Source of the DNA: Synechococcus sp. MU1617
Lineage (GTDB): Bacteria; Cyanobacteriota; Cyanobacteriia; PCC-6307; Cyanobiaceae
DNA length: 64,000 bases
Direction: 5' to 3'
Assembly (NCBI RefSeq): GCF_020514235.1
Contig: NZ_VTLB01000001.1
Location: forward strand, 620,001-684,000
Part shown: positions 1 through 64,000 of the stretch, one piece after another
Position numbering within the stretch: the first letter of the stretch is position 1
How the letters are laid out: each line of letters opens with the position of its first letter
The notes under the pieces: model-generated
What the model was told of the DNA's origin: nothing
Databases searched by the model: none
What the model saw: the letters and a program-made list of their open reading frames with translations, nothing else
Made by a program: the position numbers and the translations under genes

Positions 1-215
1 GCCGTGGGCAGGGCCTGCGTCGCCTCCCCACCCGCCAGCTCGCAGGCGGCAAGGCAGAGAATCGGGCGCAGGCGCTTGCCACCGGCAAGCAGCGAATAGC
101 GCATCGCTTCCCTGAGGGACTCCGGCCGCTCAGGACCAAGGGATCCATCGAGGGCCGCTTCCACCTGCTCTTTGGCCTTGCCGAGATAGGCCTTGAAATC
201 GAACTCGGCGCTCAT
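1..215 (-). CDS. crtE: Geranylgeranyl diphosphate synthase, N-terminal fragment
   Basis: The 5' end of a trans-isoprenyl diphosphate synthase that runs off the window edge. The visible 71 residues begin [19 protein letters not shown] and contain the family signature [16 protein letters not shown], the conserved first substrate-binding block just upstream of the first Asp-rich motif (which lies outside). By family knowledge it condenses IPP with allylic diphosphates to make GGPP for carotenoids, the chlorophyll phytyl tail and quinones. It lies upstream of folD on the same strand with one gene between. The catalytic DDxxD motifs cannot be checked, so the chain-length specificity behind the name crtE is inferred. 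Confidence 0.85.
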
Positions 216-255
216 GGGTGGACCCTGGCTGGCGGGATTCTCTCAGGCCGAGCCC

Positions 256-933
256 TTAGCTGCCGAGGGGGACCCAATCCATCGGATGGGGTGTTCGCAT
301 CTCGCGTCCCTTGCCTGGCGCCGTGGTGATGGCCAGGTCGTAGGACACCGAATAGCGGGGGCCGCTTCCCTCGTAGGGAAGCACCCGATGGCGCAGGTCC
401 GAGGGGAACAGCAGAAGACGGTGGGGCAGCGGCGCGAACACACCACCAGAGACAGCCGCGTCGCGGTAAGGAATCGCCATCACATGGCTGAAGTAATCGT
501 CTGGTGCCTCAAATTCCAGCTCCCCGCTCTCGTTGGCCGAATCCGTCAACACGTAAAAGACCGCGCTCAACTGGGCATTGCGGTGGCTGTGGAGATCCAC
601 CGTTCCGCCATTCCTCGCACACACCACGGGCCAGGCTTTTTGGATATGGGCCACAAGACCGTGATCCGGGCCTAACAGCGAACGGAGATAAGCCGACACC
701 TGCTCGGCCAACTGGCCGTTCAGCCACTGGAACGCATCCATGCGATGCAACTGATCCAGGCCGGCATGGCCCAACAGATCCCCAGTGAGGTTGTTGCGAT
801 CGCTGAACTCGGGGTGCTGATACACCTGGGCATCGAACTGCTCCAGCTGCTGCTGCATGGCTGCGGCGGTGGCGGCATCCGGCTCGAGATCCACCTGCAG
901 AACGGGGGTGGGGAACAGCCAGTGCAGCGCCAT
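256..933 (-). CDS. Putative 2OG-Fe(II) oxygenase (TIGR02466-type)
   Basis: A 225-residue soluble protein. The middle has a His-containing block, GGTVDLHSHRNAQLSAVFYV, and the C-terminal third has FPSDLRHRVLPYEGSGPRYS. Together these supply the HxH/D...H facial triad and the Arg expected to bind 2-oxoglutarate in this cupin-fold family. The start LFPTPVLQVDL is also typical. Members are widespread in cyanophages and marine cyanobacteria; the substrate is unknown. It follows folD on the same strand after 8 bases, so it is probably co-transcribed with it. Start ATG. The family call is good; the precise function cannot be read from sequence. Confidence 0.75.
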   Translation of the reverse strand: MALHWLFPTPVLQVDLEPDAATAAAMQQQLEQFDAQVYQHPEFSDRNNLTGDLLGHAGLDQLHRMDAFQWLNGQLAEQVSAYLRSLLGPDHGLVAHIQKAWPVVCARNGGTVDLHSHRNAQLSAVFYVLTDSANESGELEFEAPDDYFSHVMAIPYRDAAVSGGVFAPLPHRLLLFPSDLRHRVLPYEGSGPRYSVSYDLAITTAPGKGREMRTPHPMDWVPLGS

Positions 934-941
934 GGAACCGA

Positions 942-1823
942 TCAGGGCACGAGATCGTCCAAATCATGGTCAAGGTTGTGGCGTCTGCACCAAGCCACAA
1001 CGGTGTTCACCAGAAGCATCGTCACCGTCATCGGTCCCACACCGCCGGGGACAGGCGAAAGGGCAGAAGCGATCGACTCAATTTCAGCCGCTCGAACATC
1101 ACCGCACAATCCGCCTTCCGGCTTGCGGTGGATGCCGACATCCACCACCGCCGCTCCCGGCCGCACGTGCTCGGCCCCGATGAACTCAGGACGGCCGGCT
1201 GCCACCACAAGAATGTCGGCTTCGCGGGTGTGGGCCGCCAGATCGGCCGTGCGGGAGTGGGCAATGGTGACGGTGGCGTTGGCGGCCTGCAGCATCAAAG
1301 CCATCGGCTGCCCCACAAGAATGCTGCGGCCGATCACCACAGCGCGCTTGCCCGCTGGATCGATGCCATTGCTGCGCAGCATCGCCATCACCCCTGCGGG
1401 GGTGCAGCTGCGCGGGCCCGGTTCCCCCTTGAGCAGCCGTCCAAGATTGAGGGTGTGTAGACCATCGGCATCCTTTTCAGGATCGATGGCCATCAGCAGC
1501 GGCCCCTCATCGAGGCCGGCGGGGAGGGGAAGCTGCAGGAGGATCCCATCCACTTCCGGGTTGGCATTCAATCGTTCAATCGTTTGAAGCACCTGCGCTG
1601 GAGGCGTGTCGGCAGGGAGGTGATCGCCAAAGCTGGCCACCCCAATCCGAGCACAGGCCTTTTCCTTGTTAGCGACGTAGACGGCGCTGGCGGGATCATC
1701 ACCAACCCGCAGCACCGCCAAGCCCGGCGGTCGCCCCGCCTCGGCCAAACGCCGCTCAATCAGGGTTTGAAGACGATGCTCCACATCCCTTGCCAGCACC
1801 TTGCCGTCCAAACGCAGGGCCAT
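942..1823 (-). CDS. folD: Bifunctional methylenetetrahydrofolate dehydrogenase/cyclohydrolase
   Basis: FolD interconverts 5,10-methylene-THF and 10-formyl-THF using NADP, feeding purine and formyl-Met synthesis. Visible motifs are [13 protein letters not shown] (catalytic Tyr and Lys), [10 protein letters not shown], the Rossmann segment [12 protein letters not shown] and the C-terminal [16 protein letters not shown]. The usual PCTP appears here as SCTPAG, a mild variant. I start at the ATG giving [11 protein letters not shown]; an in-frame ATG nine codons earlier would add MLDGVHGDA, which is not usual for the family. At about 293 residues the length is standard. The adjacent upstream gene is divergent, about 70 bases away, so this stretch should hold the promoters of both. 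Confidence 0.95.
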
Positions 1824-1893
1824 GGCATCCCCGTGCACTCCGTCCAGCATGCCCTCTAGAGAGAGCTAGCGTTAGACCGCTACAGGGTCCTTT

Positions 1894-3984
1894 TTGGTTC
1901 GCGTTCCTCGGCTGAGCAGCCTTTGGCGGAACTGGGTGCGGCTCGAAGGCCCAGGCGGTCGCCTGCTGCGCTGGACGCGACTGCAGACCCTCGTTGTTCT
2001 GTTGCTGTGCCTTTCCGTGGCCGCAGCCTCAAGCCTGCCCTGGCTGATTAAGCCGAAAGTCCAACCCGGATCGCTGGCCCCGTTTGAAGCCATCGCTCCG
2101 AAAGATGCCCTGGTGCAGGACAGCACCGCCCTCGAGCAGCAGCGGGCCTCTTTGGTGGCGCGATCGGTGGTGCAGGTCATCGATCAGGAGCAAACCCAAG
2201 CACTCAAACAACGGCTCGAGCAACAACTGCTGCAGCTGCAGGAGGTCACCAACACCGGATCTGGGGCACGGATCGGGCCGGTGAACCTGTCTGAGCCGGA
2301 GAAGAAATGGCTGGAACGACGCAGTGAACGGGAACATCTGGCCTGGGATGAGGTGGTGCGCAGCACCGCTGATCGCATGCTCAGCCAAGGGCTGGTGAGC
2401 AATCTGGCCGTTGAGCAATTACGCCAGGCGGCCAACCTTCAACTCAAGCCGGTTGCCCTGCAGCCACCTGCAGCGAGCTCCCTGGCCGGCAAGGTGCTCA
2501 CCAGCGCCCTGCGCGGCAGCAGCAACCTGCGCACCGACCCAAACCTGAGCAAACAGCTGATCGAAGAACAGCTGACCAAACAGGCCATCCCCACCATCGA
2601 GGTGCGCAAGGGGGATCTCATCACCCGCAAAGGCGAGCCGATCAGCCCCCAGGCCTACGACGTGCTGGATTATTTCGGCCGCGTGCGCCGCGAACCCCAA
2701 CCGTTGATCTGGTTCCAACGGTTTGCTGAAGCCGCTGCAGCCTGCGCAGTGATGCTGTTGGTGATGCGGCGCGAACGGCCTGGCCTGGAAGTGCGCCACG
2801 CCCTGCTGGCGGTGGGGCTGCTGCTGCTGGTGCAGGGAGCGAAACTCTGGTTCAAGGGAACCGTGAGCCCTCTGGCCATCCTTGTGCCGCCCAGCCTGCT
2901 GCTGGCGGAGGGACTGGGCACCGGTTGCGGGTTGGTCTGGATGGGGGTGGCCGCGCTGCTCTGGCCAGAACCCGTGCAGGGACTTGGGGATGGCCGCCTG
3001 CTGGTGGCGGCAAGCGTGGCCGCCGCTGGGGCCTTGATCGCGGGCCGGCAACGCAGCCGCGGCCAGCTGCTGCAACTGACGGTGCTGCTGCCGATCGGCG
3101 CCCTTGTGGGCCAGTGGCTTCTGCTGCAGCTGCAACCCTTCACCGGCCTGCGGCTCTGGGGAAGCCTGAATCCAAGCCTGGATGAACTGGCTACCGATGC
3201 CTTGCTGCTGGGGGTTGTGCTGATGTTCAGCCTGCTGCTGATCCCGATGCTGGAAGGATCCTTCGGCCTGCTCACTCGGGCACGGCTGCTGGAGCTGGCG
3301 GATCAGGAACGGCCTCTGTTGCGCCGCCTCTCCTGCGAAGCCCCAGGGACCTTTGAACACACCCTGATGATCTGCGGCCTGGCGGAGGAGGGGGCGCGGG
3401 CGATTGGCGCGGATGTGGATCTAATCCGGACCGGCTCGCTGTATCACGATGTGGGCAAACTGCATGCGCCGGACTGGTTCATCGAGAACCAGAAGGACGG
3501 GCCCAATCCCCACGACGCACTGGATGACCCCCAGGCAAGTGCAGCGGTGCTTCAAGCCCATGTGGATGAGGGGCTGAAGCTGGCCCGGCGCCACCGCCTC
3601 CCTCGGCGGATCGCAGATTTCATCCCTGAGCACCAGGGCACCTTGAAGATGGGCTACTTCTTCCACAAGGCCCAGGAGCGCGGCGGAGCGATTGAGGAAC
3701 GCCGTTTTCGCTACAGGGGCCCGGAACCCCGTTCCAAAGAGACAGCAATTTTGATGCTGGCGGATGGCTGTGAGGCGGCATTGCGATCCCTCCCTCCCGA
3801 CACCTCCGATGCCCAGGCAGTGGACACGGTGCGGCGGATCGTGGAAGCGCGGCAGCGGGATGGACAACTGCGCAAAAGCAGCCTCAACCGCAGCGAAGTT
3901 GAACTGGTGATTCGTGCCTTCGTGCAGGTGTGGCGGCGGATGCGCCACCGCCGCATTCCTTACCCGATCCCAGCCCGTCGCTGA
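1894..3984 (+). CDS. 7TM-HD phosphohydrolase (PgpH-like)
   Basis: A 696-residue membrane protein. It has an N-terminal anchor near residues 30-50, an extracytoplasmic 7TMR-HDED-type domain to about residue 265, a run of about seven hydrophobic segments (roughly 270-460), then a C-terminal HD domain with FEHTLMICGLAEEGARAIG and the signature LYHDVGKLHAPDWF followed by PEHQGTLKMGYF. The architecture matches PgpH-class c-di-AMP phosphodiesterases, so a role in c-di-AMP hydrolysis is inferred from family. The only in-frame upstream start is TTG (MVRVPRLSSLW). It diverges from folD. Enzyme activity has not been shown for picocyanobacterial members as far as I know. Confidence 0.88.
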   Translation: MVRVPRLSSLWRNWVRLEGPGGRLLRWTRLQTLVVLLLCLSVAAASSLPWLIKPKVQPGSLAPFEAIAPKDALVQDSTALEQQRASLVARSVVQVIDQEQTQALKQRLEQQLLQLQEVTNTGSGARIGPVNLSEPEKKWLERRSEREHLAWDEVVRSTADRMLSQGLVSNLAVEQLRQAANLQLKPVALQPPAASSLAGKVLTSALRGSSNLRTDPNLSKQLIEEQLTKQAIPTIEVRKGDLITRKGEPISPQAYDVLDYFGRVRREPQPLIWFQRFAEAAAACAVMLLVMRRERPGLEVRHALLAVGLLLLVQGAKLWFKGTVSPLAILVPPSLLLAEGLGTGCGLVWMGVAALLWPEPVQGLGDGRLLVAASVAAAGALIAGRQRSRGQLLQLTVLLPIGALVGQWLLLQLQPFTGLRLWGSLNPSLDELATDALLLGVVLMFSLLLIPMLEGSFGLLTRARLLELADQERPLLRRLSCEAPGTFEHTLMICGLAEEGARAIGADVDLIRTGSLYHDVGKLHAPDWFIENQKDGPNPHDALDDPQASAAVLQAHVDEGLKLARRHRLPRRIADFIPEHQGTLKMGYFFHKAQERGGAIEERRFRYRGPEPRSKETAILMLADGCEAALRSLPPDTSDAQAVDTVRRIVEARQRDGQLRKSSLNRSEVELVIRAFVQVWRRMRHRRIPYPIPARR

Positions 3985-4093
3985 TGGCCTGGGGTCTCAT
4001 CGCCTTACAACGACCACAACGCCACAGCACTGGTGAACAGGGCATTCATGCCAGGGGAATCGCCGTGGTGTCGCCACTGCGCAGTGTCCGAAT

Positions 4094-4711
4094 TCAGCAT
4101 TGAGTTGCAAAGGGAAGCTCCTGCGCGATCAAACGAACGCGTTTCTGGGTGAAGGGATGGCGAAAGCTCAAGGCCTGGGCATGCAGATGCAAGCGGCAGG
4201 ACCGGCCGGCATCCCCGTAGATGGGATCGCCCACGATGGGGTGGCCCAGTTCGGCCAGATGGGCCCGCAGCTGATGGGAACGCCCCGTGAGCGGACGCAA
4301 CCAGAGCCGGGTGCTGCGGGCACCAGCGGCGCGTGCTCGCCAGATCGTCAGCGCCAGACGTCCCTCGGGGTGGCTGCCGTAGCGCGGCGGTTGACGCGAG
4401 AGGCGCGCCAGGGGGCTGGCAATGCAGCCGCTTCCGTGAAGCTCCCCCTCCACATCCGCCTGATACAGCTTGTTGATCCGTCGTTCAGCAAACAGGGCAC
4501 TAAGCCGCCGCAGGGCGTCAGCGCTTCGGGCCAAGAGCAGCACCCCCGAGGTGTCGCGGTCCAGGCGGTGAACCAGGCGCAGGCCTTGATCCTGCTGCTG
4601 CAAGCGGGTGATCACGGAATCGCTTTGCTCCGGCCCCAGGCCCGGTTGGCTGAGCAGGCCGGCGGGTTTATCCACCGCGATCAGCCATGGGTCCCGCATC
4701 AGCAGCTTCAA
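4094..4711 (-). CDS. RluA-family pseudouridine synthase
   Basis: A 205-residue single-domain RluA-type enzyme. The catalytic motif LVHRLDRDTSGVLLLA carries the conserved Asp, and RPLTGRSHQLRAHLAELGHP with DPIYGD forms the second RluA signature. There is no S4 RNA-binding domain, as in RluA/TruC-like stand-alone enzymes; the target uridine in rRNA or tRNA is not predictable. The start is a TTG that overlaps the TGA of the upstream gene by four bases, implying translational coupling; an internal ATG four codons in (MRDPWLIAVDKPAG) is an alternative. About 110 bases of non-coding sequence separate its 3' end from the convergent HD-protein gene. Confidence 0.88.
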   Translation of the reverse strand: MKLLMRDPWLIAVDKPAGLLSQPGLGPEQSDSVITRLQQQDQGLRLVHRLDRDTSGVLLLARSADALRRLSALFAERRINKLYQADVEGELHGSGCIASPLARLSRQPPRYGSHPEGRLALTIWRARAAGARSTRLWLRPLTGRSHQLRAHLAELGHPIVGDPIYGDAGRSCRLHLHAQALSFRHPFTQKRVRLIAQELPFATQC

Positions 4712-5196
4712 GGGGAGAGCCGCTTGGCGCAGTGTTTTTCAAACAAGGCCACCACCTGCTCCGCTGGCAGGGCCTGAATCAGCCGGGCTTCGGCCTCAAC
4801 GTGATGCTGACTGGAGTGATATAGCTGCAACTCGTGAAAAGGATTGGGGTCCTGCTGGCGGGCCACCTCCATCTCACGGCTGAGCAAGGCCGCCGGCATC
4901 AGATTGCCGCCGTTGCACAACTGCATCACATGGGCTGATTCATGGGCCAGCACCACCCAAACCACCGCTGGATCGTCTGGCAGGTTGTTGCCGCACATCA
5001 ACAGGGCCTGCTTGCCCTCATGGAAGGCCCCCAGTAAGCCCAACGGGCAGTCTCTCGCCACCAGGGCATTCACCCCAGCCCGCTGCAGCAGACGCAGGTA
5101 ACTGGAGATGCGATCCCACGTTGATGCTTGAACAGCACTGCCCGTCAGCTGCACAACCAGCAGTGCCAACAGCGCAGCCCTGAAACCGCGACCCAT
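4708..5196 (-). CDS. Secreted HExxH-containing protein, putative metallopeptidase
   Basis: About 162 residues, starting at the ATG that gives MGRGFRAALLALLVVQLTG. The first 24 residues form a clear Sec signal peptide ending near AVQA. The mature part contains VVLAHESAHVMQLCNGGNL, a HExxH zinc-binding pattern (HESAH) in a helix-like context, so a small periplasmic or lumenal zinc peptidase is plausible. Cysteines at DCPLGL, LLMCGNN, QLCNG and KHCAKR could form disulfides after export. The downstream pseudouridine synthase overlaps its stop. No named family was recognised; function is inferred from the motif only. A GTG five codons upstream could also start it. Confidence 0.7.
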   Translation of the reverse strand: MGRGFRAALLALLVVQLTGSAVQASTWDRISSYLRLLQRAGVNALVARDCPLGLLGAFHEGKQALLMCGNNLPDDPAVVWVVLAHESAHVMQLCNGGNLMPAALLSREMEVARQQDPNPFHELQLYHSSQHHVEAEARLIQALPAEQVVALFEKHCAKRLSP

Positions 5197-5278
5197 CAAG
5201 CCAGGGACCACACAACAGTCTCATTGGTCTCAAGATCGGCTCAGACCGGATCGAAACGCACCGAAGTTCTACAGATTT

Positions 5279-5581
5279 TCAATCGCCGAGCAGCTCTTCC
5301 ACTGAGGCGACCTTCTCAGCGAACGACTGCTGCCGATCGGTGCGGGTGTTGAGCTTGAGCGTTGTGTAGAGGCGCGGGACGCCCATGCCGTGCAACTCAG
5401 CGTGACAAGCCCGCACACAGTCCATGACCTCGTCCCACGGGCCTTCGATCGCCGTGCCATTGGGACCCAGCTGATGGCTCAAGCCGGTGGCAGCGATCAC
5501 CCGCTCACAGGCTGCGATGTAAGGCGAAAGACTGACGCCGACACCGATCGGCACCACGCAGAGGTCAACACTGACCCACAT
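5279..5581 (-). CDS. Thiamine-binding-type protein (MTH1187/UPF0045 family)
   Basis: About 100 residues beginning MWVSVDLCVVPIGVGVSLSP. The pattern of PIGVG.SLS.Y, then YxLGPNGTAIEG-like text (LSHQLGPNGTAIEGPWDEV) and a late RLYTTLKLNTRTD block is that of the small ferredoxin-fold MTH1187/YkoF-like family, some members of which bind thiamine. The physiological role in cyanobacteria is not established. Its ATG overlaps the stop of the upstream 82-residue gene by one base (TGATG), so the pair is translationally coupled. That junction decides this start over a possible one 20 codons upstream. Confidence 0.78.
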   Translation of the reverse strand: MWVSVDLCVVPIGVGVSLSPYIAACERVIAATGLSHQLGPNGTAIEGPWDEVMDCVRACHAELHGMGVPRLYTTLKLNTRTDRQQSFAEKVASVEELLGD

Positions 5582-5829
5582 CAGCCCGCTATCGCACTGG
5601 ATCGGCTTAAGCAGCTCGGCGGATAACCAACGGTGCGCCAACTGCCGCTGTCAGTTCGCACTTCAACCGCAATGCCCTGCTGACCCATGGAACATCGGGA
5701 GCCTTGTCCCGTGCACCAATCGCTGGCATCAGCGAGGGCCAGTTCCAACGTGTCGTAGGGGGCGTCGAGCACCGGATGCGGTTGACCGTCGAGGCCAACC
5801 AACCGGTAGCGGGAGCGATGCTTGGCCAT
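5581..5829 (-). CDS. Small conserved-looking protein of unknown function
   Basis: 82 residues (MAKHRSRYRLVGLDGQPHPV...). It is rich in short beta-like segments and has two cysteines in WCTGQGSRCSMGQQG; no signal peptide or membrane segment. I do not recognise a family. The main evidence that it is real is its position: the stop codon shares one base with the start of the MTH1187-type gene, forming a coupled two-gene unit, and it faces a divergent gene about 90 bases away. Codon use matches its neighbours. Confidence 0.65.
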   Translation of the reverse strand: MAKHRSRYRLVGLDGQPHPVLDAPYDTLELALADASDWCTGQGSRCSMGQQGIAVEVRTDSGSWRTVGYPPSCLSRSSAIAG

Positions 5830-5919
5830 CGCAGTCCAATCCCGGAAGTGTCACCATCTTCCCATGGTCGGGGCCCAGCGGCATTCACACACTGGATCCA
5901 GCAACAGGACGGAAAGGGC

Positions 5920-6366
5920 ATGAGTGAACAGCTGCAGCAGGCCTACAACGCCTTGATGGTGAAGGCTCCGGGGGCAGCATTTCAAAAAGCACGGGCCCTG
6001 TATCTCAACAAATATCCACTTCCCCAAGCCGACGGCAACGCTCCGCTGCGGCTCTACGTCTGCGATGAGCAGCTGGAGGAGTCGATTCAGCCCGCCAACG
6101 ACGGCGATCCGAATCACCGCCTCGCGATTCTCCGCTCACGGCCGGGGCAGTTGGCCGTGGTGCACTGGCAACAGCCCCATCCGCCCGAGCCGGAGCAACT
6201 GCGCCGCTACCTGCAGGACATCTGGTCTCTCAACTTGGACGACCTGGAGATCGAGGCCCTCAGCACCCCTTGGTTCCGTGAGGGAGGACATCAGAGCCGC
6301 TTGGCAGCACCCACGGGGTTGAGCTGGCAACAACAAACCCTATTAACCCTCAAGGAAGAAAAGTAA
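5920..6366 (+). CDS. Conserved hypothetical protein
   Basis: 148 residues starting MSEQLQQAYNALMVKAPGA. The chosen ATG is preceded by a purine-rich ribosome site (GGAAAGG, about 4 bases before); the open frame continues upstream, but that part covers the divergent 82-residue gene's leader and looks non-coding. The protein is soluble with alternating helix and strand predicted by eye and contains VHWQQPHPPEPEQLRRYLQ and WSLNLDDLEIEALSTPWF. No recognised domain or catalytic motif. It heads a short plus-strand pair with the 69-residue gene 70 bases downstream. Confidence 0.68.
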   Translation: MSEQLQQAYNALMVKAPGAAFQKARALYLNKYPLPQADGNAPLRLYVCDEQLEESIQPANDGDPNHRLAILRSRPGQLAVVHWQQPHPPEPEQLRRYLQDIWSLNLDDLEIEALSTPWFREGGHQSRLAAPTGLSWQQQTLLTLKEEK

Positions 6367-6436
6367 AAGCAATTCCGCAGTTCGCGCCAAGCCGCAGCAA
6401 GGCACCGCTAGCGAACAGATAGAGCCCTCTCAGCCA

Positions 6437-6646
6437 ATGCTCACTAAGTACGCCGAACGCTACGTGCTGCGCTCCTGTTCAGCCGGCGGCTATCTCGGCG
6501 TCAATGCCGTGGATCAACGCATCGAACGCCAAACGTCCCCTAACGACGCCTGGATCTTTCACACCCACGAAGGTGCCGTGAACCACGCCCGTTGGATCGG
6601 CGAAGTGCATGGGGAAACACCGGACGTGGTGAAGCTGGATCAGTGA
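6437..6646 (+). CDS. Small hypothetical protein
   Basis: 69 residues (MLTKYAERYVLRSCSAGGYL...). It is soluble, aromatic-rich and ends in VHGETPDVVKLDQ. No domain was recognised. It sits 70 bases after the preceding plus-strand gene and converges on the Nif11-type gene with an 18-base gap. The composition is like neighbouring genes, and there is an ATG start, which supports a real gene, but the case rests on size and context. Confidence 0.55.
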   Translation: MLTKYAERYVLRSCSAGGYLGVNAVDQRIERQTSPNDAWIFHTHEGAVNHARWIGEVHGETPDVVKLDQ

Positions 6647-6664
6647 ATTGAACGGCGGTGGTGA

Positions 6665-6910
6665 TCAGCCGTGGATGAAATTGCGCAGGCGCCGTGATTC
6701 GGCGGCTTGATCCTTCTGCAGCTCAGCTGCCGTTTGCACCTGGCATTCACGCTGCTGTGCCGCGAAGACATCCGCCTCACTCAAGGCAAAGCCATGCTCG
6801 GCAGCGAGCCCGAGAAACCGCTCAAGATCCATGGGCTGAGCAAGGGCCTTGGCCAGATCAGGGTCGCTGTCGCGAAGCGTCAGAAACCGATCCAGATCCT
6901 CAAGAGACAT
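6665..6910 (-). CDS. Nif11-domain protein
   Basis: 81 residues. The N-terminal two thirds match the Nif11 pattern: MSLEDLDRFLTLRDSDPDLA, then a DLERFLGLAAEHGFALSEAD segment. Nif11 domains occur as leader regions of ribosomally made peptides (proteusins, prochlorosins) and as stand-alone proteins of unknown role. Here the tail (QQRECQVQTAAELQKDQAAE...) is polar, has a single Cys, and lacks the Gly-Gly cleavage site and Cys/Thr-rich core of prochlorosin precursors. No lanthionine synthetase is nearby, so a stand-alone function is more likely than a lantipeptide precursor. Confidence 0.8.
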   Translation of the reverse strand: MSLEDLDRFLTLRDSDPDLAKALAQPMDLERFLGLAAEHGFALSEADVFAAQQRECQVQTAAELQKDQAAESRRLRNFIHG

Positions 6911-6972
6911 CCCGGCACAACTTGTTGAGTGCCCCCATTCAAGTCAGCATCGGCCCAAGTGGGGGAGGTTGG

Positions 6973-7287
6973 ATGCTGTTGAAACTGATCAGCTGCGGCA
7001 GCCTGGCGCTGGTGAGTGTTCTGGTGGTGACCCTGCTGCAGGGATTGCGGCAGCACAACCAACGCATCCAGGCGCTGCAGGAACGGATCGATCAGCTGGA
7101 GGAGCGCGCACCGAACCGTGCCCATAGCGCCTTGCTCAGCCAACAGATGGGTGTGATGCAGGAACGCATGGATGCCTTCGCAGCCGTACGCACCACGGCG
7201 GCTTCATCCCTTCACCGCATCCCCACTGGCATTGGGCAGGATGAAGCGCTGCAACAGCACAAACAAAACCAGCACCGGCAGGATTGA
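6973..7287 (+). CDS. Membrane-anchored coiled-coil protein, hypothetical
   Basis: 104 residues from the ATG giving MLLKLISCGSLALVSVLVV. Residues about 3-22 form one transmembrane helix, followed by a heptad-rich coiled coil (LRQHNQRIQALQERIDQLEE) and a polar Gln-rich tail. The last 28 codons overlap the 3' end of the convergent ABC permease gene by 84 bases. The family is not recognised; small membrane-anchored coiled-coil proteins are common in cyanobacteria. The upstream open frame beyond this ATG is antisense to the Nif11 gene and is not counted. Confidence 0.55.
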   Translation: MLLKLISCGSLALVSVLVVTLLQGLRQHNQRIQALQERIDQLEERAPNRAHSALLSQQMGVMQERMDAFAAVRTTAASSLHRIPTGIGQDEALQQHKQNQHRQD

Positions 7288-8028
7288 AACCACCGAGCCG
7301 GCGGCAACGATCCGCCAATCCAGCGAAAAGCTGCTGGAGAGTTGCTGCAGGCCCAGCGGCAAGGTGTAGAGGGATGGGTCGTCAAGGATCACCAGCGGCC
7401 AGAGGAAATCACTCCAGGTGCCGATGAAGACGAACATCGCCAGGGTGATCAGATCGGCCTTGGCGGCGGGGATCATCACGTTCCACCATTCCCCCAGACG
7501 GCTGCAGCCATCAATCCGTGCCGCCTCCTCCAGCTCCTTGGGAACGCCGAGGAAGCTCTGACGCAGCAGATAGAGACCAAAGGCGGTGGCCGCCTGGGGA
7601 ATCACCAGGGCCAGCAGGGTGTTGCGCAGGCCCAGCTGCACCATCAGCAGATACAGCGGAATCATCACCACCTGAAACGGGATCAGGATCGTGGCCACCA
7701 CCAAACCCAGCACCAGGCCTCGGCCGGCGAAGCGCAACCTGGCCAGGGGATAGGCGGCAAGGGAGCAGAACAGCAGGTTGGCCAGCACCGCCAGGCCACT
7801 CACCACGGTGCTGTTGATCAGATAGGTGGTGAGGGGATTGTCTTGAAACAGCCGCACGTAGGCATCGAAGCTCGGCTGGGCGGGCAGCAACGCCGGCGGA
7901 CTGCTGAAGATGTCTTCCGCTGGACCCTTGAGCGAAGTGCTCACCAACCAGAGCAACGGGGTGAGCACCAGCAGGGCCAGAAGAATCAGCAGCACCAGCT
8001 GAACAGCCCGGGCGGTGGAGGTGCGCAT
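7204..8028 (-). CDS. Sugar-type ABC transporter permease (MalG family)
   Basis: 274 residues, six transmembrane helices, with N-terminal LVLLILLALLVLTPLLWL. The EAA loop that contacts the ATPase is seen as KELEEAARIDGCSRLGEWWN. The C-terminus QRFILPNASGDAVKG is typical of carbohydrate-uptake permeases of the MalG/UgpE type. The partner permease, binding protein and ATPase are not in this window, so the substrate is unknown. It follows leuA after 10 bases on the same strand and may be co-transcribed. The start ATG gives MRTSTARAVQ; the longer open frame upstream is antisense-like sequence within leuA. Confidence 0.85.
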   Translation of the reverse strand: MRTSTARAVQLVLLILLALLVLTPLLWLVSTSLKGPAEDIFSSPPALLPAQPSFDAYVRLFQDNPLTTYLINSTVVSGLAVLANLLFCSLAAYPLARLRFAGRGLVLGLVVATILIPFQVVMIPLYLLMVQLGLRNTLLALVIPQAATAFGLYLLRQSFLGVPKELEEAARIDGCSRLGEWWNVMIPAAKADLITLAMFVFIGTWSDFLWPLVILDDPSLYTLPLGLQQLSSSFSLDWRIVAAGSVVSILPVLVLFVLLQRFILPNASGDAVKG

Positions 8029-8038
8029 GGCGTCGGCT

Positions 8039-9661
8039 CTAGAGCGTCGGTCGGGTCTCCAGAACAACAGGATCCTTCTGCGGATGCAATGACTGGCGCT
8101 CCTCTCCGGCCACCAGGCGATTGAGGGCATTGACAAAGGCCATGGCCGCCGCCACCACCACATCGGTGTCGGCAGCGTGGCCGGAATAGAGCGCACCGTT
8201 GCGGCGCAGGCGAATGGTCACATCGCCCATGGCATCGATGCCTTCGGTCACCGACTTGACCGAGAACTCGATCAATTCATTGGGCACACCGGCCAGATCA
8301 TTCAAGGCACGGCAGACGGCATCCACCGGACCAGTGCCCACCGCCGAACCTGTGGTCTCACTGCCTTCTTCATCGAGAAGGGTGACGGTGGCGGTGGGGC
8401 GCAGGCTGCTGCCGCAGCTGACCTGTACAAATTTGAGCTGGAAGCGGGCTTCCGGCTGCTGCACCTGTTCGCTGACGATCGCCTCCAGATCACGGTCGGT
8501 GATCTCGCGCTTGCGATCAGCGAGTTCCTTGAAGCGGGCAAAGGCCTCATCGAGGTCCTCACGGGTGAGGTCGTAGCCCAGCTCCTCAAGACGGGCGCGA
8601 ACGGCACTGCGGCCGCTCAGCTTGCCGAGGGAGATGCGGTTGTCGGACAACCCCACGGTCTTGGCATCGATGATTTCGTAGGTGAGCCGGTTCTTGAGAA
8701 CGCCGTCCTGGTGGATGCCGGATTCATGGGCGAAGGCATTGGCACCAACGATGGCCTTGTTGGGCTGCACCACCATGCCGGTGAGATTGGACACCAAGCG
8801 TGAGGTCTTGGTGATCTCTTCGGTGCGCACGGCCGTCAGCGGCGTGGGGCTGTCTTCATCCCGACCAAAGAAGGGGTTGTAGTAACGACGGCGCACGTGC
8901 AATGCCATCACCAACTCCTCGAGGGAGGCATTACCGGCCCGTTCGCCGATGCCATTGATCGTGCATTCGAGCTGACGGGCGCCGTTCTTGACCGCCTCGA
9001 GAAAATTGGCCACAGCCAGGCCGAGATCGTTGTGGCCGTGCACGGAGATCACGGCATCGCCGATGTTGGGCACGTGCTGATTGATCCCTGCGATCAGGGC
9101 ACCGAACTCCGACGGGGTGGTGTAACCGACGGTGTCGGGGATGTTGATCGTGGTGGCACCCGCAGCAATCGCTGCCTCAATCACCTCGTAGAGGAACTCC
9201 GGATCGCTGCGGCCAGCGTCTTCACAGGAGAACTCAACGTCTTCAACGAGAGAGCGGGCATAACTCACCATCTCGGGAACGATGCCGAGCACATCGGCAC
9301 GGCTCTTGCGCAGCTTGTGCTCGAGGTGGATGTCGCTGGTGGCGATGAAGGTGTGAATGCGCCGATGTGGTGCTGGCGCCACGGCATCCGCACAGGCCTT
9401 GATGTCGGCCCGCGAAGCACGGGCCAAGCCGCAGATGATCGGGCCGTTGTCGCCACCCACCTGCTGGGCGATCCGCTGCACGGCGGCGAAGTCCCCAGGA
9501 CTGGCGAAAGGGAATCCCGCCTCGATCACATCCACACCGAGCCGCGCCAGCTGCTGGGCAATGGCCAGCTTTTCCTCCAGGTTGAGGCTCGCCCCGGGCG
9601 ACTGTTCACCATCCCGGAGGGTGGTGTCAAAAATCAGGACGCGACCGGGGTCCTTGGCCAT
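8039..9661 (-). CDS. leuA: 2-isopropylmalate synthase
   Basis: 540 residues, full length. LeuA condenses acetyl-CoA with 2-oxoisovalerate in the first committed step of leucine synthesis. Visible features are [17 protein letters not shown] (metal and substrate binding), [31 protein letters not shown], and the C-terminal regulatory LeuA-dimer domain from about residue 390, which gives leucine feedback inhibition in the family. The start ATG reads [14 protein letters not shown]. The gene leads the minus-strand unit that continues into the ABC permease; its leader is shared with the divergent GH57 gene. Confidence 0.97.
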
Positions 9662-9770
9662 GGAAGAGGCTCCAGCGGAGGTCTTAGTCGGAATGACTAT
9701 GAGTTAGTACATCCTAGTTCAGCCCCCGAGAGGGAAACGGATTAATGTCAGCCACCGTTTGGGCTTGTTC

Positions 9771-11366
9771 GTGACCAAAGGCGCTGTCGCCCTGGTGTTG
9801 CATGCCCATCTGCCTTACGTGCGATCGGCACAACCTGGCTCCCTGGAAGAGGACTGGTTTTTCCAGGCCCTGATCGAGTGCTACCTGCCCCTGCTGGAAA
9901 CGCTGGAGCTGGCCAGCGCCGACCCCAACCAGCAGCCCAAACTCACCATCGGCTTGTCGCCGACGCTGCTGTCGCTGCTGAGTGATCAAGACCTCAAGCA
10001 GCGTTTCCCCCAGTGGCTGAACGAACGGCTGGATCTTCTGCCAAAAGCGGATCCATCGCTGCGTGAGGGCGCCGAACACCTGGCGGCCGCGATCGAGCGG
10101 CATCGGCTGGCTTGGCGGTCCTGCGACGGTGACCTGATCCAACGCTTCGCTGCCCTGCAACGCGATGGAGTGGTGGACCTGCTCACCTGCGGCGCCACCC
10201 ACGGCTATCTGCCCCTGCTGCGCCATCACCCGGAAGCGGTGCGCGGCCAACTGCGCACGGCGGTGCGGGAACACCAACGTCTTGTGGGCGAACGCCCCTT
10301 GGGGATCTGGTTGCCCGAGTGCGCTTATTACGAAGGCCTGGATCGCTGGATGCGCGATGCCGGGCTGCGTTACGCCGTGCTGGATGGCCATGGGCTGCTG
10401 CATGGCCGACCCAGACCCCGCTACGGGGTGTACGCCCCGATCTGCAGCCGCAACGGGGTGGCCTTCTTCGGGCGTGACAGTGATGCAACCCTGCCGGTTT
10501 GGTCGGCCAAGGACGGTTACCCCGGCGATCCCCACTACCGGGAGTTCCATCGCGATCTGGGCTGGGACCTGCCCATCGAAGAGCTGAAGCCCCTGGGGCT
10601 CGACCAACCCCGCCCGCTTGGTCTGAAGCTGCATCGGGTGACCGATCACAGTGCACCGTTGGACCGGAAACAGCCCTATGAACCGGGAGTGGCGGCTGAA
10701 CGGGTGAAAGAGCATGCCGCCGATTACCTGCAGGGCCGGCGGCGGCAGTTGGATCAGCTCGGGAATGCCATGGAAGTGCCGCCGTTGCTGGTAGCCCCCT
10801 TCGATGCGGAACTGTTTGGCCACTGGTGGTTTGAGGGGCCGGCGTTTCTCAGCCAGCTGTTCCGGCAGGCTCCCCATGAGGGGGTGAGCTTCACCCGGCT
10901 ACGCGATGTGCTGAACAGCGTTGGCCAACTTCAGCTCTGTGATCCCTCCCCCTCCAGCTGGGGACAAGGCGGCTATCACGACTACTGGCTGAACGACAGC
11001 AACGCCTGGATCATCCCGGAGTGGGAAAAGGCCAGCGCCGCGATGGTGCAGCGCTGCAGCCGCGGCGTGGGCAGCGAGCAGGCCATGCAATGGCTGCAGC
11101 AGGCGGCGCGGGAACTGTTGCTGGCGCAGTCGTCGGATTGGAGCTTCATCCTCCGAGCCGGCACCACCACCGAACTGGCCAAAGAACGGGTGGAGCGCCA
11201 CCTGGGCCGCTTCTGGCAACTGATGCAGGCGATCGATGGCACTGCCGAGTTACCGGAGGGCTGGCTCGAGGAGGTGCAGACGGACGACCGCCTTTTCCCA
11301 ATGATTCAGCCGCTGGACTGGGCCCCGGTCCAGCCCACCGCACAGCCTGCTGCACCCAGCGCATAA
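9771..11366 (+). CDS. GH57 family glucan-branching-type enzyme
   Basis: About 531 residues from a GTG (VTKGAVALVLHAHLPYVRS); a TTG four codons earlier is an alternative. The N-terminal catalytic domain has the GH57 opening LHAHLPYVR, the nucleophile Glu in GIWLPECAYYEGLD and the acid/base Asp in APFDAELFGHWWFEGP, followed by a DUF1957-like C-terminal helical region. This architecture is that of GH57 1,4-alpha-glucan branching enzymes, so a role in glycogen synthesis is likely though substrate tests vary within the family. It diverges from leuA and ends just before a strong hairpin. Confidence 0.88.
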   Translation: MTKGAVALVLHAHLPYVRSAQPGSLEEDWFFQALIECYLPLLETLELASADPNQQPKLTIGLSPTLLSLLSDQDLKQRFPQWLNERLDLLPKADPSLREGAEHLAAAIERHRLAWRSCDGDLIQRFAALQRDGVVDLLTCGATHGYLPLLRHHPEAVRGQLRTAVREHQRLVGERPLGIWLPECAYYEGLDRWMRDAGLRYAVLDGHGLLHGRPRPRYGVYAPICSRNGVAFFGRDSDATLPVWSAKDGYPGDPHYREFHRDLGWDLPIEELKPLGLDQPRPLGLKLHRVTDHSAPLDRKQPYEPGVAAERVKEHAADYLQGRRRQLDQLGNAMEVPPLLVAPFDAELFGHWWFEGPAFLSQLFRQAPHEGVSFTRLRDVLNSVGQLQLCDPSPSSWGQGGYHDYWLNDSNAWIIPEWEKASAAMVQRCSRGVGSEQAMQWLQQAARELLLAQSSDWSFILRAGTTTELAKERVERHLGRFWQLMQAIDGTAELPEGWLEEVQTDDRLFPMIQPLDWAPVQPTAQPAAPSA

Positions 11367-11370
11367 ACAA

Positions 11371-11396
11371 ATGCCTCCCCCAAATGGGGGAGGCAT
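11371..11396. terminator. Bidirectional terminator-like hairpin
   Basis: A perfect inverted repeat, ATGCCTCCCCC-AAAT-GGGGGAGGCAT, 11 base pairs with a 4-base loop. It lies four bases after the GH57 stop and 63 bases from the end of the convergent autotransporter gene. There is no long T run on the plus strand; on the minus strand it is followed by a T-rich tail (TGTTTATGC). The placement between convergent genes supports a shared terminator. Confidence 0.65.
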
Positions 11397-11459
11397 GGAT
11401 GCTCAGCGCTCCCTCAACTGAGGGAATGGCTTCCTGATTACTGATCAGAACTGTCCCGT

Positions 11460-14400
11460 TCAGAACTGGAAGGTCACACCGCCGCTCGCACGCCAGGTCG
11501 TGCCCCGGTCGCTGGCCCAGAACTCCATACCGCCTCTTCCGTACAGCTTCACCGAGATGCCGTTGACGTTCTGCACCGTGTAATCAAGGCCCGCCTCGAT
11601 CAAGGCGCCGTTCTCGGTGCCCAGCTGTGACTCGAAATTCACCGTCTTGTCGGTGAACTTGTAGCCAATCTCCTGGCCCTCGTTATTGGTGTTCCAATCG
11701 GCGAGCCAGGCCGCCCGCAGACTCGGCACCAGCAATGCCCGCTCACCGGTGCGGATCGGCACCGACAGCTTCATGCCCAACTCCGTCTCAGCAAAGTTGG
11801 TGGTGCGGCTCTTGTACTTCAGCCGCAGATTCTTCTCGGAGCCATTGGTCTCTGCAAAGCCTTGTTCGTGGTTGCGGGTCCACACCACCTGGCCCTGCGG
11901 CTCGAGCACCACGCCACCAGTCTTGAACGGGGCACCAATCCGAAGTGCGCCCAGATAGCTGGTAACGCTCTTGTCACCCCGGGCTGTATTCCCGCCCAAG
12001 TCGTCGTTAATCCGCAGGATGTTGCGCGACTGCTCACCACTGAATTCACTCGCCCCCAGCAGGCCCTGCACATAGAAATGGCGAGTGGAGTAATGGGCCG
12101 TTAAGCCGCCACCCCAGCCCTCGGGGTTCCAGCTGCCGCCACCGGTCTCGCCACTGTGCTGGTTCACATTCAGATCGCCGTAATTGGCATAGGCACCGAT
12201 CTGGAACGTCTCGCTCAAGGCCACATCCACACCAAAGCTGGTGCCGTAGGCGTTCAAGTCGTAGTCGTTGTACAAAATCGACGACTCATCAGCCCGGCTG
12301 TTGCCGCCGAATCCCTTCACCCAGGCGCTAACGCCATCACGCTTGGCCAGATCCAGCTCGTCATCCTGCAGATCGACAAAGCTCACATCACCAGCACCCT
12401 CCCCTTCCTCAACAACGGCCTTGTCTTGCAGATCCGCTTCGCTAGCCACCAGCTCCTCGAACTGACGCAGCGGTTGCCGCTCAAACACCGCATCCACCAG
12501 CAAGTTGTTGTGCAGCGCCAAGCCACGGCCAGCAGCATCCACATTCCGGGGCGCTAAGCCGCTACTCACCAACCGCGCCAATTGGCCGTAATCAAAGCCA
12601 AAGGGAAGATCAAGTTCATCATCATCTAGACCATCATGTAAACCGTCGATGATTTCACCAGCGACCTCTTCTTCTTCCTCCAAGGCCTGATCATCATCAC
12701 CATCGATATCACTAATCACGTCGCACAGATCATCACCCACATCACAACCAGGCAATTGGTCAAGTTCACCATCGCCATCGGCATCGGGATCACCAGATTC
12801 ATCATCATCACCCTTGAGATCCTCCTTTAAGTCGCCGAGATCTTTTTGGACGACAACCATCTTCAACGATCCTTCTTCGAGCCGCACATCAGAGAGGGCA
12901 GCCGCCGCTAGAGGTTCATCAACACCATCGAATCGAGCAACGCGGTAAACACGCTCGCCGATCGTGACAAGATCGTCATCTCCTTCAGCAATCTCATCCG
13001 CCAAAGCAGGAACAAGCAGATAGGTGTTTTTGGCGAGTTGGTCAGCATTTTCAACCTCACCATCAATCACATTCCAGGTGCCTTCCTGCTGACGTGAAGC
13101 ATCGTCAGCCATGACCATATAAAGCTTGGCATCACCAGAATCGTTGCTCTCAGCAAAAACAAAAGATGCAGCTTTATCCATTTGAATTGGTGCTGTTGCA
13201 TCCGTTCCGGAATCAAGGAATGCAGCAATCCGTCCTTGATCAAATTCAAGCCGCTCCTTAATCTTGACAGGCGCCAAAGAAGACACCGTCAGCATGGCCT
13301 GGGGATCACCGGCGATCTTGAGACTCTTCAGGTAAGCGCTATAAACGGAATTCCCGCCAGAAGATTGCCTTGGGAAGGTGCTGAGATCCAGAATTCCATT
13401 TCCAGACAGAGTGAAGTCTGAGTAGGGACTGAGGGCCAATGGGCTGGCTGAAATTAACCTGCCCTTCTTCACAAAGGTGGGTGAGGAATATGTATTGACG
13501 CCAGAAAGAGTGAGATCTCCTTCAGATGTTTTTGTGATGGAGCCGAGGCCAGACAAACCACCATCATCAATCGTGCCCTCAAACACCCCGGATCGAATCT
13601 CTAAATCAGCGCCCTCGATCTCATCACCTGAGGCATCGGCCGTGGACTGTCTCGGGCTCAAGAGAAGGTCACCGCCACCAGAGAGGGAATTGATGGTGTG
13701 ATCAAATCCCTGAAGATCCAAAAGGCCACCCTTTTCAATCACAACAGACGACTTGTCAGACAATGCGAAATTATTTTCGGCGTAGAGAGTTGCTCCATCC
13801 TGAATGGTTGTTTCACCGGCGTAGCTGCTCTCTCCCGAGAGGCGGACTTCGCCCAAAGTGGTAAGTGATGTATTGGCACCATGAATTCCATCAATCACAC
13901 CAAGGGATGCATTGGAATCAACCTCAATGCTTAAGTCGTTACTTTCACCATCGATCCGCTGGAATGTTGCACGACTTACAGAGGTTGTACCCTTCAAATC
14001 GTGGTTCAGGTCAGTCGTCTTAACTTCAATCGTGCCCGCTGCCGTGGTGTCAGGAAATACGCCAAAGTCGTCTGATGAGGCATTAACGGCATACGACCAT
14101 GTGCCGCCCAACTGATGAATCGCCTCAATATCAACAATACCACCAACAATCAACTCACCGCCGGCATCGGAGTTGTTCTCTCCCAACACAATTGTTTCCT
14201 TTTGCACTGGAAGATCATTCGAAACAAAGCCACGGCTGTCTCGAAAACGCTGACGCAACTCATTACCGCCCTCGATCAACACAGCACGCAGAGATCCTTT
14301 CTCGACATGAATCGTGTTGGTACTATCACGCCCCAAAGCGACAACTCCTGCCTCAACTCGAGCTCCATCGGCAATAATAATTGTTTGATCGTTTTCTTTT

Positions 14401-17400
14401 TCACCCGTAATGCCAACACATTTCGTCAATGGAGCACTAAACTTCTTTTTGCCACCCCGCACCTGACAATCCTTCCCCTGCGGGAAAATCCAATCACCAC
14501 CAGCGTCTAACTTAATAGCAGCAAAATTGACCAACTGAGTCTCCTCTAATCCAGAAGAATTATCAGAAGAGTCAGAACGTGGATCAAGGCCCTGCCTAAA
14601 GATGTTGAGGCCTTGCACCGGCTTAGTAAGTTCAAGAACTAACTCCTCACCACCATCAATGATCGATTGACCAATATCAAAAGTGCCACGGTTCAAGATG
14701 AGATCATTGCCACCACGCAGGTTGATTGAAGTCTTACCTTTATCCCTTGTTGTAGTAGAGATAATTCCACTGTTCAAGATGACATCATTATTCGAGCCCA
14801 TTGTGATTTTCTCGGCCACCAAAGTTCCTGGCTGGGGCTTATCGCCTTGAATAACGTCCCTCAGGTTGCGGATGTTGATCAGCGCATGACCACCATCTTT
14901 TGCGTCGTCATTGTCTTGATACTTGAGTTCACCAGCGATCTCAATGGTGCCACCCAGATTTTTCAGAGATCCCTGAGCTTTTATTCGGAGCAATGGTGAA
15001 TCATCATCAAGAACTCCACGATCATCCAGAACATCCAACAAGTGCTTCATGCCATTGTTGACCGTGAGCGAATCAATCTGAACATCACCAGCATTGGTGA
15101 GACTGGTTACTGATAAAGCACCATTCTCGATTCTGCCCGTATTAGCAACAAGCAATCGTTTCGCAAAATTTTGCTTAATTTCACCTGTCGATTGATCGCC
15201 AATACTTAAAAGGCCACGAACAAAGGTGGGGGATTCAGGGCTGATCGCATCGGCATAAAGCGTTTGAAGACTGCCATCTGTCATCACCACCGTGGCGCCT
15301 CGGTAAGTGCTCGGCGTTTGATCACTTTGCCCCTCTACATCACCTAAAACCATTTCACCATTGTTGAGAATGGCTGCTTTATTCGATATTTCCGTGAGCG
15401 AACTGTCATGCAATCCCTCGAGGATGGTGAGCTTGCCATCCTGTCGTGCACCAACCAACAGACGACGATCACCAGCAGCAGTAATCGATTTAAACGTCAC
15501 CTCATCAATATCGTCCTGTTCGCCATCATCTTTAATTGAAGTGTCGTCATCAGATCGTGTTGTTGTCACGATGCCCTGGGCATCAAGATCAATATCACCA
15601 AAATCACCTTCATAACCCCACATGCCGCCCAGTTGGAGCGCTTTGGAATAGCCCTCGGTTTCATCGACCTTCAAAGAGCCTTTAACAACACTGCTGGAGA
15701 TCTGTTCAACCAAGGATTGATCGAGTGATATAGACGAAGGATCGATCGAAGCACCAATCTTTAGCTCCGGATTCTGGCCGATATCCTCCAGATCAGTCGC
15801 ATGCAGAAGATCAGCATCCAGAGATCCATTCACAACATGTATCGAAGCAATATTATGAATCGCCTGTGCATTCACAGTTGGGGAAGAAGAATTCTCGCCA
15901 ACAACCAAAGAGTTGAAAGAGTTATTAACAGTGCGATCAAAAGTGATATCTCCAGAATTGACATTAATTCGCTCACTTCCAATAACTCCATCGATCAATC
16001 CAGCCGTCAGAGATCCATCAAGCACTTCAATGCTGTTACGACTAGAGCGTCCCAGCTCCATCACGCCAGTTTCAACATTGGCGCCATTCGTTATTTTTAA
16101 AAACTGAGACTTATCCCTTTGACCAACAATACCGACACAATCAGTTTTATCCTCACTAAAAATGCGACCATTGCCAGTCACACGGCAGTCGTTGCCCTGT
16201 GGGAAGATCCAGTCACCTCCAGCCTCTAACTTAATAGCAGCAAAATTGACGAGTTGAGACTCTACTAAACCCGATGAATTGGAAGAAGGGTTTTCAGAAT
16301 TAATGGAGAGGCGATCATACCCTTGTCTAAAGATGTTAAGGCCCTTAACGGTACGAGTATCGCGGTTAAGAATCGAACCCGTAATTTCCAGTGGCTCACC
16401 ACCATCAATAATCGATTCACCAATATCAAAGCTGCCGCGGTTGAGGATAAGGTCATTACCACCACCAAGATCAATGGAGGTAGATTGACGCGTTGTTGTG
16501 GAGATTGTTCCACTATTTGAGATGATATCTCTATTTTCGCCCATAGTAATCTTCTGAGCGATCAATGTTCCAGGCTGAGGCTTATCACCACCATCATTCA
16601 AGTATTTAATTACATCCCTGAGATTACGAACATTGATAAGTGCATGCCCATCCGTTGCGTCGTCATTGTCTTGATACTTGAGTTCACCAGCGATCTCAAT
16701 GGTGCCACCCAAATTTTTCAGCGATCCCTGCGCTTTAATTTTGCGTATTGGCGCATTATCATCAAGACCCTGTCGTTCCAAAACATCCAACAAGCGCTTC
16801 ATCCCGTTGTTGATCGTGAGCGAATCAATCTCCACATCACCAGCATTGGCAAGACTTGTAATTGAGAGATCACCATTCTGAATTGATCCTGTTTGTCCAA
16901 CAATCAAACGTCGGGCAAAATTCTGGCTAACTCCACTTCCACTGCCTCCCGATTCACCAATCTGGAGCTCACCTCGAACCAAGGTGGGTGATTGTGGACC
17001 AATCGCATCGTCTTCAAGGGTCGTGATCGAGCCATCTTCCATGGCAACAGTAAGGCCCTTGTAGGTACTCGGGTTATTGCCACCAGAGACTCCCAGCACC
17101 ACCTCACCATTAGAAATCAAGGACGCCTTTTTTGCACCATCAGATTTTCGAACTGGTGACCATGAATCGTGAATACCATTCGTGACTTTCAGAACACCAT
17201 CGTTTCTCGCACCAATCAGAAGCAGTCGGGAGCCTTCTGCTGTGATCGACTTGAACGTTGCGGATGATTCTGAATCGTCGTTGCCATCACCCACGACGAC
17301 AACACCTTGACCTGAAAGATCAGTGGATGAATAATCGCCTTCATAACTCCACAGCCCACCCTTTTGCTTGATCGTCGCAATGGATTGGTCAGACGCACCA

Positions 17401-19277
17401 ATGGACAAGCGGCCTGACGCGACCTGATCCAAATCAGCACCACTGCCAGGACTGACCATTGATTCACGCAACGTTTTTAGTGACGCGTCGGAGGACACCT
17501 CAAGTGGTGCGCCAAGAATGAATTCGTGGGTTTTACCCTTGGGATTTGACTGGAGAGCAGCAACATCCAGTGATCCTTGCCTTAGGTGAATTGTTGAATC
17601 ACCATTCAGTTGGAGCAGGCCAACATTGATACCGTCCTCAGAATCTTTAATAGTGGTGTCGGAACTAAAATTTAGCTCGTAGTTGGTAGCCGTAGAAACA
17701 ATCGATCCGTATTCTTGGTAAATAGAATTATCAACATCACGGCTGGCAGCAGTGATAATCAGGCTCGCCTTATCACCAAGATAAGCAAGGCCCTCGCCTT
17801 TCAAGTCAACAATCTCGAAGCCTTGAACATTGGATGAATCAAAGGAAAGCGATGCATTTTGATTCCAGAAAACATCATAATCACCAGATCCACCATCGAT
17901 GATTTCACCATCTCCTAAATTGATTAAACCTCGATTACCAATTCGCATCAGATCATTGCCTGAGCCCAGATCAATCGAACCGTCGACCGTTAACGATCCT
18001 TGAACATCTAATTTGTCGGATAGTTCAAAAGCAGCCCCACTTGAAACAAAATCACCACCAAGAATATTCTCTGAAAAATCAACGCTGGCCGACTCATCAA
18101 TCAAAACAGTGGCACGATCAATTTGAAGGGTCTTAAAATTATTTGAACCCATAAAGGTCAAATTGACATTTCCCTCGAAATCATTATCCGATGAAGCCTT
18201 GATAGTAACAGGCTCGCCATCAATGCCATCGATAATATTATTTGTACGCCTATCTACATTAATTTGTGCACTACCAATCGTTCCATTTTTTAGAGTACCA
18301 CCATGCAAATTATAGGAAGGAGCACTTTGAGTACTTCCACCAAGATCCAAAGTTGGTTGATCTTTAGAAGATGAAATTAATACTGTCGAATCGCCGCTAA
18401 GGCTTTCGTCTTCTTGCAGCAATAATGTTCCATCATGCACCTTGGTAAAACCAGTGTGGCGAAATGTGCCAGAGAAGGTCGTTGTTCCCGATCCTTTTTT
18501 AACAAGTGCTCCATCACCCTGAGATGTACCTGAGAATTCAACATCTCCGTTCAAACCACCATAAAAAAGATGAGATTGTTTTTGCAAAGTAACTAGACCT
18601 TCTCCTGTCAGCTCACCAATCTCTTGATCTTCTCGCCCTTTATTATTGTCTCGTTCTGGATTGTCCCCCAAGATCAAAGTTCCATCCACTTGATGGATGG
18701 ATTCAGAACTCAAACTCCAAGCCTGACCAGCACGCAACGTGCCGCCTTCTTTAATCGTGGTTGTACCCGAATAAGAACTGAGGGTACTTCCTTGTTTTAA
18801 ATCAACATCACGATCAGCTTTAAACACACCCAGTTCAGAGTCACCACCCAATGTGGCTAGGCCCGAGATCTGAAAATCAATATTGTCGCCACGAATGGCT
18901 CTGACAGAAAAATCAGAATACTTATCGATCGAAATAATTTGAGAATTACCCGATCCCAGATCCAAATCACCTACGAGATGCAGATCTCCACCAAATTCAT
19001 CCTGTGTGTTCCCTAGTCGCAGCGCATCATTAGAAGCGCCTAATTCAACGGAACCCCAAATCGCGACGGGCTGCGTACCATCGCTCTTCTTTTTCACCCA
19101 AATACTATCTTTACCTTTACTACCGACAATGGCGGCATAACCATATCCACCGTCGTCCCAACGACAGCCATAATCACTGCGGTCTGTTGTCGACTTTTTA
19201 CCACCACAATTTTCTAAGCCTTTTTCAACCCCCCAACCCAAAGAATTGCGGTAAGAAACCACCGCGTTTCCAAACAA
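11460..19277 (-). CDS. Autotransporter, C-terminal piece: passenger plus beta-barrel
   Basis: 2605 codons. The passenger contains many autotransporter-associated beta-strand repeats such as FSGTFRHTGFTKVHDGTLLL, LSGESSYAGETTIQDGATL and LSGVNTYSSPTFVKKGRL, suggesting a long beta-helix. Two tandem copies of a roughly 585-residue module fill about residues 565-1670. An acidic D/E-rich linker with DPDADGDGELDQ lies near residues 2146-2226. The last roughly 270 residues form an autotransporter beta-barrel ending GGVTFQF, with the C-terminal Phe expected for outer-membrane insertion. The piece has no signal peptide, and its first possible start is an unsupported TTG. The frame stays open upstream for 41 more codons to a TGA, beyond which the signal-peptide half continues in the same frame. 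It is best read as one interrupted gene. Base composition is clearly more A+T-rich than the flanks. Confidence 0.85.
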   Translation of the reverse strand: MFGNAVVSYRNSLGWGVEKGLENCGGKKSTTDRSDYGCRWDDGGYGYAAIVGSKGKDSIWVKKKSDGTQPVAIWGSVELGASNDALRLGNTQDEFGGDLHLVGDLDLGSGNSQIISIDKYSDFSVRAIRGDNIDFQISGLATLGGDSELGVFKADRDVDLKQGSTLSSYSGTTTIKEGGTLRAGQAWSLSSESIHQVDGTLILGDNPERDNNKGREDQEIGELTGEGLVTLQKQSHLFYGGLNGDVEFSGTSQGDGALVKKGSGTTTFSGTFRHTGFTKVHDGTLLLQEDESLSGDSTVLISSSKDQPTLDLGGSTQSAPSYNLHGGTLKNGTIGSAQINVDRRTNNIIDGIDGEPVTIKASSDNDFEGNVNLTFMGSNNFKTLQIDRATVLIDESASVDFSENILGGDFVSSGAAFELSDKLDVQGSLTVDGSIDLGSGNDLMRIGNRGLINLGDGEIIDGGSGDYDVFWNQNASLSFDSSNVQGFEIVDLKGEGLAYLGDKASLIITAASRDVDNSIYQEYGSIVSTATNYELNFSSDTTIKDSEDGINVGLLQLNGDSTIHLRQGSLDVAALQSNPKGKTHEFILGAPLEVSSDASLKTLRESMVSPGSGADLDQVASGRLSIGASDQSIATIKQKGGLWSYEGDYSSTDLSGQGVVVVGDGNDDSESSATFKSITAEGSRLLLIGARNDGVLKVTNGIHDSWSPVRKSDGAKKASLISNGEVVLGVSGGNNPSTYKGLTVAMEDGSITTLEDDAIGPQSPTLVRGELQIGESGGSGSGVSQNFARRLIVGQTGSIQNGDLSITSLANAGDVEIDSLTINNGMKRLLDVLERQGLDDNAPIRKIKAQGSLKNLGGTIEIAGELKYQDNDDATDGHALINVRNLRDVIKYLNDGGDKPQPGTLIAQKITMGENRDIISNSGTISTTTRQSTSIDLGGGNDLILNRGSFDIGESIIDGGEPLEITGSILNRDTRTVKGLNIFRQGYDRLSINSENPSSNSSGLVESQLVNFAAIKLEAGGDWIFPQGNDCRVTGNGRIFSEDKTDCVGIVGQRDKSQFLKITNGANVETGVMELGRSSRNSIEVLDGSLTAGLIDGVIGSERINVNSGDITFDRTVNNSFNSLVVGENSSSPTVNAQAIHNIASIHVVNGSLDADLLHATDLEDIGQNPELKIGASIDPSSISLDQSLVEQISSSVVKGSLKVDETEGYSKALQLGGMWGYEGDFGDIDLDAQGIVTTTRSDDDTSIKDDGEQDDIDEVTFKSITAAGDRRLLVGARQDGKLTILEGLHDSSLTEISNKAAILNNGEMVLGDVEGQSDQTPSTYRGATVVMTDGSLQTLYADAISPESPTFVRGLLSIGDQSTGEIKQNFAKRLLVANTGRIENGALSVTSLTNAGDVQIDSLTVNNGMKHLLDVLDDRGVLDDDSPLLRIKAQGSLKNLGGTIEIAGELKYQDNDDAKDGGHALINIRNLRDVIQGDKPQPGTLVAEKITMGSNNDVILNSGIISTTTRDKGKTSINLRGGNDLILNRGTFDIGQSIIDGGEELVLELTKPVQGLNIFRQGLDPRSDSSDNSSGLEETQLVNFAAIKLDAGGDWIFPQGKDCQVRGGKKKFSAPLTKCVGITGEKENDQTIIIADGARVEAGVVALGRDSTNTIHVEKGSLRAVLIEGGNELRQRFRDSRGFVSNDLPVQKETIVLGENNSDAGGELIVGGIVDIEAIHQLGGTWSYAVNASSDDFGVFPDTTAAGTIEVKTTDLNHDLKGTTSVSRATFQRIDGESNDLSIEVDSNASLGVIDGIHGANTSLTTLGEVRLSGESSYAGETTIQDGATLYAENNFALSDKSSVVIEKGGLLDLQGFDHTINSLSGGGDLLLSPRQSTADASGDEIEGADLEIRSGVFEGTIDDGGLSGLGSITKTSEGDLTLSGVNTYSSPTFVKKGRLISASPLALSPYSDFTLSGNGILDLSTFPRQSSGGNSVYSAYLKSLKIAGDPQAMLTVSSLAPVKIKERLEFDQGRIAAFLDSGTDATAPIQMDKAASFVFAESNDSGDAKLYMVMADDASRQQEGTWNVIDGEVENADQLAKNTYLLVPALADEIAEGDDDLVTIGERVYRVARFDGVDEPLAAAALSDVRLEEGSLKMVVVQKDLGDLKEDLKGDDDESGDPDADGDGELDQLPGCDVGDDLCDVISDIDGDDDQALEEEEEVAGEIIDGLHDGLDDDELDLPFGFDYGQLARLVSSGLAPRNVDAAGRGLALHNNLLVDAVFERQPLRQFEELVASEADLQDKAVVEEGEGAGDVSFVDLQDDELDLAKRDGVSAWVKGFGGNSRADESSILYNDYDLNAYGTSFGVDVALSETFQIGAYANYGDLNVNQHSGETGGGSWNPEGWGGGLTAHYSTRHFYVQGLLGASEFSGEQSRNILRINDDLGGNTARGDKSVTSYLGALRIGAPFKTGGVVLEPQGQVVWTRNHEQGFAETNGSEKNLRLKYKSRTTNFAETELGMKLSVPIRTGERALLVPSLRAAWLADWNTNNEGQEIGYKFTDKTVNFESQLGTENGALIEAGLDYTVQNVNGISVKLYGRGGMEFWASDRGTTWRASGGVTFQF
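14268..15825 (-). repeat. Passenger tandem module, copy 2
   Basis: The second full copy, from NGSLDADLLHAT to KGSLRAVLIEGG, with the matching landmarks GGMWGYEGDFGD, TFKSITAAGDRRLLVGAR, NFAKRLLVANTG, LGGTIEIAGELKYQDNDDA, GGNDLILNRGTFDIG and NFAAIKLDAGGDWIFPQG. A 57-base stretch is identical in both copies (14900-14956 and 16655-16711) while much of the rest has diverged. A partial third unit follows, with GGTWSYAVN and VSRATFQRIDGES near 13930-14100. Confidence 0.85.
15988..17576 (-). repeat. Passenger tandem module, copy 1
   Basis: The upstream of two full copies of a roughly 1.75 kb module in the autotransporter passenger. It runs from RQGSLDVAALQ to DGSLTAGLIDG and includes GGLWSYEGDYSS, ATFKSITAEGSRLLLIGAR, NFARRLIVGQTG, LGGTIEIAGELKYQDNDDA, GGNDLILNRGSFDIG and NFAAIKLEAGGDWIFPQG. 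The second copy carries the same landmarks in the same order at an offset of 1731-1755 bases. Confidence 0.85.
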
Positions 19278-19400
19278 ATTGAGCTTATTGACATCAGTGT
19301 CTAGAGAATTATCATTTTCGATCTTGATTGCTGTGCCTAGGGCAAGACGATCATCGAGAACACCAATTCCTCGCGATATACCATTATTGATTGCACCACC

Positions 19401-22106
19401 TCATTGAAAAGTAACCGTATCGCTTCCCTTACCCATCACAATATTGCCGCGAATAACACCCTGGTTCCCTAAAGTATCGTCGCCTGATTCACCATTAAAG
19501 CTACCTCTGAGATAACTTCCTTGGTGATTAGTGAATGCATCATTTCCGCCCCCCATGAAGACATTAACCGTATAATTCCTCTTGGCATCCTTACTATTTG
19601 CATAAGGCAAATTGCCACCTGTTTTTCTATTCGCATCGTCACAGGTGTTCTCATACTTGTACCCATTAAATCCCTGATCATCAGCACCAGCCGTCACACA
19701 TCCAAGCCAACTACCATTTCTGTCGTCCACATTCCCATTCTCAAGAACATCATTCCCAGCATTGAAACGAAGCTGCAAATGATTCCCAGTTCCTGCTTCC
19801 CCAGGGCCAACAACCAAACCATTGTTGAACATTGAATCGGCGCCATTTCCGAACACTATTTGCGGTCGAATGGAGTAGCACGTTTCTTCATCTGACCCTT
19901 CTTTGCAGTTATCTTTGTAGGCGTCATATTCGGTCGGCAATGCACCGGTAAAACTAGCCACCAATAGGCTGCCATTCTCGACAGTTAATTCATTGATTGA
20001 ATCATCGAATTCAATAATTGGTGAAGCATGGTTTTCGATCTTAGCTATCGTGCCTTCCGATGAGGCTTCCTCACCAGGTGTCCTTGGGCCATACTCTGTA
20101 TGTACATCATGTCCAGTAACCCGTAAAGCAGTACCACCTTTTACGGATAGGTCATGTCCAAGTCTGAGAGATACTGAAGCCTCAGATGGATCCATACCAT
20201 CAGGATTAATATTCTCACCATTAATATCCAACTGACCTCCTTCAACAATCAAGGATCCATAGGCATTTTTTCCCGACAGGATTAATTTTCCAGAACCATC
20301 CTTGATGAAGGTTCCTTGCAAAGAATTAGCTTCAGGACCGCCAAGAATGGACCCTTCAAACTCAGGATTTTTACCCTCCGGGACATTGACACTGAGGTGC
20401 GCATTATCTGTATTTAAGACAATTCTTCCTTCCCCTTCGATAGAGCTAACGGTATTGAGGCGGCCATCTGTATCTGGTCCTCCCATCAAGCGCAGTGTTG
20501 CGCCTTTATTTACCGTTACCTCAGTTGTGCTAGGGGTGGATGTGGTATCTGCAAAACGCAGTTCACCCGCCTCAATGATCGTTGCTCCCTCATAGGTTTG
20601 CGGTTTTACACCGCCAAGGCGGAGAAAGCCCTTGCCATCCTTAATCAGACCGCCTTCACCAGAAATTATACTTCTCGCGAAGACTTCAGTACTACCATCT
20701 TTAACCCTAATAGTTGAATTAACACCTTCACCTTCTAAGACAGCGCCATTTTTTAGATCAATATAGTTGCCATTCAGATCCAATTCACCACCAGCCAAGG
20801 TGATTTCTTCATTGATCTTTGCGTCGTTACTTGCTGAACCCTGAGGTGTTGACTGGCCACTGACGGAAATTCTCAGAACGGCATCCTTTTCCACACGGGT
20901 GCCTGCATCAGCAGAGCCCAATCCATTGACGTTGGTGATTTCGAGAACACCTTCTGTAACTACCGTAGGGTTGATATAAGAGTTGTCGCCCTGAAGAGAC
21001 GTTGATCCTATGCCCTCAAAAGATAGTGGACTGGGATTTTCAGACGTATTAGCGATCGATTGAATCGCCCCCTGCAGAACAAGATTTTTCCCCTCATTAT
21101 CAACCACTCCACCTTGATCCGACACAAAAAACTGATTGGACAATTCAATCTGATTTTCGTTTGACTTATCAGCAGAAAGCTCCCCACCATCTAACAACGG
21201 CACATAATAATCCGAAGCTACTTTCTCTCCATCCCAACGACAGAGATCATCTTTAGGAAGAATCTTTGATGTGCTTACCGTTTTACCTTGCGAAATCGTG
21301 TTGACCTCACACCCCCCAAAGGCTTGGATTCGGCCCGCACCACCACCCACACCAATCGTGTGATAGGAAATATTATTGTAAAAATAAAGGAGGCCCTCAC
21401 CAGCTGTTGAATCTTTATCTACATCTGGACGTTGATTGCCATCGGGCAATTCATTGCTATCGTGGCGGCCATAGACAAAACCACCTCCATTATCATATCC
21501 ATAAAGGTTGATATTGTCAGAAGCATCTAACTTATCCCTAAGCCGAGTTTTAGCATATTGTTGGTAGCCAGCAGAAAGCCCTTGAGCTAGCTCAACATTA
21601 TTTCTCCAAGGAAAGAATTTGCCAGTTGTCTCTGCTTCTTCATACCATTTGCCGACAGAAATTCCCGGAAGATTCCCCTCATTGACTTGTGGTCTTGACC
21701 ACATGGAGTAAGAAATTCCAAAAAATGTTTTACCGTCCTCACCAGGCAAGATTACTTTGTATTCATCTGGCAATTCATACACGTCAACCTGGTCAGAGTT
21801 GACAATTGGATCTCGATCAACGGGGGGCTTTTCACCGGAAATATTTTCTTCAGACTCGCATTCCTGGCCAGATTGATTTTGGTTATTTTTATCATTATTG
21901 CAAGTACCACCACCCGGTGGCTTATTACCATTACCTCCTTTATCGGCGATTAAAACTTCTTCAGAGCTGAATTCTTCAGCAAAAGCATTAAATGTATTAT
22001 CGGCAATATCCTTAAAACCCTGAGGAGCAGCTTCAGCGCTTTGCGCTAACGACACACTGATCGCTCCACACGCAGCGAGAGCACTGAGCCAATAACGCGC
22101 TGCCAT
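19401..22106 (-). CDS. Autotransporter, N-terminal piece: signal peptide and start of passenger
   Basis: 901 codons from ATG. A Sec signal peptide (MAARYWLSALAACGAISVSL, cleavage near SAEA/APQG) is followed by an Asn/Gly-rich stretch, a globular-looking segment to about residue 330, then beta-strand repeats: LQGDNSYINPTVVTEGVLEI, GVKPQTYEGATIIEAGELRF and LSGKNAYGSLIVEGGQLDI. Near the end come haemolysin-like GGGNDAF and MGKGSDT turns. It has no beta-barrel and stops at TGA after SDTVTFQ. The C-terminal piece is in the same frame immediately downstream, so without suppression this product would be secreted to the periplasm without an anchor or exit pore. The reader should treat both pieces as one gene, probably inactivated or mis-sequenced. 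Confidence 0.85.
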   Translation of the reverse strand: MAARYWLSALAACGAISVSLAQSAEAAPQGFKDIADNTFNAFAEEFSSEEVLIADKGGNGNKPPGGGTCNNDKNNQNQSGQECESEENISGEKPPVDRDPIVNSDQVDVYELPDEYKVILPGEDGKTFFGISYSMWSRPQVNEGNLPGISVGKWYEEAETTGKFFPWRNNVELAQGLSAGYQQYAKTRLRDKLDASDNINLYGYDNGGGFVYGRHDSNELPDGNQRPDVDKDSTAGEGLLYFYNNISYHTIGVGGGAGRIQAFGGCEVNTISQGKTVSTSKILPKDDLCRWDGEKVASDYYVPLLDGGELSADKSNENQIELSNQFFVSDQGGVVDNEGKNLVLQGAIQSIANTSENPSPLSFEGIGSTSLQGDNSYINPTVVTEGVLEITNVNGLGSADAGTRVEKDAVLRISVSGQSTPQGSASNDAKINEEITLAGGELDLNGNYIDLKNGAVLEGEGVNSTIRVKDGSTEVFARSIISGEGGLIKDGKGFLRLGGVKPQTYEGATIIEAGELRFADTTSTPSTTEVTVNKGATLRLMGGPDTDGRLNTVSSIEGEGRIVLNTDNAHLSVNVPEGKNPEFEGSILGGPEANSLQGTFIKDGSGKLILSGKNAYGSLIVEGGQLDINGENINPDGMDPSEASVSLRLGHDLSVKGGTALRVTGHDVHTEYGPRTPGEEASSEGTIAKIENHASPIIEFDDSINELTVENGSLLVASFTGALPTEYDAYKDNCKEGSDEETCYSIRPQIVFGNGADSMFNNGLVVGPGEAGTGNHLQLRFNAGNDVLENGNVDDRNGSWLGCVTAGADDQGFNGYKYENTCDDANRKTGGNLPYANSKDAKRNYTVNVFMGGGNDAFTNHQGSYLRGSFNGESGDDTLGNQGVIRGNIVMGKGSDTVTFQ

Positions 22107-22309
22107 GCAAAGAACACTTGATCAATTGCTTCTTAGACCGTATGCAGGTGATGGAGGGTCCGAAAAGAACAAGTCTCCTGAGACTCAGTAGCAACTGTTG
22201 TATTCAGGCTTATCTCGGCAGCAGCCACAGCTGAATTCAATCCACAACGAACGCTTCGCCGTCAACATCGAAACGGATCACCGGGAGCGAACCAAGCTCT
22301 GCGCGGATC

Positions 22310-23548
22310 TCAAAAACGTGGAGCTTGATCCTGCGCCGCCCCCAGCACCAGCCCCTGCCGCAACTGCCAAGGCGATAGGGCAAACAAGCGCAGCATCACC
22401 GCCATCAAGCGTGGCAGCGGCAACGTGTTGGTGAGAAAGCCAAACCACTCCTCCCGCGGCAGGGAGAAGAACGTTGAGAAGTGGGTGCGCAACAACGCTT
22501 CGTTGAACCCCATCAAGCGGCCCAGGCCAAATTGATAGAGCTGATGGCGCATCACCAACTCGATCGGCCAGAGCGCCTGCCAACCCCGTTGCGCCAAAGC
22601 AGCTGAGCCAAGGTTTTGATTGGCGAGAGCTACGGAAATGGCCTGGGCCAGATCAGGTCCGCGGCGCAACAACGATCCCACCATGTAGCCCGAGGCCGGA
22701 TGCACCATGCTCGCTGCACCTCCAAAAGCCAGCACCGGCTGGCTGCGATCCGGCAGCGGCAGATTCATCGGGAAGAGGCAGAACTCCTCATGGATCACCT
22801 CGGTGATCTCCACGCCGCGCAGATCCAGGCGCTGTTGGAGCCGTTGCTTAAGCACGTCGTAGGGAACACCGGGCGCCAAAGCGAGCGAAGTTTCTTCCAC
22901 GAAGAACACCCCATCACCCAGATCCATCGCATACAAGAACGTGGGTGGTTCGCTGCGCTGCTCCGCGCTGAGGTGATCACAGCGGTAGTCCATCAACACA
23001 AACCGGCCCGGCTCAATGGGCGGTTTGGAGAAACGCCCGACCACGCCATAGGCCGCCTGGCCCGCCACCGGCCCCTGATCCGGGCGACGAATGTGGGGCG
23101 TGCGCGAACCGGAGGCATCAATCACCAAGCGCGCCTGCAATGTGGTTCCCGATCCACAGCTGACGCTGGTGGTTGAACCATTCAGCTCCACCCGTTCGGC
23201 CGTGTCTTGATGCCAGACCACGCCATCGACCCGCTCAAGCCAGTAACGCTGCAAGGCAGCCCGATCGAACAGGCCGTAGTCGATCCCGTGGGTATGGCTC
23301 TGATCCTGAGCCCTTGAACCGCCGTCGCCGAAATAACTGACGGTGTCGCTCCAGCGGTGCTCCAGCAAGTGCTCGAGCCCAACCATCTTCAATTCATCGG
23401 CCCAGATGCCGTAGGTGTTCGGCCAGGGATTGACGACTGGGTCGGGGGCAATGCCGGCAACCGCCACGCCCCGTTGGTTCAGTTCCGAGGCGATGCAGAG
23501 GGCAGCAGGACCACCCCCCAGCACCAGCACATCCACCGGCTCAGCCAA
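22310..23548 (-). CDS. crtL: Lycopene cyclase (CrtL type)
   Basis: 412 residues. A flavin-binding N-terminus (VDVLVLGGGPAALCIASEL) is followed by the lycopene cyclase signature NTYGIW, then LVIDASGSRTPHIRRP and, later, FGGAASMVHPASGYMVGSLL. The enzyme cyclises lycopene ends to beta (or epsilon) rings, leading to beta-carotene and zeaxanthin. Marine Synechococcus often carry two CrtL paralogues; whether this is the beta- or epsilon-type cannot be decided by eye. The start is TTG, two bases after the gyrA stop, so the two are co-transcribed. A roughly 200-base gap separates its 3' end from the autotransporter start. Confidence 0.9.
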   Translation of the reverse strand: MAEPVDVLVLGGGPAALCIASELNQRGVAVAGIAPDPVVNPWPNTYGIWADELKMVGLEHLLEHRWSDTVSYFGDGGSRAQDQSHTHGIDYGLFDRAALQRYWLERVDGVVWHQDTAERVELNGSTTSVSCGSGTTLQARLVIDASGSRTPHIRRPDQGPVAGQAAYGVVGRFSKPPIEPGRFVLMDYRCDHLSAEQRSEPPTFLYAMDLGDGVFFVEETSLALAPGVPYDVLKQRLQQRLDLRGVEITEVIHEEFCLFPMNLPLPDRSQPVLAFGGAASMVHPASGYMVGSLLRRGPDLAQAISVALANQNLGSAALAQRGWQALWPIELVMRHQLYQFGLGRLMGFNEALLRTHFSTFFSLPREEWFGFLTNTLPLPRLMAVMLRLFALSPWQLRQGLVLGAAQDQAPRF

Positions 23549-23550
23549 GG

Positions 23551-26148
23551 TCAGCTGTCCTGCGCTTCAGCTTCAGTGTCGTTGGACTCGGTGTCGTCAG
23601 CGGAGTCGTCGTCCGCTTCCGGCGGCACCAACACCACCTTCAGCAGCCGGTCGCCCTTGTCGAGCTTCTGCAGACGCACCCCTGTGGCCGCACGGGATTG
23701 CTGGGGAATGGCATCGGCGCTGGTGCGCACGATCACCCCCTTCTCGCTCACCAGCAGCAGCTCTTCACCGGCACCGAGCACGCTCAGCCCCACCAGCTGA
23801 TCGGCGTCAGTGCGGAACTTCATCGCCCGCAGGCCCATGCCGGCCCGCTTCTGCAAGCGGAATTGCGTCACCGGCACCCGCTTGCCCAGACCCGAAGCCG
23901 ATGCCACGAGCACCCAGGGCCCCTCGGTGGCGGCATCCTCTTCTTCCTCTGCGCTGGCGGCCACCTGATCGGCGAGTTCCACCGGAAGCACATCCATGCT
24001 CACCAGGGCATCGCCATCGCGCAGGTTCATCGACCGCACGCCGCGGGCCGTACGGCCCAGAGGCCGCAACTCCTCATCACTGAGGCGGAAGTGGATGGTC
24101 ATCCCGGCTTTGGAGCCGATCAAGACGCTGTCGCCGGGCACCGCCAGGCGCACCCAGGTGAGGGCATCGCCTTCCTCCAGGTTGATGGCGATCAGACCAT
24201 TGGAGCGGATGCTGCTGAAGGCCGAAAGGCGGGTGCGTTTGATGAAGCCACCTCGGGTGAGCATCAGCAGATCGGTGTCGTCGCTGAACTCCGACACCGG
24301 AATCAACGTGGTGATCGCCTCTTCCCGGGGAATCGGCAACAGCTGCACCACCGGGGTGCCCTTTGCCGTGCGGCTGCACTGGGGCACGCGGTAGGCGGGG
24401 AGCGCATACGACACACCGCGGTCGCTGAACAGCACCAAGGTGTCGTGGTCGTTGCAGCTGATGAACAGCTTCACCGCATCCTCACCCTGGCTGCGGGTTC
24501 CGGCCTTGCCGCGGGTGCCGCGACTGGTGGCCTCGAATTCGCTCACCGGCATCCGCTTGAGGTAACCGGTCTCAGTGAGCAGCACCACCGAACGCTCATT
24601 GGCGATCAGATCAATGTCGGAGAGCCCACCGCCGAGGTCAAGGATCTCCGTGCGACGAGGGATGGGGTAGCGCTCCTGCAGCTGACCGAGCTCGTCCTGG
24701 ATGATGCCGAACACCCGCTCACGCCGGCCAAGGATGTCCTTGTAGTCGGCGATCTTGGTGACCAGATCCTCGTGTTCAAGACGGATCTTGTCGGCCTCCA
24801 GAGCCGTCAGACGACGCAGCTGCATCTGCAAGATGGCGTCGGCCTGGACGTCGGAGAGGCCATGGCGCTCCTGCAGCTGTTGCCGAGCCGTAGCCGTATC
24901 AGGAGCAGCCCGAATCAAGGCAATGATCGGATCCAGCTGATCAAGCGCCAGCAGCAGGCCCAGCAGGATGTGGTCGCGCTCTTCCGCCTTGCGCAGCAAG
25001 TAGCGGGTGCGGCGCTCGATCGTCTCGACCCGGAAGTCGAGGAACACCTCGAGCATCTTGCGCAGGGTGAGCAGGATTGGCTCGCCATTCACCAGCGCCA
25101 ACATGTAGGCGCTGAAGTTGCTCTGCAGCGGGGTGAGCTTGAACAGGTTGTTCAGCACCACCTGCGGGTAGGCGTCACGGCGCAGTTCCACCACGATCCG
25201 CATGCCATCGCGGTCGCTTTCGTCGCGGATGTCAGAGATGCCCTCGAGCTTTTTGTCGTTGACCAGCTCTGCGATGCGCTCGATCAGCGCCGCTTTGTTG
25301 GTTTGATACGGCAACTCCGTGATGATCACGGCATCGCGATCGGGGCGTCCCGGCACCTCGAGCGTTTCAATGTTGGCCACTCCGCGCATGGTCACCGAGC
25401 CGCGGCCGCCCAGGTAGGTCTCGCGGATGCCTTCACGCCCCAGGATTTGACCACCGGTGGGGAAATCCGGGCCAGGGATCAGTTGGATTAACTCCTGATC
25501 GGTGATCTCAGGGTTCGCGATCAACGCGAGTAAGCCATCAATCAGCTCATTGAGGTTGTGGGGCGGAATGTTCGTCGCCATCCCCACGGCGATGCCCGCT
25601 GAACCATTTAGCAGCAGCTGCGGGATCCGAGCCGGAAGCACGGTCGGCTCCTGCTGGGAGCCGTCGAAGTTATCGGCGAAATCAACCGTCTCCGCCTCGA
25701 TGTCTTCCAGGAGGCTGTCGGTGGTCAGCGCCCGCAACCGTGATTCGGTGTATCGCATGGCCGCCGGTGGATCGTTGTCCACCGAGCCGAAATTGCCGTG
25801 CCCATCAATCAGGGGCATCGACATGGAGAAGTCCTGGGCCATGCGCACCAGGGCGTCGTACACGGCGGTGTCGCCGTGGGGGTGATATTTGCCGAGCACT
25901 TCGCCCACCACACGGGCGCATTTGCGGTAGGGCCTGTCGCTGGTGAGGCCCAGCTCATACATCGCGTAAAGGATCCGGCGATGCACCGGCTTGAGGCCAT
26001 CGCGGGCATCGGGCAAGGCCCGACCCACGATCACACTCATCGCGTACTCCATATAGGAGCGCGACATCTCGTTGCGTAAGTCCGTCTGAATGATCCGATC
26101 GTCGGAACCGCCGGGACCGCCGCCTCCAGGCCCCAAAGAATCCGTCAT
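23551..26148 (-). CDS. gyrA: DNA gyrase subunit A
   Basis: 865 residues, full length. The N-terminal topoisomerase domain shows [35 protein letters not shown] and the catalytic Tyr in [11 protein letters not shown]. The C-terminal part holds the six-blade beta-pinwheel with the GyrA-box-like [12 protein letters not shown]. It is a subunit of the ATP-dependent enzyme introducing negative supercoils. The C-terminal tail is acidic ([20 protein letters not shown]). The start ATG reads [14 protein letters not shown]. It leads a gyrA-crtL unit and diverges from the CAAD gene, with both promoters in the intervening roughly 90 bases. Confidence 0.98.
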
Positions 26149-26238
26149 ACGTGCATCAGACGTCCTTTATCAGTCTATCTCGGACGGTGGAAGCAACCGA
26201 AAAGTCCGGATAAAATCCCGAAGCTTTCCACTGACGTG

Positions 26239-26790
26239 ATGGGTCCTGTCGACGAGCCGCGCCCTGAAGCCGAAATCCCAGGCAGCGACCCCACGCCAAC
26301 CCCGGAACCCACTCCTGCACCGACGCCGGAGCCTGAACCGACTCCGGCACCCACACCCACTCCTGCCCCAACACCCGCGCCCACTCCAGCGCCCACACCC
26401 GACCCGGTGATCGCCTCCACCGTGTCGATCCCTGCTCAGGAGAGCACCGATCAGGACGGCGATCCATTGGACGGTGGCGAATGGGAGCTGCTGGTGGGCA
26501 AGGTGAAGGACTGGCTCGAGCAGAACGATCTGGCTGAGCTCTGGACCAAGGCCCAGCTGCCCCTGCGGGTGGTTGGCGGCCTGATCGTCTTCAGCCTGGT
26601 GGCGACGGTTTATTCCGGTGTGCTCAGCACCATTAACAGCATCCCTCTGGTGCCAGGCCTGCTGGAGCTGGCCGGCGTGATCTGGTTGGTGAACTTCGCC
26701 CTGCGCAACCTGATTCGCAACAGCGACCGGGACAACTTCATCAACGGCGCCCGCTCAACCTGGAGCCGTGTGACAGGCCGATCAAGCTGA
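26239..26790 (+). CDS. CAAD-domain thylakoid membrane protein
   Basis: 183 residues. Residues about 15-62 are an extended Pro/Thr/Glu/Ala repeat ([18 protein letters not shown] and so on). The C-terminal 90 residues match the CAAD (cyanobacterial aminoacyl-tRNA synthetase appended) domain: [20 protein letters not shown], two transmembrane helices, and [19 protein letters not shown]. By family knowledge CAAD anchors proteins to thylakoids and has a plant relative, CURT1, that curves grana. The stand-alone form here may be a CurT-like or anchoring protein. Start ATG ([10 protein letters not shown]), with a GTG one codon earlier. It diverges from gyrA. Confidence 0.88.
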
Positions 26791-26839
26791 GGCGATCATC
26801 CCGATTGGTAGCTTGATCTGACTTTATTGAAGTCGCGCG

Positions 26840-28003
26840 GTGGACATTCAGCTCGGACGCTCCAAGACCGTTCGCCGGGCCTACGGAATCGATGAAATCG
26901 CTCTGGTGCCTGGGGGTCGCACGGTGGACCCCGAGGTCACCGATACCCGTTGGACCCTGGGGGGAATCGAGCGCGAGATTCCCATTATCGCCAGCGCCAT
27001 GGACGGCGTGGTGGACGTGGGCATGGCCGTTCGCCTGTCCCAACTGGGCGCCCTCGGCGTGCTCAACCTTGAGGGTGTTCAGACCCGCTACGAAGACCCC
27101 AACCAGGTTCTGGATCGCATCGCCGCCGTTGGCAAGGACGAATTCGTCCCGTTGATGCAGGAGATCTACAGCCAGCCGGTTCAAGAGGCCCTGGTCCGCA
27201 AACGCATTCAAGACATCAAGGCCCAGGGAGGCATCGCTGCCGTCAGCGGCACACCAGTGGCCGCCATGCGTTTCGGCAAGGCCATTGCCGAAGCCGGAGC
27301 CGATCTCTTCTTCGTGCAGGCCACCGTGGTCTCAACGGACCACACCGGACCTGAAGGCCAAGAAACCCTGGATCTGGAAGCCCTTTGCCGCGACATGGGC
27401 GTTCCCGTGGTGATCGGCAACTGCGTCACCTATGACGTGGCCTTGCAGCTGATGCGCGCAGGCGCAGCCGGTGTGATGGTGGGCATTGGCCCCGGTGCCG
27501 CCTGCACCTCCCGCGGCGTTCTCGGCGTGGGCATTCCCCAGGCCACGGCGGTTGCCGACTGCGCCGCCGCCCGGGCTGATTACGAAAAGGAAAGCGGTCG
27601 CTATGTGCCGATCGTTGCCGACGGTGGCATCGTCACCGGCGGTGACATCTGCAAATGCATCGCCTGCGGCGCCGACGCCGTGATGATCGGCTCGCCCATC
27701 GCCCGTGCTGAGGAGGCTCCCGGCCGGGGCTTCCACTGGGGCATGGCCACCCCAAGCCCGGTGCTACCCCGCGGCACCCGCATCAATGTGGGCAACACCG
27801 GCAGCATCGAACGTATCCTCCGCGGCCCGGCCAAGTTGGACGACGGCACCCACAACCTGTTGGGCTGCCTGAAGACATCCATGGGCACCCTGGGAGCCCA
27901 AACCATCAAGCAGATGCAGCAGGTGGAGGTGGTCGTGGCACCCTCCCTGCTGACGGAGGGCAAGGTCTACCAAAAGGCCCAGCACCTCGGGATGGGCAAG
28001 TAG
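26840..28003 (+). CDS. guaB3: GuaB3-type IMP dehydrogenase-related protein
   Basis: 387 residues, start GTG. The TIM barrel has [39 protein letters not shown] with the catalytic-loop Cys, and [20 protein letters not shown] for phosphate binding. There are no CBS domains, which with the length and the start [20 protein letters not shown] places it in the GuaB3 group rather than canonical GuaB. IMP dehydrogenases make XMP for guanine nucleotides; the role of GuaB3 relative to GuaB is less settled. It lies directly upstream of the Yfr1 RNA and trxA, a linkage known from picocyanobacteria. Confidence 0.9.
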
Positions 28004-28011
28004 AGCAGCGC

Positions 28012-28017
28012 TAAATT
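28012..28017 (+). promoter_or_regulatory. Putative -10 element of Yfr1
   Basis: TAAATT, nine bases after the guaB3 stop and about six bases before the first base of the Yfr1 stem. The spacing fits a sigma70-type -10 box with transcription starting near 28022-28024. No convincing -35 hexamer is seen; it would fall in the end of guaB3. Confidence 0.5.
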
Positions 28018-28021
28018 GGAG

Positions 28022-28080
28022 GTGTGCGGGCTTCGGCCCACACACTCCTCACACCCCCCGGCCCGGCGCGATCGGGCTTT
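28022..28080 (+). ncRNA. yfr1: Yfr1 small regulatory RNA
   Basis: A two-stem-loop RNA with the family's diagnostic unpaired motif. The first stem pairs GTGTG and GGGC with GCCC and CACAC around a TTCG tetraloop. The single-stranded ACTCCTCACAC follows at 28044-28054, then a C-rich spacer, then a terminator stem GCCCG-GCGCGAT-CGGGC followed by TTT. Motif, size (about 59 bases) and position between a guaB gene and trxA all match cyanobacterial Yfr1, an abundant antisense-acting sRNA known in Prochlorococcus to target outer-membrane porin mRNAs. Ends are estimated from the stem boundaries. Confidence 0.9.
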
Positions 28081-28183
28081 CACTCTTTGTGGAGAGCGAC
28101 TGTCACAGATCCCTTCCCAGCAGGGAAGAGCTGTGTGTTCGCTTGAAACCGTTGCTAAATTCTCTCTAAATCTTCCTGCTCAT

Positions 28184-28507
28184 ATGTCCAGCGCTGCTGC
28201 TGTCACCGACGCATCCTTCGAGCAGGACGTGCTCCAAAGCGACGTGCCCGTTCTCGTGGACTTCTGGGCACCCTGGTGTGGACCTTGCCGCATGGTGGCT
28301 CCGATCGTTGAGGAAATCGCCAAGGAATTCGAGGGTCAGATCAAGGTGTTCAAGCTCAACACCGACGAGAATCCCAACGTTGCCAGCCAGTACGGCATCC
28401 GCAGCATCCCGACCCTGATGGTGTTCAAGGGCGGGCAGAAGGTGGACACAGTTGTGGGCGCTGTTCCCAAGGCAACCCTCTCAGGCACCATCTCCAAGTA
28501 CCTCTGA
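28184..28507 (+). CDS. trxA: Thioredoxin
   Basis: 107 residues from the ATG giving [16 protein letters not shown]. The active site is [16 protein letters not shown], with the cis-Pro loop [15 protein letters not shown]. It is a typical m-type thioredoxin reducing disulfides of Calvin-cycle and other enzymes; trxB at the end of the window encodes the NADPH-dependent type of reductase. A leader of about 100 bases separates it from the Yfr1 terminator and contains a 6-base-pair hairpin (CTTCCC-AGCA-GGGAAG, 28113-28128) and a possible promoter, TTGAAA at 28143 with TAAATC 18 bases later. Confidence 0.97.
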
Positions 28508-28533
28508 ATCCGTCTCCAGAACGGATCAACCGG

Positions 28534-29175
28534 TTGAGTCTGAACCTCGGGTTAATCGATTACGGCATGGGCAATCTCCACTCCGTGGAGAAATGCCTTG
28601 AGCGGCTTGATCAAGGCTGCTCACTGATCCAGCACGCCGATGATCTGGACGGAATTGATGCGCTGATCCTGCCGGGGGTCGGCGCCTTTGATCCGGCCAT
28701 GGCCAACCTCAGGGCCACGGGGCTCGTGCCCCATCTGCTGCGCTGGGGGCAAGAGGACCGCCCCTTGCTTGGCATTTGCCTTGGCCTGCAGCTGTTGTTT
28801 GAACAGAGCGACGAAGGCAACGATCCAGGCCTGGGGCTTCTGGCCGGACGGGTGGAACGCCTTCCCAACAACAGCGGCGAGCGCATCCCCCACATGGGCT
28901 GGGCCCCGTTGAAGCATCACGGCAACTGCCCGCTGCTCAGCAGCGAAGCCCTGTCGGAATGGGTGTATTTCGTGCACAGCTATGCCGCCGTTCCCACCGA
29001 CCCGAAAAACCTCAAGGCCTCGGCCCCCTTCGGCGATCAGGAGGTCACCGCTGTTGTCTGGCGGGGTCGAGTCGGCGCCTGCCAGTTCCATCCGGAGAAG
29101 TCGTCCGATGCCGGGGAACAGATGCTCAAGCGCTGGTTGATCTGGCTGCGCAACGGGGCTGCGCCCTTCCCATGA
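28534..29175 (+). CDS. hisH: Imidazole glycerol phosphate synthase, glutaminase subunit
   Basis: 213 residues, start TTG. Class I glutamine amidotransferase: nucleophile Cys in LLGICLGLQLLFEQS, oxyanion PGVGAF, and the His/Glu pair in CQFHPEKSSDAG. HisH supplies ammonia to HisF in histidine synthesis and links to purine salvage via AICAR. It follows trxA by 26 bases. Its TGA overlaps the ATG of rsmD by four bases. Confidence 0.95.
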   Translation: MSLNLGLIDYGMGNLHSVEKCLERLDQGCSLIQHADDLDGIDALILPGVGAFDPAMANLRATGLVPHLLRWGQEDRPLLGICLGLQLLFEQSDEGNDPGLGLLAGRVERLPNNSGERIPHMGWAPLKHHGNCPLLSSEALSEWVYFVHSYAAVPTDPKNLKASAPFGDQEVTAVVWRGRVGACQFHPEKSSDAGEQMLKRWLIWLRNGAAPFP

Positions 29176-29792
29176 GCGGTGGCGGGCAACTGCGTCTCAG
29201 CGGTGGTCGACGTCTGCTGAGCCCAGGGGGACGCACCGCTCGACCCACCACCTCCAGGGTGCGCGAGGCCGTGATGAACATCCTTGCCCCGCAACTGCAT
29301 GATTGCCGTTGGCTCGACCTCTGCAGCGGCAGCGGCGTGATGGGCTGCGAGGCGTTGCAGCGGGGTGCCAGCTGTGTGGTGGCCGTCGATCAAGATCCGC
29401 AGTGCATCCGCGTCAGCCGCTCCAACCTCAGTGCGGTGGCAGCAAGCCGATCACCGGCTCCGGAGATCCGCACCGAACGGCGGGAGCTGATTTCATGGCT
29501 GCAAAAGGGCTGGGGCCAGGAGCCCTTCGACATCGTCTACTTCGACCCCCCCTACGACCAGGGCCTCTACGAACCCTGCTTTCTCGCCCTCGCCCAGGGG
29601 AGTTGGCTTCACCAGGACTCCCTGGTGGTGTGTGAACACCGCTCAAACCTGAACCCCGTGCCGGGCGCAGGTTGGACGGTTGTGGATCAGCGCCGCTATG
29701 GCATCAGCAGCGTGCTGCTGCTCAACCCCCCAGAGCGCTGCCACCACGGCGGTACTGGTTCCATGCCGCAACGAACAGACCCATCAGCGTGA
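29172..29792 (+). CDS. rsmD: 16S rRNA (guanine-N2)-methyltransferase RsmD
   Basis: 206 residues from the ATG overlapping the hisH stop. It has [20 protein letters not shown] (the RPTTDRVRE-type element), the SAM site [20 protein letters not shown] and the catalytic [15 protein letters not shown] (DPPY). The family methylates G966 of 16S rRNA during 30S assembly. The last 24 codons overlap the antisense petG gene by 71 bases; the C-terminal tail there ([15 protein letters not shown]) is unlikely to be conserved. The overall identification is strong. Confidence 0.93.
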
Positions 29793-29838
29793 CGGGGATC
29801 AGACCCAGAACGATGCCGCAGAGCAGAGGTTCGATCAT
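29722..29838 (-). CDS. petG: Cytochrome b6f complex subunit 5 (PetG)
   Basis: 38 residues, short enough to be missed by ORF callers. It starts [20 protein letters not shown], continues [12 protein letters not shown] and ends SALGG. This matches PetG closely: one transmembrane helix preceded by MIEPLL and followed by WNQYRRG. PetG is a small structural subunit needed for b6f assembly and stability in the thylakoid. Its 3' end overlaps the end of rsmD on the opposite strand by 71 bases, and it diverges from the cytochrome gene with a 56-base gap. Confidence 0.93.
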
Positions 29839-29894
29839 TGATTCGCGTCAGCAATCAGAATTAGGGAGAATTCTCTCATTGGAACTCCAGGTCT

Positions 29895-30308
29895 GTGGTC
29901 CAGCCGTCACGAATTGCGGCCGAATCGGCATCAGCTGATGCAAATGATTCGAGCGATCGGGGTCGCGGCCTGATCGCGGCCCTTGTGGTGTCGGCTGCCA
30001 CAGCCTGCGTGGTGCTGGTGCTCTGGGTTCTGGGGAGCGCCCAGCAGGACCCCTACATCAAGGCCAGCCTTGAATTGCAAGGGGCCGTTGACCACGGCGG
30101 ACAGCTGTTCCGGATCAATTGCGCTGGTTGTCATGGTCTTGCCGGCCAGGGATTGGTGGGCCCTCAACTTCAGGGCGTCAGCAACCAGCTCAAAGACCCC
30201 GTTCTGGTGCACCAGATCATCAGCGGCGAGACTCCCCCCATGCCGAGCTTTGAGATGGAACCACAATCCATGGCCGACCTGCTGGCCTACCTGCACACCC
30301 TCAGCTGA
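29895..30308 (+). CDS. cytM: Membrane-anchored c-type cytochrome (CytM-like)
   Basis: 137 residues, start GTG. An N-terminal transmembrane anchor (about residues 25-47, LIAALVVSAATACVVLVLWV) is followed by one haem site, FRINCAGCHGLAGQGLVGPQ (CxxCH), with the distal Met in PPMPSFEMEP and a C-terminal helix MADLLAYLHTLS. A single-haem class I cytochrome with an uncleaved anchor next to petG is consistent with CytM, which modulates photosynthetic and respiratory electron flow. The exact paralogue (CytM versus another class I cytochrome) is an inference. Confidence 0.8.
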   Translation: MVQPSRIAAESASADANDSSDRGRGLIAALVVSAATACVVLVLWVLGSAQQDPYIKASLELQGAVDHGGQLFRINCAGCHGLAGQGLVGPQLQGVSNQLKDPVLVHQIISGETPPMPSFEMEPQSMADLLAYLHTLS

Positions 30309-30317
30309 GCCGCTGCT

Positions 30318-31064
30318 TTGAATGCCGTCGTCGTGCTGGTGGAGCCGGCCGGCCCCCTGAACATTGGAAGCGTGGCCAGGCTGTGCGCCAACTTCGGGGT
30401 GAGCGAACTGCGGCTGGTGGCCCCCCGCTGTGACCATCTCAGCGAACAGGCCCTACAGATGGCCGTGCATGGGCAGGAACTGCTTCAGGCCGCCGTCGTG
30501 GTGCCCGACCTGCTGACGGCCATCAACGACTGCCGTCGCACCGTGGGCAGTTGCGGACGCCTCGACCATGGTGAGATTCCCCTGCAAACACCCGAGCAGG
30601 CCCTGGCTTGGTTGCTGGCCAGCGATGGCATCAGCTCCAGCGCTGACGCCCCCGTGGCCCTGGTGTTCGGACGGGAAGACCGCGGCCTCAGCAACAGTGA
30701 GCTACGGCTCTGCCAACGGGTTCTCTGCTTGCAAAGCGGTGAGTCCTATCCCTCGCTGAATCTGTCCCACGCCGTAGCTGTGGTGCTGCATGAGTTAGCC
30801 CGCCTTAACAGCGGCACAACCGAAACCCGCAGCATCGAACCCCCATCACCGGACCCGGCGGCCGCCAAAGCACTGTCAGCCTTGCTGGACGACGCAACCG
30901 ACCTGCTGCTGGAAGCCGGTTTCCTGCTGGAGCACACCGCCGCCGCACGGATGGCCAAGGTGCGGGATCTGCTGCAACGCGCCACGGTGCGCGCCGAAGA
31001 AGTCGCTCTGCTGCGGGGGATGGTGCGCCAACTGCGCTGGGCCATCCGCGCCAACCGCCCCTAA
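30318..31064 (+). CDS. TrmJ-type SPOUT RNA methyltransferase
   Basis: 248 residues, start TTG (MNAVVVLVEPAGPLNIGSVA). SpoU/TrmH signatures are seen in order: N-terminal NIGSVARLCANFGVSELRLV, motif 2 VALVFGREDRGLSNSEL and motif 3 SYPSLNLSHAVAVVLHELA, which form the SAM-binding knot. Group-1 members such as TrmJ 2'-O-methylate tRNA position 32. The C-terminal roughly 80 residues are helical, as in TrmJ. It lies nine bases after the cytochrome gene. Target specificity is by family only. Confidence 0.88.
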   Translation: MNAVVVLVEPAGPLNIGSVARLCANFGVSELRLVAPRCDHLSEQALQMAVHGQELLQAAVVVPDLLTAINDCRRTVGSCGRLDHGEIPLQTPEQALAWLLASDGISSSADAPVALVFGREDRGLSNSELRLCQRVLCLQSGESYPSLNLSHAVAVVLHELARLNSGTTETRSIEPPSPDPAAAKALSALLDDATDLLLEAGFLLEHTAAARMAKVRDLLQRATVRAEEVALLRGMVRQLRWAIRANRP

Positions 31065-31092
31065 TCTCTGCCGAACATTCACGGCTGAAAGG

Positions 31093-32241
31093 TTGAGCAG
31101 CAGTCGTTCTTCACGTCGCTCCGCCGGTTGGAGAGGACCGGCCCAGCTCATCCTGCGGCTGGTCTTAATGGGGGTGGGTCTGGGACTGCTCACCGGCACA
31201 GGCCTGCGGCTGCTGGCCCCGGGCGTGCAACAGCAGAAAATCTCACTGCCCAGCTGGCTGGCCGATCAAGCCTTGATCACCACGCTGCTCGGCGACGCCG
31301 TGGAGCCGCCCAGCGCTGAGGACGCCGAAAAGCACACGAAGGCTGCGCCAGCCATCGCGAAGGGCCTCAAGCAGGCACGCTTTGCCCCAAGGCAAGAAAT
31401 CAAGGCGCTGTCGCAGCGATGGGTGGAGCTGGCCGCGCAACAAACCGATCTGCAGGCCAGCGCCTACATGTTGATCCTTGACGACGGACGCTTTGCGGCC
31501 ATGCAGGCGGAGCGACCAATGGCCGCCGCCAGCTCGATCAAGACGCCGATCCTTCTCGCGGTGCTGGAGCTGCTGGATCAGGGAACGCTTCAGTGGAACG
31601 AGCCGCTCACGCTCACCGAGGAGCTTGTGGGGGGAGGGGCCGGTTGGATGGCCTCCCGGCCCCTTGGCAGCCGCTTCCCCACCCATGAGGTGGCGACGGA
31701 AATGATCCGGGTCAGCGACAACTCCGCCACCAACTTGATGATTGCTCGGGCGGGGGGAATGGACGCAGTGAATGCCCGCTTTCAGGAGCTGGACCTCCCC
31801 TCCACTGTGGTGAACAACTGGCTGCCGGATCTCGACGGGACCAACACCACCAGTGCCCGGGATCTCAGCCGGGCCATTGCCCTGGTGGATAGCGGCGAGC
31901 TGCTCGCTCCCCGCAGCCGGGATCTGTTTCGCGAGGTGATGGGGACGTCGGTCACCAACACGCTGCTCCCCAGAGGCTTGATGCGCGGCCTCGGTGGGGC
32001 GCAGGGGGCACCTGACGCGAGCCTGGCCCGCAAGGGTTACCGCGTCTACAACAAAACCGGTGACATCGGCATCGCCTACGCCGATGCCGGGCTGATCGAA
32101 CTCCCCGACGGCAGACGCGCTGTGGCGGGATTTCTGGTGGAAGGCCCCTTCAATGACCCCCGATCCACCGAACTGATCCGTCAGCTCGCCGCCGCCATGG
32201 CACCGCACCTCAAACCCATCCCTGTCCCGCCCAAACCATGA
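31093..32241 (+). CDS. Class A beta-lactamase-fold serine hydrolase
   Basis: 382 residues, start TTG preceded by AAAGG. A membrane anchor or signal segment at about 17-43 (LILRLVLMGVGLGLLTGTGL) is followed by a linker and the penicillin-recognising fold: AAASSIKTPILLAVLEL (SxxK), RVSDNSATNLMIARAGG (SDN) and YNKTGDIGIAYADAG (KTG). All three active-site elements are intact. Cyanobacterial members may be low-activity beta-lactamases or cell-wall enzymes; resistance cannot be assumed. Its end overlaps the DUF3370 gene by four bases. Confidence 0.85.
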   Translation: MSSSRSSRRSAGWRGPAQLILRLVLMGVGLGLLTGTGLRLLAPGVQQQKISLPSWLADQALITTLLGDAVEPPSAEDAEKHTKAAPAIAKGLKQARFAPRQEIKALSQRWVELAAQQTDLQASAYMLILDDGRFAAMQAERPMAAASSIKTPILLAVLELLDQGTLQWNEPLTLTEELVGGGAGWMASRPLGSRFPTHEVATEMIRVSDNSATNLMIARAGGMDAVNARFQELDLPSTVVNNWLPDLDGTNTTSARDLSRAIALVDSGELLAPRSRDLFREVMGTSVTNTLLPRGLMRGLGGAQGAPDASLARKGYRVYNKTGDIGIAYADAGLIELPDGRRAVAGFLVEGPFNDPRSTELIRQLAAAMAPHLKPIPVPPKP

Positions 32242-33590
32242 AGCTCGCCCCGCTGTTGTCTGCTGCCTGGCTGACCGTGATGGGACTGCCTGGCGCTGCG
32301 GAAGTGATTGAGCGTCAGCAGAGCGTTCGCCCCTTACCGGGAGCCCTCGACAGCGTGTTGATGGTGAACGACAACAACCCCGAACTGATTGATGACGACG
32401 GCATCCTGATCTCCACCTTTCCCGACGGGGAAGAGGCGTCAGTTCCGGTGGTACTCAACGGTCGCTTTGACCTGTTCAGCCACCACGTGTATGCCGGGGA
32501 TGCCGAAGGCAACCCCAGCTCAACCCTGTGGCTGGCGGTACTGGCGGCTCCGCTGGGGAACGCACCTGTGACCCTGCAGCTGATCTCGGGCAGCACCTCG
32601 CTTTCGCAGGCCACGGAGTCCGGCCAGACCCAGGCCCCCTTCTTGCCCTTGCCGAGCCTGATGCCAGAGACCACCGACGTAGTGGCGGCAGGACCCGGCA
32701 GCCGCGTTGCCGGAGATCTGTTGGCCGGTCGCAGCGCAGCGGAACTCGCCAAGCGCCGCTGGACCCTGGCTCCAGGCTCACCCACACAACTGCTGCTGTT
32801 ACCCATACCCGTGGCCGGTCTCGACCCCCTGCTCAACGGCCGCAACCTGCAACTGCGCTTCCACAGCTCCGGGCCGGTGGCGATGGCCACCCTGGCCGCC
32901 CATGGCAACGACGGGAATGCGCCAAGCGAGCAGCACTGGCTGCAGCTGCTGAAAGACCAGCGCATGAGCAGTAAGGAGCATCAACCCACCCCACGGGGCA
33001 GCAAGGGGAAAATCATTTATTCCCGGGTGAGCGGTGTTCAGATCGGCAGCAGCTGGCGGGCGCGCATCACCGACCCGGGCAGCTCGGTGCTTGCCGCACC
33101 CAAGGCCCCCATCTCCTGGCCGATCAGCAGCCTGGAGCGCGGAACCCTCGCCACCAACCAGGTGCAGACCGCTGAACTCAAGAGCTTTTATCCCGGCACC
33201 GCCTGGGCCGCCCATGGCAACTACGGGGTGGAATACGACCTCACCCTGCCGCTGAAGAACACCGGTTCAGCCGCGGTGACGCTGCAGTTGTCGCTGGATT
33301 CGCCCCTCAAAGGCAACAGCCAACCCTCTTTCCTGCGCTTCCGCGATGACCTCAATGGTCCGGTGATGTTCCGCGGCCCCGTGCAGACAACGGGTCTGGA
33401 GGATCCAGAGGGTGTTCCCAAGGGACGCCAGACCCAGCACCTGGTGCTGCGCCAGGGGCAGCAGGGGCCGTCCTTGGGACAGCTGATGCTCAAGCCAGGG
33501 GAAGCCAAGCAGGTGCGCGTTCGGCTGGTCTATCCCGCTGATGCCACGCCACCCCAGGTCATCACCGTGCAGCCTGTGAAACAATCCTGA
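32238..33590 (+). CDS. DUF3370 secreted protein
   Basis: 450 residues. A signal peptide (MKLAPLLSAAWLTVMGLPGA, cleavage near GAAE) is followed by an all-beta protein with RPLPGALDSVLMVNDNNPE and, in the second half, LERGTLATNQVQTAELKSFY and AAHGNYGVEYDLTLPLKNTG, which I recognise as the cyanobacterial DUF3370 family. The role is unknown; export to periplasm or surface is likely. The ATG overlaps the stop of the beta-lactamase-fold gene, suggesting the two envelope proteins are made together. Confidence 0.8.
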   Translation: MKLAPLLSAAWLTVMGLPGAAEVIERQQSVRPLPGALDSVLMVNDNNPELIDDDGILISTFPDGEEASVPVVLNGRFDLFSHHVYAGDAEGNPSSTLWLAVLAAPLGNAPVTLQLISGSTSLSQATESGQTQAPFLPLPSLMPETTDVVAAGPGSRVAGDLLAGRSAAELAKRRWTLAPGSPTQLLLLPIPVAGLDPLLNGRNLQLRFHSSGPVAMATLAAHGNDGNAPSEQHWLQLLKDQRMSSKEHQPTPRGSKGKIIYSRVSGVQIGSSWRARITDPGSSVLAAPKAPISWPISSLERGTLATNQVQTAELKSFYPGTAWAAHGNYGVEYDLTLPLKNTGSAAVTLQLSLDSPLKGNSQPSFLRFRDDLNGPVMFRGPVQTTGLEDPEGVPKGRQTQHLVLRQGQQGPSLGQLMLKPGEAKQVRVRLVYPADATPPQVITVQPVKQS

Positions 33591-33610
33591 GCACGCCAAG
33601 AGAATTGCTC

Positions 33611-34699
33611 GTGACTGCACCCCGGAAGCGCAGGGTCTTCCCCTTCACTGCAGTGATCGGTCAAGAGGAGATGAAGCTGGCCCTGCTTCTCAACGTGATC
33701 GATCCGCGCATCGGCGGCGTGATGATCATGGGGGACCGCGGCACCGGCAAATCCACCACGATCCGTGCCCTGGCCGATCTGCTGCCGGACATCGACGTTG
33801 TCGCCGGCGATCCCTACAACAGCTCTGCCAGCGATCCCGACCTGCAGAGCAGTGAGGTGCGCGAGCGGATGCAACAGGGGGAAAGCCTGAGTACCGAACC
33901 GCGGCAGGTGCCGATGGTGGACCTGCCCCTCGGTGCGACGGAAGACCGCCTTTGCGGCACCATCGACATTGAAAAAGCGCTGAGTGAAGGCGTGAGGGCC
34001 TTTGAGCCCGGCCTGCTGGCCAAAGCCAACCGCGGCCTGCTCTACGTGGATGAGGTGAACCTGCTCGACGACCACCTCGTCGACGTCCTCCTTGATTCAG
34101 CCGCCTCAGGCTGGAACACGGTGGAACGGGAAGGCATCTCCGTGCGCCACCCGGCGCGTTTCGTCTTGATCGGTTCCGGCAACCCCGAGGAAGGGGAACT
34201 CCGCCCCCAGCTGCTCGACCGTTTCGGCATGAGCGTGGAAGTGCGCACCGTGCGGAATCCAGAGCTGCGGGTGCAGGTGGTGGACCAGCGCACCGCCTTT
34301 GACAGCGATCCCGATGGCTTCAGCACCGCCGTGGAGGGTAATCAAAACGCCCTGCAACAACGGGTGGTGGAGGCCCAGCAACGCCTCGACCAGGTGAGCA
34401 TTGATGAGGATCTGCGCCTGCGCATCTCCGCCGTCTGCGGCGAGCTCGATGTGGATGGTCTGCGGGGTGACATCGTCACCAACCGTGCCGCCCGAGCCCT
34501 GGCCGCCTTTGAAGGGCGCACGGAAGTGAGCGAGGACGATGTGGCCCGCGTGGCCTCCTGCTGCCTGCGCCATCGCCTGCGTAAGGACCCCCTGGAGCAG
34601 GTGGATTCCGGCGACCGGGTGGTGAAGGTGTTCTGCAAGGTGTTCGAACGCAGCGAGAGCAGCGACCGCGCTGATTTCGAACTGGCCCTCGCCGCCTGA
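33611..34699 (+). CDS. chlI: Magnesium chelatase ATPase subunit I
   Basis: 362 residues from the GTG giving MTAPRKRRVFPFTAVIGQ; a TTG two codons earlier is possible. AAA+ features are Walker A MIMGDRGTGKSTTIRAL, Walker B RGLLYVDEVNLLDD and sensor/Arg-finger region GNPEEGELRPQLLDRFG. ChlI works with ChlD and ChlH to insert Mg into protoporphyrin IX, the committed step of chlorophyll synthesis. Length and motifs are standard. It is followed by ruvC after 18 bases on the same strand. Confidence 0.97.
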   Translation: MTAPRKRRVFPFTAVIGQEEMKLALLLNVIDPRIGGVMIMGDRGTGKSTTIRALADLLPDIDVVAGDPYNSSASDPDLQSSEVRERMQQGESLSTEPRQVPMVDLPLGATEDRLCGTIDIEKALSEGVRAFEPGLLAKANRGLLYVDEVNLLDDHLVDVLLDSAASGWNTVEREGISVRHPARFVLIGSGNPEEGELRPQLLDRFGMSVEVRTVRNPELRVQVVDQRTAFDSDPDGFSTAVEGNQNALQQRVVEAQQRLDQVSIDEDLRLRISAVCGELDVDGLRGDIVTNRAARALAAFEGRTEVSEDDVARVASCCLRHRLRKDPLEQVDSGDRVVKVFCKVFERSESSDRADFELALAA

Positions 34700-34717
34700 T
34701 CCCCCCACAATCAGCCC

Positions 34718-35182
34718 ATGCGGATCCTCGGCATCGACCCGGGCCTCGCCCGGGTGGGCTACGGGGTGATCGACATCCAGGACGGATGCCAGCGCATGCT
34801 CGATTGCGGCATCATCCAGACCGATTCCGGTCGCTCCGATGGTGATCGCATGGTGGAGATCGCTGGCGACCTGCGCCAGCTGATTCGGATCTGGCGACCG
34901 GAACTGGCGGCCGTGGAAAAGTTTTTCTTCTACCGATCCAGCAACACCATCAATGTGGTGCAAGCGCGCGGCGTGGTGGTGATGACCCTGGCCCGCTTCA
35001 AGATTCCGATGGTGGAGTTCCCTCCCATGCAGATCAAACTCGCCGTAGCGGGGTTCGGCCATGCCGATAAGGATGAAGTGCTGGAAGCGGTGATGCGGGA
35101 GTTGAACCTGGATGAACCGCCCCGACCGGATGATGCGGCCGATGCCCTCGCTGTGGCGTTGACGGCCTGGTTGCAGCGATGA
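34718..35182 (+). CDS. ruvC: Crossover junction endodeoxyribonuclease RuvC
   Basis: 154 residues. The RNase H-like catalytic acids are visible: the first Asp in [16 protein letters not shown], the Glu in [14 protein letters not shown], and the terminal Asps in [18 protein letters not shown]. RuvC resolves Holliday junctions with RuvAB. Its TGA overlaps the ATG of the next gene by four bases. Confidence 0.96.
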
Positions 35183-35727
35183 GCGCCAAGGCAACCCTGC
35201 GCCTTCACTACAGAGGGCAGCGCCATCTGGACGAGACAGCCACGCGGTCCATTCAGGACGCGGTGAGGGAGCTGATCGGGCGCTCCAACTGCGGCAACAG
35301 CCATCTGGGGATCTACTGGCCCCTGCCGGGGGAGGCGGATTTACGGCCGCTGCGGGATGGCCCCCATCCGCCGTTGGCCTTGCCAGTGGCCGATGGCAGC
35401 GGCGGACTCATCTACCGGAGCTGGGACCAAGACCCGCTTCAGCCCGATGGCTGCGGCATTCCCGCGCCTGCCGCGGGAGACGCCCTTGGGCCCGATCAGC
35501 TGGCGCTGCTGCTGGTACCGGCGCTGGCGGTGGATGGCGCTGGAATCCGCCTGGGCTACGGCGGTGGGTATTACGACCGACTCAGGGCTGATCCCGCCTG
35601 GGCTGCCGTGCCGGCCTGGGTGGTGCTGCCCTCAACCTGCCTTGCGGCCGAACCGTTGCCCCGAGAGTCCTGGGATGTTCCGTTTACCGGCTGGATCACG
35701 GAGCAGGGTGCTGGTCGGCCCGCCTGA
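35179..35727 (+). CDS. 5-formyltetrahydrofolate cyclo-ligase
   Basis: 182 residues. The signature [16 protein letters not shown] is the ATP- and folate-binding motif of the MTHFS/YgfA family, and [16 protein letters not shown] is the other conserved block. The enzyme returns 5-formyl-THF to the folate pool as 5,10-methenyl-THF, complementing FolD earlier in the window. The start ATG overlaps ruvC. Confidence 0.92.
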
Positions 35728-35738
35728 GGGGCCGCATC

Positions 35739-36182
35739 ATGGGCACCATTGATCGCCCTTCCATGCTGCGTCTGCTGGCTCCACTGGTTCTGCTCAGCTC
35801 GGTGCTGCACGGCGCAGTTCTCGCTCCCGCCAGGGCCCATCAGATCGAAAGCGCTTTGCACTATCTCGATGGCGACCTGCAATTGAGCAGCAGCTTTTCC
35901 AACGGTGAACCCACCCAAGGGGCCGTTGTTCGCCTGCTCAATGCCGATGGCACTCCAGGGCTGGAACTGGGCCGAACCGATACGGAGGGACGCTTGAGTA
36001 TCGATCTCAGCAGCGTGGGCAACGGCACCGTTGATCTCCAAGTGGACGGTGGTCCAGGCCACCGCGACTACCTCGAACTCCCCGTTCAAGATGGCGAAGT
36101 GAATCTGAACGAGGTGGTCGTGTTCCCCTTCAGCCTGGTGATGGTGGGGCTGCTGGTTAGCGTGCGACGTCGAAACGACTGA
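35739..36182 (+). CDS. Exported Ig-like protein with C-terminal membrane anchor
   Basis: 147 residues; an internal ATG at 35763 (MLRLLAPLVLLSSVLHGAVL) gives a cleaner signal peptide. The mature part is a small beta-sandwich-like domain (NADGTPGLELGRTDTEGRLS) resembling carboxypeptidase-regulatory or CbiL/CbiN-associated folds. A final transmembrane helix (VVVFPFSLVMVGLLVSV) ends in RRRND. The start HQIESALHYLDGDLQL suggests a metal-transport accessory by loose resemblance only. It lies between cyclo-ligase and sufE on the same strand with short gaps. Function unknown. Confidence 0.65.
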   Translation: MGTIDRPSMLRLLAPLVLLSSVLHGAVLAPARAHQIESALHYLDGDLQLSSSFSNGEPTQGAVVRLLNADGTPGLELGRTDTEGRLSIDLSSVGNGTVDLQVDGGPGHRDYLELPVQDGEVNLNEVVVFPFSLVMVGLLVSVRRRND

Positions 36183-36189
36183 GCCCCGC

Positions 36190-36612
36190 ATGGCCACCAG
36201 CACCGGCAGTGATGCCCTCGACCGGATGGTCGAGCGCTTGGGCGGCACCGCCGATCCAAAACGCCGCTACGAGTACGTGCTCTGGTTGGCCAAGAAGCTC
36301 GCTCCCATGCCGGCCGAGGAGCAGACCGACGACATCAAGGTGAAGGGATGTGTGTCGCAGGTGTTCGTGCGGGGTGCCCTCGATGAGGGGGTGATGCGCT
36401 GGCAGGGCGACTCCGATGCGCTGATCACCAAGGGACTGCTGGCGTTGTTGATCCAGGGGCTGGATGGATTGACGCCGGCCCAGGTGCAGGCGGTGGACCC
36501 GGCCTTCATTGCGGCAACAGGCCTGCAGGCCAGCCTGACGCCCTCCCGCGCCAATGGCTTCCTCAACATCCTCCTGGCCATGCAGGAGCAGGCACGTCAG
36601 TTGGGGAGCTGA
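36190..36612 (+). CDS. sufE: SufE cysteine-desulfuration protein
   Basis: 140 residues. The catalytic Cys lies in DIKVKGCVSQVFVRG, preceded by the RYEYVLWLAKKLAPMP helix, and SRANGFLNILLAMQEQA closes the domain. SufE accepts persulfide from SufS and passes it to SufBCD for Fe-S cluster assembly, needed for photosystem I and ferredoxins. It starts seven bases after the preceding gene and is single-domain with no BolA fusion. Confidence 0.93.
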   Translation: MATSTGSDALDRMVERLGGTADPKRRYEYVLWLAKKLAPMPAEEQTDDIKVKGCVSQVFVRGALDEGVMRWQGDSDALITKGLLALLIQGLDGLTPAQVQAVDPAFIAATGLQASLTPSRANGFLNILLAMQEQARQLGS

Positions 36613-36687
36613 TCAGAAGGAGAACCGAAGCAAAGTCACGTCAATACATAGAGTCGCTCGCAATCGTTCCAACACGGATCACAGGGG

Positions 36688-38007
36688 ATGGCAGGAAAGG
36701 TCGGCGTGGGTCTGCTGGGGCTGGGCACGGTTGGCGGTGGGGTGGCTTCAATCCTCCAGAACCCCAGCGAACGCCACCCGCTGGTGGGTGAGCTTGAGCT
36801 GATCCGTGTTGCCGTCCGCGATCTGAACCGTCCCCGGCCCGTGGCCTTGGACGAAAGCTTGCTGACCACCGATCCATCGGCGGTAATCCAGGACCCTGCG
36901 GTGGACGTGGTGGTGGAGGTAATCGGTGGTCTGGAGCCGGCCCGCAGCCTGATTCTCCAAGCGATTGCAGCCGGCAAATCCGTGGTGACCGCCAACAAAG
37001 CCGTGATCGCGCGCCACGGTCAGGAAATCGCTGAAGCCGCGGCCGCCGCCAGGGTTTATGTGCTGATCGAAGCTGCCGTTGGTGGCGGCATTCCCATCAT
37101 TGAGCCGCTGAAGCAGTCCCTGGGCGGCAACCGCATCAACCGCGTCAGCGGCATCATCAACGGCACCACCAACTACATCCTCACCCGCATGGCAGAGGAG
37201 GGAGCCGCCTATGACGCGGTGCTCAAGGATGCCCAGGAGCTGGGCTACGCCGAAGCCGATCCGGCAGCGGATGTGGACGGTCTTGATGCAGCCGACAAGA
37301 TCGCGATCCTGGCCACCCTGGCCTTCGGCGGCAGCGTGGATCGCTCCGCGGTTCCCACCGACGGCATCAGTGGCCTGCAGGGCGTGGATGTGGATTACGC
37401 CAACCAACTGGGCTACGGCGTGAAGCTGCTGGCCGTGGCCGAGCGAATGGCCGAACGCATGCCCAACAGTGACGATCCCCTGCCGCTCTCCCTGCGCGTG
37501 CAGCCCACGCTGGTTCCCAAGGACCACCCCCTGGCGGGCGTGAACGGCGTCAACAACGCCATCCTTGTAGAAGGAGACCCAATCGGCCGGGTGATGTTTT
37601 ATGGGCCAGGTGCTGGTGCTGGACCAACGGCCTCTGCGGTGGTGGCCGACATCCTCAACATCGCCGGTATCCGTAAGGCCAGTGACGGGCCTGGAAAAGT
37701 GGATCCCCTCTTAGCAGCAAGCAGCTGGCGGCCTTGCTCCCTCGTCGACTCAGGCGACATTCGCCAACGCCACTATGTGCGTTTCAAGACAAAAGACGCG
37801 CCGGGCGTGATTGGCAACGTTGGCGGCTGCTTCGGCCAACGCAATGTCTCCATCCAGTCGATCGTGCAATTCAACGCCAGCGATGCCGGTGCCGAGATCG
37901 TTGTGATCACCCATGAAGTGAGCCAACGCCAGATGAATGAAGCCCTCGAAGCGATCCAGGCCTTGCCGGAAGTTTCGGGCCTGGCCGCTCACCTCGGCTG
38001 CCTCTGA
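36688..38007 (+). CDS. hom: Homoserine dehydrogenase
   Basis: 439 residues. N-terminal NAD(P) site VGVGLLGLGTVGGGVASIL, catalytic domain SGIINGTTNYILTRMAEEG and GYAEADPAADVDGLDAADK, and a C-terminal ACT domain (GVIGNVGGCFGQRNVSIQSI) for threonine feedback. It converts aspartate semialdehyde to homoserine for Thr and Met. There is no aspartokinase fusion. A gap of about 75 bases separates it from sufE. Confidence 0.96.
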   Translation: MAGKVGVGLLGLGTVGGGVASILQNPSERHPLVGELELIRVAVRDLNRPRPVALDESLLTTDPSAVIQDPAVDVVVEVIGGLEPARSLILQAIAAGKSVVTANKAVIARHGQEIAEAAAAARVYVLIEAAVGGGIPIIEPLKQSLGGNRINRVSGIINGTTNYILTRMAEEGAAYDAVLKDAQELGYAEADPAADVDGLDAADKIAILATLAFGGSVDRSAVPTDGISGLQGVDVDYANQLGYGVKLLAVAERMAERMPNSDDPLPLSLRVQPTLVPKDHPLAGVNGVNNAILVEGDPIGRVMFYGPGAGAGPTASAVVADILNIAGIRKASDGPGKVDPLLAASSWRPCSLVDSGDIRQRHYVRFKTKDAPGVIGNVGGCFGQRNVSIQSIVQFNASDAGAEIVVITHEVSQRQMNEALEAIQALPEVSGLAAHLGCL

Positions 38008-38171
38008 GGAGTCCGCCAGTGCTGGCGCCCGTGCCCGGGCATGCGTCAGAGTGTCAAGAACTTTCACTGCACAGGTCTGAATTCTCAGATGTGTGCTCGA
38101 AACGGTTCATGCAGAACCTCACTCGATCGAAACCGGGTCAAGGCTGTTCCCTAGACGAGGGGTTCAGTCCG

Positions 38172-38345
38172 ATGTCTGTTCACCAGGGAGATTGCGTCAA
38201 CCTCGACAGTGACGACGACACCTATCAGGTAATCGGTGTGGATGGCGACCACGACCGCTGCTGGGTGCGCCGCTGGCCTCTGCAGAGCAACGAGGGATCA
38301 CCAGTGTTCGAAATCTCTCTAGAGAGGATTCGCCAGGTCGCTTAA
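38172..38345 (+). CDS. Small conserved-looking hypothetical protein
   Basis: 57 residues from the ATG giving MSVHQGDCVNLDSDDDTYQV. The compact beta-rich sequence with CWVRRWPLQSNEG and EISLERIRQVA resembles small SH3-like cyanobacterial proteins, but no family is assigned. An open frame extends upstream with other ATGs, yet that part looks non-coding. The 160 bases before it hold only a pair of short GC hairpins near 38014-38040 just after hom, possibly its terminator. Confidence 0.6.
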   Translation: MSVHQGDCVNLDSDDDTYQVIGVDGDHDRCWVRRWPLQSNEGSPVFEISLERIRQVA

Positions 38346-38386
38346 CTCCCTGTTGAATGGGCCGATCTGTTGATGGTTGAGGCCCG

Positions 38387-39994
38387 TTGAAGCGCATCGA
38401 TCGCCCCACGAGATGGACGTTCGCTGGCGCACTGATGGCCCTCGCCCTGGCCTTCACCCAGGTGGGGTGCCAGGCACCGCCCCCCACCAGCCGCATCACA
38501 GTGGCCTCAGCAGGGCGGATCAGCTCCCTGGATCCAGCCCAGGCCAGCACCCTCAGCGCCATACAGCTGATCAGCGCCCTAGGGGACCCGCTGTATCGCC
38601 TTAAGCGGGATGGCTCGCTGGAACCCAGGCTGGCGGCATCGGCTCCTTTTCTGAGTGATGCCGGCCGCACCGTCACGATTTCCCTGCGCACCGATGTGCT
38701 TTTCCACGACGGAACGCCGTTTAACGCGGCAGCCATGGCCTTTAGCCTTCGGCGCTTCCTCAGCATCGGGACCCTCAGCTATGTGGTGGGTGATCGCATC
38801 GCTTCGGTGGAGGAAGCCGACACCCACACCCTGCGGCTGCGCCTCAGTCGCCCCTCTACATCCCTGCAGGGCCTGCTGACGTCGATCAACCTCACCCCCA
38901 TTTCACCGACGGCCTACAGCAACCACCAAGACCGCTTTCTGCACGAACGCTTTGTTGGAACAGGCCCTTACAAGCTGACCCGCTTCAGCGAACATCAGCA
39001 ACGCTTGGAGCCCTTTGCCCAGTACTGGGGTGAAGCACCACGCAACGACGGCCTCGATCTGATCACACTGAGCAACTCCACGGCGCTGTATGGGGCTTTG
39101 CGCAGTGGCGAGGTGGATCTGCTGCTCTCCGCCTCGATCGATGAAGACCAGCGCCACACCCTGCATGAACGGGCGATCGCGGGGGATCTGCACGAGTCGG
39201 TGGGTCCAGCAATGGAGATCGGCTACATCACCCTGCTGAGCAACCAGAAGCCGTTCCAAGACCCCAACCTCAGGCGTGCCCTGGCCGTCAGTCTCAATCG
39301 AAAGGAGATCAGTGAACGGGTGAGCTACGGGCTGCGCCGTCCGTTGCGGGCGTTGGTGCCTCCCAGCCTTGCTGGCGGCGCGATGCCCCCCTGGCCCGAA
39401 CACAACCCCGAGCAGGCCCGCGAGCTGCTCCAGGCAGCGGGCTACTGCAACAGCAGCCCGTTGCGCTTTCCGCTCACCTTCCGCTCCAACGTGCCCGCCG
39501 ACAAACTGCTGGCCCTCACCTGGCAGGCCCAGGTGCAACGGGACCTGTCCGACTGCCTTGTGTTGGATCTGGATGGCGTCGAATCCACAACCATCTACCG
39601 CCAGCTGGGGGAGGGGGCCTTCAAGGCCGTGATGCTGGATTGGCGCGGCAGCTACCCCGATCCGGAGGCCTATCTGACGCCGCTATTGAGCTGCACCTCA
39701 GTGGAGGGCGACACCTGCGTTGATGGAGAAGCAGCGATCAGCGGCAGCTTCTGGAGTGCCCCCGGATTGGAGAAAGCCCTGCTGGAATCCGACACGCTGA
39801 CGGGCGATGCCCGCCGCACCGCCCTGGATCGTGTGGACCATCTCTCTGCCGATGGTGCCGCCTACATCCCCGTCTGGCTGGATTCACCTCGGGCCTGGGC
39901 CCAGCTGAACCTCAACCCTCCACAATTTGATGGCAGTGGTCAGTTGATACTCGCTGAACTGGAGCGCCGCCACGAAGGAGCGACGAACAACTGA
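38387..39994 (+). CDS. ABC transporter peptide-type substrate-binding lipoprotein
   Basis: 535 residues, start TTG. Lipoprotein signal with lipobox TQVGC at about residue 28, then an SBP family 5 protein: SLDPAQASTLSAIQLISALG, VLFHDGTPFNAAAMAFSLRR, GTGPYKLTRF and DPNLRRALAVSLNRKEISE. It captures peptides, nickel or a related solute in the periplasm for the permease that starts at its stop codon. Substrate cannot be read; two Cys pairs late in the sequence (LLSCTSVEGDTCVDG) may stabilise it. Confidence 0.88.
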   Translation: MKRIDRPTRWTFAGALMALALAFTQVGCQAPPPTSRITVASAGRISSLDPAQASTLSAIQLISALGDPLYRLKRDGSLEPRLAASAPFLSDAGRTVTISLRTDVLFHDGTPFNAAAMAFSLRRFLSIGTLSYVVGDRIASVEEADTHTLRLRLSRPSTSLQGLLTSINLTPISPTAYSNHQDRFLHERFVGTGPYKLTRFSEHQQRLEPFAQYWGEAPRNDGLDLITLSNSTALYGALRSGEVDLLLSASIDEDQRHTLHERAIAGDLHESVGPAMEIGYITLLSNQKPFQDPNLRRALAVSLNRKEISERVSYGLRRPLRALVPPSLAGGAMPPWPEHNPEQARELLQAAGYCNSSPLRFPLTFRSNVPADKLLALTWQAQVQRDLSDCLVLDLDGVESTTIYRQLGEGAFKAVMLDWRGSYPDPEAYLTPLLSCTSVEGDTCVDGEAAISGSFWSAPGLEKALLESDTLTGDARRTALDRVDHLSADGAAYIPVWLDSPRAWAQLNLNPPQFDGSGQLILAELERRHEGATNN

Positions 39995-41013
39995 TGGGAC
40001 GCGCCCGAGACCTCGCGCGCTACAGCGCCACCCGCCTCGCCCTGGCGCCATTGATGTTGTGGCTGATCGCCAGCCTGGTGTTCCTGTTACTGCGCGTTGC
40101 CCCAGGGGATCCTGTGGATGCGGTGCTCGGCAGCCGGGCCCCCGCTGCCGCCAAAGCCGCCATGCGCGCTCGGCTGGGCCTGGATCAGTCGTTGCTCGAC
40201 CAATACCTCAGTTATCTCAACGGCTTGATCCACGGCGATCTGGGGCAAGCCCTGATCAACCAAGAGCCGGTTCGAACGATCATCGGCAAAACCCTGCCTG
40301 CCAGCTTGGAGCTGAGCGTCATCGCCCTGGTTGTTGCCGCTGTGGTCGGGCTAAGCATTGGCTTCAGCGGCATCGCACGGCCCGAGGGAAAGATTGACCT
40401 CGGAGGTCGCCTCTACGGATTGGGCACCTATGCCCTGCCGCCCTTCTGGGTGGCGATGCTGGTGCAGCTGGTGTTCGCCGTCAGCCTGGGCTGGTTGCCT
40501 GTGGGCGGGCGATTCCCCCCCAGCCTTCTCCCCCCCGAGGGCAGCGGATTTTTCCTTCTGGACAGCGCTCTTCAGAACAACTGGGCCGCCTTCCGAGGCA
40601 CCGTGCGTCACCTGATCCTGCCCGCAGGAACCCTGGCCCTGCTGCTAAGTGGCACCTTCACAACAGCTCTGCGACTCAACCTGCGACGCACCCTGCGCGG
40701 CGATTACGTGGAAGCGGCACGCAGCCGCGGCCTGAGTGAGCGCCAGGTGATCCTTCGCCACGGACTGCCCAATGCCTTGCTGCCGGTGCTCACCATCGCT
40801 GGCATCACCGTGGCCTCCTTGATCGGTGGGGCCCTGCTGATCGAGGTCACCTTTTCCTGGCCAGGCATCGCCCTGCGGCTACAGGAAGCCATCAATCAAA
40901 GGGACTACCCCGTCGTTCAGGGGATCGTGGTGGTAATCGCCGCCTTGGTGGTGCTGGTGAGTGTTGCCGTTGACTTGCTGGTGGCCGCCCTCGATCCGCG
41001 GGTGCGCTACTGA
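39994..41013 (+). CDS. ABC transporter permease (DppB/OppB type)
   Basis: 339 residues, about six transmembrane helices. The N-terminal LMLWLIASLVFLLLRVAPGDP is typical of DppB, as are MRARLGLDQSLLDQYLSYL and the EAA-loop DYVEAARSRGLSERQVILRH. It overlaps the binding-protein stop by one base (TGATG). No second permease or ATPase gene is adjacent, so the importer is completed elsewhere. Its 3' end overlaps the convergent hydrolase gene by seven bases. Confidence 0.9.
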   Translation: MGRARDLARYSATRLALAPLMLWLIASLVFLLLRVAPGDPVDAVLGSRAPAAAKAAMRARLGLDQSLLDQYLSYLNGLIHGDLGQALINQEPVRTIIGKTLPASLELSVIALVVAAVVGLSIGFSGIARPEGKIDLGGRLYGLGTYALPPFWVAMLVQLVFAVSLGWLPVGGRFPPSLLPPEGSGFFLLDSALQNNWAAFRGTVRHLILPAGTLALLLSGTFTTALRLNLRRTLRGDYVEAARSRGLSERQVILRHGLPNALLPVLTIAGITVASLIGGALLIEVTFSWPGIALRLQEAINQRDYPVVQGIVVVIAALVVLVSVAVDLLVAALDPRVRY

Positions 41014-42653
41014 TCCAGCAGCTGCAAGGCCGGGCGACGGCCCAAGCGATGCCAGCGCGTCTTGGAACTGGCTTCGATCAGGTGAACGGCATCGTTGCGC
41101 GGTGACTCGGAGCTGAGGGTGTCAAGGAAACGGATGACTTCATGGGCAATCACCCGTTGAACGCTGAGGGGATTGACCCCCACCAACTCTTCGCCGAGCT
41201 GGAAGAGGTCGTCCCCCTCTGACGCCTTGCCCTGGCCATCCACACGAATCGGCGAGAAGTGACTGGCACCCTCAACCACCACCACCCGGCTGTAGGGATG
41301 CTCCGCCAATCCAGCCAAAAGAGGCAGCTGCTCATCCAAAGGAGGGGTGATCAGATCGAGCGTCCCACCCACAATCAACAGCGGAATCGGCAACGCCTGG
41401 CGGGAGCGGTGCGGCCAGATCAGACCGCCAAAGCTGTTGAGCCCCACCACCGCCCGTGGCAACGAAGCCATCGCGTTGCCCTCGAGCGCGCGGCCGGCCG
41501 CCAGTTCGCACTGGAGCAATTCCGAGAGGTTGGTGAGGGGCAAGCCCACCAGGGCCCCTTTACAGCGCTGCTCCATTCCGGGCACCTGCTCCAACCCACT
41601 GGCCAAGAGAGCCGTTAAGGCACCCAGGGAATGCCCCATCAGCACCACCTCGGTCCCAGGGATGTTCAAATCGCCCCGTCGTTGCGCGTCCAGCACCGCA
41701 GCAAGATCAGCCAACCGATCGCGGAGTGCTGCGGCGCCGTCAAACGACTGACGGCCCTCAAGCAACGCTTGGACGGCGGCCGCATCACTGCCGGGATGCT
41801 CAAGCACCGCCACGGGCCAGCCCGCCTGCATCAGCGAACGCGCCAGCCAGTGGAAGTGGTTGGGGTCCCCGCCCAGCCCCGGCATCATCAAGACCCAGGT
41901 CCGGTCCTCACGGGGCGACTGGGGGATCCAGCGTTCCACCTGCAACGGACGCGAACGATGGTCCACCGCAAGCGTTGACTGACGAGGCGCTTCGGCAGAG
42001 ACAGAACGCTCAGCCCCCTTGAGGAGCTGCAGGCGGACCTCTTTCTGAGCCAAGGTCCGCATCAAGGTCTGATGTCGCTCCAATTCCAGCCGCCAGCGGT
42101 TGGCGGCAGCCACCAACGCATCCAAATCAAGACGCAGCTGCTGGGTGGGCAACGCTTCCAACACATCCAACGTCGAAACGGTTTCCTGCCGTTCGAGCAA
42201 CTGCTCCAGCGTGGAGAGCACCAGCGAACGATTGATGCGTTTGCCATCCTCCACGCGGATCAATTCCCCCAGCGCATCCAGAAGCGGACCCGCCCCCCAG
42301 CTGCTCAGCAGCTGACGCCCAAGGCTGCGCCGGGAGAGAATCGGTGCCTTGAGCAGACGGATCAGCCCCTGTCGGCTATCGGGCGCGAGAAGACCCATCC
42401 AGGTGGACAGCTCCGATCGCGAGAGCTGCGCTGGATCAGCCGTCGGCGAGCGCACAAACGCACCGAGCTCCGCCACCGAAACCGGAAGAACCACGCCATC
42501 AATCTGGACCTCCACACGTTCTGTGGAGCCAACAGGCCACGATGGACACGTGCTGAGCAGCAGACTGCCCATCAAGCCCATCGCGATGGATCGTCCTGTT
42601 AAGCGTCCGCGCAGCAACGCCTGACCCTCTGCGGTGGTGGAACCAGTTTCCAT
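41007..42653 (-). CDS. DUF1400 alpha/beta hydrolase
   Basis: About 548 residues from METGSTTAEGQAL. A signal or anchor segment (IAMGLMGSLLLSTCPSWPVG) is followed by the cyanobacterial DUF1400 domain (about residues 45-185), then an alpha/beta hydrolase with VLMMPGLGGDPNHFHWLA, the nucleophile elbow VVLMGHSLGALTALLA, Asp in VGGTLDLITPP and His in VVVEGASHFSPI. A complete Ser-Asp-His triad is therefore present. Substrate unknown; a lipid or ester hydrolase acting outside the cytoplasm is plausible. It diverges from the MFS gene. Confidence 0.83.
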   Translation of the reverse strand: METGSTTAEGQALLRGRLTGRSIAMGLMGSLLLSTCPSWPVGSTERVEVQIDGVVLPVSVAELGAFVRSPTADPAQLSRSELSTWMGLLAPDSRQGLIRLLKAPILSRRSLGRQLLSSWGAGPLLDALGELIRVEDGKRINRSLVLSTLEQLLERQETVSTLDVLEALPTQQLRLDLDALVAAANRWRLELERHQTLMRTLAQKEVRLQLLKGAERSVSAEAPRQSTLAVDHRSRPLQVERWIPQSPREDRTWVLMMPGLGGDPNHFHWLARSLMQAGWPVAVLEHPGSDAAAVQALLEGRQSFDGAAALRDRLADLAAVLDAQRRGDLNIPGTEVVLMGHSLGALTALLASGLEQVPGMEQRCKGALVGLPLTNLSELLQCELAAGRALEGNAMASLPRAVVGLNSFGGLIWPHRSRQALPIPLLIVGGTLDLITPPLDEQLPLLAGLAEHPYSRVVVVEGASHFSPIRVDGQGKASEGDDLFQLGEELVGVNPLSVQRVIAHEVIRFLDTLSSESPRNDAVHLIEASSKTRWHRLGRRPALQLLDQ

Positions 42654-42709
42654 CACCGCTGAGAAACGTCACCCGACTGAGGTTTCTGGCATCTATCGGT
42701 GCCGGCGGG

Positions 42710-43948
42710 GTGATGTTCATGACGCCGCTGATCTTTCATGCAATCGACTTTTCAGCGCGTGAAGTGGGCAGCGGCCTGGCCGTCTCAGCCCTGATCGGCA
42801 CGGTGGTGCGTCTGCTGAGCGGAGCACTGCTCGATCGCGGCATCCGCTGCTCCTGGCCGGTCAGGGGCACAACCCTGTTGGCCATTGCGGCCGATCTAAT
42901 CCTGCTGCAGGCCGACAACTACAACAGCTACCTGCTCGGACAACTACTGCTGGGCTGTGCAGCGGGTTTGTACTGGCCTGCCATCGAATTGGCCGTTCCC
43001 TTGAGTTGCGGCAACCTGCCCTCCGGACGGGGCTACGCCTTGGTGCGCAGTGCCGATGCTCTCGGCATTGGCATCGGCACGCTGATCGGAACCGCTGCCG
43101 CCACTCTGGGAGTGCTGCGGACGGTGTACAGCGTTGAAGCGGTGTGCATGGGCGCTGTGTTGGTGCTGATCAGCCTTGTCCCCCTCCAGGACGGTCCGCC
43201 TTACCGCAACCTCAGCGGCAATAGCCCAGAGCCGGGTGATCCACCGCCAACGTCCCGGCTGCCTTGGTTGCTTCCCCTGCTGCCGGTGCTGCTGATCAGT
43301 GTGGTGGCCACCGGAATCCTGGCTCTTCAACAGAGTGCGCTTCCCCTGGATCTGGTGCGCGGCGGGCTGTTGCGACCGGCTCTGAGCGAAAGCCACAGCA
43401 GTGCCCTGATCGCCCTCCAATTGACCTTGCTGGTGAGCCTGCAGTGGCCGGTGGGCCGTTGGCTGTCAGAGCGCAGCGTTGCCTTCGGCCTCGGCTTAAG
43501 CCTGGCGGGATTCAGCCTGGGCTGCAGCTTGCTTGCCCTGTCCTGCCTGTTCGAAAACGGAACGGTCTTGGTGCTGGCAGCCCTGCTGCCGATGGCGTTC
43601 GCCCAGGCCGCTTTCCTGCCCACGGCCACGGAAGCCGTTATTGAAGAGACACCACCACATCGCCGTGGATTGGCGATGGCGCTGTTTTCCCAGTGCTTCG
43701 CCATCAGCGCCATCGTGGCTCCCCTGGCTGGAGGAGCCTTGCTGGATCTTCAGAACAATGGCCTGCTGCTCTGGCTGTTGATGGGTGGGGCCTGCCTGAT
43801 CGTGCTCCCCACCCTGCGCAGCCTCAAGCCGCGCTACAGGACAACGGCAGCCGCTGACGCTGCACTCCCGCAAGAACCGCCAGCAACGGTCGCCAGAGCT
43901 AATGGCTCTGTTGGTTCAGCAGAAACGAGGAGAATGACTCCGCACTGA
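42710..43948 (+). CDS. MFS transporter
   Basis: 412 residues from GTG, about 11-12 transmembrane helices. Cues are VSALIGTVVRLLSGALLDRG (the MFS A-loop between helices 2 and 3), a second-half repeat with LLVSLQWPVGRWLSERSVAF, and HRRGLAMALFSQCFAISAIV. A drug or metabolite exporter is the general inference. The frame is open about 17 codons upstream and reads like the first half of helix 1 (RFLASIGAGG), but has no ATG, GTG or TTG there, so the listed start may clip the true N-terminus. Confidence 0.82.
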   Translation: MMFMTPLIFHAIDFSAREVGSGLAVSALIGTVVRLLSGALLDRGIRCSWPVRGTTLLAIAADLILLQADNYNSYLLGQLLLGCAAGLYWPAIELAVPLSCGNLPSGRGYALVRSADALGIGIGTLIGTAAATLGVLRTVYSVEAVCMGAVLVLISLVPLQDGPPYRNLSGNSPEPGDPPPTSRLPWLLPLLPVLLISVVATGILALQQSALPLDLVRGGLLRPALSESHSSALIALQLTLLVSLQWPVGRWLSERSVAFGLGLSLAGFSLGCSLLALSCLFENGTVLVLAALLPMAFAQAAFLPTATEAVIEETPPHRRGLAMALFSQCFAISAIVAPLAGGALLDLQNNGLLLWLLMGGACLIVLPTLRSLKPRYRTTAAADAALPQEPPATVARANGSVGSAETRRMTPH

Positions 43949-43954
43949 AGGACC

Positions 43955-45091
43955 ATGACGCAGACCAGATCAGGCCAGGCAGACCAGCCCCTTCAGAGCC
44001 AACGGCCACAACTGATCGTGCACGCCGGCACGCACAAAACAGCCTCCACCTACATCCAGGAACGGCTGCACCGCAATCGCGATCTTCTGAGCAGCCATGG
44101 CGTCAGCCTGCAGGACCCCCTGGAATGCAAACCCAAACCGAAAAAACTGGCCGCTGAGCTGTGCAAACGGAGGAGCAAACGCTGGAAGGCATTCTTCAAG
44201 CAACAACCAGAGGGCCCGCATCGTCTGCTCAGCGCCGAGCAATTCGCCGTACCACTCACAGATCCGAACTGCATCCGACAGCTTGAGGCCATGGCCGATG
44301 CGGCGGGCTATGAGCTTCACATCGTGATTTTCATTCGCAGCCAGCTCGATTACATCAACTCGCGCTACATCTACTCACTGCGGCGTTTTTATCACCACCA
44401 AACCTTTGAGCAGTTTGTTGACGATGCCTTGCAGGGAAAACTTCAAAACGAAAAACCCAAGCGAGGCAAAATCAAACGCCGGCAAGATGTGTTTGATTTC
44501 TGGAACTATTTCCAGCCTTTACTGAAGGCGAAGGCCAAGGGTTTGAAGGTGAGTTTCCTGCCATTCCGCCAAGGAGGCGTAGATCCTTTTGAGCAGTTCA
44601 TTCTCACCATCAACCTTTCAACAGCACTGCCCTGGAAACCCTGCCCCCAGAAGCACTACAACCGAAGTCCAGGAACCCGAGGAGTGTGGCTAGCCCGGGT
44701 GCTCAGCCAACTCCTCAGGGAAAACAACATTTCCCCCAAGACCATTGGCAATTCCTCCCAAATCATCCTCAACGAGGAGCGTCAGCGACGCTGGAACGAC
44801 CCATCCTTCTGGGGTTATTCACGCAAGCTCACCAAAAAGGTGACGCGTCATTTCGAAACAAACAACGCCAGGTTTGCCCAGGCTGCTTGGAACTGCAGCT
44901 GGGACGAGGCCTTCTCCACAACCAACTCAGCCACACAACGCAGGCGAACGGCCTATGCCCCTCAATCCATCGAAGCCGAAGTTCGCATGCATGCTGCGGC
45001 GCAACGCTTGCTGGATCGCATCAAGCGACAACAAACATCCGGCACAGCCTCACCACTGAAACAACTGATCAGGATGACGTTGGGCACATAA
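43955..45091 (+). CDS. Sulfotransferase-like P-loop protein
   Basis: 378 residues, start ATG. The first motif LIVHAGTHKTASTYIQERL fits the 5'-phosphosulfate loop of PAPS-dependent sulfotransferases, and VIFIRSQLDYINSRYIYSL supplies the Arg and Ser of the 3'-phosphate loop. The middle is Lys/Arg-rich (NEKPKRGKIKRRQD). Such proteins modify surface glycans in marine bacteria; the acceptor is unknown. Composition is somewhat more A+T-rich than neighbouring genes, suggesting an accessory gene. It starts six bases after the MFS stop. Confidence 0.72.
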   Translation: MTQTRSGQADQPLQSQRPQLIVHAGTHKTASTYIQERLHRNRDLLSSHGVSLQDPLECKPKPKKLAAELCKRRSKRWKAFFKQQPEGPHRLLSAEQFAVPLTDPNCIRQLEAMADAAGYELHIVIFIRSQLDYINSRYIYSLRRFYHHQTFEQFVDDALQGKLQNEKPKRGKIKRRQDVFDFWNYFQPLLKAKAKGLKVSFLPFRQGGVDPFEQFILTINLSTALPWKPCPQKHYNRSPGTRGVWLARVLSQLLRENNISPKTIGNSSQIILNEERQRRWNDPSFWGYSRKLTKKVTRHFETNNARFAQAAWNCSWDEAFSTTNSATQRRRTAYAPQSIEAEVRMHAAAQRLLDRIKRQQTSGTASPLKQLIRMTLGT

Positions 45092-45109
45092 GACGGGCAA
45101 CGGTCGTGA

Positions 45110-46201
45110 TCAGACGTTGAAGAGGAACTCCATCACATCGCCTTCATCAACCACATACTCCTTTCCTTCACTGCGCAGCCAACCTTTGTTGCGTGCTTCC
45201 ACCAGTGAGCCTGCTTCCAGCAGCTTCTCCCAACCGATGGTCTGAGCGCGGATGAAGCCTCGTTCGAAATCGGTGTGGATCACACCGGCAGCCTGCGGAG
45301 CTGTCATCCCGGCCTTGAAGGTCCAGGCCCTTGTTTCCTTTTCACCGGTGGTGAAGTAAGTGCGCAGCCCCAGCAACCGATAGGTGGCCCGAATCAGGCT
45401 TTGCAGACCACCTTCCGTCACCCCGAGACCTTCCAGATAATCCGCGGTTTCCTCATCTCCCAGTTCCACCAGCTCTGCTTCCACCTGGGCAGAGATCCGC
45501 ACCGTTTCGGCACCTTCCTTGGCGGCCAGTTCAACCACCTCGGTGCAGAAAGCATTGCCCTCAGCCAGGTCGTCCTCACTCACATTGGTGGCGTAGATGA
45601 TCGGCTTGGCGGTTAACAGCCCCAGGGGCTTGATCATCGCCGCTTCTTCATCGCTTAAGTCGACGCTGCGAGCCGCACCACCGTTCTCGAGCACCGCCTG
45701 AATCCGCTCAAGAGCAGCGTCTTCCACCTGCGCCTCCTTGCTGGTGCGCATTTGCTTCTTCAGACGCTCCCGGCGCTTCTCGACCTGACCCAGATCAGCC
45801 AGACCCAGCTCCAGGTTGATCACCTCAGCATCACGGGACGGACCCACGGTCCCCGAAACGTGGATGACGTCATCGTCCTCGAAGCAGCGGATCACGTGAA
45901 CGATCGCGTCCACCTCGCGGATGTTGGCCAGAAACTTGTTGCCCAGGCCTTCGCCCTGGCTGGCACCTTTCACCAGTCCGGCAATGTCCACAAACTCCAT
46001 CCGGGTTGGAATGGTGTCCTGGCTCTTGCTCAGTTCCGTGAGCCGGTCCAGTCGCTCATCGGGCACCGCCACGGTGCCGACGTTGGGCTCGATCGTGCAA
46101 AACGGGAAATTGGCAGCCTGCGCCTGAGCGTTGGCGACCAAGGCATTGAACAAGGTGGACTTGCCCACATTGGGCAATCCGACAATTCCGGCTTTGAGCA
46201 T
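45110..46201 (-). CDS. ychF: Ribosome-binding ATPase YchF
   Basis: 363 residues. OBG-family G domain with [19 protein letters not shown] (P-loop), [21 protein letters not shown] and the ATP-favouring NVSED in place of NKxD, then a coiled-coil insertion and a TGS-like C-terminal domain ending [15 protein letters not shown]. YchF prefers ATP, binds the ribosome and takes part in stress responses. It diverges from the RND adaptor with about 50 bases between. Identification is secure. Confidence 0.97.
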
Positions 46202-46252
46202 CGGCGGAATCTACCGGCCAACGGCGAGACTGTTGTGAAGTTTTGTGGGCCC

Positions 46253-47419
46253 ATGCTGCAGTCCTTGCGCTCCCCTGCGTCCCCATCGCCTGAAGCAGAG
46301 CTGGCCTCAGTGGCAAAAGCACGATCCAGACGGCCCAAAGCCGCGATGGTGGGATTACTGGTGCTGGCCCTGTGCGGCGGTGGGCTGCTGCTGCGTTTCG
46401 GACCCTGGAGCAACCGTCAACGGGATCTGAAGCCCTTCACCACCACCGCGGAACGTGGCGTGCTTTCTGGGGTGATCACTGCCAGTGGTGAACTGCAGGC
46501 TCAGCTGAAGGTGAATGTGAGTCCGCGCAAGCAGGGTCTGCTGGCTCAGCTGAAGGTGGATGAGGGGGATGTGGTGGAGAAAGAGCAGGTGCTGGCGGTG
46601 ATGGATCGCGGCGATCTCGATGATCGGCTGCAGGAAAGGCAGGCTCTGCTGCGCCAGGCCGAAGCCAATTACCAGAACAAGAGGGAGGACTTCGAGCGTC
46701 GCAGCCAGCTGTATGGCAGCGGCGCGATCAGCGCTGATGACTTCAGCGATGCGCGCTTCGAATTGCTGGCCCGACAGGCGGGCCTGGCTGCAGCCAGAGA
46801 ACGGGTGGAGCAACTGGAACAGGAGAGCCGCGAAAAGACGATCCGTGCCCCCTTCTCAGGGACGATCACAGCTCGCTACGCCGAACCGGGATCGTTTGTG
46901 ACCCCCACCACCGCCGCCTCGGCCACAGCCGGTGCCACCAGTGCCTCGATCGTTGAGCTCTCGCAAGGCTTGGAGGTGAGGGCCCGCGTTCCAGAAAGCG
47001 ACATCGGCCGCATCATGACCGGCCAGAACGCCGAAATCCGGGTGGATGCCTTCCCCGATGAACGCTTCCAGGCAACGGTGAATGAAATTGCCCCCCGCGC
47101 CGCGAAAGAGAACAACGTCACCTCCTTCGAGGTAAGGCTGAACTTCGTCAACCCGCAGAAAGCACTGAAGATCGGCATGACCGCCGACATCAATTTCCAG
47201 ACTGGGCGCAGTGCACCAAAAATCCTGGTGCCCACGGTGGCGATCTTGATCGAGGACGGCAAACCTGGCGTGTTGCTGGTGGATGAGCAGCAGAAACCAC
47301 GTTTCCAGCCGGTGGAACTGGGCAACAGCAGCGGCGACCAGACTGCGATCCTGAACGGTCTCGAATCAGGCACTCGCGTGTTCATCGATCTGCCCCCCTG
47401 GGCTGATCGCCGCGATTGA
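46253..47419 (+). CDS. HlyD/RND efflux periplasmic adaptor
   Basis: 388 residues from the ATG giving MLQSLRSPASPSPEAE. N-terminal anchor (about 32-52, AAMVGLLVLALCGGGLLLRF), lipoyl-like half QGLLAQLKVDEGDVVEKEQV, an alpha hairpin (RQAEANYQNKREDFERRSQL), second lipoyl half KTIRAPFSGTITARYAEPGS and a beta-barrel domain. This is the adaptor of a tripartite or MacA-type efflux system; the inner-membrane pump is not in the window. It lies 24 bases upstream of polA on the same strand. Confidence 0.88.
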   Translation: MLQSLRSPASPSPEAELASVAKARSRRPKAAMVGLLVLALCGGGLLLRFGPWSNRQRDLKPFTTTAERGVLSGVITASGELQAQLKVNVSPRKQGLLAQLKVDEGDVVEKEQVLAVMDRGDLDDRLQERQALLRQAEANYQNKREDFERRSQLYGSGAISADDFSDARFELLARQAGLAAARERVEQLEQESREKTIRAPFSGTITARYAEPGSFVTPTTAASATAGATSASIVELSQGLEVRARVPESDIGRIMTGQNAEIRVDAFPDERFQATVNEIAPRAAKENNVTSFEVRLNFVNPQKALKIGMTADINFQTGRSAPKILVPTVAILIEDGKPGVLLVDEQQKPRFQPVELGNSSGDQTAILNGLESGTRVFIDLPPWADRRD

Positions 47420-47443
47420 TCCACCCACGTCTCCACCAAAGTC

Positions 47444-50404
47444 ATGCCCGAGGCCACCGCCAAGCCCCTCCTGCTGCTTGTGGATGGCCATTCCCTGGCA
47501 TTCCGCAGCTTCTACGCCTTCAGCAAAGGAGGGGAAGGGGGTCTGGCGACCAAAGACGGCCGGCCCACCAGCGTGACTTATGGCTTTCTCAAAGCCCTGC
47601 TGGAGAACAGCAAATCCCTGAAGCCCGAAGGTGTTGCCATCGCCTTCGACACGGCCGAACCCACCTTTCGCCACAAGGCTGACGCCAACTACAAGGCCCA
47701 TCGGGATGTGGCGCCTGAGGTGTTCTTCCAGGACCTCGAACAGCTGCAGCAGATCCTCGAAACGCACCTGCAGCTCCCCCTCTGCATGGCACCGGGCTAC
47801 GAAGCCGACGATGTGCTGGGAACCCTTGCGAACCGAGCGGCCGACTCGGGATGGGGCGTCCGGATCCTCTCGGGCGACCGCGACCTGTTCCAGCTGGTGG
47901 ATGACAGCCGCGACATCGCGGTGCTCTATATGGGCGGGGGGCCCTACGCCAAAAGCAGTGGCCCAACGCTGATCCGCGAAGAGGGGGTGCTCGGCAAGCT
48001 CGGCGTCATGCCCGACAAGGTGGTGGACCTCAAGGCCCTCACCGGTGACAGCTCTGACAACATCCCCGGCGTGCGTGGTGTTGGCCCGAAAACAGCCATC
48101 AACCTGCTGAAGGACAACAGCGACCTCGATGCGGTGTACGCCACCCTCGAGCAGGTGGAAGCTGAAGGGCCGAAAGCCAGTCGGGGAGCCATCAAAGGTG
48201 CATTAAAAGGAAAGCTGCGCGCCGACCGCGACAACGCCTACCTCTCCCTCAAGCTGGCCGAGATTCTCGTGGATGTTCCCCTGCCCAAGGAACCCAGCCT
48301 GCCGTTGTCGTCGGTGGATGCTGATGGCCTGAGCAGCTGCCTGGAAGACCTCGAGCTCAACAGCCTGCTGCGCCAGGTGGGGAGCTTTGTGGCGGCCTTT
48401 TCGGAAGGGGGCTATGGGGCCAATGCGGAGGCTGCTGCCGCCAAGACCACCCGCCGCGCAGCCAGCTCGGAACAACCCGCTGTCGAGGCCGCAACCGAGC
48501 CGGCAACCAATGACGACGTGGGGCTGCCAGCCCTGAAACCGCAGCTGATCCAGACCGAGACGGCCCTGGACGCATTGGTGCAGAAGCTGATGGCCTGCAC
48601 CGACAGCGACATGCCTGTCGCCTTCGACACCGAGACCACCGACCTCAACCCGTTCCGCGCTGAACTGGTGGGCATCGGCCTCTGCTGGGGAGAGGCCCTG
48701 GATGCGCTCGCCTACATCCCCCTGGGCCACAAAGGCAGCGAAGACAGCAGCCCGGAGCAGCTTCCGTTGGAAACCGTGCTCACCGCCCTGGCTCCATGGC
48801 TGGCCAGCAGCAACCACCCCAAGACCCTGCAGAACGCCAAATACGACCGCTTGATCCTGTTGCGGCATGGCGTTGCCCTGGAGGGCGTGGTGATCGACAC
48901 GCTGCTGGCCGATTACCTGCGCGATGCCGCAGCCAAACATGGCCTGGAGCTGATGGCCGAACGTGAATTCGGCTTCCAGCCCACCGCCTTCACCGATCTG
49001 GTGGGCAAGAAGCAAACCTTCGCCGATGTGCCGCTGGAGCCCGCCAGCCTGTACTGCGGCATGGACGTGCACGTCACCCGCCGCCTCGCCCTGCTGCTGC
49101 GCCGTCAACTGGAGACCATGGGCCCCCAACTGCTGCCGCTGCTGGAGCAGGTGGAGCAGCCGCTGGAACCGGTGCTGGCCCGGATGGAATCCACTGGCAT
49201 CCGCATTGATGTGCCCTATCTAAAGAGCCTTTCCGAGGAGATGGGCACCACCCTGCAGAGACTGGAATCCGACGCGAAAGCAGCCGCCGGAGTGGAGTTC
49301 AACCTTGCCTCGCCCAAGCAGCTGGGGGAGCTGCTGTTCGACACCCTTGGCCTGGATCGCAAGAAATCCCGCCGCACCAAAACCGGCTTCAGCACCGACG
49401 CCACCGTGCTGGAGAAACTCGGCAACGACCACCCGGTGGTACCCCTGGTGTTGGAGCACCGGGTGCTCAGCAAGCTCAAGAGCACTTACATCGACGCCTT
49501 GCCGCAGCTGGTGGAGGCGGAAACCGGGCGGGTGCACACCGATTTCAACCAAGCGGTGACGGCCACCGGGCGCCTGAGCAGCAGCAACCCCAACCTGCAG
49601 AACATCCCCGTACGCACCGAGTACAGCCGGCGCATCCGCAAGGCCTTCCTGCCCCAAGAGGGCTGGACCCTGCTCAGCGCCGACTACTCCCAGATCGAAC
49701 TGCGTATCCTCACCCACCTCTCGGGCGAAGAGGTGCTGCAGGAGGCCTACCGCAGCGGCGATGACGTGCACGCGCTGACCGCCAGGCTGCTGCTGGACAA
49801 AGACGAGGTCAGTCCGGACGAGCGTCGGCTCGGCAAAACCATCAACTTCGGTGTGATCTACGGCATGGGAGCCCAGCGCTTCGCCCGGGAAACCGGCGTA
49901 AGCCAGAGCGAAGCCAAGGAGTTTTTAGCCAAGTACAAACAGCGCTACCCGAAGGTGTTCGCCTTCCTCGAACTGCAGGAGCGGCTCGCCCTCAGCCGCG
50001 GCTACGTGGAAACCATTCTCGGCCGCCGGCGCCCATTCCACTTCGATCGCAACGGCCTGGGCCGGCTGCTGGGTAAAGACCCCTTGGAGATCGACCTGGA
50101 TGTGGCCCGCCGCGGTGGCATGGAGGCGCAGCAACTGCGGGCGGCTGCCAACGCCCCGATTCAGGGGTCGAGTGCCGACATCATCAAAGTGGCGATGGTG
50201 CAGCTTCAAGACGCCCTGCAACGTCAGGGCCTACCGACCCAACTGCTGCTGCAGGTGCACGACGAACTGGTGCTCGAGGTGGCACCGGACGCCCTGGACG
50301 CCACGCGAGAGCTGGTAGTGAAAACCATGGAACAGGCCGTCGAGCTGAGTGTTCCCTTGGTGGTGGAGACCGGCGTCGGCGCGAACTGGATGGAGGCGAA
50401 ATAA
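47444..50404 (+). CDS. polA: DNA polymerase I
   Basis: 986 residues. The 5' nuclease domain (about 1-320) has LLLVDGHSLAFRSFYAFSKG and GYEADDVLGTL. The 3'-5' exonuclease domain keeps its acids: AFDTETTDLNP, NAKYDRL and YCGMDVH, so proofreading is probably active. Polymerase motif A is SADYSQIELRILTHLSGEE, motif B RRLGKTINFGVIYGMGA and motif C LLQVHDELVLEV. The linker near 330-360 is Ala/Thr-rich. Roles are Okazaki-fragment processing and repair. Confidence 0.98.
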   Translation: MPEATAKPLLLLVDGHSLAFRSFYAFSKGGEGGLATKDGRPTSVTYGFLKALLENSKSLKPEGVAIAFDTAEPTFRHKADANYKAHRDVAPEVFFQDLEQLQQILETHLQLPLCMAPGYEADDVLGTLANRAADSGWGVRILSGDRDLFQLVDDSRDIAVLYMGGGPYAKSSGPTLIREEGVLGKLGVMPDKVVDLKALTGDSSDNIPGVRGVGPKTAINLLKDNSDLDAVYATLEQVEAEGPKASRGAIKGALKGKLRADRDNAYLSLKLAEILVDVPLPKEPSLPLSSVDADGLSSCLEDLELNSLLRQVGSFVAAFSEGGYGANAEAAAAKTTRRAASSEQPAVEAATEPATNDDVGLPALKPQLIQTETALDALVQKLMACTDSDMPVAFDTETTDLNPFRAELVGIGLCWGEALDALAYIPLGHKGSEDSSPEQLPLETVLTALAPWLASSNHPKTLQNAKYDRLILLRHGVALEGVVIDTLLADYLRDAAAKHGLELMAEREFGFQPTAFTDLVGKKQTFADVPLEPASLYCGMDVHVTRRLALLLRRQLETMGPQLLPLLEQVEQPLEPVLARMESTGIRIDVPYLKSLSEEMGTTLQRLESDAKAAAGVEFNLASPKQLGELLFDTLGLDRKKSRRTKTGFSTDATVLEKLGNDHPVVPLVLEHRVLSKLKSTYIDALPQLVEAETGRVHTDFNQAVTATGRLSSSNPNLQNIPVRTEYSRRIRKAFLPQEGWTLLSADYSQIELRILTHLSGEEVLQEAYRSGDDVHALTARLLLDKDEVSPDERRLGKTINFGVIYGMGAQRFARETGVSQSEAKEFLAKYKQRYPKVFAFLELQERLALSRGYVETILGRRRPFHFDRNGLGRLLGKDPLEIDLDVARRGGMEAQQLRAAANAPIQGSSADIIKVAMVQLQDALQRQGLPTQLLLQVHDELVLEVAPDALDATRELVVKTMEQAVELSVPLVVETGVGANWMEAK

Positions 50405-50444
50405 ACGCAGCCGAACAGGCCGTAGCCTCAGCCGCAGCTTCTGA

Positions 50445-51932
50445 ATGGCTGTGTCCCTGCGGCTCACCAACACCCTCACCCGCCGCACCGAGCCGTTCAC
50501 ACCCCTAACCCCGGGGAAGGCCAGCATCTATTGCTGTGGCGTGACGGTCTATGACCTCTGCCACCTGGGCCATGCCCGGAGCTACATCAACTGGGATGTG
50601 CTGCGGCGTTATCTGATCTGGCGCGGTCTCGAGGTGACCTTCGTTCAGAACTTCACCGACATCGACGACAAAATCCTCAAACGGGCCGGCGAGGAGAACT
50701 CCTCGATGACGGAGGTCAGCGAGCGAAACATTGCCTCCTTCCACCAGGACATGGACGCCCTGGGGATCCTGCGGCCCGACCGGATGCCCCGCGCCACCCA
50801 GTGCCTGGATGGCATCCGCGCACTAATCGGAGAACTGGAAGCCAAGGGAGCGGCCTACAGCGCTGAGGGGGATGTGTATTTCGCGGTGATGAAGCATGCC
50901 GGTTACGGCAAGCTCAGCGGACGGGATCTGAGCGAACAGCAGGACAACGCCGCCGGGCGCGTGGCCGATGCCGAAGAGGCCCGCAAGCAGCACCCCTTCG
51001 ATTTCGCGCTCTGGAAAGGGGCCAAACCCGGAGAACCCAGCTTCCCCTCCCCCTGGGGTGAGGGACGCCCGGGCTGGCACATCGAATGCTCAGCCATGGT
51101 GCGGGCGGAACTCGGCGACACGATCGACATCCACCTGGGTGGAGCCGACCTGGTGTTCCCGCACCATGAAAACGAAATCGCCCAATCCGAAGCCGCCACT
51201 GGTCAGGACCTGGCCCGGGTGTGGATGCACAACGGCATGGTCAATGTGGGCGGGCAGAAGATGAGCAAGTCGCTCGGCAACTTCACCACCATCCGTGCGC
51301 TGCTGGAAAGCGGCGTCTCGGCGATGACCCTGCGTCTGTTTGTGCTGCAGGCTCACTACCGCAAACCACTTGATTTCACCGCCGAGGCCCTTGAGGCCGC
51401 AGCCACTGGCTGGAAGGGGCTGAATGCAGCCCTGAGCCTTGGCGATCGCCAAGGCGACAACCTCGGCTGGAGCACCGCCGCACCGCTCACAGAGGGGGCT
51501 ATGACCGCCGATGGAGGTCCAGTCGAGACCGCTCTGGTGGAGCTCGAACAACGCTTCATCAGCGCCATGGACGATGACCTCAACAGCTCGGGAGGACTGG
51601 CCGTGCTGTTCGATCTGGCCAAGCCCCTGCGGGCCCTCGCCAACCGGCTGGAACGGGGGGAAGACGCCGCCCTGCCTGAGCCGGAGTTGAAGGGTCTGGA
51701 GGGGCGTTGGCAGCTATTGCGACACCTGGCGGCAGTACTGGGACTGCTCGCGGAAGCGGAAGCTGCCACCAGCCTCGACGACGGCGCCATTGATGCAGCC
51801 ATCGCGGCGCGCAAGGCAGCGAAAGCGGCGAAGGATTTTGCGGAGGCCGACCGGATCCGGGATGAGCTCGCCGCCCAAGGGGTGGAGCTGATCGACAAAC
51901 CCGGCGGGGTGACGGAGTGGATCCGCGCCTGA
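50445..51932 (+). CDS. cysS: Cysteinyl-tRNA synthetase
   Basis: 495 residues. Class I signatures: zinc Cys and HIGH-like [39 protein letters not shown] and [11 protein letters not shown] (KMSKS). The C-terminal anticodon-binding DALR helical region includes [20 protein letters not shown]. It charges tRNA-Cys. Forty bases after polA on the same strand. Confidence 0.97.
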
Positions 51933-51952
51933 TCCCGGCAGACTGAACCCCA

Positions 51953-52195
51953 ATGCTGTCGCTCCCCATGCTCTGGCTGAAGAAGCTCAACTTCATGGAA
52001 ACCGCCAAGCTCGAGATGGAGCTGATGAAGGCCCTGGATGCCGGCGAGGATCTCGAGGCGAAGCTCGCGGCTCAGAAGCAGTTGGCTGAATCCAGTGGCG
52101 ATGCGGAGCAAGCCTGGAAAGCGGAGGTCTGGGACAAGATGCTTGTCAGGATCCGCAAGATGGAATCCATGCTCAATTCTTCGGATCAGCCGTAG
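51953..52195 (+). CDS. Small helical hypothetical protein
   Basis: 80 residues, predicted almost all helix and highly charged (ETAKLEMELMKALDAGEDLE, KAEVWDKMLVRIRKMESML). ATGs at codons 1, 6 and 15 could each start it. No domain recognised. It follows cysS by 20 bases and converges on the sodium symporter with 20 bases between, so its ends are tightly constrained, supporting a real gene. Confidence 0.62.
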   Translation: MLSLPMLWLKKLNFMETAKLEMELMKALDAGEDLEAKLAAQKQLAESSGDAEQAWKAEVWDKMLVRIRKMESMLNSSDQP

Positions 52196-52215
52196 GCACT
52201 GGCGAAGCGAATCCT

Positions 52216-53535
52216 TCAGCTGGGGATCAGATCAATCACGCTGATCACCAGACCAACAGTGATCACCGGCGGCGAAATCCAGCGCAGCATCACCAGCAAA
52301 AAGCGCTGCAGCCAGATCGGGCTCCCCGAATGGCTGAGCTCCTCTTGAAAACGAGCTGGAAGCACCCAACCCAGCAACAAGGCCAGGAGCAAGCCCCCCA
52401 GAATCAGCAACAGGCCCCCAAACACGGAATCCATCCAGCCGAGAACCTCCATCGAGGTGGCCGCTGGAAGACCCGCCACAAAGATCAACGCCGTGGACAC
52501 CCAAACGGCCCGGGACCGGCTCCACCCCAGTCGATCGATCAAACACGCCACCGGCACCTCCAGCAGCGACACCGCTGAGGTGATCGCAGCAATCAGGGCC
52601 AGCGCGAAAAAGAGCACTGCCACAAGCTGACCTGTGGCGCCAAGCGAGCCGAGTCCCGTGGGCAGCGCGATGAAGATCGTGCCCAGGGTGGAGCCACTGA
52701 TCACATCCTGGAGGCCAAAGCTCATCACCACGGGGAAGGTGACCATGCCGGCCAGCAATCCGACAGCAGTGTCCATCCCCACCACCGCCACGGCTTCCCG
52801 TGGCAGGTGAGCGCGCCGACTCAGGTAGGCCGAGTAGGCCAGGATGCAGCCGATACCGGTGCCAATCGAGAAGAAGGCCTGGGTGAAGGCATTGCGAACC
52901 GTGGTGGGGTCGTGAAGCTGACTGTTGTCCCAGCGGAGCAGGAACGTGCGATAGCCCTCGGAGGCTCCATCAAGACCAGCGGCCCAAACCGCGAGACCAA
53001 TCAGCAGCACAAACAACAGCGGCAGCCCCCAACGGGACAACCGCTCAATGCCTCCACGTACGCCGGCGGCCACCACAGCAGCGGTCGCCACCAGGCTGAG
53101 CAGCTGGCCGATCAAGGCGGAGCGGCCGCCACTGAGGCCGGCGAAAAAGGCTTCCGCCGAGGCGATATCCGCCGGAAGTCCCTGAGTGAGGGTCTGCACC
53201 AACGTCGCCCCGGTCCACCCCATCAACACGGCATAGAAGGCCAGGATTCCACTGGCAGCTAAGACGAACAGCCAGCCCATGGGCTGCCAACGGCGACCGG
53301 CTGCCGCGACTGGCGCGAGCAAGGGGCTTTGGCCGGTGCTGCGCCCCAGCACCATTTCAGCCACCAGCACCGGCAGGCAGACCAACAGCACAATCACCAC
53401 GTAAAGCAGCAGGAATGCGCCGCCACCTCCCTGGGAGGCGCGGTAGGCAAAGCCCCAGAGATTGCCCAGACCCACGGCACTGCCCGCAGCCGCCAGGACA
53501 AAACCCAGTCCCGATCGCCACTGTTCCTTCGCCAT
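52216..53535 (-). CDS. Sodium-dependent NSS/SNF-family transporter
   Basis: 439 residues with 11-12 transmembrane helices. Helix 1 carries the unwound sodium/substrate site, [20 protein letters not shown], preceded by [13 protein letters not shown]. Helix 6-region text [20 protein letters not shown] is also typical. Bacterial relatives (LeuT, MhsT, Tyt1) import amino acids with Na+, a sensible system in seawater. The substrate is not predictable. It diverges from dxr with about 80 bases between. Confidence 0.9.
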
Positions 53536-53614
53536 GCGCGCTCCACAAGCTGTGCGCCAGCTTGCCAGCGTTCAACGGTCCTGGTGGGAGACTTGTCGCA
53601 ACTGCCGGAACAGC

Positions 53615-54862
53615 ATGAAAGCCATCAGCGTGCTGGGATCCACCGGTTCCATCGGCACCCAGACCCTTCAGATCGCTGAGGAGTTTCCAGAGCAGTTCCG
53701 GGTTGTGGCCCTCACGGCCGGCCGCAACCTGAAGCTTTTGGTTGAACAAGTCCAGAGGCATCGCCCTGAGGTGGTGGCCCTGGCGGATGCCGATCTCCTG
53801 CCCGAACTGCAGGAGCGTCTGAAGGACGCTGGCGTTTCAGGCACCGATGCACCCCAGCTGGTGGGAGGTGCTGACGGCCTCAACGTTGCTGCGGCCTGGG
53901 ACAGCGCCGACCTCGTGGTGACGGGCATTGTTGGTTGCGCTGGACTGTTGCCGACCCTGGCGGCGATCCGCGCCGGCAAAGATCTGGCCCTGGCCAACAA
54001 GGAAACGCTGATTGCGGCCGGGCCCGTGGTGCTGCCGGAGCTGAAGAAGAGCGGCAGCCGACTGCTGCCGGCGGATTCAGAACACTCGGCGATTTTCCAG
54101 TGCCTGCAGGGAACCCCCTGGGCTGAAAACGCACGCCTGTCCACCGGCGTACCCACGCCAGGTCTGCGCCGGATTCAGCTCACAGCCTCTGGCGGCGCAT
54201 TCCGCGACTGGACAGCCGCCGACCTTGAAAAGGCCACCGTGGCCGATGCCACCAGTCATCCCAACTGGAGCATGGGCCGCAAGATCACCGTGGATTCCGC
54301 CTCCTTGATGAACAAGGGTCTGGAGGTGATCGAAGCCCATTACCTGTTCGGTCTGGATTACGACCACATCGAGATCGTGATCCATCCCCAGAGCATCATC
54401 CATTCGATGATCGAGCTGGCGGATTCGTCTGTGCTGGCCCAGCTGGGCTGGCCCGACATGAAGCTACCCATCCTCTACTGCCTCAGCTGGCCGTCACGCT
54501 TGGAGACGCCATGGCGGCGACTGGATCTCACGGAAGTTGGTCAGCTCACCTTCCGGGCCCCCGATCCCGCCAAGTACCCCTGCATGGAGTTGGCCTACGC
54601 CGCTGGACGCGCAGGCGGCACCATGCCTGCGGTGATGAATGCTGCCAACGAGGAAGCCGTGGCGCAGTTCCTCGAGGAGAAGATTCACTTCCTCGACATC
54701 CCCACGGTGATCGAGGCCGCCTGCGAGCGGCATAAACCCGATCTGATGGCCCAGCCCCAATTGGACGACGTGCTGCGGGTGGATCAGTGGGCGCGAACCG
54801 CCGTGCGGGAACAGGTGGACCGTGGTGTCACCCGTTTGCCCATGGGAGCGCTCGCCGCTTAG
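53615..54862 (+). CDS. dxr: 1-deoxy-D-xylulose 5-phosphate reductoisomerase
   Basis: 415 residues from the ATG giving [20 protein letters not shown] (NADPH site). Catalytic blocks are [40 protein letters not shown] and [19 protein letters not shown]. It makes MEP, committing carbon to isoprenoids used by crtE and crtL here. The frame is open upstream within the divergent transporter's leader, but this start matches the family. Two bases separate it from the next gene. Confidence 0.97.
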
Positions 54863-54864
54863 GC

Positions 54865-55227
54865 ATGCAACGGGTCAGCCATCACCTCCTGCTCTGCGCA
54901 ACCGCCACCAAAGCCAAATGCTGCGATTCAGCGCTTGGGGCACAAACCTGGAATGAACTGAAGAGCGTTGTTCGTGAACTGAATCTCGAAAACACGGAGC
55001 GCCCGGAGGGGATTGTTCTGCGCAGCAAAGCGGACTGCCTCAGGGTGTGCGAACGAGGACCCATTCTTTTGGTCTGGCCAGACGGGATTTGGTACGCGGA
55101 TGTTTCACCGGACCGGATCAAAAGAATCATTGAACAGCACATTATTGGCCAACAACCTGTCGAAGAATGGGTTTTAAAAAGAACACCTTTCGAGAAAAAT
55201 AACGATCTCCCTGCAGGCAAGATTTAA
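54865..55227 (+). CDS. Thioredoxin-like (2Fe-2S) ferredoxin
   Basis: 120 residues from MQRVSHHLLLCATATKAKCC. The four ligands of thioredoxin-fold 2Fe-2S ferredoxins can be placed: Cys in LLLCATATKAKCCD, then RSKADCLRVCERGPILLVWP with its Cys pair, followed by GIWYADVSPDRIKRIIEQHI. The family occurs across cyanobacteria; partner unknown. The Cys spacing at the first pair is shifted by a double Cys, so which residue binds is uncertain. It follows dxr directly and is probably co-transcribed. Confidence 0.82.
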   Translation: MQRVSHHLLLCATATKAKCCDSALGAQTWNELKSVVRELNLENTERPEGIVLRSKADCLRVCERGPILLVWPDGIWYADVSPDRIKRIIEQHIIGQQPVEEWVLKRTPFEKNNDLPAGKI

Positions 55228-55450
55228 TCCCCAAAAAACCCCACAACGCAATGCCGAAAGGCTCAATCCACGTTCCAGAAATAGCCCCTCGAGCCAAGGG
55301 GCTTGAAATTCAGACTGAATTCTGAACAACAAAATCAACACAATTGCCTTTAGTCCCCTCCAGCACCACGGCTTCCACGGACCGCAGCCCAAACAATTAT
55401 GATTAAATTCTTAAGCGCCAATCAATGAGCGCTTGTCTTGAGGCTTCCAT
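55228..55450. other. Intergenic region with two inverted repeats, upstream of desaturase
   Basis: About 220 A+T-rich bases. A stem of AGCCCCT and AGGGGCT (55283-55303) is a possible terminator for the ferredoxin gene. Next comes a near-perfect palindrome AATTCAG-A-CTGAATT (55307-55321), the size of an operator. No ORF with coding character is seen. Confidence 0.5.
55398..55403 (+). promoter_or_regulatory. Putative -10 box for the desaturase gene
   Basis: TATGAT, five of six bases matching the sigma70 consensus, about 48 bases before the start codon. A weak -35 (TTCCAC, 55373) lies 19 bases upstream. Transcription would start near 55410 and the leader would begin with a hairpin, AAGCGC (55413-55418) pairing with GCGCTT (55429-55434). 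Confidence 0.4.
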
Positions 55451-56596
55451 TTGGCATTTGCAACATCGATCCGACCAGCAAATACAGCCCCTGAAGACAG
55501 CGCTGATTCAATCTCCTATCCCAGCAAAGCTGAGCTGCTCAGCGCTTTGCCTGCAGAGCTCTCCAAGTTGAGCCCGGCGAAGTCATGGTCGAGTCTGGCC
55601 ATGTCCGTTGGCCTTTCGCTGCTGGCCGTTGGCATTGGAACCCGACTTCCGCTCTCTGCAGTCGCCGCACCCCTCTGGCTCCTCTACGGCGTGATCACCG
55701 GCACGATCGCGATGGGCTGCTGGGTGATCGCCCATGAATGCGGACATCACGCTTTCCACCCCAACCGCCGAATTGAAGGCGTTGTGGGTTTTGTGCTTCA
55801 CAGCATTTTGCTTGTGCCTTACTACAGCTGGGCCCATAGCCATGCAGTGCATCACGCCCACTGCAATCACCTGGAGCAAGGAGAAACCCACGTCCCGCCA
55901 CGGTCAACATCACCGATGGGACGAACCACCGAGCGGCTCAAGAGGGATATGAATCCCACACTCTTCGGGATCATTTCTCTCTTCAATCACCTTGTGATTG
56001 GCTGGCAGCTCTATCTCTTTCTGGGCGCCACTGGCGGCGAAGATTACGACTCCCCCACCTCTCATTTTTGGAATCGCAAGCGGAATTTCAACGGCAAACG
56101 CCGCCTTTTCCCGAATTCATTCGGCAAGTGGATGGTGCGATCCAATCTCGGATTGCTCGCCATGGTTGCCCTTTTGATCATCGCCTCAGTGCAGTTTTCC
56201 CTGCTCCGGGTGCTGTGCGTCTACGGCCTGCCTTACCTGGTGATCAACATGTGGCTGACGACCTACACCTGGTTGCAGCACACGAATGCAGACATCCCTC
56301 ACTTCTCCAACGAGACCTGGAGTTGGTCGAAGGGAGCACTACAAACGGTTGATCGTCCCTACGGGCCAATCCTCAACCTGCTGCACCACGGAATCGGCTC
56401 AACCCATGTGTGCCATCACGTCAATTCATCGATTCCGCATTACAACGCCTGGCGAGGAACTCAAGTTCTGAGGCAGAAGTTCCCTGAGCTGGTGCGCTAC
56501 GACTCAACCCCGATCCACAAAGCACTGTGGAGGATTGCAACACGCTGCGGTGGAGCTGTTTACCAGAACCCAACCGATCAAGCGTTCTACTACTGA
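55451..56596 (+). CDS. Membrane fatty acid desaturase, FAD2-like
   Basis: 381 residues, start TTG. The three His boxes of acyl-lipid desaturases are intact: IAHECGHHAFHPNRR, HSHAVHHAHCNHLEQGETHV and HVCHHVNSSIPHYNAWRGT, embedded in four to six membrane segments. Text such as HSILLVPYYSW, QHTNADIPHF and ALQTVDRPYGPILN resembles plant FAD2/FAD3 and cyanobacterial omega-type enzymes more than classic DesA (HDCGH type). It probably adds a double bond to C18 acyl groups of thylakoid lipids, a trait tied to temperature in marine Synechococcus. Exact regiospecificity is unknown. Confidence 0.85.
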   Translation: MAFATSIRPANTAPEDSADSISYPSKAELLSALPAELSKLSPAKSWSSLAMSVGLSLLAVGIGTRLPLSAVAAPLWLLYGVITGTIAMGCWVIAHECGHHAFHPNRRIEGVVGFVLHSILLVPYYSWAHSHAVHHAHCNHLEQGETHVPPRSTSPMGRTTERLKRDMNPTLFGIISLFNHLVIGWQLYLFLGATGGEDYDSPTSHFWNRKRNFNGKRRLFPNSFGKWMVRSNLGLLAMVALLIIASVQFSLLRVLCVYGLPYLVINMWLTTYTWLQHTNADIPHFSNETWSWSKGALQTVDRPYGPILNLLHHGIGSTHVCHHVNSSIPHYNAWRGTQVLRQKFPELVRYDSTPIHKALWRIATRCGGAVYQNPTDQAFYY

Positions 56597-56631
56597 AGAG
56601 CAGAAGGCTTGCATCCAGAGGGGATCACGGC

Positions 56632-57662
56632 TTAGCCAGCAACAACATCCCTGAGCCAGGCCGCCGCCAGCTGATCTCCCCAGCAGCCGTCACGGCCATG
56701 GAAGCCGTTATGCCCTCCCCGAGGTGTGAACAACGTGCGAATCGCAGCATCCGGCGGCAGCACCTCAGCGAGATCCATCGCAGAGGACGCAGGAACCCAG
56801 GGATCATCAAGAGCCTGCAGCAGCAAGGTGGGCGGCATCGCTTTGCAGGCAGGCACCAGATGCTGCAGGGGTGAGGCTTCGCGGTAGTAAGCCTCCACAT
56901 CCGCAAACCCCCAGCGGGGAGCCGTCACGGCACTGTCGAAATCACGGATCGAACGAGGGGGCGTTGCTTGCAGCGTGACCTGCTCTTCATCGCTCACACC
57001 AAAGGGATCCGCCAAGGTCTGACGCACCAACCGCTTGAGCAGCCAGCGTTGGTAGACCCGATTGCGCGGTCGCTCGATCGAGGCGCTGCAGGCGGCCAGA
57101 TCCAGGGGACTGCTGGCACAGAAGAGGCCATCAAGCACGCCGGGCGAGGCCAGAGCAGCATTGAGCAGCATCGTGCCGCCCAGGGAGATGCCCGCCCCCA
57201 GCAGCGGTCGACCCGCCGCCAACATGCGCGCCCGGGCAATCACCGGCAGCAGATCGCTGTTGCAGCGCGCTGCGTAGGTGCCACCCGCCAAATGCCGGCC
57301 TGGATCAGCACCGCGCAGATTCAGCCGCAAAACGGCGAAACCCGCGGCTTGCAGCGCTACCCCCATCCGCCTCAGACCTTCCCGAGAACTGGATCCCCCC
57401 AGGCCATGGAGCAGGAGAACCAAACCTCTGGCGTCCCCTTCCGGCTGATCGAGCAGGGCAAGCAAAGACCCTGCAGCCGCAGCTCCACTGGGAAGGGCTG
57501 GCACGGGAATTTCGATCGGAACCCCTTGATCGTGGGGAAGATCCACCTCACGCAGGGTGTCGCGGAGGGTTTGCAGGTCACCACCGAACCAGGGCCAGCG
57601 CTGCTCAAACGACGGAACCCCCAGCCGCTCGCGCAGCTGGGGGTTATCCACGCCGCGCTCCA

Positions 57663-57663
<1 letters not shown>
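56632..57663 (-). CDS. YheT-type alpha/beta hydrolase
   Basis: 343 residues from the ATG overlapping the pntB stop (TGATG). Domain cues are FGGDLQTLRDTL, GLVLLLHGLGGSSSREGLRR, LNLRGADPGRHLAGGTY, nucleophile GAGISLGGTMLLNAAL, and a late Asp/His in LDDPWVPASSAMDL and PRGGHNGFHGRDG. This matches the YheT/UPF0017 group. Substrate unknown. One base of overlap with pntB implies co-translation, though a functional link to transhydrogenase is not obvious. Confidence 0.85.
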
Positions 57664-59083
<1,420 letters not shown>

Positions 59084-59084
<1 letters not shown>

Positions 59085-59380
59085 CAGCGGTTCTCCTTAC
59101 GAGCAGGCTTGCGGCTGAACATGGCCAGCATGCGATCGGTCACGAGGAAGCCCCCGATCACGTTGAACAGGGCAAAGCCCAGCGAAACGGAACCCAGCAA
59201 CAACACCACGGTGTTATCGCCAGCCTTGATGATGGCGGTGAGCGCTGCCAACACGGTGATGCCCGAAATGGCATTGGCACCACTCATCAAGGGAGTGTGC
59301 AGGGTGGGGGGGACCTTGCCGATCAACTCCAGCCCAAGCAGGCTGCCAAGCAGGAGAACCCAGAGGAATTCAACAAACAT
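59084..59380 (-). CDS. pntA2: NAD(P) transhydrogenase subunit alpha, membrane part
   Basis: 98 residues, three transmembrane helices. MFVEFLWVLLLGSLLGLELI opens it, with the conserved VPPTLHTPLMSGANAISGI and a closing FNVIGGFLVTDRMLAMF. The alpha subunit is split in two genes here, as usual in cyanobacteria. It is linked by TGATG junctions on both sides. Confidence 0.95.
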
Positions 59381-60519
59381 CAGTTGGAACCTGGGGTAAG
59401 GACATCGCCACGACGGATGGTGCCGTCCTGGGCAATCAGACAACCGGCGATGAGTTCATCCTCGGGATCGAGGCTGAGGACGCCGTCTTTCAAGGTGGGC
59501 TCCAGCAGAGCCACAAGGTTGCGGGCGTAAAGCGCACTGGCGTGATTGGGAACGCTGCAAGGCAGATCGTTGCCACCGATCAGCTTCACGCCCTTGCGAT
59601 CCACGGTCTGACCAGGAACGGTGTCGGCACAGTTACCGCCCTGGGCTACGGCCAGGTCAACCACCACCGCGCCGGGGCGCATCCGATCAAGCATGTCTTC
59701 ACTGATCAGACGCGGAGCGCGACGGCCCGGCACCTGGGCGGTGCAGATGGCCACGTCGGCCTCGGCCAGCTGATCAGACAGCTGCTGACGCTGGGCCGCC
59801 AAGAAGGCGTCGGAAGCCTGTTTGGCATAGCCACCAGATTCCGCAGGCTTCTCCTCCATCTCTGGGGGCTCGATGAAACGAGCTCCAAGGGATTCGACCT
59901 GTTCTTTTACCGCCGGTCTGATGTCACTGACGTACACCACTGCACCCAGACGGCGTGCTGTGGCCACCGCCTGCAGCCCTGCCACACCCGCTCCGAGAAT
60001 CACCACCTTGGCCGGCTGAACGGTGCCCGCTGCCGTCATCAGCATCGGGAAGTAACGGTCCAGCGCGGCGGAGGCCAGCAGCACCGACTTGTAGCCAGCG
60101 ATGTTGGCCTGCGAGGACAGCGCATCAGCAGACTGCGCCCGGCTGATCCGGGGCAAAAGCTCGAGCGCCATGGCGGAGAGGCCGCTGCGCTTCAGGGCGG
60201 CCGTCAGCTCCTCATTGGCGTAGGGGGAGAGCAGACCCACCACCAGCGCTCCCTGGCGAAGGCGGCCCAGAATGGATGCACTCGGGGTTTGAACGCAGAG
60301 CAGAACGTCTGCCTGGTTCCAGGCCGACGTGTCTCCCGACTCAATAAGATCCGCGCCCTGCTGGGCGTAGGCCTCATCAAGGTATCCGGAGGAGGTACCG
60401 GCTCCGCGTTCGACTGAGACGCTGCAGCCCAACGAAATAAATTTCTTGACCGTGTCCGGTGTTGCCGCGACACGGGTTTCTCCCGGTGTCGACTCCACCG
60501 GTATAACAAGTCTGGGCAA
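59380..60519 (-). CDS. pntA1: NAD(P) transhydrogenase subunit alpha, NAD-binding part
   Basis: About 379 residues from the TTG giving MPRLVIPVESTPGETRVAAT; GTG codons up to nine residues earlier are alternatives but do not fit the family start. AlaDH/PNT domain with the Rossmann motif VVILGAGVAGLQAVATARRL and the NAD loop, SSQANIAGYKSVLLASAAL. It heads the pntA1-pntA2-pntB-hydrolase unit and diverges from the next gene. The leader holds a small hairpin, AGAAGG-TCG-CCTTCT (60551-60565). Confidence 0.95.
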   Translation of the reverse strand: MPRLVIPVESTPGETRVAATPDTVKKFISLGCSVSVERGAGTSSGYLDEAYAQQGADLIESGDTSAWNQADVLLCVQTPSASILGRLRQGALVVGLLSPYANEELTAALKRSGLSAMALELLPRISRAQSADALSSQANIAGYKSVLLASAALDRYFPMLMTAAGTVQPAKVVILGAGVAGLQAVATARRLGAVVYVSDIRPAVKEQVESLGARFIEPPEMEEKPAESGGYAKQASDAFLAAQRQQLSDQLAEADVAICTAQVPGRRAPRLISEDMLDRMRPGAVVVDLAVAQGGNCADTVPGQTVDRKGVKLIGGNDLPCSVPNHASALYARNLVALLEPTLKDGVLSLDPEDELIAGCLIAQDGTIRRGDVLTPGSN

Positions 60520-60644
60520 GACGAACACAACCACCGACCCGAGCAAGGGTAGAAGGTCGCCTTCTCGAGATCGAGGAAACTTCCTGAAGAACGCACAGAG
60601 CTTCTGTCGTTCTTGCTACGTGAAGTGCACCCTCTGTGCTCCCC

Positions 60645-61223
60645 ATGGGTCTCAGCGCAATCGAGTGTCCCGACGGCCTCTGTCACAGCCACCACGGTGG
60701 CCATGCCGTCGAACGGGAAACCATGCAGTCCACCCTCCAGTTGCACGGCAAAGGCTGGTGTGAACGGCTGGCGGAGCGGATCTATGAAATCTCCGTCGAC
60801 ACCTTCTCGCAAAGCGTGATGCCGAGCTTGCATACAGCCGGCTGGCAGCGGCGACATCTCGACTGGGAGTTCAAGCTCAATGACGGCGAAAGCGAGCCCG
60901 ATCGCACTCTGGTGGACGGGATGATCAACGCCACGGAAAGCTTCTTGCGCAGCAGTGAAGTGCACCGCCTGTTCATCCAGGAACTCGTGCAGGGCACCTT
61001 CGCGGAAGCGGAAAACGATGACCTACGCATCAAGGCGGTGCGCACCCTGGTGGAAACCGAAATCGTGGCGATGCTTGAGGAACGGAAAGAAGAGCTGCTT
61101 GATCGGCTCGCTCAACAGCTGCTGGATTCAGCCAATGGGGATTTCACCGCTGCCCGCACCGCCTCGGAAGAGGCCTTGATGGAGGTGGAGCACCTGGTGG
61201 TCAACCACGCCGAAGCGCTCTGA
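60645..61223 (+). CDS. Conserved hypothetical protein with N-terminal Cys/His cluster
   Basis: 192 residues from the ATG giving MGLSAIECPDGLCHSHHGGH. The first 25 residues hold two Cys and four His, a likely metal-binding site. The rest is helical, with LDWEFKLNDGESEPDRTLV, a probable coiled coil near TEIVAMLEERKEELLDRLAQ and an acidic end. No family recognised. A later ATG (MQSTLQLHGKGWC) would delete the cluster. It diverges from pntA1. Confidence 0.7.
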   Translation: MGLSAIECPDGLCHSHHGGHAVERETMQSTLQLHGKGWCERLAERIYEISVDTFSQSVMPSLHTAGWQRRHLDWEFKLNDGESEPDRTLVDGMINATESFLRSSEVHRLFIQELVQGTFAEAENDDLRIKAVRTLVETEIVAMLEERKEELLDRLAQQLLDSANGDFTAARTASEEALMEVEHLVVNHAEAL

Positions 61224-61257
61224 ACCAAGCGCTCATGAGTCATGACGTGCTGCCAGA

Positions 61258-61434
61258 TCAAACGATCGGCAGCACTTCCTGTTCGAGGCCGACGGCCCAG
61301 TTCACCTCGCCGCGGCGGTGCATGACACGTGCCCGAAGAATCAACGGATCGATGTCGCAATCGAGTTCCCAGCAGCCATCGAGTTGGTCGCGCTGCTGGT
61401 CGAGGGGGCTGCTGAAAAAACGACGTTGGGCCAT
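61258..61434 (-). CDS. Small hypothetical protein
   Basis: 58 residues from MAQRRFFSSPLDQQRDQLDG, continuing CWELDCDIDPLILRARVMHR. No domain recognised; soluble. It converges on the preceding gene with a 34-base gap and diverges from the helicase. The well-formed sequence and tight fit argue for a real gene, but evidence is limited to that. Confidence 0.5.
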   Translation of the reverse strand: MAQRRFFSSPLDQQRDQLDGCWELDCDIDPLILRARVMHRRGEVNWAVGLEQEVLPIV

Positions 61435-61677
61435 GGCGATGGGCGGGACCCGATCCCGATGGGGCTGATGGCCGGACAGTAGAGATGCCACAGCGCAAAA
61501 GAATGGTTAAAAAGACTCATCTTCCCAAGAGGTGATATCTCAGCCGTCAGCTTCAACCTCCCGGGAACGCACAAAGCCGAGCTCAGCCGCTCCACCGTCC
61601 AACCCCGGCAGTGGCAGCAACAGCTGATCCAGCTGCTGCGGCGCAGGCTCGAGCTTGGGGGCAGCAGCCGCGACCTG

Positions 61678-62988
61678 TTGGTGTTTGCAGGCCCAGGGGC
61701 AGGCAAAACCCTCGGGGCCTTGCTGGGATTCCGGGCCATGCGCGATCAAGGCCGGCTGGACCATTTCGTGGTCTTTTGCCACCGAACCTCAATCCTCAAC
61801 CAGTGGAAAACCGCCGCGGCGCGTCTTGACTTGCGGCTGGAGGAGTGGCCCTGCCCGCCGGAGCAAAGCCAGGGAGCCGATGGTTTGTTGGTGACCTATC
61901 AGGGTGCCGGTCGCCAGCGTGAGGCTCTGGGGGCACGGCTCGCGCAATGGGACCTGAGCGCCTGCATGGCGATCGCCGATGAGGCCCACCATCTCGGCGT
62001 TGATCCCGACGAGCCGGACGCCACCGCCTGGGGGCAGACCTTTCTGGAGATCACCAGCAGCGTGCGGCTGCGCCTGGGGCTCACGGGCACCCCCTTTCGT
62101 GCCGACAACCTGGCGTTCTGCGCCGCCCGGCGCATGCGCGTGCGGCTGGATGACGGTGGGTGGGTTGAGCAAATCCGTCCGGACCTCTGCGTTGAACCCA
62201 GGGACTTGATCGCCGCAGGGGATGTGCGCCCCCTGGAGTTCCGCTTTCAGGACGGCTGGGTGGAACACAGCCGCGAAGGACAACCCGACCGCGACGTTTC
62301 GCCCCTATCGGCTGAACAACGGGAAAGCTGGCGCGCGCGCAACCTGCGTCGCGCCATCCGCCTGGCCGACAGCAGCAGCATTGGCCAGCAGGTTCTGCTG
62401 CGCGCCCAGCAGAAGCTGAATCAGTTGCGCGAGCGGCAGCCGCAGGCTGCTGGCCTTGTGATCGCCCGCGACATCAGCCACGCCGAGGCCATCAGCCGAG
62501 TGTTGATTGACGACGGCAACCGGGTGGAGTTGATCCATTCCCAGAGCCCCCAAGCAACGGAACGCTTGAACGCCTTCCAAAGCGGTAACGCCGATTGGCT
62601 GGTGAGCATCGATATGTGCGCGGAAGGTTTTGATGCACCACGCCTGCGGGTGGTGGCCTACCTGACCACCGTGGTGACCCGAAGCCGTTTTGTGCAGGGC
62701 ATCACCCGAGCCGTGCGGATGACCCCCGAACTGGCCGCCCGCGAAGCCATTCCCAGGGAAGCCTCCTTCGTCTTTGCTCCAGCGGACCCACTGCTGATGG
62801 ACTACGCCCGCTCATGGTCGGTGGCCGAGCCCTATGTGCTTCGCCCTCTTGAGCAGGAGGCCGAGGACGAGCAGCCGGGGGTTGGAGCCTGGCGCGGACC
62901 AAGCCTTCCCCTGGAAGCGGTGGAGGACGGAGCCGGCGCTGTCATCCGGCTGAAAACGCCGGAATTGCCCGCTTTTTTGCAGCACTGA
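61678..62988 (+). CDS. Superfamily II DEAD/DEAH-type helicase
   Basis: 436 residues from TTG as listed. Motif I is FAGPGAGKTLGALL, motif II IADEAHHLG (DEAH), motif III LGLTGTPFRADN, and C-terminal motifs are SIDMCAEGFDAPRLRVV and RFVQGITRAVRMTP (motif VI with Arg finger). A remote DNA or RNA helicase or translocase is indicated; no nuclease or methylase partner is adjacent. The frame is open another 65 codons upstream and encodes a Q-motif-like RQWQQQLIQLLRRRLELGG before Walker A, without ATG, GTG or TTG, so the true start lies upstream and uses a non-standard codon or is lost. Confidence 0.83.
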   Translation: MVFAGPGAGKTLGALLGFRAMRDQGRLDHFVVFCHRTSILNQWKTAAARLDLRLEEWPCPPEQSQGADGLLVTYQGAGRQREALGARLAQWDLSACMAIADEAHHLGVDPDEPDATAWGQTFLEITSSVRLRLGLTGTPFRADNLAFCAARRMRVRLDDGGWVEQIRPDLCVEPRDLIAAGDVRPLEFRFQDGWVEHSREGQPDRDVSPLSAEQRESWRARNLRRAIRLADSSSIGQQVLLRAQQKLNQLRERQPQAAGLVIARDISHAEAISRVLIDDGNRVELIHSQSPQATERLNAFQSGNADWLVSIDMCAEGFDAPRLRVVAYLTTVVTRSRFVQGITRAVRMTPELAAREAIPREASFVFAPADPLLMDYARSWSVAEPYVLRPLEQEAEDEQPGVGAWRGPSLPLEAVEDGAGAVIRLKTPELPAFLQH

Positions 62989-63084
62989 GCACAGCATTGG
63001 CCAGAGGAAAATGCGAATTTGTGCAAATGGACGGCCGAATGGGGCCCCCGATCCGCCAACCTGATCAACATCGAGGAGACAATC

Positions 63085-63333
63085 ATGGATGCTGCAATGG
63101 AACGCCGGATCGTCGTTGCAACGGGCTGGGCATCCACTCGCATCGCAGTGCTGGACAAGGAAGAGCGCTATGAAGACAGTTATGCGATAACGCAAGAATT
63201 CTGCGAATGGATCACATGCATTGGCGAAAACGTGGAGATGCTTGAGGCCAATGTTTTGGCAGTTCCGCGCAACCCAAGCAAACGACGCCCGATTCACGAC
63301 CCCACATCGAACGACTCACAAGTTGAAATCTGA
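63085..63333 (+). CDS. Small hypothetical protein
   Basis: 82 residues, MDAAMERRIVVATGWASTRI. The start is set by a good ribosome site, GAGGAG, six bases before the ATG; a TTG 22 codons upstream has none. Mixed alpha/beta, with two Cys in EFCEWITCIGENVEML and a basic tail NPSKRRP. No family recognised. Confidence 0.6.
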   Translation: MDAAMERRIVVATGWASTRIAVLDKEERYEDSYAITQEFCEWITCIGENVEMLEANVLAVPRNPSKRRPIHDPTSNDSQVEI

Positions 63334-63439
63334 ATCTTTTCTTAAATTCTTCTGAATCGCATTCATTCGTCTTCAAGCCTTTTCTCGCGCAGGCTCCGGC
63401 AGGGCTTTAGATTTAACTCATAGTCAGTTCGCTTAAGCG

Positions 63440-64000
63440 GTGGGTCAAGCCGGTACGGATCGCATCGAAAATCTGGTCATCGTTGGCTCAGGACCAGCCG
63501 GTTACACAGCTGCCATCTACGCAGCACGGGCCAACCTGCAACCACTGCTAATCACTGGATTTCAACGCGGCGGCATCCCTGGCGGCCAGTTGATGACCAC
63601 CACCCATGTTGAAAATTTTCCGGGCTTCCCTGATGGTGTGCTCGGGCCCGATCTGATGGACTTGATGAAGTCCCAGGCGGTGCGGTGGGGCACCCACCTG
63701 CTGGAAGCAGATGCCGACGGCATTGATCTCAGCGCCAGGCCCTATCGCATTGAGGTCGAAGGTCAGACCATCCGCACCCACGCCCTGGTGATTGCCACCG
63801 GAGCCAGTGCCAACCGCCTCCAACTTCCCTCGGAAGAAACCTTCTGGAGCAAGGGCATCAGCGCCTGCGCGATCTGTGACGGCGCCACACCGCAGTTCCG
63901 TAACGAGGAACTCGCCGTGGTGGGCGGCGGCGACTCCGCCTGTGAAGAGGCGGTGTACTTGACCAAATACGGAAGCCATGTGCATCTGGTGGTGCGCTCC
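63440..64000 (+). CDS. trxB: Thioredoxin reductase, 5' part
   Basis: The first 187 codons, cut by the window edge; start GTG. FAD site [37 protein letters not shown], active-site disulfide [13 protein letters not shown] (CxxC) and the NADPH site [19 protein letters not shown]. It uses NADPH to reduce thioredoxin (trxA is earlier in this window). Cyanobacterial homologues sometimes carry a C-terminal thioredoxin domain, which cannot be checked here. Confidence 0.95.

Follow-up and report, generated by a model that had tools for sequence, protein, structure and literature searches.

A terminal aromatic residue is a defining signal of type Va autotransporters. Among the cyanobacteria compared in the available text of PMC4365693, autotransporter-domain proteins were specific for Synechococcus strains. 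For marine Synechococcus, the available portion of PMC4949707 describes giant, lineage-specific exported proteins, SwmB among them, calls them interaction proteins, and suggests horizontal transfer for the genes that encode them. In Anaplasma msp2 and Borrelia vlsE, according to the accessible part of PMC4534519, silent donors feed an expression site. Here, we compare with these systems a giant autotransporter gene of Synechococcus sp. MU1617 (genome code G000; by gene content and relatives probably a marine picocyanobacterium), whose two tandem modules share a 57-base identical block. The gene lies in a 64,000-nucleotide stretch of DNA (the window), the coordinates of which are used throughout (Table 1).

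The gene has a stop-to-stop length of 3553 codons, an internal TGA included, and appears in the list of open reading frames (ORFs) as two ORFs of 901 and 2605 amino acids (aa), the first of which has an ATG ending at 22106. Its barrel scored well above the PF03797 cutoff of 26 bits, which marks it as a type Va C-terminal translocator; PF12951 (PATR) repeats, as in a type Va passenger, were found in four stretches of the 2605-aa part and three of the 901-aa part, and the C terminus (...GGVTFQF) ends in phenylalanine. A hydrophobic stretch, judged by eye, follows the start in the window gene and in its orthologues in two genomes of the same genus, G014 and G006. These orthologous frames are uninterrupted (3530 and 3516 aa, respectively), such that putative signal, passenger, and barrel lie in one open frame in both, whereas the TGA divides that frame in the window. 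The window gene is either a broken member of the family or a read-through case, and the TGA may reflect a dead gene, read-through, a polymorphism, or a sequencing error; with it in place, only a 901-aa fragment lacking the barrel may be made. Membership in the type Va family makes a surface role for the encoded protein likely.

Table 1. Features of the autotransporter gene in window coordinates (G000:C1 positions refer to the contig)
Feature	Position	Strand	Basis or remark
Whole autotransporter gene	11460..22121	-	Both fragments in the same frame; align end to end with the G014 and G006 frames
Autotransporter beta-barrel, PF03797	11571..12326	-	hmmscan, 111 bits, E 1.1e-31; G000:C1:631571-632326
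Third, partial unit (GGTWSY ... ATFQRI ... GIHG)	13842..14129	-	Shuffle-tested local alignment
Module copy 2, 507 aa	14130..15650	-	Alignment; profile match G000:C1:634130-635650
Copy 2 zone equivalent to that of copy 1	14830..14996	-	Site patterns; contains a single positional site (14883)
Copy 2 of the 57-base identical block (probable recipient)	14900..14956	-	Sequence comparison
Module copy 1, 578 aa	15651..17384	-	Alignment; profile match G000:C1:635876-637381
Copy 1 zone without positional pattern versus G014	16573..16751	-	Site patterns; contains a single positional site (16641)
Copy 1 of the 57-base identical block (probable donor)	16655..16711	-	Sequence comparison
In-frame TGA between the 901-aa and 2605-aa ORFs	19401..19403	-	Sense codon in relatives

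The initial annotation of this DNA had proposed two tandem modules with ordered landmarks, and a repeat finder recovered them as direct repeats spaced 1719 to 1755 bases apart; at the 57-base block, the landmarks are 585 residues apart, from residue 856 to residue 1441 of the 2605-aa ORF. The bounds given for the pair (14268 to 17576) are better replaced by the limits in Table 1. Both modules are encoded on the minus strand as parts of the single larger, TGA-interrupted gene. The copies were 62.8% identical in DNA over 1455 compared bases, and identity in windows of 120 columns varied between 38 and 88%, a non-uniform profile that agrees with the uneven divergence noted at the outset. A third, partial unit suspected near 13930 to 14100 proved to be real but weak, with limits refined to approximately those in Table 1: its local alignment with the start of module 1 scored 78, a value that none of 1000 shuffles attained, and that with module 2 scored 67, which one shuffle in 1000 attained. 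The large tandem modules were left uncovered by Pfam and NCBIfam models at E values up to 1, and AlphaFold2 returned a poor model of copy 2 from a two-row alignment (mean pLDDT 32.9, pTM 0.26).

The duplication is old and is common to the window, G014, and G006 lineages. A first search with the 1133-aa module region gave matches in 3 of 39 genomes, and a search of 400 genomes sampled from across the family gave five, namely the window's genome, G014, G006, and two genomes of another genus, G297 and G336. In the latter two, the frames (2727 and 2699 aa) contain a single module each, with a counterpart of the third unit after it (scores of 176 and 154, respectively). A module profile matched five genomes among 34 from the genus; the window's genome, G014, and G006 each contained two full modules, and the matches in G182 and G005 were partial and weak. 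In trees of the module flanks, pairing of the two copies from the same genome was rejected in all three genomes, both for columns 0 to 600 (p-AU 2.6e-5, 6.2e-6, and 2.9e-65) and for columns 1080 to 1600 (p-AU 4.5e-13, 5.9e-7, and 1.6e-6). Since same-genome pairing was rejected throughout, the duplication is shared and predates the lineage split at this gene. The clade of the three copy 2s was weakly supported in these trees (71/73 and 58/33), one of which carries a long-branch warning. The block had also been thought capable of mediating changes in copy number, an idea that gained no support: all three genomes that carry the duplication have exactly two modules, and this constancy refers to three species represented by one genome each.

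The 57-base block itself was found exactly where it had been reported. No run of 57 arose in 5000 codon shuffles spanning the modules; with shuffling confined to the central zone, where the copies are more similar, 2 of 5000 reached it (p 0.0004). Within the window's genome, the block matched only its two known places, and no third donor or silent copy was found. It differed from the four orthologous copies in G014 and G006 at 4, 13, 11, and 10 of 57 positions. Zero viral contigs contained a 33-base piece of the block, and a phage collection yielded no match to the 2605-aa part; based on these absent matches, a viral or phage origin was rejected.

Each lineage carries its own identical blocks, and the positional pattern is lost in the center of the modules. 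The longest identical blocks between copies (window, 57 bases; G014, 35; G006, 40 and 83) fell in differing columns; the 35-base run of G014 was less unusual within the zone (p 0.0128) and sits where the other copies have gaps. Of 373 informative sites in the comparison of the window with G014, 356 were positional, 13 concerted, and 4 crossed, and the clustering score of the concerted sites was reached in 0 of 10000 shuffles. The window and G006 gave 180 positional, 48 concerted, and 26 crossed sites with clustering equally beyond 10000 shuffles (0 reached it), and G014 and G006 gave 172, 38, and 24, respectively, with weak clustering (p 0.0228). For the central zone (columns 600 to 960), trees rejected both the three copy 1s (p-AU 5.0e-5) and the three copy 2s (p-AU 4.3e-5) as groups. 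The G006 copies formed a clade there with support of 100/99; the window pair (p-AU 0.149) and the G014 pair (0.157) were neither supported nor rejected, and the same was true of the window copies in a tree of the 90-column block segment (p-AU 0.47).

Within a genome, the two copies agreed over at most 21 consecutive polymorphic sites in the window, 20 in G014, and 26 in G006, lengths that 0 of 5000 shuffles attained in each case. The six cross-genome, cross-copy pairs gave runs of 5, 10, 13, 4, 8, and 9 (p 0.75, 0.0058, 0.0008, 0.93, 0.056, and 0.0038, respectively), such that three of the six fell below 0.01. The run of 13 joined copy 2 of the window to copy 1 of G014, as expected if copy 1 of the window had converted copy 2; for the other pairs with low p values, rates that vary by region or exchange between genomes may be responsible. 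When only the 169 silent polymorphic sites were used, the within-genome runs were 6 (window, p 0.35), 4 (G014, p 0.86), and 7 (G006, p 0.035, an uncorrected and marginal value), and the cross pair of window copy 1 with G006 copy 2 gave a run of 11 (p 0.0008). The silent-only run test cannot carry the conversion claim by itself. Synonymous divergence (pS) between the window copies was 0.25 in columns 750 to 840 (29 codons), 0.33 in columns 600 to 750, and 0.65 to 0.82 elsewhere, while pS in columns 750 to 840 was 0.67 between the G014 copies and 0.58 between those of G006. The low values of the other genomes lay in other columns (G006, 0.12 in columns 600 to 750; G014, 0.40 in columns 840 to 960). 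An excess of synonymous identity in the block was evident by segment but not in the window's stricter silent-only run test.

Taken together, copies within a genome are alike where their orthologues differ, with reservations attached to the silent-run test, the p values of the cross pairs, and the window pair that the trees neither support nor reject; outside the tracts, orthology is positional, as seen in the site counts and the rejected flank pairs. From these three genomes with both modules, we consider lineage-specific, short-tract, non-allelic gene conversion between old tandem modules of the passenger to be the best explanation, with a probability of roughly 0.8. By this account, a tandem duplication arose long ago inside a giant type Va passenger and would since have diverged over most of its length. 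The modules would exchange stretches of tens of bases in their more similar central zone, separately in each lineage, presumably through non-allelic conversion by homologous recombination; the gene itself also recombines between lineages. In the window lineage, a tract containing the 57-base block would have moved from copy 1 to copy 2. The block differs at 4 of 57 bases from copy 1 of G014 and at 13 of 57 from copy 2, although overall identity between the window and G014 is similar for the copy 2s (89.6%) and the copy 1s (86.7%). Since the block is nearer to G014 copy 1 while the copy 2s are equally close overall, the overwriting in the window probably ran from copy 1 into copy 2; for G006, distances favored neither direction.

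Synonymous divergence also reveals the gene to be a mosaic between lineages. Between the window and G014, pS was 0.65 to 0.78 over residues 1 to 386, 0.12 to 0.55 over residues 387 to 2776, and 0.53 to 0.74 beyond, compared with 0.59 to 0.66 in four flanking genes. A count of codon changes unique to the window or to G014, intended to detect relaxed constraint after the TGA, is confounded by the window being the far branch and by its divergent first 386 residues. Between the window and G003, whose locus lacks such a gene, pS in the same four flanking genes was 0.24 to 0.31. The window barrel (residues 3243 to 3538), in contrast, had a pS of 0.29 to 0.42 relative to a short autotransporter at the same locus in G005 and of 0.61 to 0.75 relative to G014. 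These contrasts imply that the gene has its interior in common with a distant clade and its barrel with a near one. The first 386 residues represent a different allele that matched 4 of 34 genomes of the genus; besides the window's own, the best matches were 40% identical in G005 and 40 to 41% in G014 and G006. The orthologues of G014 and G006 (L006:5525-16117 and L007:4250-14800) were themselves synonymously identical over 282 codons (window residues 980 to 1266; pS 0.00) and diverged on both sides, with a pS of 0.57 to 0.68 over most of the modules and of 0.16 to 0.31 in the flanking genes. Recombination between lineages probably occurs because variation in a large, surface-exposed passenger would be advantageous.

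Exchange between genomes of this kind, as in the 282-codon stretch of G014 and G006, raises an alternative, namely, that the central mosaic stems from allelic recombination with other lineages rather than from events between modules of one chromosome. Some of the cross-genome, cross-copy runs do exceed shuffle expectation. However, exchange at the same position cannot make copies 1 and 2 of one genome alike, all cross runs (4 to 13 sites) are shorter than the within-genome runs (20 to 26), and the block is limited to its two places in the window's genome. We therefore regard this alternative as unlikely.

Slightly less probable still is purifying selection on a beta-strand, at the protein or DNA level, that keeps the 57 bases identical with no conversion. 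The central zone is indeed the part most conserved between copies, at the protein level too, and the single-module relatives retain GSLKN.GG there. Constraint nonetheless cannot produce between-genome differences that are concerted in both copies, the other genomes have their identity between copies elsewhere, and the orthologues depart from the block at 4 to 13 of 57 bases and in residues as well. The specific suggestion of strong constraint on the LGGTIEIAGELKYQDNDD strand gained no support, as that sequence is absent from both copies in both orthologues, and because the block differs in orthologues, constraint alone on it was rejected. Of the two possibilities offered initially, duplication and divergence with local gene conversion thus stands, on the strength of two orthologues and two single-module relatives, and strand constraint does not. 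A collapse or mis-join of modules during assembly, or a sequencing artefact, is very improbable despite the 10 contigs of the 2.32-Mb window assembly and the liability of repeats to mis-assembly, since the modules are just 62.8% identical and similar blocks occur in orthologues from single-contig genomes.

The gene that carries these modules is patchily distributed. It sits between crtL (22310 to 23548) and a gene at 9759 to 11366; the names crtL and GH57-like neighbor next to leuA are ones that we presume from reading the sequences. crtL was present in 32 of 34 genomes of the genus, and the locus was inspected in 17 of the 29 crtL genomes other than the window's, G014, and G006. At a threshold of E 1e-8, the orthologous giant gene was absent, with no autotransporter at the locus, in 16 of these 17: the two neighbors were touching or within 129 bases of each other in 15, and G008 had a 1.4-kb gap with no match. 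The remaining genome, G005, had an autotransporter of 1353 aa (L058:8836-12897).

Across the genus, PF03797 matched 13 of 34 genomes (12 above the cutoff); the window's genome contains it in four reading frames, as does G005. A comparison of the final 927 bases put the identity among six barrels (those of the window gene, another gene of its genome, and four G005 genes) at 86.7 to 91.9%; the G182 barrel was 80.9 to 82.3% identical to those six, and the G014 and G006 barrels were 72.1 to 75.4% identical. The other autotransporters (L069:5174-8578, L058, L071, and L072) combine barrel DNA of 86.7 to 91.9% identity with passengers that are largely unlike, and the passenger of the second window-genome gene matched the window gene over only 48 barrel-adjacent residues (E 1e-5, low-complexity filtered). 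The barrel tree was largely unresolved. The window's genome also holds a second giant open frame of 4757 aa (L070:1382-15655), with PF03797 in two stretches near its end. Speculatively, a nearly interchangeable barrel, unlike passengers at several loci, interiors that cross distant clades at the same chromosomal site, and inter-converting modules could together form a system for passenger diversification, a possibility that we consider less likely than not; if true, grazers, phages, or partners would face an ever-changing cell surface.

Bacterial surface proteins are well known to undergo these processes, of which we describe a new instance in a little-studied gene. A literature search of titles and abstract openings, which left subscription journals mostly uncovered, found no description of gene conversion in cyanobacterial autotransporters. 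In marine picocyanobacteria, giant surface proteins have hardly been characterized, although the cell surface is the point of contact with grazers and phages. Since a few genomes suffice to trace how modules duplicate and convert one another, how clades exchange parts of the gene, and whether the locus is occupied at all, the gene offers a tractable case for studying what drives such turnover.

With type Va autotransporters (PF03797 and PF12951), the gene has in common the C-terminal barrel, the PATR passenger repeats, and the terminal phenylalanine; unlike them, it is much longer (3553 codons), contains large tandem modules outside the Pfam and NCBIfam models, and has a broken frame in the window. 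Compared by description, it resembles SwmB-type proteins in giant size, patchy distribution, and probable surface exposure, although the term "autotransporter" does not occur in the available text of PMC4949707. Its likeness to msp2 and vlsE, as portrayed in the accessible part of PMC4534519, lies in short, patchy conversion tracts and mosaic surface proteins. Unlike those systems, the window's genome had no silent copies that we could find and gave no sign of rapid programmed switching; rather than a silent cassette feeding an expression site, the probable donor and recipient here are both expressed-frame modules of one gene.
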